A DNA stretch of 64,000 bases, taken from positions 27,024,166 to 27,088,165 of the forward strand of contig CAIIXF020000011.1 in NCBI GenBank assembly GCA_903813345.2, written 5' to 3'. Position numbers and translations under genes: made by a program. Under the pieces are notes generated by a model. It was given only the letters and a program-made list of their open reading frames with translations. It had not been told where the DNA came from and made no database searches. The stretch is from Owenia fusiformis (taxonomy: Eukaryota; Annelida; Polychaeta; Sabellida; Oweniidae). Positions 1 through 64,000 of the stretch are shown here, piece after piece (the first letter of the stretch is position 1; every line of letters starts with the position of its first letter).

Positions 1-211
1 CACACAGGCGTTCAAAGATGACCCTCCTGCACCAAAAGCTCTACATCTATTCTCTGCCCTATCACAACAGCTCCTTCTCTCTATTTTTATTCTGAAATAA
101 AATACTATCATATCATAAATTAGGTTTTGATTTTATGATAATACCACGAATATATGGAATTTGAAATATATATACGCCATGTGGTCTCTTCACAATCTAA
201 CATTAGTACAA

Positions 212-1433
212 TAACGTCATTTCGAAGGGCAATATTATACAAATAGTGACTGTCATTGAGGGCAATAGTGTAAATTATTTCCCCGAGGGAATATCCTCTA
301 AAATGTACTATTCTCGAAGTCGCAGGCTGCGGGAATAGTTCATAGAGGATATTCCCAAGGGGAAGTCATTAACACTATTGATCAAAATAAGGCAGTCACT
401 ATTTGTTTCATTGTATAACCTATACTGACTCTTGTCCCGTTTCCTCCGCGAAAGCAAAAAATGCTTAGAAAGCCCCCCCCCCCCCGGGTCCATTGTTAGC
501 ATTATAAGCTGTGACGTCATCATATGCTTAACAGAAAGTTTTTCTTAAGACATTTCTGAGACTCTCACTTGACAAATTAAATCGCGTTTAACATGCGAAC
601 TAGATTATAATAACACTTGAAATTACACAGACGTAATTTCGAAGGGAAATACTAAATCTATTTCGGAACACTTGGCTAGGGATTGACCAATCGGGATTAG
701 TGTTACATATTGGGTATAAAATAGAGTGAAATATTGGACCGATGGCTGAAGGCCGAATGTCCAATATTTCACTTTATTATATACCCAATATATGTAACAC
801 TAATTCTGATCGAAAGTTATATTCCCTCAAATGTAAAAAGCGGGAATATACATTTGAACTATTGCCCGCTGACGTCACGATCGCAACGTCTATTACCCTT
901 GGAAACGTCTGCGCATCATCACTGCGCAGACGAAAAACAGAAAAATGGAGGATGAGCACAAACACAAATCAACTCCGTTCACCATGACAGACGTGCGTGA
1001 ACGATACATAAGCAAAGTGGATTTTCCCTAAGATCAATACGGCTGTGTAATTTCAAGTGTTATGATAATTTATTTCGCTTGTTAAACGCGATTGAATTTG
1101 TCAAGTGAGAGTCTCAGAAATTTCTTAGGCAAAACTTTCTGATGAGCATATGATGACGTCACAGTTTATAATGCTAACAATGGACCCGGGGAGGGGTCTT
1201 TCTAGGCCGTTTAGGCCTTCGCAGAGGAAAAGAGACAAGAGTCAGTATAGGGTATATAACAAAGCAAATAGTTAAGTGCCTAATTTCGAGCAATAGTGTA
1301 ATTGACTTCCCCTTGGGAATATCCTCTATAATCAGAGGATATTTCAGAGGATATTCCCTCGGGGAAATAATTTACACTATTGCCCTCAATGGCGGTCACT
1401 ATTTGTATAATATTGCCCGCAGAGATGACGTTA
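212..1433. mobile_element. Foldback element with nested palindromes, ~1.2 kb
   Basis: The outer ends are inverted copies (TAACGTCAT at the left, ATGACGTTA at the right). Pairing continues inwards almost to the middle: 212-299 pairs with about 1346-1433, the stretch near 344-450 with about 1230-1330, and 525-617 with about 1040-1145. The core at about 702-815 is a further palindrome built on TAGTGTTACATA and its complement. Each arm also contains a smaller hairpin (GAGGATATTCCC and its complement). No transposase frame is visible, so this is a non-autonomous element. The superfamily is unknown and no clean target-site duplication was found. Confidence 0.75.
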
Positions 1434-1888
1434 CTAGTATTATTACCACCGTTAATGATCAGGACTGAAACAGCAAGAAAATCGTACGCACTGAACGATA
1501 TCTAATTTCCCGGGGAAAATTGCCGGTTATTAATTGCATTCTTGACCGGCAACATTGACCGCCACTATGACGTGACATATTGCTCAGGTCGATATAGTAA
1601 AATGAATGCCTTCTAAACTAGCACTAAACCCCTAGAACTGGCCCGGCAAGGTGGTAATAATAACATTTATTTTAACTAAATCAAGTCGCTATGATGTCAT
1701 TCGTACAATTTTAGTACATAAGTAGGAGTAACATTTTGCCAATTTCCCCAAACATCTTATAATTTAAAGTACTTCCTATGTTTGAGAAGTTCGAGGTGAT
1801 AGATTCACTGGTTGATATGCAAATCAAATACGAGGAATGACACCAAAATATTTGTTTTTCATAGAACGTCTACAGGGGGTTTCATACT
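1434..1888. other. Spacer, nothing identified
   Basis: AT-rich sequence between two mobile elements. I see no coding frame or clear repeat. Confidence 0.5.
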
Positions 1889-2006
1889 TGGGTCAGTCAA
1901 AAAGTTCTTTTTATTTATCTCTAACCTTGTCATTTTGAGGAATTGATTCTTGATATTTGGTACACCTATAGAACATATATTGGTGCAAATATTGACTAGA
2001 CATTTT

Positions 2007-2233
2007 ATCTCAACTATCATTGGTTACTGAATAATGGTTGCTATGGTAACATAAGGGCGATGTACTCGGTTCAACCCAATTTTATTGATTGTCATACACT
2101 GTTATATTACATGACATAATATCTCAACTATCATTGGTTACTGAATAATGGTTGTTATGGTAACAGAAGGGCGATGTACTCGGTTCAACCCAATTTTATT
2201 GATTTTCATACACTGTTATATTACATGACATAT
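2007..2233. repeat. 114-bp tandem duplication inside the mariner-type element
   Basis: Two near-identical units follow each other: 2007-2120 and 2121-2233. Both begin ATCTCAACTATCATTGGTTA and end with the ATATTACATGACATA motif. They differ at only a few bases, so the duplication is younger than the decay of the transposase beside it. Part of the unit belongs to the TIR, since its complement occurs near 3270-3325. Confidence 0.85.
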
Positions 2234-2317
2234 ACTTTAAACTGTCTCAATATTTAAAAACTCCTTTCTAACTAAGTCCCCGATGTCATATCTAAGTTTA
2301 ATTTAGTTATTTAGCCT

Positions 2318-3084
2318 TCAAAATAGTCGCCTACTGCAGCAATGACCTTTCGGTGCCTTTCTACCCAGTCTCTGAAGACCCCTTTGAAACCGCCGCAGAG
2401 CCTCATTGGAAACAAACCGGATCCCCCGAAGACCCCTCTTTAGATTGCTGAAGAGGTAAAAGTCATATTGAGATGTGTCTGGGGAGTATGGTGCTTGTGG
2501 AATCCTGCTCCATTGGAGGTCTTCTAAGGCAGTCTTGGTAACATTACTTGTATGGGGACGAGCATTAATTGTCCATGTGGAAGTGTGGCTTAAACCCTCG
2601 CCGTCTCTTCTGACGTATGGCCCTTCATGAGTGAGGAATCTTGGAACCCATTTTGAGGCTATGTAACGCTTTCTCAATACTTAAGTGATGATCGTATGAC
2701 ATGAGCCATGAGAAATATTCAGAATGGAACTAATCTCATCCAGTGAAATGTGCCTATCTTGCTCAGTCAACTTTTGTATTTTCTCAGCATTGTCCTCATT
2801 CACAGAACTCTTGGGCCGGCCAGTCCGTGCTGAATCAGACAGTTTATCCCTTTTTCAGACAAGAAGTCATTGTACCATCTACGGACAGTATTATATCTTG
2901 GAGCATCCTGTCCAAAAGCACCTTTAACAAGTGAATATGTCTCTTGTAGTGTTTTCCTGTTTTCTACCATACACTGTATCAAGTTTCTTTGCTTCCCCTT
3001 TAACAACTTGCTAGGATAATCAATATTTGACATTATTTTTTTCTCAAAATCCCTTTTCACTTTTTCATCCTGAAAATCATCCAT
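2318..3084 (-). pseudogene. Mariner transposase pseudogene, internally deleted
   Basis: The N-terminal part (3084-2800) begins MDDFQDEKV and contains a helix-turn-helix-like stretch ending in RRWYNDFLSEKG, as in mariner transposases. It continues in frame through ISLDEISSILNIS (second HTH), then reaches a stop near 2682. The segment 2677-2318 carries the C-terminal signature NARPHTS...PYSPD...YDFYLFSNLK, typical of the last catalytic block. About 767 bp are present against roughly 1 kb in the family. The piece with the first two catalytic aspartates is missing, so the element cannot mobilise itself. Confidence 0.8.
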
Positions 3085-3452
3085 GTCAGCTGAAAATTGT
3101 CACAATTGAATATTTCCTTGACTGTGATGTCATCAAGACAATAGAATTGGGATCAAAACCTGTCAATTTGCACAATCTGATGTTTTAGCTTGAAAAACTG
3201 TTCAATGAATTGATGCCAAATGAAATTAATGTGACATTAAAAATATGACGTTTTTTAGCTGAACCGTGTACCCCGCAATTACGTTACCATAGCAACCATA
3301 ATTCAATAACCAATCATAGTTGAGATACAATATTTAGCCAATAGTTGCACAAATATATGTTCTATAGATGTACCAAATATCAAGAAGTAAATCCTCAAAA
3401 TGACAAAGTAAGAGATAAAGAAACAGAACTTTTTTGACCCAATTATAATGAC

Positions 3453-6400
3453 CCTTGCTACCATGTAATTTCATATATTTGTAACCTTTGGTCTTTGAAA
3501 TAATGACGCTATTTCAGACAATTACTAAATGCCATCCGCAATACATACTTTTTCACATTTAGTGTCAAAATGACTCATGGGGCCAATATAATTACATTAA
3601 CAATATACACAACCGACTAGACAATTGTATCTGTGTATAATTCTAATAAAAGCGAATGCCAGTCGCTAGAGAGGTGGTTTAAGTATATTATCATTCACAA
3701 ACTACACACTAGGAAAGAATTGTGTAGACATCAAAACACATATCAAAATTACCCCAAAATTGTGTTTTTGATCGTCAAGTGTAAAGTTCAGTTCGCAAAA
3801 AGTATAAAAATCGATCAAAATGCATTTTGGAGCACAAAGTACCTACAGCTCACAACAGCATTTGTATACCATATAAAAACGTATCCATCACAACCAACAA
3901 CGAGAGAACATAATTAAAGTAATTGATCTATGAGAAATAGAACAGAATAAAATCAAAGGTAATAGGCATGGCTGACACTCACATTGCATTTGAAATTAGG
4001 AGATAAGCAATTAAGTATTACTTTTGAGATTACATTGCGTTATATTTTAAATGCCACATATCCAGGTTTGCAAGCATAAGTGCCTTAAGAGAAATACCAA
4101 AAAGCATTAAAACACACAGCAAATTAATGGCAACATCAAAGAACACAACAAAGCACGATCAAAACAACCCACAATATCCCGAAATATGATCTAGCAAAAA
4201 CATATTGATACCGGTCCTTCATCATTTAGGAGTCACGACAACAAGTGATAACTAAAAGGCTCCAAACCCAATTCTATGATCGTTCGAACAAACAATTTAA
4301 TATACCCCCTTGTCTAAAAACCATAGCAAAACATTACAACAATAGAATCGGTCAGCCCTGTACAAACCCTTTCATATGTTGGATAGTTATTCCAATCAAC
4401 TTATCTTAATCAACTTATTTCAATCATTCCAAATCAGGCGCCTCTTGTATAACATCATATGAGCTCCGCAATTCGCTATTGCTGAGAGGCTTTATTGTTT
4501 TATCTATTTCTTAATGTATATTAGATCTACTCTTGAATAGTTAGTTTTATTGGGTGATAAATCTAGATAATATACTGTAGAGTTGATACATTATTGGATC
4601 ATGATTATTTATTAGGTGTTATAAAGTAGGCATGCTATCTCACAAGTGGCGTTGTAGGTGGGGGAGTTAATGAATCCCTGGAGTCATTAGAAACGGAACT
4701 GTTATAATACTCTTATAGTTATGGCCGAAATCTGTATTATAGCTAGCATGTATCAGGCATATGTATGATTTTAGACATTCGCTACGCTCACTTGTCCATG
4801 TATAGTGATACCAACTTGTGCATTAAAATATCACTCAAAAATCTTAGATATGTAGATAATATGCATGTGCAAGTACTGTACCCATACAGGCATAGTAACC
4901 GAAAGGACATGGCTGAATGAAGTGTGTTTCTATTGTGTAAACCAACATTTAATGAACGCATAAAGTGCAACGTGCACTCACCTCCTAAAGTTCGATAACA
5001 TTAGCCCTCTCATTGAACTCTATATTAAAGCCAGTTTATGCAAGGGAAAGATCAATACCCGGTGATTTCAGCGGGAAGTGGCGTTTCGTTCAGTGGATGA
5101 GCTGCGCGCGCACGCATAAATGTGATTATCCAATATAATTAGGGGAGGGCTATTTGAAATAGTTTTTGGTCTCAGGCGCGACCCAGGGCTGTTGTCTTAA
5201 GGACATTTCGTTGAAAATGAGCCATTCGGCTGATAATTGGTAAGAGTTTGCGATCTTATAATGTATAACTGTTACTCAGACACATATTTTGACACGATTC
5301 TGTTGGAAATAAGCTTTGAACCGAGAGATATTCACGATTGATATGCACATTTTTGATTGTGCCATTGCTTTTCCATTGCACAATCCATGTATTGATAGAA
5401 GAAACATTAATAATGCAGATTGGTTTACCTTCAATACATGGCAGACACTACATATCGGTCTATTAATACCAGTTTGTGCCTTAAATAGTTTTATATTTCC
5501 ATCCACGGCCTGGAGCCTGGGTGTGTTTGTCTCTTATGTGTATGCTTGTGCATGGACTTCTAATCACTAGCAGAATTTAACATGATGCAAAGTCGACATT
5601 ATAACTCATGCTGTAACATTTTGACTTCACTGGAAAACAATAGGAATTATTTTTCTTGCCAATCAATCATGAATCACAATCGAAATTTCAGAATGATCAA
5701 TCAGGCAATGGTCCAAATCAAGTTATAACATTATATGATATTCAGCAAGAAGTCCGGTAGAAATACAGAATATTTAAACATCAAAGCTGAAAGTTAAAAG
5801 CTAATCTGTCAATTTTCTGTCTGCAAAAGAGCGTTTACATTTGACACAATAACAGACTGAGGCTTTGAAAGCTAGGATTCCCCAGGAAAATATGACGTCA
5901 TACTAATTAGCATAAGGATTTCCCTATTGGTCTGGGTCGAGCCTTGTTCGAAAACACAATCCATAAATACATGCTAATTTCTAAGGAGATAGGAAGTGTA
6001 TAACGTGTTTATCGATTTTGTTTAAAGATTTAATCAATTATCAAATTGTTTAAGTGGATAAAGTGGTCACACTTGCTTCAATTAATAGCGAATCGACGGA
6101 TAGAAACTGACCAAATTCACGATATCCTACCCCGTATTACTGTAGGCTATAAGCACAGTGACCTACAGAGGGCGCTATCACAAACAAGTACTGCACGAAC
6201 CGATAAATTCCCGGGTATTGTAACGCCCTTGGTTTATGTTTGAATTTATATTTACATGATGGAAATATTGATTTTAATGAATGAATAAACATTCAAATTA
6301 GAGCTTAAAATTCTTATTTCATTTGATTGGTATTTGGCCTTATCTGTTCGAGTGTCTGTTATATTTAACGCAGTATGCACCTTTGTTCCATATATTTAAG

Positions 6401-6648
6401 GTGCCATGATACTTAACAGGAAATGACAAAACAGGAAGTGACAAAATTTTTTGCATCTTTAGACATTTTTTGAACAAAGATAACAGAGTTATGTTTTGAC
6501 TTCCAGTCAATTCAACTAGTTCCACATACCATTTACAGGTCCAGGATCACAATGTCCATGGACAGAATGACCCTAAACATGATGACATAACCTTTTCAGC
6601 CCTCTGAAAATGTGACTGAAAAATAGCTAAAAGTAGCTAGGAGCTAGT
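3453..6648. other. No gene identified
   Basis: AT-rich sequence with only short, unrelated open frames. I saw no convincing splice-bounded coding exon, RNA gene or clear repeat. Confidence 0.45.
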
Positions 6649-6913
6649 GAAGGTCACTGAACAGAATTTTTTGAATCTTTCAGAAAATGTGCCCAATATA
6701 TTGCTCTAAATAATACAATCTTTGATAATTTCGTATCATTCATAGAAAAAGAAAAAAAATGAAAAAACTGATTCGAAAAGCGTTCTATTTTCCTTTTTAT
6801 GACCGCCATTTTTGTTTCAGACAATTTTCTAAAATTTCAAAGATTGTATCAGTTAGAGCATTATATTGGGCACATTATCTGAAAAATTCAAAAGACTCTG
6901 TTCAGTGACCTTC
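6649..6913. mobile_element. Foldback MITE, ~265 bp
   Basis: The left arm 6649-6726 begins GAAGGTCACTGAACAGA and pairs with the complement of 6836-6913. Pairing continues through TTTTGAAT, ATGTGCCCAATATA and ATACAATCTTTGA with scattered mismatches. The central ~110 bp are A-rich. There is no coding potential. The superfamily is unknown. Confidence 0.75.
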
Positions 6914-9900
6914 CCTTCGTGTGATTTTAAGAGATTTACACATTAGACCACTAACATACCTTTCCTTCTGTTAAATGGTATATTTGAATTCAGTGAAATG
7001 ATTTTTCCTATACTATAGCTTTGATATACACAGTGGTGTCATTTGAATCATTTCCCATGACATTTTAAAAAAGCTTGGACCAAATCTCCATTGATGAAAT
7101 ACTAGAATTCTTTAAAATCGTGGATTATTTGTATGTTAACCAATTTATTATTATAATTTATCATTATAACACGAGGGTCATCATATGGTACATCATTCAA
7201 GTTTTACACAGATTCAACTAACACTTTTTAATAAATCATGAAATTAAGCCACTATTCCAGGATTTTAACATGTAAGTGAAAGGCAGTCTAGCCCAAATTA
7301 AAAGCTGGATAAAAGATGGCAGCACTTGATTTCATTGTTTTTTCTGCTTTTAAGAAACTATCCTATTGCAATACTGTTCTGGGTTTTATTTCGTAATGTG
7401 TTAGAAATATTCAATATTTATTTTATTACGTGTAGATGAGTGCTTGTTCTCTCACTGTAAAATGTAAGTCATATATTCTACAATATCAAGAAAGGTCATT
7501 AACTTTGAGCAGATCGATCGTTTAACAATAAGATGTTCCATGCAGGGCTCTCCTGGAAATACAGATGGGGGTTAATTAAACAAAACTAGTATCCGACGGT
7601 TCATATAGAACATATTATATAGAATAAATGTTTGACTTGCCAAGCAAATGGGGGATTGATTTTTAAACATATATTATCATATCATATCATAATTATATCA
7701 AACCATTTCATGATATTTCATAATGAAGTATCAAATGTGATTATATGTTTTAAGATGCTTATTCAATCCGCTTTGCAATACATAGTTCTATGGGTGTGGT
7801 GTCACATAAATACGATATCTTATACGTAGGAGTGGAATTACAATTACTTACGATATGACAAAGTTGTAAACAAAGATGACCGATGTAATTGGAGGTGAAA
7901 GCATTAACGTCACCAAATGTGTTGGGTTAATTGCAGTAATGGATTCATGGCATGTTATCAAGGATAGAAATAAAAAAATGCACGCATATTATCATGCAAG
8001 ATTTTAAAATATCAAATAACAATAAGCATCTCATCAGTGTGTCATGATTCTATATTCCAGATACACCACCACTAGTAAATTACAGCAAATGATAGAATGT
8101 GGAATATATACAGGGTGGTCAAAACGACAGTTTTTTAAGAAATTCTATGATTTTTTAAATTTTTTGATTAAAAGCAATAATTTGAATATAACATCGAGGT
8201 TTCAACCTAGCCATGGACTATGAATTGTACCCTGCGTGCAGAGTCTAGTACTACCGACGAAGACGAGACTCTCTTTTGAGAAGTCAAGTTGAACGAATGC
8301 AAAGGGTAATGAATTGTCAACTTTTACTCGAATAAAACTCCTTTTAACATGTGGTGTGTCATGAGAAAATACTAACATTGTGACCTTAACCTTGACAAAA
8401 TATACAGGTTATTCTATAGTGAAAATGAGTGCTTCTTTCGTCGCTTACTGATCACGCCTTGCAAAAATTTGAAAACCGTTTTGATATTGTTGTTGGGAGT
8501 GTTCTGAACTAAGTTTAAGTAAAGTATCGTTTGAAAATTAATGCCATAATGGTAGGTTTGGGTGTTTTTGCTTTCCTTTTTACTCACGGTTACCATGATG
8601 GTAAATACAAGGCTTCGGTAACCTTGACAACTTGTTTTTTGAAAGATATCCACCTACTGGTAGTTGGACCAAGTTTGGCGGAAAACGGCCCCGAGTTGAC
8701 ATACAAACAGTGAGATTAATTGATTGTTGCAAGTTGTAAATTGGCAAAACAATGGTGGAGTCAACCTAATGTCCCTGACCTGAAACGGCCTGGTGACCAC
8801 CCAACTAAAAGTCCTGATGCAAACCCTTGTGAATTTAGGTCGAGAAGACGGTACATTAGCACCCAATCTTTATTCCCCATCTAAGCTTGCAATTGAGACA
8901 AACCTTCGTCTAACCTTTTGGTATTGGATCTTAATCTACTTGTACATATATAAACTTGGCTACCTCGTCTATTGATTCTTCACTGGACATTTAAAATGAC
9001 ACTTTAGACGTATTGTTTGAATTGATGGCCAAACGAATAGAAGAAGTATGTGAGATTATGCGTCCGCCTTGGATGGTTACTAAACGACAGTCCCCGAGCA
9101 AGCCAATATGGTCCTTCAGATGAATGTCAATAAATCTGCCAATGTCAATAGGTTATTCTCATAATATGGATATTGTAGAAAGCTTTATAAATCATTTCTA
9201 TTTTAGACCGTCTACCTCCTCAAGATTTTTGAGATACATTGCTATTTCAATAACTACATTGTTGTACTGAAGTTGTGAATTCTTATAGATATAAATTCCA
9301 CTTGTGAAAACTTGTTAGCAAGTCGAGAGTGCTTGCACAAAGCGGCATACTTTCTCTCATGAATAGATATGACTTGTAAGAGATGTAACACATTGGGTTC
9401 CCTTTGTTCACTGATTTAATTCCCCATAGATACCAGAAGAAGCAAGCTCTATCCATCTTCAAAGGAATTGACTCATTCTTTAATCAAAAAAGCATTTTAC
9501 CTAACAGAACAAAATAGGTTGACAGGTTTTCAACTTCTCAAAACGCTTATTAATTACTCTGACTTATATGCTGGGATTTTGGACCATAGTTAATAAATAC
9601 ATAATGTAAATGATAAACAATTTTCAATGTTATGAGAACCTATTTAGAATTGTTGAAATGGCAGATGCAGCCATCTTACCTTTTGATCACTATGTGTTTA
9701 TGCAAGAGGCTTATGCCTACCTATAGCCATAGTTCGAGCTCCTGAATAATTGACATGTCGGGCTTTACTTATAGAGACATGCCCTGTAGACAAAGCTATA
9801 GTTATATTTAATAATACATGATTGAGGGTTTAATTTAAGTATTTGGTTTTTCCAGGTATCTTCAAATATTATTCAACTTATTTCATTTAATTACTGAAAT

Positions 9901-10113
9901 GCATTCATTCAATTTACACAACCATATTCAGAAATTTCTTGCTGTCAATTTCCAAGACATTCTTATTATCTCCATTTGTACCCATAGTTTTATGATATTT
10001 ACTCTATAATATCGAATTTGAAGTCATCTATAACAGCTTAGCTGGGGATCAACCTGAAGCGAAGACATTATGTCTGGCCAGCATGGCCAGATTTCCGGTA
10101 AAAGGATTTGATA
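6914..10113. other. No gene identified; one orphan TIR-like end near 8110
   Basis: Short overlapping frames only. At about 8110 the sequence TACAGGGTGGTCAAAA matches the terminal motif of the mariner-like MITEs elsewhere in the window (for example the complement of 31066-31086), but no partner end was found nearby. Confidence 0.45.
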
Positions 10114-10115
10114 TA

Positions 10116-10510
10116 CACTCCCCTCCATAAGTTTGGCAACCTTTTTCCCCCATTGAACTACGTGTTATAGCCTCTTTACGTTTGAATTTTTATTTACTTA
10201 ACCGGCGATGAAATAACTTATAATATTGATGGAAACGTAACTTGACTTTATTTCCAATACCTCCAAATTTTTAACATGGGAATGTCGATTTTAAAAAATT
10301 AATCAAATTTATCATCAATTTTCGACCTATTGTAATTGAGGAAAAAAATTGAGAAAATTTGGAGGTATTGGAATTAAAGTCAAATTACGTTTCCATCAAT
10401 AGTATAAGTATTTTCATCGCGGGTTAAGGAAATAAAAATTCAAAGGTAAAGAGGCTTTAACACGTAGTTCAATGGGGGGAAAAAGGTTGCCAAACTTATG
10501 GAGGGGAGTG
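10116..10510. mobile_element. TA-flanked foldback MITE with ~160-bp arms
   Basis: The element starts CACTCCCCTCCATAAGTTTG and ends with the complement of the same sequence. TA dinucleotides flank it at 10114-10115 and 10511-10512. The arms pair over roughly 160 bp (the CCTCCAAATTTT block at ~10260 pairs with ~10355), leaving a short loop. TA flanks and the absence of any ORF suggest a Tc1/mariner-type non-autonomous element. A piece of the same end lies at 33650-33752. Confidence 0.85.
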
Positions 10511-10512
10511 TA

Positions 10513-13500
10513 AAAATTTTGGCTTTTTAGATTTCGTCACCTTTACCATTCACCTAATATTTGGTTACCCGTCGTTGGTTCTGGTTTTGATTTATGATTA
10601 CATCACAGAAATAATATATCGATATTAAAACACAGTCCCATCTAGTCCCATTAAGTAGATTGTAGATATCTTAGAGGTGTTGAACTATTTTCGTAACTCT
10701 GCGTGATCGCTTCATTTAGTAAATTCAGATATATCTTTTTCATAATTCGAAGCAGGAATCTGCGCAGTACATGCATATACTGTTGTCACAAAGAAACAAT
10801 TGGGAATGATTCAAATGCATGCGTTTTGATTTAGTCAATATCAATATCAGATTAATTTCAATTTAGACTCTACGAATGTTTTTTCTGTTCTATCATTATG
10901 GCCTGACCTCTACATGTAAATTATATTTTTCATCGCCTACATGCAATGTACTTCTTTTGCTTTTCTTTAAACACTTTTAATTGGATATCTACAATTGGTT
11001 TCTTCAATTGTTCACCATGCATGAGAACATATTGAGGCAATGATTGAAACTACTTTAGTATCATTTTAGCTTTGGAAAATCACGAATCTAAAAAATATTG
11101 TACTATTCGAATTATGTTCATCAATGTTATTTGGACGTTTTAACCTAAAATATTTTACACTTTTACTACCACTTTTAATCGGTAGCAGAATATGAATTTG
11201 AGAAAAAACTGAAATCGTTACTTCGCGTCATTTTGCTTAAGTCACGTGACCAACTGCGAAAAGTTAATTATCAAAGTTGAATGAAATCCTTGAAAGCTGT
11301 ACATTTACCCCAAGAAGGAACACACCTTCGCAAATTATATTTGTTACCCGTGCTTCTTACATTCTTACAAACTAACCGCCAATTCATCGAACAATTTGTC
11401 AAATGGGATAGACAGACAAACGAGATCCGGTCTCTTATGATATTAATCGAAATATTGTTTCAATCGACGGAAAATTACAGCACCGTGTGCTTTATGTGTG
11501 ATTGATGAACACAGTTTAACTGAACAAGATTGATTGGAAGGCAAACACTGTTAGTTGCAGTCAACTGCTACTCGATTAATTGCAGATATTCGCACATTAC
11601 ACAAAGCTGCTGAATAAAGTCTGTGAAAATACAATCGCACCAATTACTACATTACAAAACACAATGGGGTCTTTGCATTTACATTACCGCTTATGTCTAC
11701 ATTAGTCTATATGTGCATTGAGATTACGCCTAATATGAATACCCTGTTGGGAAAATATGATACCATACAGAAATGTCATGTTCACTGATGGAAAACACCT
11801 CATCACTCAGTTTGAAAATCAACTGCAGTTGATATCAATCATGTAACGCAACAGAAAAATACTCAATGCAAACTGTTAAGACGTAACTGGTAATCCCAAA
11901 TACCCAAAACCCCTAACGGTGATCTATTGAATTAAGAAATAGATTGTACTATCACAAGATCGCAGGATATTCCAACTGAAATCATCACAATGCACAATGA
12001 GCGTAAAATCCTCGATTCCCTAAAAACAAACCATTGGTATTAGTCTCAGGAAATACATTCCTTTGCATTGAATTGTCAAATAGACAATCGTTGTGTCCAT
12101 TACATCAGAGACTTTGCTAAATAGCGAGCATTTCCAGTGATTAAATCATAAAAAATGATTTTTAAGTAAAAACAGAACAATTATTTACGGTTAGAATCAT
12201 CCTCTTTAAAATTATGTCATATAGTACATGGTTGCTTCCAAATGATTTGTGAACCTATATATGTGATAAAAAATAAAGACCAGTGTGTATGAAGTATCCC
12301 ACCGTCATTACTTCTATTGCATTCGATCAACGTTTGAGATACTAAGGGTTTGTTTTTCATTTGGGTTTCCTTTCGTCCTGTTGCGTTTCACATCTTTTAT
12401 TGTTTTCTAATTCTGACATTTGTGGTAACATGGTTGTTTGGGGAGGCGGTATTTTGTTTGTTTGAATTCTAGGTTATTTGTCGGGATGCTTGGATTGTTT
12501 CACTTTGTTTGGTTGGACTTTTTTATTCTCTCAGCATTTTCATATTTGTTGGTCTTTACCCCCGTCAGGCCCCTGTTTTTACATATCCTCTCTTGGGCGC
12601 ATCAAAACGATGTAAATTAGGAAAATTAACCTTTTGTAACGATAAAACCTAATAATGCGGCCATAAAAAATAAAACCTTTTAAAATGCCAAAACGTCAGG
12701 TTGTAATTATATGTTTGGGAGACAATTAGTACTTAAAAATTTACATATAAGAACGGGAAAATGTCCTGCTAAATTAAGTGTTTTTGCGGAATATAACATT
12801 TGACATCTCCCGGACTAGTAGAAGACATAGGTGCTGGTGATGGACAGCTATAAGCGCATTATACATGTATTATGCATTTGATTAAAAGTCGACTAAAAGC
12901 ATCGATGGACGTAATTGATACAATACACATCAAATTAAGTGAAGGACTCGCTAAGTAATCGCAATATACCGTGATTCTTTAATGAAATGGATTCTCAAAA
13001 CATTTCTTGACCGATATTGGAAGCGATATTTGCGGAAATTCTAGAAACATAAACCCCACTTGGGGAGCAACACAATATAATGGGCTGTAGTTTATTTCAA
13101 AGAATATACAGTTGTTACAAAGAAGAGTGCATTCTTTTTCTATTATTTTGAAAGAATGGACACTTGGCAAGCTATCCAAAAGCCAGTGTCGCACAAAAGA
13201 TGATTGCCAGTTTTTGATAGTTTTCATCATTCAAAAAGAATATCCAAATGTACATGAACTCATATTTTGTTATTGTGCATTCTTTAAAATAACTAATTTT
13301 ACCCACTCACTTGTCAATTTGCTTTCCTCATAGTTAGTTTAAAATAAATCAAACTTCCCTAAATTGGAACACGGGCCATTTACCTAAAGTATCCTAAACT
13401 AAACTATCTATCCGAAAACCCAGTACTCATGGTCTATCCGTGACATAATGATGATATGATTTTGATGAATTGATGAATCTAGTATGGTTGAAGTTTTGCA

Positions 13501-13740
13501 ATTTCTTGTGATTTTGAATTATGATAAAGTTCTTTAAAACGGGGAAGCGGCTTAGGCTTCCTGGATGTTTGTTTGTATTTGTTTTAAGTTATTATACTCC
13601 TAAATGTTCTTTATTTATTTACCATTGTCACGTCTCTTTTTCTGGAATCGTGTCAACTGCGAGAATATTTTGAACTGAAACGTGTATAGTACTGTATTTG
13701 GAGATTATACTGCATGGATGCAGGTACTAATTCATCCACA
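10513..13740. other. No gene identified
   Basis: AT-rich. The open frames (for example 11281-11505 and 12438-12620) have no recognisable domain, no paired splice sites and no repeat relationship inside the window. Confidence 0.45.
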
Positions 13741-13749
13741 TAATGCTTT

Positions 13750-14180
13750 AACATTAACAATATATAATGATACAGGATTCTTTACGGTAATTCAGAGATG
13801 ACTCAAGGTCAATATGTAGGCTACATAAAGAATATGTATTGAGTTTGAAAATAAAACTCTAAATTAATTAAAGAAATAAGAAAATACATAAAATAGACAC
13901 TGAATCAAAAAAAATGTGTCTCACAAGTTCATTTTGGTTCTTGGTTTAGATATACTTTGTGATTTATTGACTTTGTCTATGTTAACAATAATTTACCACT
14001 CAGTCATTTCAGAAACAAAATCCTGTGGTTCAAGTTCAAATATCAAGTCTTCATTCTGTCATCAGTTGAATCGTAAATAAATAATTCACTTCATCCAATG
14101 ATATTACACTAATCCCAAATCACCATTTACATCTAAAGTTGTTTTCTTTGAAGAATATTGAATTTGCCGAAAGCTTTGTC
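13750..14180. repeat. Dispersed repeat, copy 1 (copy 2 at 57170-57895)
   Basis: This block resembles 57170-57895 in the same orientation. Shared landmarks are AGGATTCTTTA followed by a GTCAATA motif, TTCAAGTTCA / TCAAGTTCAG, a CATCAGTTG(A/G)ATC run, CACTTCATCCA, and CACCATTTACATCT before ATATTGAATTTG. Copy 2 is interrupted by a 0.39-kb insertion that copy 1 lacks. Identity is moderate. I see no coding frame in either. Confidence 0.65.
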
Positions 14181-14886
14181 GTTGCAGTAGAGGGCGCTGC
14201 AAGGCCTAAAGCTAAAGCTTGTGGCACGTTTGAATTAATGATAACGCGTGCTATCCTGTTTATAACAAAGGGGAAAATTGCGGAGTATATGTGTACATCT
14301 GTACCATTTAAAAATCAATGGTACAGTTGGAAAGCTTGTGTTATTAAATAAACGTCTGATGTATCTGTTTCTTATGAGGCAAAACGCATTAACATTGATT
14401 TTGTTGTTTTTACATAATTTAGGGAAATGAAATAAAATTAATGTTTAATGAAAGATTTGGTCTAAAGTAGGTGTTGATGTTGGACCGTTCTCCCGCTCCA
14501 CAAAACGACCAGCACCTCTAGATCTACATATACACATGTATCGGGTTGAAGAGTTTAGCAAAATAGATTGAAATAGCATGCATGTGCCGCATTTTGCATC
14601 TACATGACAATAAAAGCATATTAAAGGAAATACGTGTACACACAACAACCAATACGTACCTGTCGTTAAAAACTTGATGGAATGGATATGACCACGCTGA
14701 AAAACACAATATCAACATTAATATGCTAAATGATAGATATATTATAAAATCATGATATGTACATGTAACTTACACAATCAATTGACTTGGACACAAACCT
14801 TCTTTTTAGAAATATGAAAAACTTGAAAAAAACTTCTAGTAAGCAGTGCAAGCTGCAATTTTAAACAGATCATTTAATATGCAAAA

Positions 14887-14987
14887 TGTCGCCACCTATC
14901 ATTTGTTGAAAAAGCAAAACTTCGACCACCGACCGACGGACACCAAACGCCGAATACCGTCTTCACTTGTAGTGGTGACACACATTA
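14887..14987. mobile_element. Short element with TGTCGCCACC / GGTGGTGACA-type ends
   Basis: The segment begins TGTCGCCACCTATCATTTG and ends AGTGGTGACA. Its interior holds ACCGACCGACGGACACCAAACGCC. It resembles a deleted relative of the longer element at 25714-26161, which has the same kind of ends and a similar GCCAACCG-rich inner part next to the right end. Confidence 0.55.
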
Positions 14988-16928
14988 TTCATTTTTGAGA
15001 GAAATTGACTTTTCCATGATCAATTTCAATAACTACCGAAAAGCAGGTTTGTGTCATATCTTATTGAATGTGTAAGGTCATATACATGTCATTATGGATT
15101 AAATAGGCACTAAACATAATTCGGAAATCGGGAAATTTAATGTCTCGGGAAGTTAACTACTTATTCAGTAGTTTAAGTTTTTAGGATGAAAATTACAGCT
15201 ATTAGACCTTTAAAGGATATTACATTTGGCCCTTATCTCCGATTTCCTAACTATAAGATGTAAGCTAATATATTAGTTAGTTAATTCAATTCCCAATACT
15301 TTGGTAGATATCATTACTACATTTTTGTCAATGATTTTGTTACATTGATATACTTCATGTAAAATTGAGCGCTGAGTGGTTTTCCTGAAATGGCGAAGAC
15401 AAGATTAATCGAAAAATCTTCAAAATGGTCTACAGAAAACAAGATGGCCGCCCAAAGGTTAATACGATATACGGAAGGTTGTTTGACTGGATGGAGAATG
15501 ATTGGCTCGTATTATATTTGACATTATTCAATTGAAATAATTCTGTTTTGTAAGTGTTCCCTATCAGACATACAGGCATGATACACCTATGAAAGTTAAT
15601 TTGACCAACAAAATAGTAGAATGGTGTATTAATTCTAGATGGAACTAAGGATGAAGGAGTTTGAATCATGTAGACCGGTGATACCCCGAGAAGCTGAACC
15701 GCTACATGTACATCGCAAAGCACATGACCATGTTTCTATTGAAGTATCACAATTATGTTATACACAGGATTAAGGGAATTCCATTGTATTTACAATGGTG
15801 TATCATATACTGCATAATGTATGAAATCTATTCTAAAATTATTTTCAATTTGTGTTTTGCGTAAGTCACCCCAACCTCCCTCCCTAATATTCTCTACATT
15901 AGAGTTCTAATAAAAATAAAATAATGAGGAGGGGTGACTTACTCCCCATGCCTAAAAGGAACACGGTTGCAGCATGAATACTTAATAATGCAAGGACATT
16001 TAATACACTTAGTCCGAACATCCGCCCGCAATTCAGAATTCTCAAACAAGGGTTACAATTCCATATAAGTTTGGTAACGTCATATTAATTAAAATGTTGC
16101 GTCATTAACATGGAATTTACTATTTGTTTTGTTCTTATGCTCTGATCAATTGTGCGTAGGATTTGTAATCGAAGTACCAAACAGAAGCTCCCGATTGTTC
16201 TACATGAATAGGGTGCATTTGCAGATGGACCTCTGTCATTAGTAAACGTTAAAAGTAATCTCATAATCGTAACTTAACATTAGTTCTGTTGAATGGTGCA
16301 AACAGCGTATTCTAATCTATAATTAATAAGGCATAATCTCTTTACATTGACTTCATAATGAGCCAGTGCTATTCACATAATTGGGACTAATGTCTACTAA
16401 TGTAATTGCAAACTCCACACAGATCATAGTCGGTTGTCATTAGAAAATCGTTTCAGCCAATACGTGATCCCTCTGCAGTTATTTGTTATCACAGCAATAG
16501 TGTATCTATTTTGGACCTCTTACTTTCCACTTTGCCAAGTCTGATGAAAGAAATTGTTTTAACAAATTAGCGGGCAATTACACTGCCCTATCTACATGAC
16601 ATGAATGCCCTTTCCGTACATGGCTACAATATACGAGTGTTGTTCCAGAAGTCCTAAACTAGTGAAGTCAAGTATAGAGCGTCATAAAAATTAGATTACG
16701 AGTTATTTGGATGATATTGGCTCAACATTATGCTGCTGAAATATCATATCAGACTTGAATGATCAAATTCATATTAATGCTTTAAACAGAGTGATTAGCT
16801 CAGGACGTCTACAATAATCACGCATTATATTTTCTGTCCCTAGTGTAGAATAGGGGATTGTTTATACAAAAACGTTTAGAACCAAATAGAGAGGGCCACA
16901 ATATTTTTTTTACAAAAAATCTCGATTA
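14988..16928. other. No gene identified
   Basis: AT-rich. Includes a 97-codon minus-strand frame (15723-15430) with no recognisable motif, which I do not call. Confidence 0.45.
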
Positions 16929-17971
16929 CAAGGTGTCCAATAAATAAGGTGAAAGATATTGTAACTTTCTTAATATTGCACCAATCTTGATGGAATTTTC
17001 AGAGATTGTAGCCTTAACCTTTTTACCTTTATTCCGTGAATTTAAAGCGTCTTCTACTTGATTGGACAGAGTTGTGGTTGCTATAGCAACTGAAACAACA
17101 AAAAGGCGGGGCAAGTTTGTTTACATCACAACTTTCCAAAACATATTTATTCTTTCTGATAGCTTTATTCATACTCCAAGGACTATTACTACCACAAATA
17201 CAATATAAAAAACAGTCCTAAAGTCCCATTGTAATGAAAATAAGCTATTCAACATAATTTCCATCTCTAGCTATACACTTCTTATGCCTATTCACCCACT
17301 CTCTAAACACACTTTCAATCCCATTCTTGCCCATTTCCTTAAGTCTTGCTTAGACATGTGACCTGAGTTCACCCACAGCTTTGCTCACTAGTGAAACTAT
17401 TAGGGCACTGGGACTACTCCTATTTGCACACCCACCATATTCCCCAGACCTTGCACCCATTGACTTTTACTTATATGCAGAACTCAAGCGTGATTTGAGA
17501 AGAAATAAATTTGGAAGCACTGATGAACTCAGATCACATGTCTTAGCAAGACTTCAGGAAATGGGCAAGAATTGGTTTGAAAGTGTGTTTAGAGAGTGGG
17601 TGAATTATAGGCAAAAGAATTAGTGTATAGCTAGAGATGGACATTCTGTTGAATAGCTTATTTTCATAACAATGGGACTTTAGGACTGTTTTTATATTGT
17701 ATTTGTGGTAGTAATAGACCTGGAAGTATGGATAAAGCTATCAGAAAGAAGAAATATGTTTTGGAAAGTTGTGACGTAAACAAACTTGCCCCGCCTTTTT
17801 GTTGTTTCAGTTGCTATAGCAACCACAACTCTGGCCAATCAGATAGAAGATGCTTTAAATTCACAGAATAAAAGTAAAAAGGTTTGGGCTACAAACTCTG
17901 AAAATTTCATCAAGATTGGTGCAATATTAAGAAAGTTACAATATCTTTCACCTTATTTATTGGACACCCTG
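16929..17971. mobile_element. Snapback of a mariner 3' end (inverted duplication)
   Basis: TA dinucleotides flank the element at 16927-16928 and 17972-17973. The ends read CAAGGTGTCCAATAAATAAG and the complement of CAGGGTGTCCAATAAATAAG. The arms (about 16929-17371 and 17530-17971) pair nearly throughout and include the transposase C-terminal coding region itself, not just a TIR. One arm plus the middle encodes a mariner C-terminal block; the other arm is its mirror. The structure looks like two inverted copies of a mariner 3' half joined near 17372-17530. Confidence 0.85.
17381..17623 (+). pseudogene. Mariner transposase C-terminal fragment
   Basis: About 80 codons with the mariner signature HPPYSPDLAPIDFYLYAELK and then LRRNKFGSTDELRSHVLARL, the region around the last catalytic aspartate in the mariner DDE/D family. 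The N-terminal DNA-binding part and the first two acidic residues are absent. It lies in the snapback element, and its 3' portion is mirrored by the opposite arm. Not expected to be functional. Confidence 0.8.
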
Positions 17972-17973
17972 TA

Positions 17974-20780
17974 CATCGGTGTTTGATTAATTAATGTCGT
18001 TATGGGTACTCATCATTTACGACACTGAACCATAGCTTTTTGAACTCACTCCTAATACTTGGACAACGATGCTCTAGCTCAAGGATGTTTGCCATATTGA
18101 GATGTTTGAATTTTTTAGGACTTGATTTAGTTTTCATGATAATAATCAAGGTCAGTGTTATTGAATACCGTTGACCCGAAAACCAATGATTACTTGTGAC
18201 AGAATGGCTCACATTCTGAGATCGTTTGAGTTAATGTTGACATGTAAGAATGCATAACAAAACATAATTGTATATAATTATGTCGCTTTTAATGTTGGTG
18301 ACATTCGTCCAGACACACCTCTTGATATTTGTTATTGGTATCAATACACACTCGATGTTAAAAATTTGATCATACATTTAATCAAAATCGTGTAGACTCA
18401 TTATGAATTTTGTGAAACTGTTTAAGACACCCATCGAATTCCATGTGGATTACAGTATAACTAAAATCACTCTAAAGCTGAAAGGTCAAATATAACCAAT
18501 AATTGAGAGCTTGCATTTACACTGAATGCTAACCTTTATACAAGATAAGATATACTTATGCCATTTCGGAATCAATTATATAATTGTTTCTTACACCTTT
18601 GTTAAAATGCTTTTAATTCCATTCATTAATAAAAAGGTTATGGAAAAGTCAGAACAAATGTCAAAAGAGAAGGAAAAATTAAAAGTGATACAAACCAGCA
18701 AGAAAAATACAACTTTAAGAGCTCAAAATGTCATCGGCAATCCAAAACCCAACATACAAAACTTGCGAAGAAAGGAAAATATCAATCATATCCACTCAGT
18801 GGGGCATTGCCCCCCCCCCCCTTAGTTTGGCCCAGAAAAAATAATTGGGTCCAAACGATTTTGGGCCAAAAAAGGCCTTAAGGTTGGTCATAACTAGGCT
18901 CAAAATTTCAAAATTTGGGCCCACTTTTCGGTTTTAGGGGCCCAAAAATGTTTTCCTCGCAAGGGCGGAAGTTTTTTTCTCTGCCCAACCCCCCCCCCCC
19001 CCCCTTGTTGGTTCCTGGATCCGCCACTGCCACTCATGGATATCAAAATCTTAACCCATTTGCTGCGCCCACTCATGATGATATCAAACTCTACTCATGG
19101 ATATAAATTGTCGAACAACCACTTGTCTCATCATCCAAGGAATATTGTCACTATTAAAAATAGCATGACCATGGATATCGTTAAAATGCATTATGCAGCT
19201 TTATGTAACGTAGCAATTAAATATAATCCTATTACAATCATGTATTCTATGTAGACAGTAACATTCAACGTGGTGTATTGCAATGTGGCCACACTAACTG
19301 AGCTTTTCTGTTGTAGAATGTGGAACGCGCTATGAGATTAAAGAAGTTGATTTGACAAATTATAGAGTTATGCGTTGGTAATGAAGGTAAGTGTTGTGTC
19401 TAGTAATGAGGCAGATTCCCAGTGTTAAGATCATATGCTGAAATCCGGATTATCAAAATAGTATTGTGAGACATTAGTCTGAAAAATGCATACTGCTAAT
19501 GTACCAGTACACCATGCGTCAATTTAATGACAATATGATCTAAATCGTTTCCTGTAGTAGTACATTATTAATCATGTTCTGTCTTTTGATGATTTTTGTT
19601 ATTTTCCTTTTTGGCAAATATGCTAAAATGTTTTATTGATCTGCTTTTGTAAAGAGCATGATTCACACAATTAGGATAGTGTTATACAACTCGGTAATAC
19701 GTAACAAAAGTGTGTGAGATAGCTTTCAAGGGACACTGCATATAAGTCATTGATAGGGCTTTAAATTGTTCCATAGTTTCACTTTAAATGGTTTCGCTCG
19801 TGTGCAAGAATGTGATACATTGAACAATTCTAATATTCTTGAGGCTGACTTTGATTCATGACTTAACACTAGTTCAATGTTTTTTGAAGTTCAAAAATAG
19901 CCAAGATTTGTAACAATTCTAAAAATACTAATACATTTTATTAATTGGTGTACTCTTCACAAAAATAACATTTCTATGATTTTGCAACCAAGATATTTCC
20001 ATTTGGACGTGTTAAAACCCACCTGTAATGAGACGATATTCTCGAGTCTTGAAAATAACAATTCCATCATATCCATTTTCTGATTGTTTTCACTGAATTA
20101 CAACTAAACAGGGCTAAAATTGGTGACAATTCTTCAAAAAAAATTGTAAAGAGCATTCCATTTTAAACCAATGGGAAATAATTGGCTCACGACAAATTGG
20201 ATTACAGATTACGTTAGGACGTTTTTACAGAGGACCTTAATCCCATATACTATTATTTGTAAAATCGGTCGACATTATGGGTTTTCATCAAATGGGACAT
20301 TAACCAGTTTTGGAATATATACCTTTCTTTATCCATCATTGATAGAAAACCATTCTCACATGTACGCTTTGGACCTAGCTATAGATACATCCTTCCTTCT
20401 AATATATAGACCCTATTACAATACCAAATTGTTTACAAAATTGTATCGATTTAGTATATTTCTGATATAGCCATAACTCTAGATAATGTACTGCATATAT
20501 ACAAATACATTAATGTCATTAGTTGATTTATTTTATACAGGAGAAAAATCGGTGACAAACACGAACAATGCAAATGTGTATACAGTGGGCCATAATATGT
20601 TTTGGTTTGTTACATTTGATTCATTTAATTATGTTGTACCCAATGTTCACACCGGAATAGCCTGACAACGGTAAAATCAGATACCGTTGTCACAAATGGT
20701 GGACATTTAACCGTCGCTTCAACTCTTTAATCGCTGCACGGTTATGTCAATAGTATACATAGAGATTATCCTATATGAGG
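17974..20780. other. Mostly unannotated; C-homopolymer repeat remnant at 18790-19035
   Basis: Within this stretch, 18790-19035 carries two runs of 13-16 C, a GGGCCAAAAAAGGCC block and GGTTCCTGGATCCGCCACTG, the look of a decayed interspersed repeat. A candidate orphan exon lies at 19317-19386. Nothing else could be supported. Confidence 0.5.
19317..19386 (+). other. Candidate orphan exon with consensus splice sites
   Basis: The sequence before 19317 reads CTAAC...CTTTTCTGTTGTAG, a consensus branch point, pyrimidine tract and acceptor. The sequence after 19386 is AAG|GTAAGTG, a consensus donor. The 70-nt segment has stops in all three frames; the longest reading is CGTRYEIKEVDL...RW then stop. 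It could be the last coding exon of an unseen gene with a 3'-UTR intron, a non-coding RNA exon, or chance. Confidence 0.25.
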
Positions 20781-21254
20781 TTCAGGATATTGGGATTATC
20801 CCGAGGCGAATATAATATATTTGCCCGAGAGCCGCAGGTCCCGAGGGGAAATATATTATATTGGCCAAGGGATAATCCCAATATCCTGAACCGACTATAG
20901 GATAATATGTTTATCCCATACCAATTTTGGTCATCTGGTTCACATTGTTCAATCGTGGAAATATTTTAGAATATTCATGTTCAGTTTTGTTTTCTTGGCC
21001 GTGGGCGGATTTTCCTGTTCTCTCAAATATTCCCACAATTATTTTCTCGAATTTTTCATTGATTAAGTGGATGCTCCTTCCCTTTTTTAAACCATCAAAC
21101 AGATCCCGATTGTCTGTGTTTTCTCCATTGTCGTTTACAGTCATTACGCGAACGTTACAAATTATGAACAAATATGCGAGTAGCGATTATGACGTAGCGG
21201 GCAGATATACTATATCTGCCCGCTCGGAGCGGGACGTAAAGCTATATCTGCCCG
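20781..21254. repeat. Foldback-type palindromes, two hairpins
   Basis: At 20781-20892, GGTTCAGGATATTGGGATTA pairs with its complement around a loop containing CGAGAGCCGCAGGTCCCGAG. At 21198-21254, AGCGGGCAGATATA is repeated in both orientations three times. The loop of the first hairpin resembles the small hairpin at 310-335 (TCGCAGGCTGCGGG) in the 212-1433 element, suggesting related elements. The outer limits of the whole element are not clear. Confidence 0.6.
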
Positions 21255-21319
21255 CTGATGAAAATATAGGTTTTTACAAACCGGCTTTATGTACCTGTAA
21301 CACGTCCAAGTATGGGATA

Positions 21320-22060
21320 TGACCCCCTTTTCTTAAATATCCACTTGTCAATTTCGCAGCTACTTTTTCAAGTATACTTATTTCAAAACTTTAATGAACA
21401 TGTTGATTGCTATACACATTTTATAAAAATCATATTGAGTTGACATGTATTAACATCTATGGTTTTCTGTTCTGAGAGACTCTTTGATATACATATATCG
21501 ATATATTCAATGAATATTATTCATATTAGAACAAGAAAGGGGAGGGGGTTCATTTACCAGTCAAACCAGGCTGCTCTGGCCTCTTTCTGGAGAATATTCA
21601 ATCAGTAATATATCCAACAATAGCCATCAAAATATCCTTAATACCCATCAATTTGGGTAAAAATGCTGTTGTTTGCACCTATAAACGTTACATCAGATAA
21701 AAAAGTGATTGAACAATTCTCAGTAAATTTTGAGTGCATTTTAGAGAAGAAATAACGATTTTGAGTTCAATTATCAAATGTTCCAATTTTTTGGACCACC
21801 CTGTATATATTTATATGTTTTACCCGGTAGTCTACTAGATTATATATAACAAGAACGCAATATGAAATTACACTGTTCCTGTTTAGATCGTTTACTTGGC
21901 TACTATTAGATATCTCCGAAACATTTCGGGAAATAATTCCAATATGTTTGACATTTAGATAGTTTATAAATGTTATGTGTATATGGATTTCATTCTTTTT
22001 TGGCTTTAGTAAGTTGTTGCAATTTCTCATTTTTTCAAACTCAACGAGGAGCTCGAGAGG
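21320..22060. other. No gene; one orphan TIR-like end near 21790
   Basis: GGACCACCCTGTATAT near 21791 matches the right-end motif of the mariner-like MITEs, but no left partner was recognised. The rest is AT-rich and unassigned. Confidence 0.45.
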
Positions 22061-22720
22061 TAAGCTAAATGCAATTTATGTCACAAAATCAAGCTAAATG
22101 TAATGTAATATAGCATAATGAATCTAGATTTCGTTTAATGCAGTAAAGTGAAGCTAAGTGTAAATTTATGAAGTAAAATAAAGCTAAATGTAGTTTTATG
22201 TAGCAAAATAAAGCTACGTGTAGTTTGATGAAGCAAAATACAACTAAATGTAGGTAAATGTAGTAAAATGAATCAAAATAAAAAATGAAGGTAGATAAAG
22301 TGTAATGTAGCACCATGACATCGTCGCCACTGGGTCTAGAGTTGAGGTAGGAACAATCAAACATTGTGAACCAAGATGGCACAATGAAGCTTTGTGTAAC
22401 TTAATGTAGTAAACTAAAACTATAGATGTAATCTGAAATTGAATACATTACCGAAGCAGGATGCAATGCAGTATAGAGCGTCGCCTATCACGAAAAGTGC
22501 AATGAAATGCAACGTGGCATCTTTAGTGTAATGTAAAGAAGTAAAGACTGATATAATGATGCACGATAAAGTGCAACAGTTAGGACCATTAATTTTAATG
22601 TAGTGTAGTGAAGCACGACGAAAACACTATATAGTGCAAGCACTATGAAGCTTAATGTAGCTAGCGAAGTGAAGCACGATGCGTTGAAGCGCAATATAGT
22701 GCTATGCAGTGCAATAAAAA
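22060..22720. repeat. Degenerate minisatellite, ~11-bp base period with ~33-bp units
   Basis: From 22060 to about 22280 the motif AAGCTAAATGTAGTTTTATG recurs in variants such as AAGCTACGTGTAGTTTGATG, spaced about 31-35 bp. The phrase AATGTAGTAAA appears between them. From 22380 to 22720 more diverged forms continue (AATGAAGC, TTAATGTAG, GAAGCACGA). Read on the minus strand the first part gives an 11-residue periodic peptide (LFCYIKLHLA-like). That is a by-product of a 33-bp unit and not evidence for a gene. Confidence 0.7.
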
Positions 22721-22739
22721 GAACCGAAACCTCAATAAT

Positions 22740-25710
22740 ACTGATAAAATGGTAGCACTGTCACCGATCACGTGTATCTAAACATCGAAAGTTATCACTG
22801 CGGTTCCGGTCCGGCCTTGAACAACTTATGCTTAACGCTAGGATATTGAATTAATCAGTTAGAGAATCCAAAATTGCAACAATGGATTCCATTGACCCAA
22901 AATAATTGTTGTATTGCATTTTGCGTCGTTTGGGAATGCGACTTTTAATATCCAAAGTGAAGACTACTAAAGTTCAATGTTCCACGTTTAATGGCCGGGA
23001 GATAGTTATTCAACGATATAACAATGTGCACATTTGTAAAATATCAGCTCAAATCTTTAGTGTCGAAATGTTTCAACACTATATTGTTTATTTAAAATGC
23101 AAACTTTGATAGATAAAATTGAATTAATAAAGACAGAGAAAAAGGAGGCAATGCTATAGGCACCTCACATTTGTATGTTTGCTTTTACTTTTTGGAGATA
23201 TCCGCCACAGTTAAAGTAATATACGAGGTCATTATTTAGGAAGATTTATTCAAAACCGACTACTGGTTACCATTACCTAATTGTTATTTCAATTTCTGCG
23301 CTTTGCGTTATCTTAACCCGGTGTCGACTTTTGGTCAGTGGTTATGAAAAGCCGATACAGTTTCCTGCCCTCAAACGAACCGATGTATATCAACGACTTC
23401 GGTACTTTTTTCACTTCAACTGACATATCCTATGTGTGCGTGCTACCGACACAGCAGAAACTAACAATCGATAGAAAATAAGCATTATATCTTATATATA
23501 ATGACAATTGTAAATTCTAAAATCAATTGATTTTAATTTGATATGATTGTTCAATTGAACCATGCATATATTGTGAACAATGAACGCTTGGGCATTTATT
23601 GCACAGATAAATCAAAATCAAACCATAAAGCTATCGGTGTTAAAAGATGAGAAAGAAAGAAAGACACTGAAGAAAAGTATTCTAACAAAACTTACCTATT
23701 TGAGCGAAATAAAAGGTTGCTAGAAATGATATAATTATTGTGTTCATAATGTCCCTCTTAAAATCGTAAATCCACAAACTTGTTTTTCCTTTCCTCTTTA
23801 ATTTATCCCTTTCTTCCACAGTGGCTCCCACTCTGTACCTGCTAACGACAATTATAGTACTGTTCCTGGATTGCTCGAAATGGCCTCAGAATTGATTAGC
23901 AAATTGCTGCCACTAACTCAAGCATATCGTCTCTAATATAAACAATAGGCTGGTGCTTTCCATTACTGAAATTTCACGAACTAATTAATTTATTTACCTA
24001 TGAAATATAGTGTTCTGACAATTCAGGACATTGATATAATGACGTTCAGTAGCAACGTGTATTATGTCTATTCTGCGAGAATCATAGGGGGCACCGAGTT
24101 CCTATTTACAAGTAGTTCCTCATCTCGTGTTTGTCACCAAAGCGGAAGTCATCTAAGCAATTTACTACACTCTTTATGTGACGTAGGGCGTTAGGAAAAT
24201 ATGTCTCATTTAATTGATCGCCGGTATTAATTTATTATCGCATATTAGTTTTACGTACTTTTATCAACATATGATCTTTTTGTTCTCAGTGGGAACGTCT
24301 TTGGTGGGAAAGTGGGTGGAGTAATATGCGTGTTAAGCAAATTGGGATATATGATTTCACGTTTCGTCATCTCGCACATCAATAACTAACCGACTTATTT
24401 AAATCACTTGTTTTAATATTCATACAATTTCCCAAAGGCAATCACCGCTAATCTGAATATATATAGTCTCAAAGCAATTCATTTATCGCAGATATGATTA
24501 TGACAAGACTATTTTGAGGTATGAATTATTTAGCTTTGTATCTGCTATTCGAGGGAATAGGACGTGTAGGTTCTCAGAAAACGTAATGCTTCATTAGAGT
24601 TGCTACCGGAGTATTAGTCAAATGATGCATTTTTCATAGAATATACCCCGTATATGGAAATGCAATTAGTTTGAGTTTACTAGATATGCACGGGGACCGT
24701 TAAATTCACCGAAATACTACTTCCCTAATAGGCTATATGCTTTCAAGATCGCACGAGCTTTAAAAGTATTAGAAGCATCGTTGATTTAATTGAATTTTAC
24801 ACGGTCATTATGAATTATTTATTAAACAGTTTATTCCCAATTACGCCTATTTTTGTCTCTCTAAATGTGTGATATACATGATTTATCAAATGACATTGTT
24901 CATTGATTCTATATAGCAAATTAAACCAACAAAGGGGTGCGGCGTTACCTATACAAGTAAAAAAGATTTGAATTTGGCTCCCACAACACACCGTTATTTG
25001 TTCGTCTTTATAACATGGATATATAATTTATCATCCTTCGACTCCTATTACACTTTTGTTCACAATGACGTCGAAAATGACGTCTTATAAAGTGTGATAA
25101 TATGGACGTGATATGAAAATATGTGAATTCTATTCCATATATTGTTAAGTGTCCAGCCAGCGTTACACCTTTATTTGGTATTCTAATCTTTTCATCCTAA
25201 CAAAGACCGACTATTTTATTTATGAAACAAGACCCAAGCAAGTATTTGAATAATTAGCGACCGTGAGAGATGGGCACCCTCAAACACTTGTTCACTTACA
25301 TTGGTTATTCAATTAATTAATGAATTTATTACTTCAAGTGAATCGCTATGCCTGAGTAGACAGAACGTGAACATGTATTCGGTCAATAAATGCTTGTGGC
25401 TATTCAAATCAAACTTCTTTGATTGACATTACATATGACATTTTTCAGTTTTGCCACGGCGGCCAGTGCGATATTGAATTTCATCATTTGAAATCAATAT
25501 ATGAATACATTTTTTTGCTTATATTTGCTGCATTCGTGTTTATTTATCCGAGCAAAATCTCATTATACAATAAAGAGGGGGGAGGGGTCAAAGAAGACGC
25601 TACGATGTAAATGTGTATTGAGAAGCCATCGTCGCTGGTTGGTCGAATCGACAGACAAATGAGGTCATTCAATGGCGGTTTCAACTTTTCTAACAAGGCA
25701 TTAACATGAC
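22740..25710. other. No gene identified
   Basis: AT-rich sequence with short frames only. I found no splice-bounded coding exon and no repeat shared with the rest of the window. Confidence 0.45.
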
Positions 25711-25713
25711 AAA

Positions 25714-26161
25714 ATGTCACCACCTAGTTGCTCACAATATTATGAGTTCAATCTCAAGTCAGATTTTAATTTCTGAGAACTTGTAGATGATTTCGAAAAA
25801 ATAAATTGGTCAATTCGAAGCAAGTCAGTTGAAAAAGGCCTTCTTTGACCCTGAGAACGTCATTGAAGGTGAACTCTCAAATCTAAAGTCAAATTTGAAC
25901 TTCTGATAACTTGAGGATAATTTTGAAAAAATACCCCTTTGACCTTTTTACCTTGAACTGGTCATTGAAGGTCAAAGCTTATATATAAAGTCAGATTTGA
26001 ACTTCTGAAAACATGTACATGATTTTGAAAAAAAAATGTTAAGTTATTGGAAGTTGTAAGAATTTGTTACAGACGCCATTTGTTACAGACGCCAACCGTC
26101 AACCGCCAACCACCCATCGCCGTCAAAAAAAGAGACAATAACAACACTTTTTGGTGGTGAC
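25714..26161. mobile_element. Element bounded by TGTCACCACC / GGTGGTGACA with internal repeats
   Basis: The ends TGTCACCACCTAG and TTTGGTGGTGACA are inverted. Inside are about three imperfect tandem units of roughly 110-115 bp, each with a version of AAAGTCAAATTTGAACTTCTG, then a TTGAAAAAAT tract and GGTCATTGAAGGTCAAA. The right part is CGCC-rich (GACGCCAACCGTCAACCGCC). There is no coding frame, so it is non-autonomous. The short element at 14887-14987 looks related. Confidence 0.65.
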
Positions 26162-27016
26162 ATAAAAACGCTATGAATAATATTATGTTAATTTCTGGCG
26201 TTTAATGAGTATGATTTCAAGAGAGAGGTATAGGAATATGCTGACGTCGATGAAAACATTACAACGACGTGTTGTATTCGGATACTAGCCGATGCTGATT
26301 CGGACAAACGAAAATGGTAAGCAAGGGACGTAATTATGCCTGTTACCTCTAAGGCTCTGGGGGTTTCCCTCCTCTTATAGTTATATAGTCGACTGTACGT
26401 CTAGAAAGATTAATGGCTACACTTAGCCACAAAAAGCGTGAACGAAACTCGGCCCATCTTTACATCTTAATAATAATCCATCCGATGATTTTGAAATTAA
26501 AACTAGTATATTTTGTCTATAGATACATCACGCAGGTGAGCAGCTCCAACTTTCGAGACATATCGAGATCACAACTCTCCGCAAAAAACGTTAATTTGAA
26601 TTTTAGAACTACTATACTGGATATTTGGAAATCAAAGATTGTGTCTCATCGTGCTGTTTCTCTTTTGAACTTGTTGCGTTCAAAACAAAACAAATATGCC
26701 TCTCTGATGGTAATGTTAGATAACCTCGTTTTAGCGGTGTTTGTATCAACAGCTGTGAGAAGATGTTTTACAAAGAATTCAATTTAGGTTCAGTTGTATA
26801 GCCAATTCCTTTTTTATTCTCACTCATGTTTTTTTGAAGACACCAATGGGCAATTTTGTTGTGGGCGCGAATGAAGAACGAACTGGCGAACTAGAATTAG
26901 AATTAAATTTGAACGTTAAAGTATGAGACTCAAAATCCTTCATTTTCTGGTCGTAGACTTACAATATATCGGTTTTGGCATGGTATTATTTGTTTCAATA
27001 TATGCCGACAGTTGGA
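26162..27016. other. No gene identified
   Basis: Contains a 124-codon open frame (26413-26787) that shows no domain, no homology to neighbours and no supporting splice structure. Not called. Confidence 0.4.
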
Positions 27017-27180
27017 CCAGTGTGAAAGAAATTATGGTCCCCAAGGGATTATGGCCCCCCTTTTTAAAGGCCCTTACTGGCCCTGATTGTGTATAAGATA
27101 ATAAGGGAAAGAGTTCATCATATAAATCAATGGAGAATAGGACCATAAATTAATAGGACCTCCTACCCTTTTACACCGGC
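27017..27180. repeat. Dispersed ~165-bp MITE-like repeat, copy 1
   Basis: Matches 46726-46897 in the same orientation. Both carry GGGATTATGG(T/C)CCCC, GGCCCTTACTGGCCCT, GTGTATAA...AATAAGG, AAATCAAT(G/A)GAGA(A/G)TAGGACC and CCTACCCTTTTACA. The ends are short inverted repeats (C(C/A)GTGT(A/G)AA and its complement). No ORF. Confidence 0.75.
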
Positions 27181-29437
27181 CGCGAATTCAAAGAAAGTGG
27201 TTGAAACAACATTTTTTATTATTTTTAATAGGTTTTTATTTAATGTTAGCAGCATTACAATCAAAGCAGACATTACGTGCAATTTGACAAGATTTGACAT
27301 AATGGTTGTTCAAAAAGTTGCAGATTATTTCTGCCAAGAGCACCATATGAAATACATTACTTTTAAACCTATACAGTTTGGTCGTACATTTTTACATTTT
27401 TGTATCTTTTATATATACAGAAAAGTGTGTTTAATAGGATTGAATTTTCGTTCATGATTACAGGTTATTGTATTATAGTTCTCATTGTGCAATTTTGTGA
27501 GGGATGCATTTTATTTTAGCGAACTGTTCTCTAAAATATTCCCTTTTATCAAAGTCAACACCCTCTGATATACATTAATCACCAATATTTACATCAATGT
27601 TGTCAGCTCTCATACTATATGCATATTTTTGTTTTTAAATGAGCTTGGAGGTTTAAAAAAGATGACACTGATGAATATGTAAGTAATGACACAGCTCTTC
27701 ATTTTGGTCGTCTGGGAGATAAGAACACATGCTGACACGTTTACTTATTCACTATTAAGTGCAGCTATTAAGCACATTCTCACAAAACAGATGCATAATA
27801 TCTAACCCTCTGTACACACTGATTACACTTTCTATATAGATCAAATACATCTCTGTGGAATGTAGATAGAACAATGAAAAAGCCTTAGAGTCCCAACCCC
27901 CTTTGTTACATTCGCAAAAACGTGATACTCCAATCATCGAAAGCAATGTCACCTACATGGGTACTTTAATCCGTACGAACTGAGCAGGTCAGTGTCGTTC
28001 ATGTTTAAACGAACGAGTTCAACAATTTGAAAAGTTCGATGCAAGTCCACGTGTTAATATGAAATGGGTCAACATTCACACATTCCGTATTAACACGTGG
28101 GTCGAACTAGCATGTACTTGTTTTTTCCTTGAACTATTCACAGAGATGTATTTGGTCATTTGGTGTATGTAGAAAGTACAATCAATTCCCTAGAGCGTGT
28201 TCTATACAGTATTGCCCCTCGAAATTGCTGTGCAACATAATCTTCGTTTCCATAGGATGAGGTCACTATTTTTCATAAAATGGTCTTTTTATCTCGTATT
28301 AGGTATTATGTTGTAATGAAAACAAGCCGACTAATGTGGAAAGGGTATCCCCCGGGGGTATCCACACAATGTGTACATGTGTCGTTTTGTTTAACACATA
28401 ATATACATGATTATCCGGGGATAAAGACATGATGTTGCCATTTTTCATCCTTAAAAGTCAAACTTGCAAGATGCAACAACATGTCGTAACTGTAGCTTTG
28501 TTGCCATGTGTATCTGTGCATTTTCTACAATCGTCTACAATATATCGGGTGCCTCAAAAGTGAGCCAATTAATCCAGGTATGTTGACATAATGTTCTTTT
28601 GACCATTTGAGAATAATTTGTGAAAGATCGTTGATATATTTTGCAGACTTGTTGATTATAACGTTAGCCGGTTCATCCATTGCTGAGCGGCAAACTTGTC
28701 GAACGATGAAATTCCAGTACCTGTGCGGTGCAAAATCGTCCATTCTTGATTCCCTTTGAAAATGTTTCTTGATCTCGACTCGATAAAGAAGAGTAATCAA
28801 AGCTCGTCAAGAATGGACGATCTTGCACAGGTACTCATGCAAGAACCTTTAAGTAATATCAAGGGAACATCTGTACAAAGTTGCAAGATGTTTGGTTCAG
28901 TAGTACTATATCTAGTATTTTGATAAACAATATTTTCATCTTATTTCTATTTTACCCTGTACAAATGTGAACCGACCCGATTTCAAATGGATATTAGACA
29001 CATATAAAGTTCTTACATATAAAAATGACATCTTTTGACTCGTATAAAAACAATGGATACCTCTATTAGAGTTTTCTTCGAAAGGTAAGTGTCACATATC
29101 AGGTGAATAAACAAAGATCTTTGGGTAGGAATCTGCTGTTGAAGGTTTCATAATAATGGTTCCTGACGAACATAAATCCGTGGCGTTTGTAGTATTCCCT
29201 ATCAAAACACAATGGACTGTGAAGTTTGCACATCTGTATAAAGTATCATACAGATCAAAATGAAACAAAACAAAGTTTGTTATTCATTAGCGCTATATGT
29301 TTGCCACCCATCTTTCTTGATGAATTTCAAGCGATTTAATTATTGAGCGTCTATACATGCGATTCAAAGCAAAGTTCAATCGGATAACTTGTGTAGATTA
29401 GGAGTGTCCAGTCTTTCCTGATCTACTTAAATTGTCA
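27181..29437. other. No gene identified; small duplication near 28730-28840
   Basis: A short segment containing CAAGAATGGACGAT(C/T)TTGCAC occurs in opposite orientations near 28725-28755 and 28806-28836. The 91-codon minus-strand frame overlapping it (28800-28525) has no recognised motif. Nothing else could be supported. Confidence 0.4.
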
Positions 29438-29439
29438 TA

Positions 29440-30446
29440 CAGGGTGTTCACTAAGTAATGACACTAAGTCTCCCATTTTGAAATTGAAAACTTTTAAAAA
29501 TGATGACCTCAAAAACAATGTAATAATGGTTGCCATAGCAACTTGATGACAGGTGCGTTGACACAGACATCAATTTTACTCAATTTTGATGAAATGATGT
29601 ATAATATGATGGGGATTTACATGATTTTGAGCTATTCATTCTCCATTAAATTTATGCCAGTTGGTTATTTAAAATATGTCCTGTTTGGTTACATTCAAAG
29701 CATGGTTCATTCATAGTATGACATCATAATAGTCTCAGATAAGAAGATCTTCGGGATGTCTGTGATCACCACACCACTTAGTTGGAAAGTCTACCTGCAA
29801 AGTTGAAAACATCATAAGAAAACAGACTTTGTGGAAATGGAAAACTTGCTGCACCAAGCAACGGTCCGTCAAAGTAGTCCATAGTGGTTGGACAGAATGC
29901 AGAGTAGTCTAGGATTTAAAAATGTAGACCTCGATCATTATTCACCAAATAAAATTGAACTACATTTCCATGGTATTGAACTCAGTCTACTGAACTCCTA
30001 AAGAGTCAACAGTTTCATTCTGATGAGTAATTGCTGGGGCAGCCAGATTGAAATAAAATTAAATAATTCGAGTGGCCAAACTTAATGTTTTCCAAGAATG
30101 GGTGGCTAAGCAACAAAATACATTGAAGCAGAAACAAATTACTCTGAAGTGAATGTCATTTCCAGTGGGCATGGACCTAGAGTGCTGGATATAAATATTG
30201 TCATTTGTCATATCATTTGCAGAAGTGGTATGCTCAGAATTAAATGTAACGTAATATGTGTTGTGTCAAGGACTATGTTACAAAATCGAAATGTATATGA
30301 TACAATTAACTATATTTATTCTTGAGAAATAAAATTTGATACGTGCACTCATTATTACATGCCCGATAAAATGTGTAAAATCTAGAAAGATTGGCCAAAA
30401 ACTGTAGAAATGGGAGACCTAGTGTCATTACTTAGTGAATCTATAT
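29440..30446. mobile_element. Mariner-like element remnant, ~1.0 kb
   Basis: The left end follows TA and reads CAGGGTGTTCACTAAGTAATG, then ACACTAAGTCTCCCATTTTG. Near 30402-30440 the complement of this sequence occurs (AATGGGAGACCTAGTGTCAT, then TACTTAGTGAAT), with a degraded outermost end. The interior has no intact transposase frame. An ancient non-autonomous copy is likely. Confidence 0.7.
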
Positions 30447-30523
30447 AAACCCAAATTTGTGTTCTTACAATAACATGCATCGATATCTATATTGTTGCAA
30501 ACTACTAGGAAGGCTGGACCAAA

Positions 30524-31084
30524 TTAGGGTAGTCATAAAAACTGGAAACCCTTACACCGTTTTCCTTATACCATTATCATTTTAAGAAATAACTTTACAC
30601 ATTTGTACATCATTCAATTTCCTACCGGTCTACTATATTTCATGACCATCAGATTGATAGTCACAGTGTTACAGCACTTTAAAGAACATTCCCGGTGGCC
30701 ACTATTGTGGTATAGAGAAACCTGCACATGTCGTCCAAAATGTCCCTACCTATGGGGATGGCAGAGATAGAGTGTATAAGAATGACCTCGGGACAATTGC
30801 AGACCTCAAAAGTGAGATCATCTGTATCACTCAGGCCATACATGCTGAGGAATGCATTTGGGTAATTGACAACTGTGCAGGTTTGCCTACAGCGCGATGA
30901 TGGCTGAACCTACATCATGTTGTTCAATGTGCTGTAAAATCGTGACTATCAGTCTGATGGTCATGAAATATGGCAGGGTAATGGGAAATTGAATGATTTA
31001 CAAATGTATGAAATATCAGGGAGTAATTTCTTAAAATTACAAAGATATGAGAAAAATCAGGGTTTCCATTTTTTGACCACCCTG
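30524..31084. mobile_element. Mariner-like MITE with ~190-bp TIRs
   Basis: The left arm reads AGGGTAGTCATAAAAACTGG. The right arm, read in complement from the TA at 31085, is CAGGGTGGTCAAAAAATGGA. Pairing continues through TTTTAAGAAAT, CATTCAATTTCC, ATTTCATGACCATCAGA and TGATAGTCAC. The core has no ORF. The orphan ends at about 8110 and 21791 carry the same terminal motif. Confidence 0.75.
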
Positions 31085-31297
31085 TACAATAGTCTCAGAT
31101 ATGCACGCATATCTCACGCATAGTCAAGTAAATAATTTTAATTGATTTTACTTCAAACATAAATTATTGTGGACTATAAATTCATTACAAAGAATTGATT
31201 GAAATGCATTTGTGAGACCGTGTATCGATAATTGAAAATGTTAACCCTATAATTATATTTTGGCCTTACAGCATTGCATTCGGGTTAAAAAGTCTTA

Positions 31298-31767
31298 CAC
31301 CCCAGTCACATTTGTCGCACGGCGGCCGTAAGTCGACAGCAGATCAATTAAATCGGTGAATTTCTGCGGCGAGCGTACGAAAACTACGGGCACCTTGCGG
31401 TCTCCGTAGGTCGCATGGAAGGCGTAGAAATTATAACTCGGAGTTATAATATTTTTCATTTCTGCGGTGCCCGTAGAAATCAACTGGCTTAACAAGATTA
31501 GATCATTATTTGTCAATGTTTCACGATCACTTTTCATTTTCATCCTAGCACTATGAATAACATCTATAAAATGTCCTGATGTAAATAAAATGAAAACAGT
31601 ATTATTTATAATTATCAACAGAAACTTAAAATTTACCGTGCGGCTGCCGTGGGAAATGTGACTGCAAAAGTATGAGAGCGCAGAAATTCTACGGCGAGCG
31701 TAGAAAAGCTACTGGCCGCAGAAATGATAGACCGCACGGCGGCCGTGGGAAATGTGATTGGGGTGTT
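31298..31767. mobile_element. GC-rich-ended MITE, ~470 bp
   Basis: The left end ACACCCCAGTCACATTTGTC pairs with the complement of the right end AAATGTGATTGGGGTGT. The subterminal GCACGGCGGCCGT is repeated in inverted order near 31733-31748. Internal repeats TTCT(A/G)CGGCGAGCGTA occur in both halves. The GC-rich ends stand out from the AT-rich surroundings. No coding frame. The superfamily is not assigned. Confidence 0.75.
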
Positions 31768-33550
31768 TATCCCCAAACGCTGGCAATGTTTGCTGTTACA
31801 TAACTTACATGCTTTCACATTCAATAGCGTTTCAGTTCGATTGATTCCGCACTCACTCAATTGCAAGTGATATTATACCACCCTTCGTAAAATTGATGAG
31901 AATAGCCTCAATCATGCAATAATTGACTCAACATAAGAGCGAATTATTCGTTTTTTAAAGCCAGGGTTTCATTTTTATTTCCCAAATCGCAGCAAATTGT
32001 TTCAATCACACACGTCATGTCACGTGACATAAAATTTCTGCTCTGAAATAAAATCAGTTTTGCCGCGAAAACAGACACGTGCTGACTTTATATCCCCGAT
32101 ATCATGATAAAATGAATTTTGGTGTTGAAGGTTAACCATCGTAAAGTGTGGCCACGGCAAGATAGCATAAATATATCTAGATCGAGTAAAATGGTTTGAG
32201 TACAACTTTAAAAATGAACGTATTTTTGAACAATATGAGACTTGTCGTTTTTCTCCTAAATACTCGTACAATGGAAAATAGTGTATCTAAGTGAAGTGTT
32301 ACTATTCTTGGCAAATGGTGTTCGTTGCATCAATGAATTCGTAGACAACACAAAACATTGCACTTTTAACAGTAGCATTACCTTAATTAAACCCAATAGA
32401 GTCTTTGATTTCCATACTTTATATCATCTGGTAGTATAATGATATAGAAAGTGTTCAGATAGTATCTGCTAAATCCCTAGTTCAATTCGATAAAAATAAC
32501 TAAAGCAGTCATTTCAATATCAAGATTCAGCTTCGAAACTGATGAATGATTTCGCGTACTGTACCTTACCGTATTCTCAGAACGTTAATGTTTTTTAATG
32601 AACAGTGTAGATGATTGTCTCCTTTCATAGAACGTGTTTCATTTGTGCACAGATACTGCAACGTGGTTGTTTCATATGCCACTCCATACAGTAACACTTT
32701 CAATAGAGCGGTGCCATTTGAAGAAATTTGCTTTATGTATGGTACACGCCTAACCATCGATAACTTAGAGTGACAAAATATACGACATTGTCACATATTA
32801 TCGATTTGAAGAATAAATTGTGGTGTGATGATTGACGTAATGTAATAATTGATCGATTGGAAAATGTTGATTATATTCATTTTATGAGTTTGGAATTACC
32901 TAAAAAAACTCAAGCACTACTCGAGAATCTATTATTAAAATTAACTAGAAATCATATAATTAAATATCATATTCTACAGATAATTTTTTAAAACCGACAT
33001 CAGAGTTTTTGCTTTAGATCGTTTATATATGACAACATAGGATATAGTCCTTTGTTCGTCTTTTGTAAGTGTTAGTGATTTGGTGATAAAACGTCACATT
33101 CTCCTTCCCTATTCCATCAGAGCGCCATCGGGCGTTTGGTAAGTAAATCGGGGCTCGATATTTATAAGGTAGGTCCTAATTTATCCGAAAAGATGTCTAA
33201 GTCGAGTTGAAAATCTCATCTAATTGGCGGCGGAGTAAGCTTGTTATAGCAAACTAGGTGAGTCTCTCCCGAACACTGGGGTGTGTTGAACTAAGACTAT
33301 ATCAAAGATATTAATCGTTTTGTAAGTGTAACATTTTTTTAAGACACACTGTAGATACAATTGCAAATTTCGCAATAAACGTACACCTTTCAGATAGTAA
33401 ACCCTGCATGCTATATTGTGTCGATAGGCACAATACAACTCATGTGGATTTTTTTCATCGCATCATTGGAAAAATATCAAAATCGCTAATTGATAAAAGT
33501 GAGTTACCGCACCTAAATTACCATTTTTTGCTAAACCCAAACTAAAAGAC
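31768..33550. other. No gene identified
   Basis: AT-rich with short frames only. No repeat relationship to the rest of the window was noticed. Confidence 0.45.
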
Positions 33551-33752
33551 ATACTTTGGTCAGTCAAAAAGTTCTGTTTACTTATCTCTAACTTTGTCAT
33601 TTTGAGGATTTACCCCTTGATATTTCAAGTTCGAGCTCTAAAAGTAGAGTTTTCGTTTCAGATTATGGAGATAAAAAGTCAATAATAAATAAGCGTTAAC
33701 ATGTAATCCAATGGGGGAGTAAGGGTCGCCAAACCTATGGAGGGGTGTGTAG
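33551..33752. repeat. Two partial transposon ends fused back to back
   Basis: 33551-33632 matches the outer ~80 bp of the 1889-3452 mariner TIR (TTTGGTCAGTCAAAAAGTTC, TTTGTCATTTTGAGGATTTA, TTGATATTT). After about 20 bp, 33650-33752 matches the right end of the 10116-10510 MITE (AATCCAATGGGGGAGTAAGG, GCCAAACCTATGGAGGGGTG). Neither element has its other half here. Confidence 0.65.
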
Positions 33753-33979
33753 TATATTACTCTTAGGAGTGGCAGGGACCGTTGACAGATTTTGAACCCA
33801 AAATTTGAAATAATAATTTTGGCGGTTTCAGTAAATTGCTGATGGCATGATCACATTCGATTTGAGAAATCGTATTTATTTAAACCTTGTCATTTAACAT
33901 GTATCTTTATTGGAAAAAGTAGGTAGTTTTCACCCAAAAATATGTCCTCTTGTGCATGAACCTTTGCATGCAGCCTTTT

Positions 33980-34190
33980 TATTACCAATGGGAGTAACAT
34001 TTTATTTTGCTGGAAATATTTTTACTTGCATAACTATTAGATACATAAGGGTGATATGAAAATTGAACCACTAAAACATATAACTATTTAAGTTAAAGCT
34101 AGGGGACCTTTGTACTGTACCCGCCATGCTATCTGACCCAAATGAGCCACCTAGCGGCGAAACTGATAATTACCTACTCGCATCTGAGTC
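33980..34190 (-). repeat. Dispersed repeat R, reverse-oriented partial copy
   Basis: Read in complement from about 34190, this begins GGTAATTATCAGTTTCGCCG and continues CTAGGTGGCTCATTTGGGTC, AGATAGCATGGCGGG and TTTTAGTGGTTCAATTTTCA. It matches the first ~200 bp of the copy at 45580-46000 and, more weakly, 38625-38990. No coding frame. Confidence 0.7.
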
Positions 34191-35849
34191 ATTCTGGTGT
34201 ATACTAGCAAACTAAGAAAGTGGTTCTAGATACTTGTATAACACACAATTACCGAGCCGTGTTCATATTCAGAGAAATCATCTAATTAATTGGTATTTAA
34301 ATAGTAACTCCCATTTGGCATATAACTGCAGCTCTTCATGATGCCATTTATGAAACGATTTGCTTTTTTATTTTGTTAATGAGACATACTGTATTTACAC
34401 ATCGTGGAATGGTGAAAATGTTAATTTCCAAAATGAACACCTGCCACTACCATAAAATAATATCTTTCATGCACAATACTTCATGCATTCATCCTGTAAA
34501 TCCCTTGAGTCATATTTTAGTATATTTGTGTCGGCAGTTCTGTTGGGCAAAATTAACACACTTGACGTGTTATGAATTATCTGTGAATATAGTAAATTGA
34601 TTGCATCGGTGGAACGATATGTTGCGATTGCTGAAATGAAGCTCGTGTTTATCGAAATGTTAGATAAAGCTGGTATAGGTAATAGGTAACAACGATATGC
34701 CCCCTTTTACCGTTGTTAACCAATCTTTCTAAAAAAATTAATTATAATTTGGGATGATTTAGGTAAACTTATTCAGTTTCATGTCCCAAGAATAAAGACA
34801 TATTTTGATTTTGTCATATATGTTCTTTGATAGCGCATCGATCTAATATTATTTTTCAAATGCAGCAGACTGCTGAATTATGAAAGGATTGGTATCGATA
34901 TGGTGAACTAAATTCAACAATGTTTTTCTCTTAAACCAATTAATGTAAACATTCTGTAAAAACATGTTATTTTATGTAATGATGACTGATTGACAACAAT
35001 TTAATGCGAAAATCATTTATATATATTTTATATAACTGTTTTTGTAACCACTTTTTTGTTGTGCAATTGTTTTTTTGTTACTTTCTACCAATTCTTCAGA
35101 ATGAAATAAAAAAGATTTCCGAACCTTGTTGGAACAAAATAGCATATACAACATTTTCTTAGACCTATCAATATAATAGATATAAAAATGAAATTTTGGT
35201 TGATTAAACAAAATGGACTAAAAATTTAAAAAAACAAATAGATAAAAAAAATAAGATAACCCTTTCATTTAATTAACAAGATACAGTGTTCCTATGTCAT
35301 TTTGTTCTAATGAGTTTCGGATAGATGTTTCATTTTTATTCTGAACATATGATACCAAGAACAAAAGAATTGTTTGTTATGTATATATATTTTTCAAATT
35401 ATATTATTTAAAAGATGACCATTACATAGACGATGTGTAAAAATTTCAGAATTTTTTGATGACTGGTCTAAGAGAAACGTGTGTTCAAAAAGTTCACCAT
35501 ATCGATACCAATCCTAAATGATATTAAGTTTTAAAATAATTTGAATTTAAAATCAGATTGAATAAGTACACAAACACGAAAATACGATATCATGGTAAGT
35601 AAAATGGGTCGCAAAACCCATGCTACACAAAACAACGTACCTGATATGTTTCCTTGTCCCTATATGCATATTATTAATAGCTTGTGTCAACGACCTTTGT
35701 ATCTAATAGAATACTTCGTTTTTTCTTTCAGCTTAAGTACAATTCTCAGAATTTATTCATTAACTAAGGTGAAATAAATTGGATGCATAATTAAACTAGA
35801 CTTTGGAAATTGAACAAGTTCAATTTCAGACTCCAGATTTAGACTTTTT

Positions 35850-35945
35850 AAGCTGAGTCATCCATAATAAGCCGAGTCATTCAGAATAAGTCAAGGCATC
35901 CAGAATCAGGCGAGTCACCAATGATAAGCCGAGTCATCCGGAATA
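35850..35945. repeat. Minisatellite, ~20-bp unit, about five copies
   Basis: Variants of AAGCCGAGTCATCCAGAAT occur about five times in a row, with single-base changes between units. Confidence 0.75.
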
Positions 35946-36555
35946 TTCCAGACAAAATACTTTATGACGGCAAAATGCTAACACTATTAGCACACTCTAT
36001 TAGCACACTCTTGGCTACATGTTTACACAATTTCGAAGAACATAATTAAAGTGTAGTGTCAGAATCGCAAAAATAAGGAAAAACTTTGAATTTGACCTAG
36101 ATTTTGACCTAGGCATTTTGGTGTCCAAATTTTTAAGAGGAGAAGGTTTTGAGGTCCCTTTCTTTTATGAGCTTCCATTATATTTAGCTGTACTTAAGTC
36201 TATACCTCGTATTTTACACTTCAAAAAAATCTTTTTTTTCCATTGAATTAACATGGGGCACCAAATTTTGCGATTTTTGAGCTTTCGGACACTGATATCT
36301 CGAAATCAGTTTGAGATTTCAAAAGACTAAATCGACATTACGTTAAGCTACAGGAAGGAACGCAATGAAAAAACCGGATCGAAATTGTTGAAGGACGACC
36401 GAGAAATTGAAAAATTGACAAAGTACTGGATTTTACCTAGTTCTTGACCTTTGACCTAGATAAATAATTGGTCACATACAGGTCTTGGCTCAATGTCTTC
36501 TAGTTATTGAGAAAACGTGTGTAGAAAAATAATAATAAAAAGACCAATAAAAAGA

Positions 36556-36620
36556 AGAAGAAGAAGAAGAAGAAGAAGAAGAAGAACATAAAGAAGAAGA
36601 AGAAGAACAAGAAGAAGAAA
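36556..36620. repeat. (GAA)n microsatellite
   Basis: A run of GAA trinucleotides with a few interruptions, within an A-rich stretch. Confidence 0.95.
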
Positions 36621-37438
36621 TAGAATATTGACAGATTTACATCTGGAGTCTAAAAATCGAGAAGAAAAAACTAATGTTGTATTATGTAATTATATCGGAT
36701 ACTGGGTAGGGTTCCTAATCGTTGTATCATTGACATTGGGCGATGATTTAGGCTAGTTGTAATGAATCGGCATTTTAGTAAATCTACCATAAAAAAACGG
36801 ACAACAACCATATACATATTGCCAATAAACTATCCTCAAAGTCGTTCAGAGTTTGATATCTCATTTACATGATATAGATAGACCCTATGAATGAAACACG
36901 ACATCAAAGGTTGAAATTTGCTATAACCCGATGTTATCAAAAAGACTGAGTGCAGCAATTGCGTGAGATCAGATAAGGTCAGGTTATCCTAACCTTTTGC
37001 AAAACTAGAAACATTTCCGCGAATATTTAATGAACAAACAGTGTAGCACGAATGTACTTCCACTGATAATGCTAATACGAGAGACGAGAATTATTGATAA
37101 CGAGGAAAAAAATTCTACCATAAAATATCAATTGTTGAAAAACAAACACTGAAAACATTTTAGAATGCCTATTCTTAAACATTTGGGAGCTGGGGCTTAT
37201 ATAATATCGTTTACCTGTGTTTAAACACATTTAATGGTGACTTGGTGACTAATTTGTCTATTTTTAACGAAAGTTAAAAAGAAAAAAAATACTAAAAAAC
37301 AAAATAATAGCTAAACCCGAAGAGGCAATAACAAAAAAGGAACACATAATCCCATTCATTTTTGCAATTACAATTAACCAGTTATTACCTAATAATAAGT
37401 AATATTCATTTATACAGTTTAATATCGAGAATCCTTAA

Positions 37439-37889
37439 GGATGCAGTACCAGGTCAGCGTAGAAAAAGTTCCAGACATTAGATTTTGCTCATATTTTTTA
37501 CAATGCATCACTATGATGTTATCATCATCCAAGTGCAATATGAAGAGGATTGACCGTCTGGTAATTACAAAATAAAAAATTATTTTACCTACCCAAAATG
37601 AATCTTTTTACTTTTTTGAGTTTTCAATAGAGCTTGCACCTTTCGAACCCTGGTTTCCGTATCCACTAATTGCGACTCAAGAACACGTTTTCCCATAAAA
37701 GTGAAAGGGATAAAATATGCTTGATAAAATGTTTGCAATTTAATTCTTTTCTGGAAACACCATTATCGAAATAAACTATAATTTTTGAATAAGACTAAAT
37801 GCGAAAATTAGGTTCTTGGGAGCTAGCTTTCTCAAACCGGAAGTCAAACCTGCGCAAACAGACGTGAAAACCGACCCGGTACTGCATCC
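37439..37889. mobile_element. TTAA-flanked MITE, ~450 bp
   Basis: The ends are GGATGCAGTACC and GGTACTGCATCC, each abutting a TTAA tetranucleotide (37435-37438 and 37890-37893). TTAA target duplication is the mark of piggyBac-type insertion. The terminal bases do not match the usual piggyBac start, so the superfamily is only suggested. No ORF. Confidence 0.7.
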
Positions 37890-38624
37890 TTAAAGCGTCT
37901 CAGTTGTGTAATACCACCTTTCCTAATTGTAAACACAATGAGACCATCTCATGTATTATTTACAACTGTATAAGTCATGTTCATTGATGATAGAGAATTT
38001 TCGTTTTACGTAATTGGTTCATTTATAGGATCCCCTATACTTAAATGTGTAGTACGTCATCATATCTTGCGCTCTCTATTCGCAAGACTGTGTTTTTACG
38101 GAGGCCAAAATGCACTCATACGTCACTTCCGCTGAATCGAAAAAGTAGTTTAAAAATGATTGAAGTCCCTACGCAATTTTGATGATGTCGAGTACGTAAA
38201 CTGCTTTGTAGGTTCAGTTGTCATCTTTTGCAATGATAACATTTCATTCCTTCTAGAAATGTGTTTACGAGGGGTTATCAGAAGGGAAATTTGTGTATTA
38301 ATTTTTGGTTCATATTTGTGGATTTCAATGTTTGGCGGAAAAGTTGGACAAGAGGGGGTAGTGTCAAAATTGACCGATTATCTCAAAAAGTTTATTTAAC
38401 CCCTATTGAGACAAGTGTCAAAGTATACCTTAGACATTGTTTTTGATATCTCAGAAATAAAACTCGAAACAATGAATGTTTGCCCTTTTGCCTATGGACT
38501 TAATGACACGTTAATTTGGGATGTTTTGCCGGATACGAATACACTCAAACGGGACACATGCAAGAACACAACTGACATCATCCAATGACTGAGGGAAGAC
38601 TCGATATATTGATAACACAGATGC

Positions 38625-38990
38625 CACAAGGTAGTAACCAGATTCACCACCAAGTGGCTAATTTGGGTCAGATAACAATAGTCCCCTTTAACTTGAACAT
38701 TCATCAGTTCAAGTTGATCAACACAATGTGTCTGAAATACGATCTTTCCGACACAAAAAGTTTGTTTACTTTTTGTGATTCTATAATACGGCTTCTACAG
38801 GAATCTAACCGACCTAGAAGTCACATTTTTAAAGAAAATTAAATTTTCCAAGAGTTGATTTTTTAAACCAGATTTTAGATGCAATTTTACATATAGACTT
38901 CAAATATGGTATCACTTTGACTTATTTTCAAATATCTAATGACGTATATCAATAGTATTTCTACTTATATCTAGTTAGGGTGATAAGGTG
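38625..38990 (+). repeat. Dispersed repeat R, copy upstream of gene A
   Basis: Similar to 45580-46000 in the same orientation. Shared landmarks are TTCACCACCA(A/G)GTGGCT, GGGTCAGATA, CCCTTTAACTT, CTAGAAGTCACATTTT, AGA(C/T)TTCAAATATG, ATCACTTTGACT, TAATGACGTA and TTTCTACTT. A vertebrate-CTCF-like core lies in the first 30 bp. No coding frame. Confidence 0.75.
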
Positions 38991-39128
38991 TGAGAAGGTG
39001 TGGACAATTCAAATGGCAATACTAGAGTATCAGTATCGCAGGCAGTGGTCTTGCATTACGTAAAACGAATGGAGAATTCAGTCTGAAGGGCGATAGACCG
39101 GACAGAATCGAGTCTCAAATTCCCTTAA

Positions 39129-39730
39129 AGGAATATTCCTTGCCAAACCATCTCTCTCTTCATATGGTAGCTATAACCATATATATGCTTGCCATGTTTA
39201 GCAAAACACGCAAAAATGTTTTGATATGGTCAAATTTGATCACTTAGAAATGTGATGCTCAATTCCAGTAAGCTGCCATCTTTTAAAATTTCACACAGGA
39301 AGTGATGTCATCGACTCTCAACTTTGCATATAGCATTAGGTGAGGAGCTATTAAGAATTACAAAACCAGCTAAATATTCTTTTTCAACTTTGTATCTTAT
39401 TTAATCCTTCTGAAAATCTCTTCTTTTATTCTAAGTTGACAAGCCCTGAAAATATTTTTGCACAGAAAGTAATGATCACTTGTCTAGAAGTGATTTTGTG
39501 CTACTTTCCTATACTGTTATAGGCAAGGTTATAGAAGTTGAGAGTTGATGACATCACTTCCTGTAAGAAATCTTAAAAGATGGCAGCTCACTGGAAATAA
39601 GCACTAGATTTTTAAATGATCAAGATTGACCGTATTAAAACATTTTCCCATGTTTTGCTAAATATGGAAACTATATATATGATTATAGCTACCATATCAA
39701 GAGAGAAAGGGTCTGGCAAGGAATATTCCT
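39129..39730. mobile_element. TTAA-flanked foldback MITE, ~600 bp
   Basis: TTAA flanks the element at 39125-39128 and 39731-39734. The arms are about 200 bp each. They begin AGGAATATTCCTTGCCA and include ATGGTAGCTATAA, CATGTTTAGCAAAACA, ATCTTTTAAAATTTC and GTGATGTCATCGACTCTCAA with the matching complement on the right. The central ~190 bp are unpaired. No transposase frame. Confidence 0.8.
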
Positions 39731-40208
39731 TTAAGTACAAAAGGTCAAACTCCATTCGAAAAACCACTGTCATAGACAACTAAACAAATCATCAATTTAA
39801 TACATATGCTTGTTATCTATGCGTGTAACCTAAACATTAGAAAAAGCTACATGGACTTGCGATATGATTGATAGTGCTGCGGCATGCGAAATTCAACTAT
39901 TGGGGACATTTACCGTAATGTTCATGTGTTAATGAACGCTGTGTTCGATATTAACATGGAGAACAAAACTGTCATTTTGCGGGATCTTACTTAAAAAAGA
40001 TCAAAACTTGTACATCTGGTAAGGCTTTTATTCTAGATCAAATGAACGTTATCAATATCAAACAAAGATAAGTGTCAATTTTAAGTTTTTCAATTGCTTT
40101 TTTTCAATTCATAATTACATAATTAATGTTGTATTCGAGTTGTTTGTAATTAATTCTTGAATTTAACTCTAAGGTCGTTTGTGAATGTTCAAGACGCTTG
40201 CCCCGAAG

Positions 40209-43200
40209 ATGAAAGGTGTTGCTCTCATAATAGCTGCTATACTGGCAACAACGGATGGAGTGCTTGGACAAATAGGTACATTAATTTTTTAGAAATCTTA
40301 TTTTTATTAATACAATACTTATACATATAGTACGAAACTGATATTAAGATTAAATATCAAAAAATTGAAATTCAATTTTAAATGTTTTGTAGAAATTAAA
40401 AGATTGACTGGAAGTATTTTCACATTGCCAAAATGTATTTGTAGCATGTGGGGTGGATGTAGTTTTTGCTGTCGATACGTCGTGTATTTTTACCAAGAAA
40501 GAGAAGAGTGTCGTAAAAGATTTCTTATTTGAATTGGTGACTTCATTGGACGAAATCAATCCCATCGGCCGTGACAAAGCGTTGATTCAGATTGCAGCGC
40601 TCACATACAACACAATTGCTGTGAGCAGATTCAACCTTAGCGACTCCACAGACAAAGCCTCGACATTAGGCCTAATCGAACTTTTAAACATGAATAGGAA
40701 TACTGCGGAGGGATGCAAAAGGAAAACCAATTTGGCACTTGAACTTGCGAAAAAGGCATTTCAAAAGACCAACGGTGGACGAAGGAAAGCCAAGCGCGTC
40801 CTTATTCTCATAACTAATGGTCTTACACAACCTTCTAAATTAATGAAAAACGCATTAGCTAATGGTATTAAGAACACTGATGCCAACATTGAAACGTACC
40901 TTATTGGTATATATGATGAAAAGGTAGATCCTAACGAAGCTGATGCGGAGTGGGCTGTTTTGGCTTCCGATCCTGACGATCACCATGTGATGAGTGTTAA
41001 CGGGACAGATATGCTGAAAGAGTTGGTAGATAACATTGCTAAACGAGTGATGTCAGTAACCTGCAATGGTAAGAAGATATTTAATACTACTCGTATATAT
41101 GATAAATGAATGAGATGCGTGATCGGTAATTTCTATGGAGCAGATCCTGGCATGACTGGTATGACAAAACATTATGATCAATCAAAATCTATCATCCTGT
41201 AACTGTTCTAGCTGAAACATGAAGAAATGTGTAAAACTTTATTTTTGATACAAAAATGATGAAAAGTATTGCATTGCGTTGATTACTCTATTTATACTAA
41301 ATATTTATATATCAATCTGTATTTGCGATTGACACTTTATGTAGCATACGATTGTTAATGATTGAGCACACGTGCTGTGTGTTTATTCTCAAATATCAGT
41401 GTAGAGACTACTAGGATTTACGACGAATCGTCACAATAGCAAACAATTAACGTATTTAGGAAGGCATAAAACGTTAATGGAATTCTGTCTGACATTACCA
41501 AGTTCCCTTAGTTTAGGGAAGCTATCCAGTAACTACTGTGCATATTTCTAGATGAAATACCGGCGGATGATCCTTGGTTAGGAACAACATCAACAGCCTC
41601 GACGACAACGTCAACGACAACATCGACAACGTCGACGACAACATCAACAACGTCATCAACAACATCTACTACATCAACGACGCCTGAACCTACAACAATA
41701 CTAACGACACCAGTAACAACTACTACAGTGGCAGCTAACACGCAAATATGTCAGGAAACAAAAGAATGTAAAAAGTTACTCGGTCCAAACTATAACTGCA
41801 CAAATTTTATATGCGGTAATTATTTTTGTCTATTTTGTAGAGTTAATAATTGTGTTATATTATTGGAGGCATATAAGTGACAACAAACCATAAATAAAAT
41901 GTATGTTATGACAAGATCAGATCTGCAATACTCCAGCTTCCATTTAGACGAATCTTTTGCTTTAAAGGGTTCCGATAAGCATCCCGTATAAAAACAATAT
42001 GGCGGCTCCAGGCATATCGACTGGATCAGTCCATTTTTAAGAAATAAGGGGAGTTCTGTAAAATCCAGTTTATTGAAATTGTCTTTGAGATAAAGTAATC
42101 CGTTTATAATGATTTTGAAAACGTTATCCATAGAGTGATTGCGTTCAAACAGTACATGTACAACAGCCAATATAAATCCTTGTATTAGAACTGCTTTGTT
42201 TCATTTGTAGGATATTTCATATGCCAAGCTGTGTGCTATTAGAGTCCATTTCACTGCTTCATTTCGTCAGTAGAACGGCAAATATAAGAAATTGGGAGAC
42301 CATTGTGCAATAATATATGGAAAAGTATATTCATAATGTACATGAATGACATTTGTATATTTTGGATTGCTTCTAGTTTGGCTTATAAAGTGTGTGGCCT
42401 CTTATATTTGAATGTTTCTCCGCCATGTTATTTTCAATAAGATTAACATGGCTGAAATTCTTCAAATTACAAGACGGCACAGGCTTATTGCACAAAAAAC
42501 TAAAAAATCTGAAATATACAGATGTCATTCATGTACATTATGAATATACGTTTCCATATATTATTGCACAATGGTCTCCCAATTTCTTATTTTTGCCGTT
42601 CTACTGACGAAATGAAGCAGTGAAATGGACTCTACGTTATGGGGAAATTTAGATGCCAATTTTTCCTTATTATACACAAATAGAAGATCCTGAAACTTCA
42701 CCCATAAATTTGGAATTGATTTGTCAAAATAAAAATCACCCTTTTATAAATGTGTGACGATCTATAATATACTTATGCTATATAACAGTTAGAGGTGTTG
42801 ACACAACGACATCGAACCTGTGAACCCTTGAGTATTATTCCGGGATCGGGCCTTTTATACTAAACGGTGAGCAACACCAGAAACGAGCGTTCGATTTGCT
42901 AAACGATATGCGTCACCCTTTAAAACACTGTGGAATGTTTCCATGTAACAATATTACTGGGCAGCGTTTAATCATATTAGTATTGACCCTGAAAAATCGA
43001 CTGAACAGCTGAATCGATGTGAACGTGTATATTCATGTATAAATTGCAATTGACAAACCGCGAAAATAATGCCAAATCTGCCAAATATGAAAAATTGCCT
43101 TAATTACAGTCCGTTATTATGACACTTAGATTTGATTTTTTCTTACAGTGCGGGGCGACCCCCACATTCAGCAACTAGTCAAAGGGACAGATGACCCCAT

Positions 43201-45258
43201 ATGTTATGACTTGTTTGGAGAACCTGGACAAATATACGAGTTCCTAACGGAAAAATCAACAGGTAAATCTAGGACAAGGTTGTTAAACGTAAAATTTAAA
43301 TTTTCTCGGAATTTAAGTGGATTTAATCCTTCAGAGTCGAAACCTGCATGACGACTAAAACAGACTTATTACAATAATTATGTTGACCAAAAACCCTTCG
43401 TTGGCATTTTCTGTATGTCGGAGTAATGAAAAAACAAATTGTCAGAAAATCCCTCGCGTTACTCACATTTTTGATGTTCTCCATACGTCGATAGTTCTGC
43501 TAATTGATGGAGTTTTGTATGACGTTGCAGGGACTTCTGTGACGGGTGTTTTTATCGAGGGATCAGATACAATTAAATCTGGGGACTTGGCAAAATATAT
43601 AGGTGAAATAGTAATAGATACGAACACGGTCACTATCCATGCAACAATGGTAGACATACTTCTACATGCAAAAAGGTAAGTAACATTGACGGCAATGCTA
43701 TAGTCTATTTGATTAAAAATTATTGTTAACGTACTGTTACTTAAATAACGTTACCTAAAAAGATCTAAGGTATGGCAGCGAATGTGAAAGTAATACCTAA
43801 AACGACTGACATTTGTATGTCGAGGTAACGTGTAAAATGTAAACACTTTGAGGGACAACAGTTTGTCTTCCCACAAATCTAAATATTTGTAGATGACTAC
43901 TTTATCTGAAATGTAATATACACAAATGGATATATAGTTGTTATATTTTTAGGGGTACTGGGAAACGCTCAAATGATATAAAACTGTTTTTCGAGCCATT
44001 GGAAATAGAGTAAGTCTTTATTGTTAGTCCTTAAAGAGAGCATATCTATACTCTGCTCTGATTGGCTAAAAAGTGATAATACACGAATTAACAATGATAT
44101 CAAGTTAACGAGAACGTCATTCAGAAATGTTCGTTGCAAATTAAAGTTCAATAAACACTAATACTTATAGAATAAGATATTTACGAGGATTGTAAACCTT
44201 TGGAGGTTTCCAAAGCTTATATCATTGATAGAAATTGTTAATAGGTTAGAAAATATATATAGCAGTAAACTGTAATCTACTTTTATGGCTTGTAATAAAT
44301 AGGAAATTAATGACGCTTTTACTATTGCAGACAAGATGCTAGGTTCATCCATAACTGGGAACGCGATACTATTAACTTCAGCAATGAAGAACAAACGGGG
44401 GTCAAAGTTAATATTTACAAAACATCAATGAGTGTACACATAGACAATGTAGCTACGATATACATTAGTCGACATCCAAAACATTTAGACTTTGTAATCG
44501 GGGAACTTAACAAACTTGCTGATATGAAGAATAAGCCCGGTGGAATAATGGGTGAGTATATACATGATATTATTTCATATTTTATTATTTCATTGTAAAG
44601 ATGCTCAGGCTACATAGTTTTCTCAAATATAACTTAAAGATATTATATCCTAAAAAGTCAAATTATGGCGTTTGCGTAGAGTCTTGGCTTAATCCGTCTG
44701 GGCTACAATGCTATCACAAAGTGAATGTCATCACTCGCCATTTTAACAATGTACCCCGTTGACTACATGTCCAAGCATCTATCAGTCAGTCGAAGAGGCA
44801 ACATACCAGTTGCATTATTCGTACAATATCTTGCAGAGTCATTATAAGTGCAACAGGTATTAAAAAAACAAAATGAAAACAATTGATACATTATAAACTT
44901 ATAAGCTCCCCACCCTCTTGGAATATCCGACAAAAAAAGAATAAAAAAAGAACATTTTTGCACCGGTTTCTTGTTCTTTGTTTATGGATTCAATTCATGT
45001 TAAAGTATTCTTATCCGTAGTCTGGTATATTTTTCAATCACGTGTTCATTTATCATTTTAGGCATAGTTTCATCAGACGGAGAGTTTGTACCCTCTGCCG
45101 TTGCCTACAAAGGGACGGTTCATGTAGGAGGAGAGTTCAGTGTAACTGTACAATGGGACCATGATAAAAAGTGCTGGTCCGTCCCAAGAAGTGCCAGAGG
45201 ATTTGATCAACTTCTAAAACAATTTGCGAGAAGTTGTCTGATAAACTCAAGCATCTAA
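40209..45258 (+). CDS. Gene A: secreted vWA - Thr-rich linker - ITIH C-terminal-like protein
   Basis: Eight exons with GT-AG introns and consistent phases: 40209-40275, 40445-41068, 41552-41815, 43149-43262, 43531-43675, 43953-44009, 44331-44551 and 45062-45258 (562 aa). An in-frame ATG at 40185 would add 8 residues; 40209 is preferred because the hydrophobic signal peptide (MKGVALIIAAILA) follows directly. Order: signal peptide 1-21; vWA about 23-230; Thr/Ser-rich linker about 235-290; a C-x5-C-x7-YNC motif ending FICG (~296-318); then a C-terminal domain with GDPH and ICYDLFGEPGQIYEFL, as in the ITIH C-terminal domain, through 562. The vWA metal site is degraded (DTSCI for DxSxS, ITNG for ITDG). 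It is probably extracellular. The ITIH VIT domain is absent. The 57-nt exon 6 keeps phase and may be optional. Confidence 0.82.
41585..41740 (+). repeat. Microsatellite-like ACA/TCA/ACG repeat encoding gene A linker
   Basis: Within exon 3 of gene A, short units such as ACGACAACATCAACA and ACATCGACAACGTCG repeat and encode alternating Thr and Ser. The antisense reads as a Val/Asp-rich open frame, which is an artefact of the repeat. Linker length is likely to vary between alleles. Confidence 0.8.
42242..42632. mobile_element. TA-flanked foldback MITE in intron 3 of gene A
   Basis: Ends GAGTCCATTTCACTGCTTCA and the exact complement, with TA on each side. The arms pair for about 115 bp almost without mismatch, so this is a young insertion. 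No ORF. It lies within the intron between exons 3 and 4. Confidence 0.88.
43953..44009 (+). other. Symmetric 57-nt candidate cassette exon of gene A
   Basis: Flanked by TTATATTTTTAG and GTAAGTC. It starts and ends in phase 2, so including or skipping it leaves the frame open. It encodes GTGKRSNDIKLFFEPLEI. Gene B has no counterpart: its neighbouring exons join directly at the matching position. Also counted in the gene A model. Confidence 0.5.
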
Positions 45259-45423
45259 TCAGCTATTCCGCGCCCAAATTAGTTATCCAGATATCATGTT
45301 TAGATTCCAGACTAGACTTGTTTAATTATTCACTATGTGAATACTGTTATAGACAGATTATAAGGTTTTATCAGACTAAAAGCACATTTTTGAAACTATA
45401 CAATGATATTCGCAAATAGCTTG

Positions 45424-45429
45424 AATAAA
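45424..45429 (+). terminator. Polyadenylation signal, gene A
   Basis: AATAAA, 166 bp after the gene A stop codon. Confidence 0.6.
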
Positions 45430-45579
45430 GTACAGATTTAAAAATGAGTTCATGATTACAATTCAAATGCTCCTTAAGGTTTCCGTACTTGTACTTTTAA
45501 ACGAAGGACAGAACAATTTTTATTTTATATTAAAAGCTGGCTTGACTCTGGAAGGATATAATGAATAGCGCAAATTGAA

Positions 45580-46000
45580 GTAGGTAGTTACCAGTTTCAC
45601 CACCAGGTGGCTCGCTCGGGTCAGATAGCCTGGCGGATATAGTAGAAAGTTCCCTTTAACTTAACTTACGAGATCTGTTTTAGTGGTTCAATTTTCATAT
45701 AGCCCTCATGTATGGAATAGTTAAGCAAATTAAAGTATGTCCAGTAAAAGAAAATGTTATATGTCCAATTCAAGAAAAGATATTTCACTTTTGTGATTTT
45801 GTAATATGGGGTCTATGGGGAATCAATCCGAACTAGAAGTCACATTTTCAAAAAATATTGAATTTTCAAAGTTGATAAACAATTTTCGAACCATATTTTT
45901 AGATGTATTTTTACATGTAGATTTCAAATATGACATCACTTTGACTGAATTTTGAATATTTAATGACGTAAATCAAGATCATTTCTACTTGCATCTAGTC
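45580..46000 (+). repeat. Dispersed repeat R, copy downstream of gene A
   Basis: Starts about 320 bp past the gene A stop and matches 38625-38990 over most of its length in the same orientation. It contains TTTCACCACCAGGTGGCTCG, which fits the vertebrate CTCF core consensus. The 33980-34190 copy shares its first half. Confidence 0.75.
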
Positions 46001-46725
46001 TATTAACAGAGTAATGCTAACATTTGTATTACCTTTGTAAACAAGCGTGTCTACTCCAAAAATTACTGTGTTAATCTCCTCGGACTCATCATTATTATCA
46101 AGCTTGATAAGACATTGCATAGATTACTAGTTTTATGACGTGTGTTGTGCCACAATAAAATTTGTCAGCGAATCAACGCAGTATGTAAATTGGGCATTGA
46201 TGATATGTGTTTAATGATTTGCCCAATTTGAATATCATCCCACTGAAATGATGTCAGTAATTTGTTTACTCTAATTTTATGACTACTGCAAATTGTGTGT
46301 CTGATGTGCATTTGATGAACTTATAATAATGGTGATATGTGCATATTATGATTCCACATGGGATAATGAACAATAGTATATGAAGCCTAAATGAATGATT
46401 TAGGTTGATACCAGGGGATGTAAGTGTTTGTTTCGCAGAAATGTACACCTAATAAAGAATATGCCGCCTTAAAAGAGAGTAAAGTAAAATATAATATACA
46501 ATGAAAAGCCTTGCATTGTGTTATATTTGTAACATTGGCAGTCTATCTGTAGAGACCCCTTGACGCTATACATAGTTTATTAGAAAGTATATTTTTGTTT
46601 GTGATTTTCCATAAGTATAATCAGTTAAAACATGCACTTTGACGTCCTATATATCTACATTGATAATTGGCAAGAGGCTAATAAGCCCATTTACAGCAAA
46701 TATATATCAATAAAAAGCATTTATA
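46001..46725. other. No gene identified
   Basis: AT-rich intergenic sequence between gene A and gene B. Only short frames are present. Confidence 0.45.
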
Positions 46726-46897
46726 CCGGTGTAAAGTAAATTATGATCCTTTGGGGATTATGGTCCCCTTTCCTTACGGCCCTTACTGGCCCTAACTGTG
46801 TATAAATAATAAGGAAAATAATTGTTATTAGGTCACCATGTAAATCAATAGAGAGTAGGACCAAAATTTGATAGGACCACCTACCCTTTTACAGCGG
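46726..46897. repeat. Dispersed ~165-bp MITE-like repeat, copy 2
   Basis: Second copy of the 27017-27180 repeat, same orientation, with CCGGTGTAAA at the left end and a degraded complement (TTTTACAGCGG) at the right. Confidence 0.75.
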
Positions 46898-47279
46898 GTC
46901 GTTCAATAAATTTCCGAAAAATGCTCTAATGTCAACGATTTTTGATATTTTTAGATGAAATTCTTACACAATGTGTAAAAATTAATTCTTAAATTACAGC
47001 ATTTCTCATTTGATTGTTCAAAGTTATGGTTACTTAATGGTAACTTGACTTTTGGGAAGGCGGAACATTCTTTACATCACCCAATTTACCATTACAGAAA
47101 TCTATCAATATGACTTTATTGTGCAAATGATGTTCTTACTAGTATTTCCTAATGAGGGAAAATTGATGTTAATAGTTTTCATAGACATTACCCCATATTC
47201 AACAATAGCTACAAATGTCCATATTTGAATTCGAAATGTCTTAACAAAATGAGCCACACAAATCAAAAAACAAGAAATA

Positions 47280-47950
47280 ATTCTAAATCGTGCAAGATCA
47301 GATCTCATTCTCAAATCACAACTCAAGGCCCACAACTGGACAACTGTTGACCCCCAAACTGCGAATGCAGAGCCCCTGAGACTTTCCGCCATTTGTTTTT
47401 TAAATGCCCATTGAAAACCGAACAAATTCTTAAATTTAATAGAGATATTGAACTAATAACTGGAAACCAATCTCAGCTCAGGACCCAGATGGACAAAATA
47501 AATCTTTACTTATTTGCTCACCCTTCACTTACTCAGGAACAAATTGACAATCTTTTATCAGTGGTGAGCCTATATCTTATTGAGCACGCATAGTTACATG
47601 TAGTTGGAAGCTGGTCTACTTTTGTTCTCAGCCCTACCACTCCTTATCTCTACTGCTTTTCTCCCATTGTTTCATTCTCTTACATTATACTGTAGCACCA
47701 TGAAGTCTTCTTTGTGCCACATAGAAAGTACAGATCAGCCATTTAGCCATGGGAGACTATGGCGTGAACCTCTGTTCCCTACTCATACTACTATATCTTT
47801 GTTTCCAGGACCCTATAGGCAGAGGCAGCAGCCCCCCACACTCCAATTAAAATGCAGATGCTTTCTTTTCTATTTTTCTTCTAATATATAATTGTGTATA
47901 AACCATGTTTACAAATTGTAATTACTACATTGAGGGACACCTATAATGCC
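47280..47950 (+). mobile_element. 3' end of a non-LTR retrotransposon (LINE), decayed
   Basis: From 47358 the plus strand reads CECRAPETFRHLFFKCPL, matching the Cys-His motif (CxC, ET..H, CP) near the C-terminus of many LINE reverse transcriptases. The frame stays open to the stop at 47591-47593 and ends in a TEQILKF...LYLFAHPSLTQEQ stretch. Upstream, the same frame has a stop near 47350, so the element is broken. The sequence to about 47950 is probably its 3' UTR. Confidence 0.6.
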
Positions 47951-48169
47951 ACTGGCGATTGGGTCTCTCATGTATGATATGTACTTTTAATGATTAATGG
48001 CAATAGAATCTCTTGATGAAAAAAAAATCAAAAAAGCTGATCGTTTGTTCTGCCATCTATCCGAATTTCAATAATTTTCAAAAGGTTTCAAACTCAAGAC
48101 CACAATCACAAAAAAGTAATATATTTGTAGGAAATCAAATCATATCGTCATACTATTCATAAGGTTATA

Positions 48170-48402
48170 CAGGGTGTCAAATAAATATGTTCTCCCCTCC
48201 TTAGCTTTAACATCCACATAATGTTGGATAACCTTTTTCTCTACATGATATCGAAAATGTTCTTTAGGACATAAAACTTGGCTTCACATAACAAACTACA
48301 CGTCAAGAAGTTTCAGATGACTAGCTCAACTAGATGCACTTTTATGCACAAAAGTTCATTCTCTTTGAATTAAGGGTGAGCGCATATTTATTTGACACCC
48401 TG
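48170..48402. mobile_element. TA-flanked mariner-like MITE, 233 bp
   Basis: Ends CAGGGTGTCAAATAAATATG and the complement TATTTATTTGACACCCTG, with TA at 48168-48169 and 48403-48404. No ORF. The terminal CAGGGTGTC motif is shared with 62183-62476 and the snapback at 16929-17971. Confidence 0.85.
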
Positions 48403-48499
48403 TATACACATAAGATGAACAAAAAACTTAATGTAAAGTCTTAACATGTTCACTGTTGATTGCACTAATAAAACTTGATTTCAATGAACCATCATAGAC

Positions 48500-48870
48500 T
48501 ATCATCTCCATTTTGAATTTAGATTTTCTTCTCCCTTTTCAACAATAACACCTGTGGGGCAATCCTTGTACATCTGTTCTATCAGCGAGTTGAACGCATG
48601 TAGATGGATGGTACTGTCTAGTGATTTTAGGGCTGAGGTACTGTATGTTGGTGGAGAGATGGCAGCTCGGTTTTGAGTTCCTTTGTAGAATAGGGCAAGT
48701 CTGGATGCTTCTCTTCTATAAGCTGATGGACCATGTCGTAAACGCCAAATATCGACACTGTAGCATATTGTTTGCAACCCGCTGTTCGAGTAGCAGTGCT
48801 GGAATCTACTGATACAAGTACGTGAGATTTGTTTCCAACTCGTCATTATTAGCATTTTTCTGCTTTGTGT
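48500..48870 (-). mobile_element. Probable LINE reverse-transcriptase C-terminal remnant
   Basis: A 117-codon minus-strand frame (48855-48502) contains YRREASRLALFYKG followed by PPTYST and a hydrophobic tail. The RRxASRLALFYK block is characteristic of the C-terminal region of some LINE reverse transcriptases. There is no upstream polymerase region in frame. Opposite in strand to the LINE piece at 47280-47950, so probably a separate insertion. Confidence 0.45.
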
Positions 48871-49476
48871 TCAAATGCGATTATATGAGATGACATATGT
48901 AGAACAAAAATTACTCATAACTAGAAAAACGCCGCAGTCCTGATGACCCAAGAGCAAAACCATCTCAGTAACGAAAACCAACCTCCCTTAAAGTATAATG
49001 TATCCAGAAAGGGGACTCATATTTCCATGTATGAATTGAAATATCCCTGTTCATACTGTTAACATCACAAACCTGAATGAGAGGGAGGGAGGTTGTTTGT
49101 TTAGTGACCAGCCCTAGCTCGGAAACCTAAAGTATGACCTTATCAAGATAGCAACATCATCGATTATAACATTTAATTGAAATATTACATTTTAGTCAAA
49201 ATGTACTTGAAAGCATAACACCGATTTGGAAAACGTTATTGCGACAAGTTATTGCATGCTTCCGCATACTAAGTTTACACATTTGAATGTTCTATGACAA
49301 TCTCATTAAGCATGTAATATTTATCGTCAACCTTTGTGGTATTTGATACAGGATGTATTTTGAATTCATCCAGTTTTATTTGTGTATAGCATTTTGGCAT
49401 TGTTTCATGTGCTACACGAGTGCTTTACCGAAATTATTTTGATGGAAGAGATCGATAAATAATACTTATATTTAGT
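48871..49476. other. Intergenic region upstream of gene B
   Basis: AT-rich and without a recognised element. The start codon of gene B lies only a base past TATATTTAG, which resembles a splice acceptor, so the true transcription start may be further upstream with a spliced 5' UTR. No clear TATA box can be assigned. Confidence 0.35.
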
Positions 49477-52400
49477 ATGAGAAGAGTTGCAATCTGTCTT
49501 ATCGCTGTTATTCTGGGATTTGCGGGTATCGATGCTAACGATGAAAGAGGTGAGGACATTCGAGGATTAGATGCATAGTTACTGTTCGGATGAATATTTA
49601 GATTAATTAATATATTTATTGCTGAAGCAAGTATCAAGCGCAATAATCCAAGTACCTGATAAATGAATATTTATTGTATCATTATTTACGCATTTTGCCA
49701 CGATTGTAACGACCCAACTTGATTGCTGATAAAGTGAAACAATTTAATAAAAGTTTCACTATTTCGACTCGTTATTATTTAATATAAGTGATACACATTT
49801 GACGATTCTCTTCTTCTAGCATGTGGGCTGGACCTCGTTCTTGCGATTGACACCTCGTGTAGCTTCATTACTGAGGACAAAATCAAGATGAAGCAGTTCA
49901 TTATCAAGTTTGTTGAATATATTAATGACATCGGACCTGCATTAAGGCAAACCCAGATAGGGATACTGACGTACAATCAAATTACAACTGCGCGATTCTT
50001 TCTTGTTGATTCAAAAGATCTTGCTACACCGTTGGCTCGTATAAAAGAAATCCCGATGAACTTAGAAAAAGAAGAAGGTTGTAAAACAAAAACAAACCAA
50101 GCACTTGAAATGGCAAGAACAGATTTCTTCCAAGAAAGCAAAGGCGATCGTATGACAAATGCTAACGTTTTGACCATAATAACAGATGGTGTGACAATTC
50201 CTAAAAAGTTGTTCAAACAAACACTAAAAGAAAGTGATCTAAACAAGAAGGATGGCATTGAGATGTTTGTTATTGGCGTTTATGGAGATAAAACCAAGAA
50301 TGTCAACACTGAAGAATGGAATAACATGGCCACAGACCCAACAGACTGGCATGTCATCACCATTAATGGAACATCCGGTCTCAGCTACTCTTTAGAAGCA
50401 ATCGTAAGAAGGAAGATGACTGTTGCGTGTTTTCGTATGTGCATCTTCCTCATAAACAACTATGCATACATAGGATAAAATAGCATTTATTCATTTTATT
50501 GTTGAACCCGGTATATATTGTCAAAGTGCTCTTTTACTAATAGACTACGTTCTGTATTTGTAGACAGGCCTCCTGTTGATGATCCTTGGTTGTACCCCAA
50601 TGCTACAAGTAAAACTGCACCCAAAACAACAACCCAAATAACAACAAATCCTACAACAACAACAATGCCAACTATAAACACAGTAACAACAGTAAACCAA
50701 ACATCGACAAACCCAACAACAACAACAACAACATTAAACCAAATAACGACAAAGCACATAGCTAAAACAATAAAAGTAACAACACCAACAAAAACAATTC
50801 CAACAAAAAGTAAAACTACCTTGGACATATCTACAACCGATAGTACAACTATGATCACGACACCCTCCAGGACAACCCCGAAGCTAATGAAACACCAATG
50901 CCAAGGAACAAAGGAGTGCAAGAAGCTGTTAGGTGCAAACTACAATTGTACCAATTTTATGTGTGGTAAGTAGTACCACAAAGTGTATTCGATAGCAATA
51001 ATTACCTATACACCGTCCCTCGACCACTTATTACTAACCTCAAATGTAACCTCAAAAATTCTTATTATTGACGTCAATGTTGTCGTCAATGCACCCTTGC
51101 TGAATTCCTCATTTTCTCAGAATAACTCAAGTTGGTCGAGTTTCAAAAGGTAGATGCATAGTATTGCTAGGATCCATTTTCAAAAGTAAGAATAGGGGTT
51201 CTTAAATAGAACATTGGGCTTGCTTTTTAGAACGTGTGTGGGTACTAACTGTATGAATATCCAATCGAGGTGTATGAAGTATCAATCACACATAGTACAA
51301 CATTGTTAATAAGTCCGCAATCTAAAAAAAGAATGCTTGGTGTCAATATTCTCTACATGATATAATAGTCATAAATGTGCACAAGTGCGGACAAGTTTAG
51401 CAATGGATTTTTCGTGTAGTTGTTTCATTTCATTTTGTCTCCCTCTAATTTAGTGCGAGGTGACCCTCATATTCAGCAACTTGTGAAAGGGACAGATGAC
51501 CCAATATGTTATGACTTGTTTGGAAAACCAGGACAAGTATATGAGTTTTTAACAGAGCTTTCTACAGGTAAAAGTTCCAAAATACGCTAATTATCATATC
51601 GAATTTGAAATATGTAACCGAGAAAGGCATGCAGATTATTATCTTATTATATAATTCCATATTCTTATAAGCATAACCTACTCTCACTGGTGATCTGCTT
51701 GATTACGCTAGTTACCGAAACGGTTCGTTTCTGTAACGAAATGTCAGAACGAGTTTTCTTTTTTCCTTATTTAAGTCATTTTTTTGTCACAAACGTGTAT
51801 CATAATCGTCGATTTAATTCCTCATTTAAGTTACGTAAACGGAACTTCAAAAAACAGTTACGATCTGCACCGTGCTTTTTAACCCGTTCAGTACCTCGTT
51901 GTACGTTGACTTATTGGCTCCCTGGACCTAAGGGTTTATACCTTATTACAAGTTTCTCTTTCGCTTTTATTTGATGTTCATACTTTGTTTTTTTATTATT
52001 TGGCTATGGTGCTCGAATATATGATATTTAAAATGTATGTACTTTTGGTTCAGTTCGTCTCAGTTCATTTCAGTAGAACTACTACATCTAGATCCAGGAT
52101 GCTAAAACATATTTTTAAAGAGTGGCTAAAAATCAAAATTCAAGTTTTGCAAAAAATGGATAAATGTATGTTAAACCATACAAAACTTAATACAATTGCT
52201 GTTACATTAAAAGACATATAACCCTATGAATAAGGAGCATCAAAGTGCACCAGTCACTCACTATTCTTTTCTGTTATTTACATACAGGAACCTTTGTAAC
52301 AGGCGTTTTTATTGAGGGTTCCAATATTGTAAAGTCTGGTGAGCTTGCGAAGTACATTGGGGAGATAGTGGTTAAAACAAATAATCTTACAGTACATGTT

Positions 52401-53511
52401 ACAGTTGTTGACATTCTGCTACAAAGACATGCTAACGGGTATATATTGATTTAGTATACGTCTTAAAAATGCAACACACTAAAAATAGTGCATTAATGTT
52501 AAATCGTATCGAATGTATATTCAAAAGTATCGTAAATAATACTAAATATGTATACCATCATTCAAGATGGAGAATGGAATGGAATGGAGATTAAATATTA
52601 TTAATAACTGAATAACTTAAATAACGGAAATGTATTATATTCTTATTAATAGCACACACACCAGAGTCATTCGCAAGTGGAAACGAGATACATTGTCTTT
52701 ACAAACTGTCGAGAAAAGAGGAACCATGATAAAAATTTACAAGTCATCGATGCATGTCCACATTGAAGATGTTGTCACTATATACATTAGCAGGCATCCT
52801 AAACATTTAGATTTCGTTATCGGTGAGCTAAACAAATTAGCCCATCTAAAAGTGGGGGGCATAATGGGTAAGTGCTAAGCTTTTCCATTTAATACATCAA
52901 TATATATATGAGCCAGGCCACAGGAAAAGGGGTCTTTTCATAGATTTTTTAATATTTTGATTTTTTGTTTATCTTAAAAAGCACAGAAATACCTTTTAAA
53001 TGAGCCTTGGCTTATGTCTTAACAATTTTCCGTGTAGAGATGGACCAAACGACAGATTTGAATTGAGCACATTTTCCTCTTAATCTTGAGCACATTTTTT
53101 CCTCTTTAGTACACTATTAATTTTTGTGATAAGACCGGTTTTCCTATGGCCAGGCTCATATATAGTACATAAAACAGTAGACATCATAAAATATTACTGA
53201 TTGAAACCTTTTTTATTGCTTAGCAATAAAGTTGTGTATCTAATTACGAGAGTGTCTTTATTGGTATATGTAGCAATATCTTTATGATTACAATCCACAA
53301 TATAGTGCAATACGAATTTCCAGGCGTAGTGTCCTCCATGGGGTACTTCGTTCGAACACGATTTGAGAATAAAGGGATCGTCCATGTTGGTGAATTCAGT
53401 GTCACCGTACAGTGGGATCATGCAAGAAAATGTTGGGCCGTGCCAAAAGATGCTACGGGTTTTGACGAACTTCTAAAAAGCTTTGCCAAAGAGTGTCTTA
53501 TTCGTAGATAA
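49477..53511 (+). CDS. Gene B: secreted vWA - Thr-rich linker - ITIH C-terminal-like protein, intact MIDAS
   Basis: Seven exons: 49477-49549, 49820-50434, 50564-50965, 51454-51567, 52288-52438, 52653-52867 and 53324-53511 (585 aa). Phases match gene A exon for exon; the 114-nt GDPH exon is the same length in both. Order: signal peptide (MRRVAICLIAVILGFAG); vWA about 25-229; Thr/Asn/Pro-rich linker about 232-340; Cys motif C-x5-C-x7-YNC ending FMCG; ITIH C-terminal-like domain about 364-585, with GDPH, ICYDLFGKPGQVYEFL and a final QWDHARKCWAVP block. Unlike A and C, the vWA keeps all MIDAS positions (DTSCS, CKTKTN, ITDG), so divalent-metal-dependent binding is plausible. Probably extracellular. 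Tandem paralogue of A; the ligand is unknown. Confidence 0.85.
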
Positions 53512-53569
53512 CCACATATCGAGATATAAAATAATAGAATTGGCAATACAGTTTAATAACTATTTGATG

Positions 53570-53575
53570 AATAAA
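53570..53575 (+). terminator. Polyadenylation signal, gene B
   Basis: AATAAA, 59 bp after the gene B stop codon. Confidence 0.65.
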
Positions 53576-53599
53576 ACGTTTATTTTATAATGATTTCAA

Positions 53600-54875
53600 A
53601 TGTGTGTACATATTGCACATTTGAAGGGATTTATATTGAAAGTGACGGCATTGATAAATAAATGCAAAACATATAAGTACTGTTACTTAAAGGTCGAGTA
53701 CCCGGAAATATTAACACAATTGAACATGTTGAACAACTAATATACATACTTTTTGTGGCTTGGTTGAATGGCTATGAGTCCCAAGTTCCGATGTGTCTCA
53801 TCAAAAAGGCGATAGAGAGACAGGGATTATATCAAGCGGAGTTTATAATTTTTGTGCAAAGGTCCATGTGCAGTATGGCAAGTGATTTTAGACGGTCATA
53901 TCTTTCACCATGGGTACTTTCTGGCTATCAATACAGTTTTTTTAAAAACAATATGTTTTCTTAAAAGTGAAGTTCCCATGGTAGTAAACTATCTAATAAT
54001 AGTATCCAACTCTCTGAAAATATGGATTAGGACCCCACCCTGGCACTTTTTTAAAAATGTTAGGCTCATTTTCTAAAAAGAGATTCCTGTTTTTCTCAAT
54101 TTAAACATATCGAACATGCCAAAGTATTCTGACCTGGCCCAAATTTTCCGAGCTGGCTTACTTTTAAAAAAAAATACACTATATAGATGTCTAAGTTGGT
54201 TATTGGGCTATTTTCTCGTTAGATTCCATATATATGCACCTAAACTCATGCATGTAGCATTGTCACCCTATCATGTTATATATAATTTTGTTCCTTTTGA
54301 AAATTTACAAAGGATTGGAACGTTAATCAAGGAGTGCCCTGAAATATGATACAATTTATCAAAGTATGTGGTTTTAGGAAACCATTTATAGTTAAATCAT
54401 AGAAAGCTAAAGGCGGAGTGACTGAGGTCGGAACCTGAAATAACATACGTAAAAGAAAAATTCACAACCAGTGGTAAAGCCGAAATATGACAAACCTATC
54501 TTCATGCATAGAAAGGAGTTAGCAGAGTTAACCGGAGTGAGCATGGGGAACGGCCATCTTTCGAATAAAATGAATCCAACGACAAAATGATAAAAAAAAC
54601 AAAGAAGACATCTATCGAATGTTTTTAAAAAAAATAAGTAAACTCGGAACACTTGGGTCTGGATGGAATACTTCGGCTAGAGTCGGAATAGTTGGGTATA
54701 CGTAGTCAATAACATTTGGTCCTCAACAATCGTTCATACAGGCACCGTGCTACTGCGTAATATAATGCTTTCCCGTGGCATATTTGAATAATTAATATAT
54801 AATAGTGTCTACATTTAAAAAAATCGTCAGAGATAACACATTGCCAATGTTTCAACAACGCCTTAAGTTAGTAAA
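53600..54875. other. Convergent intergenic region between genes B and C
   Basis: About 1.3 kb between the stop codons of two converging genes. It has only short unrelated frames and no recognised repeat. I did not find a canonical AATAAA on the minus strand for gene C in this interval. Confidence 0.45.
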
Positions 54876-57800
54876 TCATAATTCTGATTTATGATCATTA
54901 TATTTTGTTATAAGGGGTGATTTAATTGGTTTAGGTGTTCCAAATAAAGTCATTTTCGTAACGGGATAGTTCTCCCTAAGAATCCTGTTAAGGATGTATT
55001 GTCCAATATCAGGTCCAAGTAAGTGATATTGCGCAATATATTCTCCTATTTCTTTGGTAGCTTTGATTGCACCCGGAAGCATGGTAGTTTTCATAAATGT
55101 TGCTAGCTGGAATGAGAAATGGACATACATCACAGTTTGACCTGAATCAAGGTATGTGCTTTTTAAACCCAAAACTTCTACCGGCATTGGTTAATGGCTG
55201 TAAACATTTTGTTTTGTTACTGACCTGGGCGTCCTTATTTCTATTTGATAGATCGATTACTTCTTCAATGTTTTCGTATAGCGACTTCTCAATATCCATG
55301 GCTATATACAAGGCTTCAATGCCATTATGGATGCGTAAGTCATGTGGTAGCTGCAAAAAAATGCTGAACATTTGGCTATTGAATTTTTCTCAAATCGATT
55401 TACTGAAGGTTTGGCATTGTTTGTACACTCTTTCTAATATATATAATGTTAAATGTTACATAATTGCTTAAATGAGGTTGCAAATGCGATCAGCATCCTA
55501 ATATGACGATTATGTACTAGAAGGAAATGTATAAGGTTTTATCCCCGAAAGAAATAGTTTTCAAAGGGACATCGGGGACCGGAATGATACATGATTTTTG
55601 CTAAAGAAAATGAATTAAAATAATATGGCATAAATAAAAAATAAATAAATGATATGGCAAAAAATAAAAAAACGGATAAGATTTTTTGCCGATTCTTTGT
55701 AGCAAAATTATTTCGTACAACTACTCTTTACAAAGCAGGACACCTGAAATTATTTGTAAAGCTAGGGAATGGGCCAATAGTGAATTTAGCCAAATGGTCC
55801 AAAGGGGATTTTGCGAGATACGACTGAAAATAAAAAAACGGACATATTTTTTGATTTGGATTACATCAATACCATCCCAAAAGAATCTTCTTATCGAGCC
55901 TCGATCAACTTGAGTTCTTCTGAGATAATGAGGATTTCAGGTCGCGGGGACATACACAATTGATTTAAATACTGCATATCATCATGTCATCATACATGGG
56001 GATAGATACAAATCCATCCTCAGAAGAATCTCAGAGTTGATCAAGCATCAACAAGTACATACAGATTCACGTAGGAGAGTATTGATAGAATCCATTTTCA
56101 ATAGTACGAATATAGGGCTCCTTAAAAGGGACATTAAAGATTAACTAAGGCGTTTTTGAAAATGTGTGTTAGCCCTAGACTGATAGTATATGTCAGTGGT
56201 GTTTCACATCAACTGAGGTTCTATGTACATTCTACCTTCTCGTTAAATTTTTCTCATCTTATTTCAAATTTTAAACACAAAATGTCACACTATTTCTTTA
56301 AAAAATAGCTGTTTCATAGCGTGAGACCATACCCTTAAATTGAGGAATGTTGCCGAGACACCTCTCTTAATCTGGAACTCAGTTAACTTTGCAAAGTTTT
56401 GAGACTTGTAATTAGCGGCAGCTTGGAACATTCCATAGAACCCATCTAGTTCTAGATCTGTCTCAAAGAACCTATAAGCCTAAGATGAGTAAGGTCGTTA
56501 GTTCTCATGAAGCACAAAAATCATCTTCAAATTATGAATGGCGATTCCAATTTCTAATCGATATGAAGGGTATAAACTATTTTAATTGGCTGTCACATAT
56601 AGCCGTGTGGGTCACCGTTCTACACCTTGATGATAATTTCGAGATACAGCGGGTCGTTTCCCACCCGTTGTAAATACTCAGGGAACTTTGCCGGCCATGC
56701 GCATGCTCAAATCTTTAATTCGCCGATCGAATAATATTCGTCTGCGAAGTGTTATCGGGATGGTATCCCCGTGCTGAACTCTGTTTTTTTTAAAGAACAA
56801 TGAAAGGCCGTTCAGCTGACCAGACTATATGTGACAACACCATTAAATAGCCGAGGCACGAATATGAACTTGTGTTAACGTTTAGTACAGCATCACTTAC
56901 TATTCCTACATAGCTGTAGCCTTGCACTATTTGAACATTTGTTAATTCAACCAGCGCATGGTCTAGTAGGGCTGAAGATAAGCACGGCGGAATAGGGGGC
57001 TCACGGGTAACTACAATAACGCAATATTATGATGAATTATGATAAGTGAATTACAGATGCAATCTGGGAAAGACTCGACTAGACGTCTTGATGATTTAAC
57101 GATTGACAGCCAAAATTACTACAATACGTTCTGAAACTTATCGCATCTTAATGTTTCACTTGACACGAATGATGTAGGATTCTTTATTGCAATTCAAACA
57201 TGACCCTGGGTCAATAAGGAGGATGTACACAAAATATCTACTGAGATTGTGTAGCTTTGGATTTATTAATCTAATTAAATAAGTAAATGCATAATTATAA
57301 TTTTCCCTCGGTTATTTAGAAACAAAGGACGATTCTCGGTTTGGAGAACGAAGTTCATCAATCTAAATGAGCATTATCCCTGCTTCGGACAAATTTGATT
57401 TTTTTACATAATATAGATTTGAATGTCTTCTTTTGAATAGTCATAATTTAATTTGGGTAATATTTCTAGATTTTTCGCAAAAAAATATTAGCGCAGTACA
57501 CTGATGAACTTCTTTCCCCAAATCGAGACTTGTATTTTATTGAATCGGTCAAATTGAGCCTTATCCCTGCTTCAGACCAATTTGTTATTTTTACATCTTG
57601 TATATTTAAATGTCCTCTTTTGAATATTCATAGTTTAATTTGAGTAATATTTCTATATTTTTCATTAAAAAAATTATTAGCCCAGGAGACTGTTCTCCAA
57701 ACCGAGAATCGTCCTTTCTGTGGGTCAAGTTCAGATAATTCTGATCTCTTTTTGAACTGTGTGTTACAACAGTATCCATTCTATTCATCAGTTGGATCAT

Positions 57801-60800
57801 ATATAAATCACTCACTTCATCCATTGACAACTCCCAGGTCACCATTTACATCTGTAAGATGTTTTCTTAATGATATTGAATTTGATGACAGCTCTCCCCT
57901 TAGCAGGACAAGTTTGTTCAAAATATAGGGTTGTTGAGGTGCAATTGATATTCATTTGAAAATCATGAGGTTTATTTAGCAAAATATAAATGAAAGTAAA
58001 ATTATTGATTTGATGCTGAGTTTGCAGAAATACTATAATAACTTAGTTGGAAGATCATTGCATTAACTGAAATTACCACATAGATGATATGGCGTCACAG
58101 GAGACCGTCATGCGTAAAAACGTCCACAGTTGATTGAGGTAGGCCTATTATGGGCTGAAATCCTTTGATAACAACAAATTAACATTGTTCAAATACCTTT
58201 GCAGTTACTTCCCGGGTTCCGAATACAGCCCTCGTCCAAACATTTACCCATCAATACAGCTAAGAATGGCCACATCATTGTCTAAAACAAAACCGTTGCG
58301 ATAACAGACAAATACAGTAAAGACCTTCGTAAGGTGAGTGAGAACATTTTAAGACGGAGTATGGCGTTTTGATAACTATGAAAATTTTTACTTGACATAT
58401 ATTTTTTATGTTTTGATGTTTCTTCTTTAACTAAAATACTACTTCTAATATCAGAGAGTACCCATGCTCAAACGCAACAAAACATTGATACGTGTTCTTG
58501 AACACGCGGCCGGTATTATAATTATTTGACTCACCCGATCTAATCCCGGCTCCACAAACATATAATCACATCCACAACACAACCGTTCCGGAGCACATGG
58601 GATTTTGTCAGATGTACACGACTTGTAAGCTAGAACATAGAAAATGTGTAATTATACACGCACATTCTTTGGAAAGTTTGGAAATAAATAATCCATTATC
58701 AACACTAAAATTTGGGATCCGGTGACCACATCGAACTGAATTATATTTTCAAGCCTGTACAACTTTTATTGTCAAATCTCTTACAAATAGATGTTCGTAA
58801 GCGATTTAAATGACCCTTGTTTCCCAAGATGTAATTTCCGTCACTTTTGACAGACAATTTTTGCATTACGGAAAGTCAGGCTAGAGATACAAGTACCATA
58901 GTGCAAAATTCAGCATTTTTAATTAATTATCTATTCTGTAGTACTCTTAAATAAATTTATGATGATTCAGTAAAGCATATTGAGTGCCGCTGTGACTGCA
59001 ATATGGAAGACAATTTTGGAATTTTCATGTTTATTTTTTGTCGCTCACAGCACACCTTGTGTCAATTTAAGTCTCTAACTCCACGAGAAAAAAAAATTTC
59101 AATTAGATCATGTCATTTTGTTATAGGAAATGATTTATCCTTAACATGATATACGTATAATACATGGCATGGTTTAACACATAATATGAATCATTCTTCT
59201 TTATACTTAGGTATTGTTTTTTTGGCCCACTCTGTATATAGAACGTGTTTATTACATAAGCAGCCTTGGAATTAAATTTATATTATTTGCATATAATTGA
59301 GGTTTGCTCTTCTTGCCTAATTACTACCTTAGAACTATGATGCAACCGTGTAAATTATACCGTGGAATTTAACTAAACGTATCAACTTTTTATTGAGGTG
59401 ATATTGAAATTATCAACCGAATGGTAAAATTCTAGACTAAGATATACTATTTTATTTATTTTTTTAAATCGTATATACATATCAGTAATAATGACACCCT
59501 AACGGGTATATGACTTATCACAAGCTAAAAATATTTATAAAATGGCATAATTTTAGTTACATTTGTTATTGATTTTACAAAGTGTCTCAAAGTATAAATT
59601 ATGTAAGCTAAACTGGGAAACAAATAAATATGATGTATAAAAAGATACTTGTTAACAAAGCACACACAATACGGTTGGGAATTGAGTGTTACAAGATAAG
59701 ATTATTTCAAATCGGGATTTCAGCCCTCTTTGTGGTCATACCTCCTTAAATATTACCCCAATTGTATCAAAAGTGTTGTATTGTATTGCTTAAAATTGTA
59801 CACCAGCTAAATGGCCACAACCTTAATATCGACGAATCATGTTTCGGCTCTTTTAAGTCAAAACTCTAAATAAGTACTCATCAATCTACTTGCTTCAAAC
59901 TATACAGCTACCTTGTTTCATAGGTATCAATAATAATGTCTACAGGTTTCGGCAAAATATGTTTGAAATCCAAAATGGCTGTCGCATTTGAAATCAAAAT
60001 ATTACTTACTCCGAAAGTATTTCATTGATTTTGTTTGAATATATAAGCACTAGTGCCAAAGGGAAAGGACCAAAAGTTGTAGTGGAACTTAGCAAAAAAA
60101 GCAAACTCTAAGTGCATACCAGTAAAGAAAAACAAACCCCATATAGCCAAAAACCATGGTCTAACGTGAAAAGAAACAATGTATAATACCCCCTTTCCCC
60201 ACCATTCAAGAACCAATATCACAATCCAAGACCAGAAGACCAAGGGACCAAATTAGGACCAGATTAATTAAAACCAAATTAAGACCAAATTAATGAAGTT
60301 GCACAGGTAGTTGTATCATATGTAGTTGTATATAAACAGAAATGCCTCGAATGCATTTTCACTATGTGAGCAATGGAACTACTTATTCATTTGTATATAT
60401 GAACATGTAGTTTTAAACAAGGTTGAAGGAAGTATATTTGTTTGAACGAATTTTGTTTACTTTTACTTTACTGATTGTGTTCACCAAAAATAACTTTTCC
60501 TACAGTGCATTTGGGAGACTAACGGTTGAAAAATTTAGAATAAAAACAAAATGTGAACGAAAACTTAATGAGATTTAAGGTCATATTATGTTAAATAAGA
60601 TGTAATTTACTTACTGTCACACATAACTTTCATGACTGGATTAACAAGTGTAACATATTTCTCCAAGTCCTCTACAAAGAATCTATATTTACTAAAGGGA
60701 TTGCTTGCTAGTTGTTCCCATTCATCCATAGCCCTGATCTGCTCCTCTGTTCGGAAAACCTCTGTTGTTGTGGGATAGGCTGAGGTAGTAGGTGGGGATG

Positions 60801-61739
60801 TGTAATTAGTGGTATCATTCGTAGGTGCTGCAGTTGTTGGTGAGGCAGTTGTATTGGTATCAGGTTCTAAAAATCCGAGGACTAAAATTTCAGCTCCAAT
60901 CTTTTTCAGTTCCTCAGCTTCGATGATCGCCTGTCGTGAGTAAGCTGAAGGCCATGTGGCTCCACTGGTGATCAAAATGATTGTATTCGCAAACTCATTC
61001 CCTACCCTGTCCCCTTGTTCAATGTTAAAATATCGATGACGGATAGAATTCAATACAAGATCTGTTCGACGGAAACAAAGGTCCGGCTGGTTTAGCTCCA
61101 TGTAGCGTATGACGTTCCGCAACTCAAAATTATCAGTTGCCTCTTCGAAATACATCCTATGATAGTAACTATTACTATACACAACGAAACCGACTCGGGT
61201 GCCATAAGCACCGGGGTCGATGTACAGCCTGGCAGTTAATTCACGGACAAAGCTCCTGATTAGTTTCTTAGATCGGTTCGAGACGAAACATGATATATCA
61301 ATGGCAAATACAAGATCCCTGGGACAACGTAGAGGTTTGTGACAATCCGTGTCATCTCCTGGAACAGAATGAAACCGAGATAGCTTTGTCAAAATATGAT
61401 GCAAAGGAAACGTAGACTGATAAGTAAATGATCAAAGCTGAATGTTAAATATATGCTTTACATGAATTCGTACAGGATTCATAAAAAACAACAACAAATA
61501 TTACATAGTACAATAACTGTGTAAACATGTAAATTATAATTTAACCTACTTATTTCGATCTTTGATATAGTATCAATACTCATGGGTTAGATAAAAGGCG
61601 CATAAGCGAAGTAAGATGAAAAATACGCACCAAAAATCACAACGTCCTCTGTATCTTCTGGCCTCTCATACCTAGAACTCCCACAGATACTTACACAACA
61701 CACCAATAGAAACCCTACAACTAATATGGAGTTATCCAT
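54876..61739 (-). CDS. Gene C: predicted secreted vWA - ferritin-like fusion ending KSEL
   Basis: Eight minus-strand exons: 61739-61631, 61358-60615, 58629-58535, 58281-58197, 56962-56901, 56479-56333, 55350-55225 and 55106-54876. All introns are GT-AG, phases are 1,1,0,1,0,0,0, and the total is 1599 nt (532 aa). Order: signal peptide MDNSILVVGFLLVCCVSICG; vWA about 38-284 with a Thr/Pro insert (EPDTNTTASPT...) inside the domain; Cys-rich linker 285-344 (SCTSDKIPC, LCCGCDY, GKCLDEGC); ferritin-like four-helix domain about 345-505 (VQGYSYVGIAYRFFETD, ALYIAMDIEKSL, AQYHLLGPDIGQYIL); C-terminal tail ending KSEL. The MIDAS is degraded (DISCF, ITSG). Ferroxidase positions are mostly lost. The alternative is two genes, with the ferritin part starting at MMWPFLAVLM in exon 4. 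The fusion is favoured because no stop ends the vWA part and every phase fits. Confidence 0.7.
57170..57895. repeat. Dispersed repeat, copy 2 (interrupted)
   Basis: 57170-57324 and 57718-57895 together correspond to 13750-14180. The junction AGAAACAAA ... CTGTGGGTCAAGTTCA equals AGAAACAAAATCCTGTGGTT in copy 1. The 0.39-kb element sits in between. All of it lies in intron 4 of gene C. Confidence 0.65.
57325..57717. mobile_element. Element with 27-bp TIRs and two ~190-bp internal tandem units, in gene C intron 4
   Basis: The ends are AAAGGACGATTCTCGGTTTG and its complement (CAAACCGAGAATCGTCCTTT). The interior is a tandem pair: each unit has a GAG(C/A)xTTATCCCTGCTTC block, a TTGAATGTC/TTAAATGTCCTCTTTTGAATA stretch and TTTAATTTG(G/A)GTAATATTTCTA. 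The flanks match the uninterrupted repeat at 13750-14180, so this is an insertion into an older repeat. Confidence 0.75.
58630..60614. other. Intron 2 of gene C, ~2 kb
   Basis: Joins the vWA exon (phase 1) to the Cys-rich exon. AT-rich, with a small imperfect tandem of ACCAAATTAGGACC type near 60240-60295 and a degenerate TIR-like end (GGCCCACTCTGTATA) near 59223. No additional coding exon was recognised. Confidence 0.5.
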
Positions 61740-62182
61740 TTTCACATTAACTATGCATGAACAAAAGAAAAGTTACTGTTCAATAAATACTTGTAATTAT
61801 AATTTATATTGTATATTACCTTGAGAATTCGTAATAACTGAACACTAAAGGAAATGGTTAATGATCCAATTCAATATAATGCAATCTAGTTTTCTGATAA
61901 AATCATGCTACTCTACTTGTCTCTTTTGTTATTTTATCCAGGTTTAACGGGTATTTTATTGCACAACTTGATAATATATAGCAAAGTTGAACATCTATGT
62001 ACTCAGTTAACAATTACATTAAGCTATACTACTAAGCCCTGCATAAAAAGATCAGAAAAAACATTAAAAGTAAATTGTCAAGTTTGTGATTGAGCTGGCA
62101 TAGGAGCTTGCTAACAGCAATAGACATCGCTCCGATGCTGCATTGGTCAGCACTGTACAAGTCATTTTGGAAACATTATGTA

Positions 62183-62476
62183 CAGGGTGTCCCCTGGGAA
62201 ATCTGAGTGTGAAAGGAATATTGTTTAAACGTAGTCATCTGACAGGCGAGTTGATAATCATAAAGATCTGAAAATTCCACAAAGTAACTTTGCTTATTTT
62301 GGAGAAAAGCTCGTTTAAGAACAATCATCCATTTCCCATGACAGTAGCGAGATAAACGAGAACTAACTTTGTGAGTGATGAAGCAATATTCCCAGAATAT
62401 AGTCATCTGAAAGACAATTTAATTATCATAAATATATGAAAGTGTCACCGGGTAATTCTACCTTTTGGACACCCTG
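62183..62476. mobile_element. TA-flanked mariner-like MITE, 294 bp
   Basis: Ends CAGGGTGTCCCCTGGGAAAT and the complement GGACACCCTG, with TA at 62181-62182 and 62477-62478. Inside, a ~40-bp segment (TAGTCATCTGA...AATTATCATAAA) is present twice in direct order. No ORF. It lies between genes C and D. Confidence 0.8.
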
Positions 62477-62556
62477 TAATTTGTACATACAGATGAATCC
62501 ATCATAGTCACGATCCGCTCTTTTTAGGTACGTTGCAACAAAGGGTGTACAACTTA

Positions 62557-62562
62557 TTTATT
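62557..62562 (-). terminator. Possible polyadenylation signal, gene D
   Basis: AATAAA on the minus strand, about 135 bp past the gene D stop codon. A second AATAAA lies inside the coding end of gene D (near 62704-62709), so the assignment is tentative. Confidence 0.4.
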
Positions 62563-62694
62563 CCATCAACATGCTGTCTGCTTTTAGAAATTAAAACTAT
62601 TGGCAATTTTACACTGGTGTAGGAGTAGGCCTAGGAGACCATTGGATATCTCCAAAATAAAAAGGTTATCAAATATCAATGACACAATGTTCGA

Positions 62695-63985
62695 TCACAA
62701 TTCGGTTTTATTATCAACGTCGTTTGTTTTCGCAGAGGATTTCATTTTTCTAGGTATTCCAAATAAATTGACATTTCCGATGGGATATTTTTCCCTAAGA
62801 ATCTTGTTGAGGATGTATTCTCCAATATCAGGTCCTAGTAAATGATATTGTGCAATATATTGTGCTACTTCTTTCCTGGCTTTAATCGACCCTGGTAGTA
62901 TGGTCTTTTTCATAAATCCTGCTAACTGAAAAGAAAGAAAAAACATTTCCTTTAGAACTTATTTTGGCGTATTTGCATTGTCTCTTTATTCCTTTACCAA
63001 AGTTTTCAATAACATCTAAATTAAACAGTATCTCTTGGCATTTTTGGAAAATTGAAAAAATACTCTAGGCAGATCGAATCACTCACCTCCGCATCGTTAT
63101 GTCTCTCGGATAATGCAATTACTTCTTCCATACCTTCAAATAACAGTTTCTCAATATCCATGGCTATATACAAGGCCTCAACGCCATTGTTGATACGTAA
63201 GTTATTAGGTAGCTATAACAAATTTAAAGTAAAGCATATAGTAAGTTTACAAAATTACTAACGTACTGACTCTTCGTCAGGGTATGTGTAGCTACATGTG
63301 TACAACAGTTGAATATACAGTAAGTAGGCCTCCAAATGTCTCTTGCGAAGCATAGCCCAAGAAAAGGACGGAAAATTGTTTCGATGTCATCCTTGCTGTG
63401 TGAGTCACTATAGGAGCTGCATCTGCAACAAGAGTAGTATGCAACGACAGGACAGTACCGGATTGCATAATTACCCTACTGTACCTTACATTTGGTGTCC
63501 TCTAAATTCTAGTCTTAACCTTGCGATGCCGTTTACATTGCTTACAACTTTTTATATTCTGAGGGCCTTCTCATTCCTTAATAATACATAAGCCAAATTC
63601 TTGGCAGTAAAGAGAAATATTGTTGTTTTAACTAAACTTTAAAACATGATTGACATCTTGCTTTCATTGCATCCTAAAGTATCAGAATGAACAAAAATAT
63701 ACATAAGAGGTAAATAGCATAAAAATTATTCAGCCAATAAATTTGCTTGTATCATCATCTGAAATATTTTCCATCAAATTCCCTCTATGCTTTTTTAAAA
63801 TTGTTTTCATAATCTGATTATAGTGTACGTAAGTATACCTTCAGATTGAAGAAAGTTGCCGAGACTCCCCTCTTTATCTGAAACTCAGTCATTTTTGCAA
63901 AATTGGCTCCCTTGTAATTAGACGCAGCTTGGAACATCCCAAAGAATCCATCTAAGTCCAGATCTGTCTCAAAGAACCTGTAAGC
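62695..63985 (-). CDS. Gene D: ferritin-like protein, 3' part, ending KTEL (5' end beyond the window)
   Basis: Three exons are visible: 63985-63839 (an acceptor at 63987-63986 is inferred from gene C; otherwise the exon runs off the window), 63212-63087 and 62925-62695. The last three exon lengths equal those of gene C (147, 126 and 231 nt), and the phases are all 0. The protein reads AYRFFETDLDLDGFFGMFQA, then VEALYIAMDIEKLLFEGMEE and AQYHLLGPDIGEYILNKILR, and ends NKTEL. This is helices A-end to E of a ferritin fold plus a C-terminal tail. Ferroxidase residues are missing as in C. A tandem paralogue on the same strand; whether it also carries a vWA part upstream cannot be seen here. Confidence 0.75.
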
Positions 63986-64000
63986 CTCAAAGAACATTCG

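Follow-up and report, generated by a model that had tools for sequence, protein, structure and literature searches.

A four-copy gene family in Owenia fusiformis that joins a vWA domain to a ferritin fold in one predicted secretory-pathway protein

We describe a gene in the annelid Owenia fusiformis whose predicted product combines a signal peptide, a vWA domain, a cysteine-rich module and a ferritin fold in a single reading frame. The gene, here called c1, lies on the minus strand at positions 61739-54876 of the window, the 64,000-nucleotide stretch of contig CAIIXF020000011.1 that was analysed. The same architecture occurs four times in the 498 Mb genome (c1, c2, c3 and c4), and all four copies could be modelled completely. 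We have high confidence that the gene is a genuine fusion and is expressed as a single protein. Each half has a known fold; the combination appears to be undescribed. No description of a vWA-ferritin protein was found in open-access papers, and two shell-matrix papers that contain both words describe no fusion. Within that literature, the statement of a preliminary description, made from the sequence alone, that no described protein of this architecture was known to it stands.

The eight exons of c1 are bounded by AG and GT throughout and splice into one open frame of 548 amino acids plus a stop, and the rebuilt minus-strand gene bears out the single frame of eight GT-AG exons proposed at the outset. 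Exon 1 (61631-61739, minus strand, as are all c1 exons below) supplies the start codon and a hydrophobic signal peptide (MDNSILVVGFLLVCCVSICG...) and leaves in phase 1. Exon 2 (60615-61358), entered and left in phase 1, encodes the vWA domain, which carries a Thr/Pro-rich insert as well as N-glycosylation sequons. The cysteine-rich module is divided between exon 3 (58535-58629; KSCTSDKIPCAPERLCCGC...; phase 1 in, phase 0 out) and exon 4 (58197-58281; TMMWPFLAVLMGKCLDEGCIRNPGSNCK; phase 0 in, phase 1 out). A linker, the last conserved cysteine and ferritin helix A follow in exon 5 (56901-57010), ferritin helix A/B in exon 6 (56333-56479; 147 bp) and helix C in exon 7 (55225-55350; 126 bp). Exon 8 (54876-55106) completes the protein with helices D and E, a variable tail, a C-terminal KSEL and the stop. 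The phases at 60615/58629 (1), 58535/58281 (0) and 58197 (1) are those originally read. The length had been put at 532 codons, and the 16-residue gap to the 548-residue protein comes from the start of exon 5. An acceptor had been placed at 56962, which is probably wrong; a conserved acceptor precedes position 57010. The AG of the former (CTACTAG/ACC) is missing from the tandem copy c2 (CTGTTGAAAC), and we rejected that start. Exon 5 is placed at 57010 because it is then 110 bp long in both c1 and c2 and because a block of c1/c2 DNA similarity covers 57019-56893.

The second copy, c2, is the tandem neighbour upstream of c1. Its exons 6 to 8 fall in the window at 63985-62695, likewise on the minus strand: exon 6 at 63839-63985 (147 bp), exon 7 at 63087-63212 (126 bp) and the last exon, with helices D and E and a C-terminal KTEL, at 62695-62925. 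Exons 1-5 of c2 lie outside the window (L005) and reach about C11:27091539. The divergent copies c3 (approximately C11:11224757-11228952) and c4 (approximately C11:11231377-11238849) are located 16 Mb from c1 and c2. All four have eight exons with intron phases 1,1,0,1,0,0,0. Each encodes a hydrophobic N-terminus followed by one vWA domain and a ferritin domain, in a frame of 522-562 amino acids with no internal stop or frameshift. Identity to c1 is 83% (c2), 56% (c3) and 35% (c4) in the vWA-cysteine part, and 72%, 48% and 39%, respectively, in the ferritin part. Exon 4 measures 85 bp in all four copies, and exon 3 measures 95 bp in c1-c3 and 86 bp in c4. Ten cysteines lie between the end of the vWA domain and the ferritin domain in each copy; exons 3, 4 and 5 contribute five, three and one, respectively, of the nine cysteine columns that align across the family. 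The Thr/Pro-rich insert within the vWA exon is present in c1 and c2, which also have several N-glycosylation sequons, and is missing from c3 and c4. A genome search found no further copy of the cysteine module, with clear exon 3 matches at the four loci only. One candidate for a fifth module, at C9:4602047 (E 0.01), contains two internal stops and has no convincing match to the remaining protein within the surrounding 10 kb, and was taken as a chance match. The last intron of c4 contains a low-complexity repeat of about 1.1 kb (units such as GCAATACAAT and GCAGT; L053, 4500-5600).

Alignment of the c1 and c2 DNA yields eight similarity blocks that correspond to the eight exons and to nothing else, the introns having diverged beyond alignment. 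Beyond the exons, the blocks take in no more than a few bases of the splice sites, and that of exon 1 covers its start only. Because the conserved blocks coincide with the eight exons only, the eight-exon structure of c1 is far beyond chance. The dN/dS ratio between c1 and c2 is 0.14 overall and below 0.35 in every exon (0.107 in exon 2, 0.031 in exon 3 and 0.152 in exon 4). In comparisons of c1 with c3 or c4, silent substitutions approach saturation, and the fusion is therefore old. These observations also bear on whether the copies could be decaying pseudogenes or an assembly artefact. Both metal sites, in the ferritin and in the vWA domain, are degraded (see below), as decay would have it. 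However, four long frames uninterrupted by stops or frameshifts, the low dN/dS in all exons and the 16 Mb separation of copies whose introns have diverged all argue against this explanation, which we regard as scarcely credible.

The junction between exons 3 and 4 deserves separate attention, since the locus might instead comprise two genes: a secreted vWA protein encoded by exons 1-3, and a secreted ferritin starting with MMWPFLAVLMG in exon 4. In c1 and c2, exon 4 does begin with ACA-ATG-ATG followed by a short hydrophobic run that looks like a signal peptide, and a stand-alone ferritin with a cysteine-bearing N-terminus is found on C5. However, this start is not conserved, as exon 4 opens with ALMLPFVAV in c3 and SLVYPLMAQ in c4. 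The exon 4 acceptor is conserved, with c1/c2 similarity extending 11 bp into it, but the sequence further upstream is not. On the basis of c3, c4 and the conserved acceptor, we rejected MMWPFLAV as an internal start. On the other side of the intron, exon 3 has a conserved donor at its end without a conserved stop, and conserved cysteines are present on both sides of the junction. Reading through the donor of exon 2 or exon 3 produces short tails that are different in every copy, so that no shared terminus of a separate vWA protein emerges. As these read-through ends are unconserved and skipping exon 3 breaks the c1 reading frame, exon 3 can hardly serve as a terminal exon, judging from the genomic sequence. 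Between exons 2 and 4 of c1 there are six poly(A) signals, the same as shuffled sequences give. We consider the two-gene arrangement very improbable, and the patterns around the junction suggest that a fusion message is strongly favoured over separate messages. The locus might still give alternative products, for example from an additional promoter or by trans-splicing to exon 4.

Both halves of the protein were recognised by Pfam. With exons 1-3 of c1 as the query, VWA was matched at E 9.5e-14 over residues 51-223, and Ferritin was matched at E 5.6e-8 over residues 47-181 of the part encoded by exons 4-8. The scores for c1, c3 and c4 were 52.4, 61.7 and 66 bits for the vWA family PF00092 (curated cut-off 23.8 bits) and 33.3, 37.7 and 44.6 bits for the ferritin family PF00210 (curated cut-off 24.5 bits), thus above the cut-off in each case. 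For comparison with known proteins, profiles were built from all four copies. The vWA profile matches integrin alpha-1 (1.9e-10), collagen VI and mussel proximal thread matrix protein 1 (PTMP1, 4cn8; 7.9e-8), and the ferritin profile matches animal ferritins over approximately 150 residues with a best E value of 7.4e-25. For the cysteine-rich module, Pfam gave no match at thresholds up to E 10. The originally proposed succession of signal peptide, vWA domain, cysteine-rich linker and ferritin fold in a single-frame gene is supported.

The alignment with collagen VI, integrin alpha-1 and PTMP1 covers most of the vWA domain, but the fusion copies differ from these proteins at the metal site. Their MIDAS motif reads DISCF, DTSCF or DTSCN, with the first Asp and first Ser kept and the second Ser replaced by Phe or Asn. 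The MIDAS Thr is also kept, and the later Asp is replaced by Ser, Asn or Thr, so that a complete MIDAS (DxSxS, Thr, Asp) is absent from the fusion vWA domains. Because the MIDAS is incomplete, integrin-type metal-dependent adhesion appears doubtful for this domain, and the replacement of the Ser and Asp weakens the earlier suggestion of a metal-binding module. To our knowledge, no ferritin domain occurs in collagen VI, integrin alpha-1 or PTMP1. The genome contains about 150 or more vWA-encoding stretches. On the plus strand of the window, a vWA exon at 49813-50301 is 29% identical to the fusion vWA and continues into a Thr-rich stretch and then a different Cys-rich end, and another at 40441-40911 is 26% identical; no ferritin exons were found near either. 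Elsewhere, at C1:37812283-37866941, near-identical vWA exons recur densely, about every 1.9 kb, and apparently form a tandem multi-vWA gene or gene array.

The ferritin half retains exons of ordinary ferritin type. Its phase-0 exons of 147 and 126 bp are found at the same positions in the canonical ferritin gene on C5; in c3, the 147-bp exon is three bases shorter (144 bp). The ferritin gene on C6 has its outer borders in common with the fusion exons and lacks the middle intron. Since the ordinary ferritin intron positions are kept in the fusion, we infer that this half was contributed by an ordinary intron-bearing ferritin gene, not by a retrocopy. A search of viral contigs found no related ferritin domain. 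Two ferritin loci have features of their own. At C5:24928918 (L004), a stand-alone ferritin with 147/126 bp exons carries a cysteine-bearing N-terminal extension and is possibly a separate secreted ferritin. At C4:26367063 (L003), a ferritin exon spans the position that holds an intron in other ferritin genes, and the adjoining open frame of 433 amino acids gives the impression, though only that, of part of a retroelement.

Helices A-E of the fusion copies can be aligned with those of animal ferritins (PF00210; PDB 6lpd, 6lij). Unlike these, the fusion ferritins sit behind a vWA domain and a cysteine-rich module, have a long tail ending in xxEL, have E27, E62 and H65 replaced, and contain Pro-Gly in helix D. 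In H-ferritin numbering, the ferroxidase ligands of c1-c4 are E27Q, Y34 (kept), E62K, H65N/A and E107 (kept), and the Q141 position is A, S, Q and S across the four copies. The complete H-type set (E27, Y34, E62, H65, E107, Q141) is found in none of them, with three of the six ligands replaced in every copy. In helix D, an invariant Leu-Pro-Gly takes the place of the x-Glu-Gln seen in canonical ferritins, among them two from this genome, and the E134 position of the 3-fold pore is Lys or Arg. Because the ferroxidase ligands are replaced, iron oxidation by the fusion ferritin is predicted to be unlikely. The signs for cage assembly point both ways: the helix D Pro-Gly and the basic pore residue are against it, and the conserved residues of helix E are for it. 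Judged from these residues, a classical ferritin cage is doubtful. Light-chain ferritin lacks a ferroxidase centre and has a Lys at position 62 facing Glu107. The fusion copies resemble it in having Lys 62 with Glu107 and in the loss of the ferroxidase centre, but they differ in being secretory and multidomain and at pore positions; a separate origin is likely.

At the C-terminus, c1, c2, c3 and c4 end in KSEL, KTEL, QVEL and NDEL, respectively. All four thus combine an xxEL ending with a hydrophobic N-terminus, and the residues preceding EL cannot be aligned among the copies. Of the four, only KTEL is documented as a KDEL variant in PMC9326092: it has reduced receptor affinity, as in AGR2, a protein that is ER-resident as well as secreted. 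The fusion proteins share with AGR2 a signal peptide and a C-terminal xxEL, which in c2 is exactly KTEL, but their domains are unrelated to it. It is plausible that KSEL, QVEL and NDEL also act as retrieval signals, weaker or unproven ones. The protein was first predicted to be secreted; the N-terminal signal peptide agrees with this, but simple secretion is weakened by the xxEL ending in all four copies. Because of these tails, we describe the fusion proteins as belonging to the secretory pathway and possibly ER-retrieved, rather than as simply secreted.

A role can be proposed from these features. A gene for a secreted vWA protein would have acquired an intron-bearing ferritin gene at its downstream end. 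The fusion protein would enter the ER via its signal peptide, and disulfides formed by the cysteine module may hold the vWA and ferritin domains in a fixed arrangement. The vWA domain would recognise another protein without the help of a canonical metal site. As in light-chain ferritin, the ferritin fold would not be an iron store; it would act as a helical bundle that is stable or associates with itself. Finally, the xxEL tail may slow or prevent secretion through KDEL-receptor retrieval. This role is tentative and could well prove mistaken. The explanation as a whole, in which the gene weighs more than the role, is probably right.

The preliminary description had envisaged a ferritin cage subunit, possibly giving a shell decorated with vWA domains. 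Ferritin N-termini are on the cage exterior, which makes an N-terminal fusion sterically possible, and the ferritin fold is conserved down to its helix E residues; both points favour a working cage that displays vWA domains on its outside. Against it stand the three ferroxidase ligands replaced in each copy, the invariant Pro-Gly that replaces the canonical Glu-Gln in helix D, the Lys or Arg at the E134 pore position and the incomplete MIDAS. We therefore judge a working cage unlikely, and as an iron store it is further undercut by the combination of E27Q, E62K, H65N/A, the helix D Pro-Gly and the basic 3-fold pore residue. A comparably small chance is given to a lineage-specific conversion of ferritin into a non-iron scaffold, which would form a partly ER-retained, disulfide-stabilised shell or smaller oligomer with many vWA domains facing outward. 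On the residues and tails described above, the protein seems more likely to be a structural adaptor acting in the secretory pathway than an iron-storing, vWA-decorated cage.

Ferritins are usually compact single-domain subunits, and open-access papers yielded no description of one that is naturally fused to an extracellular domain of the adhesion type. The conserved family of four, with its disabled iron centre, would be a case in which the secretory pathway uses the ferritin fold for something other than storage. It would also offer a counterpart in nature to the ferritin particles engineered for display.
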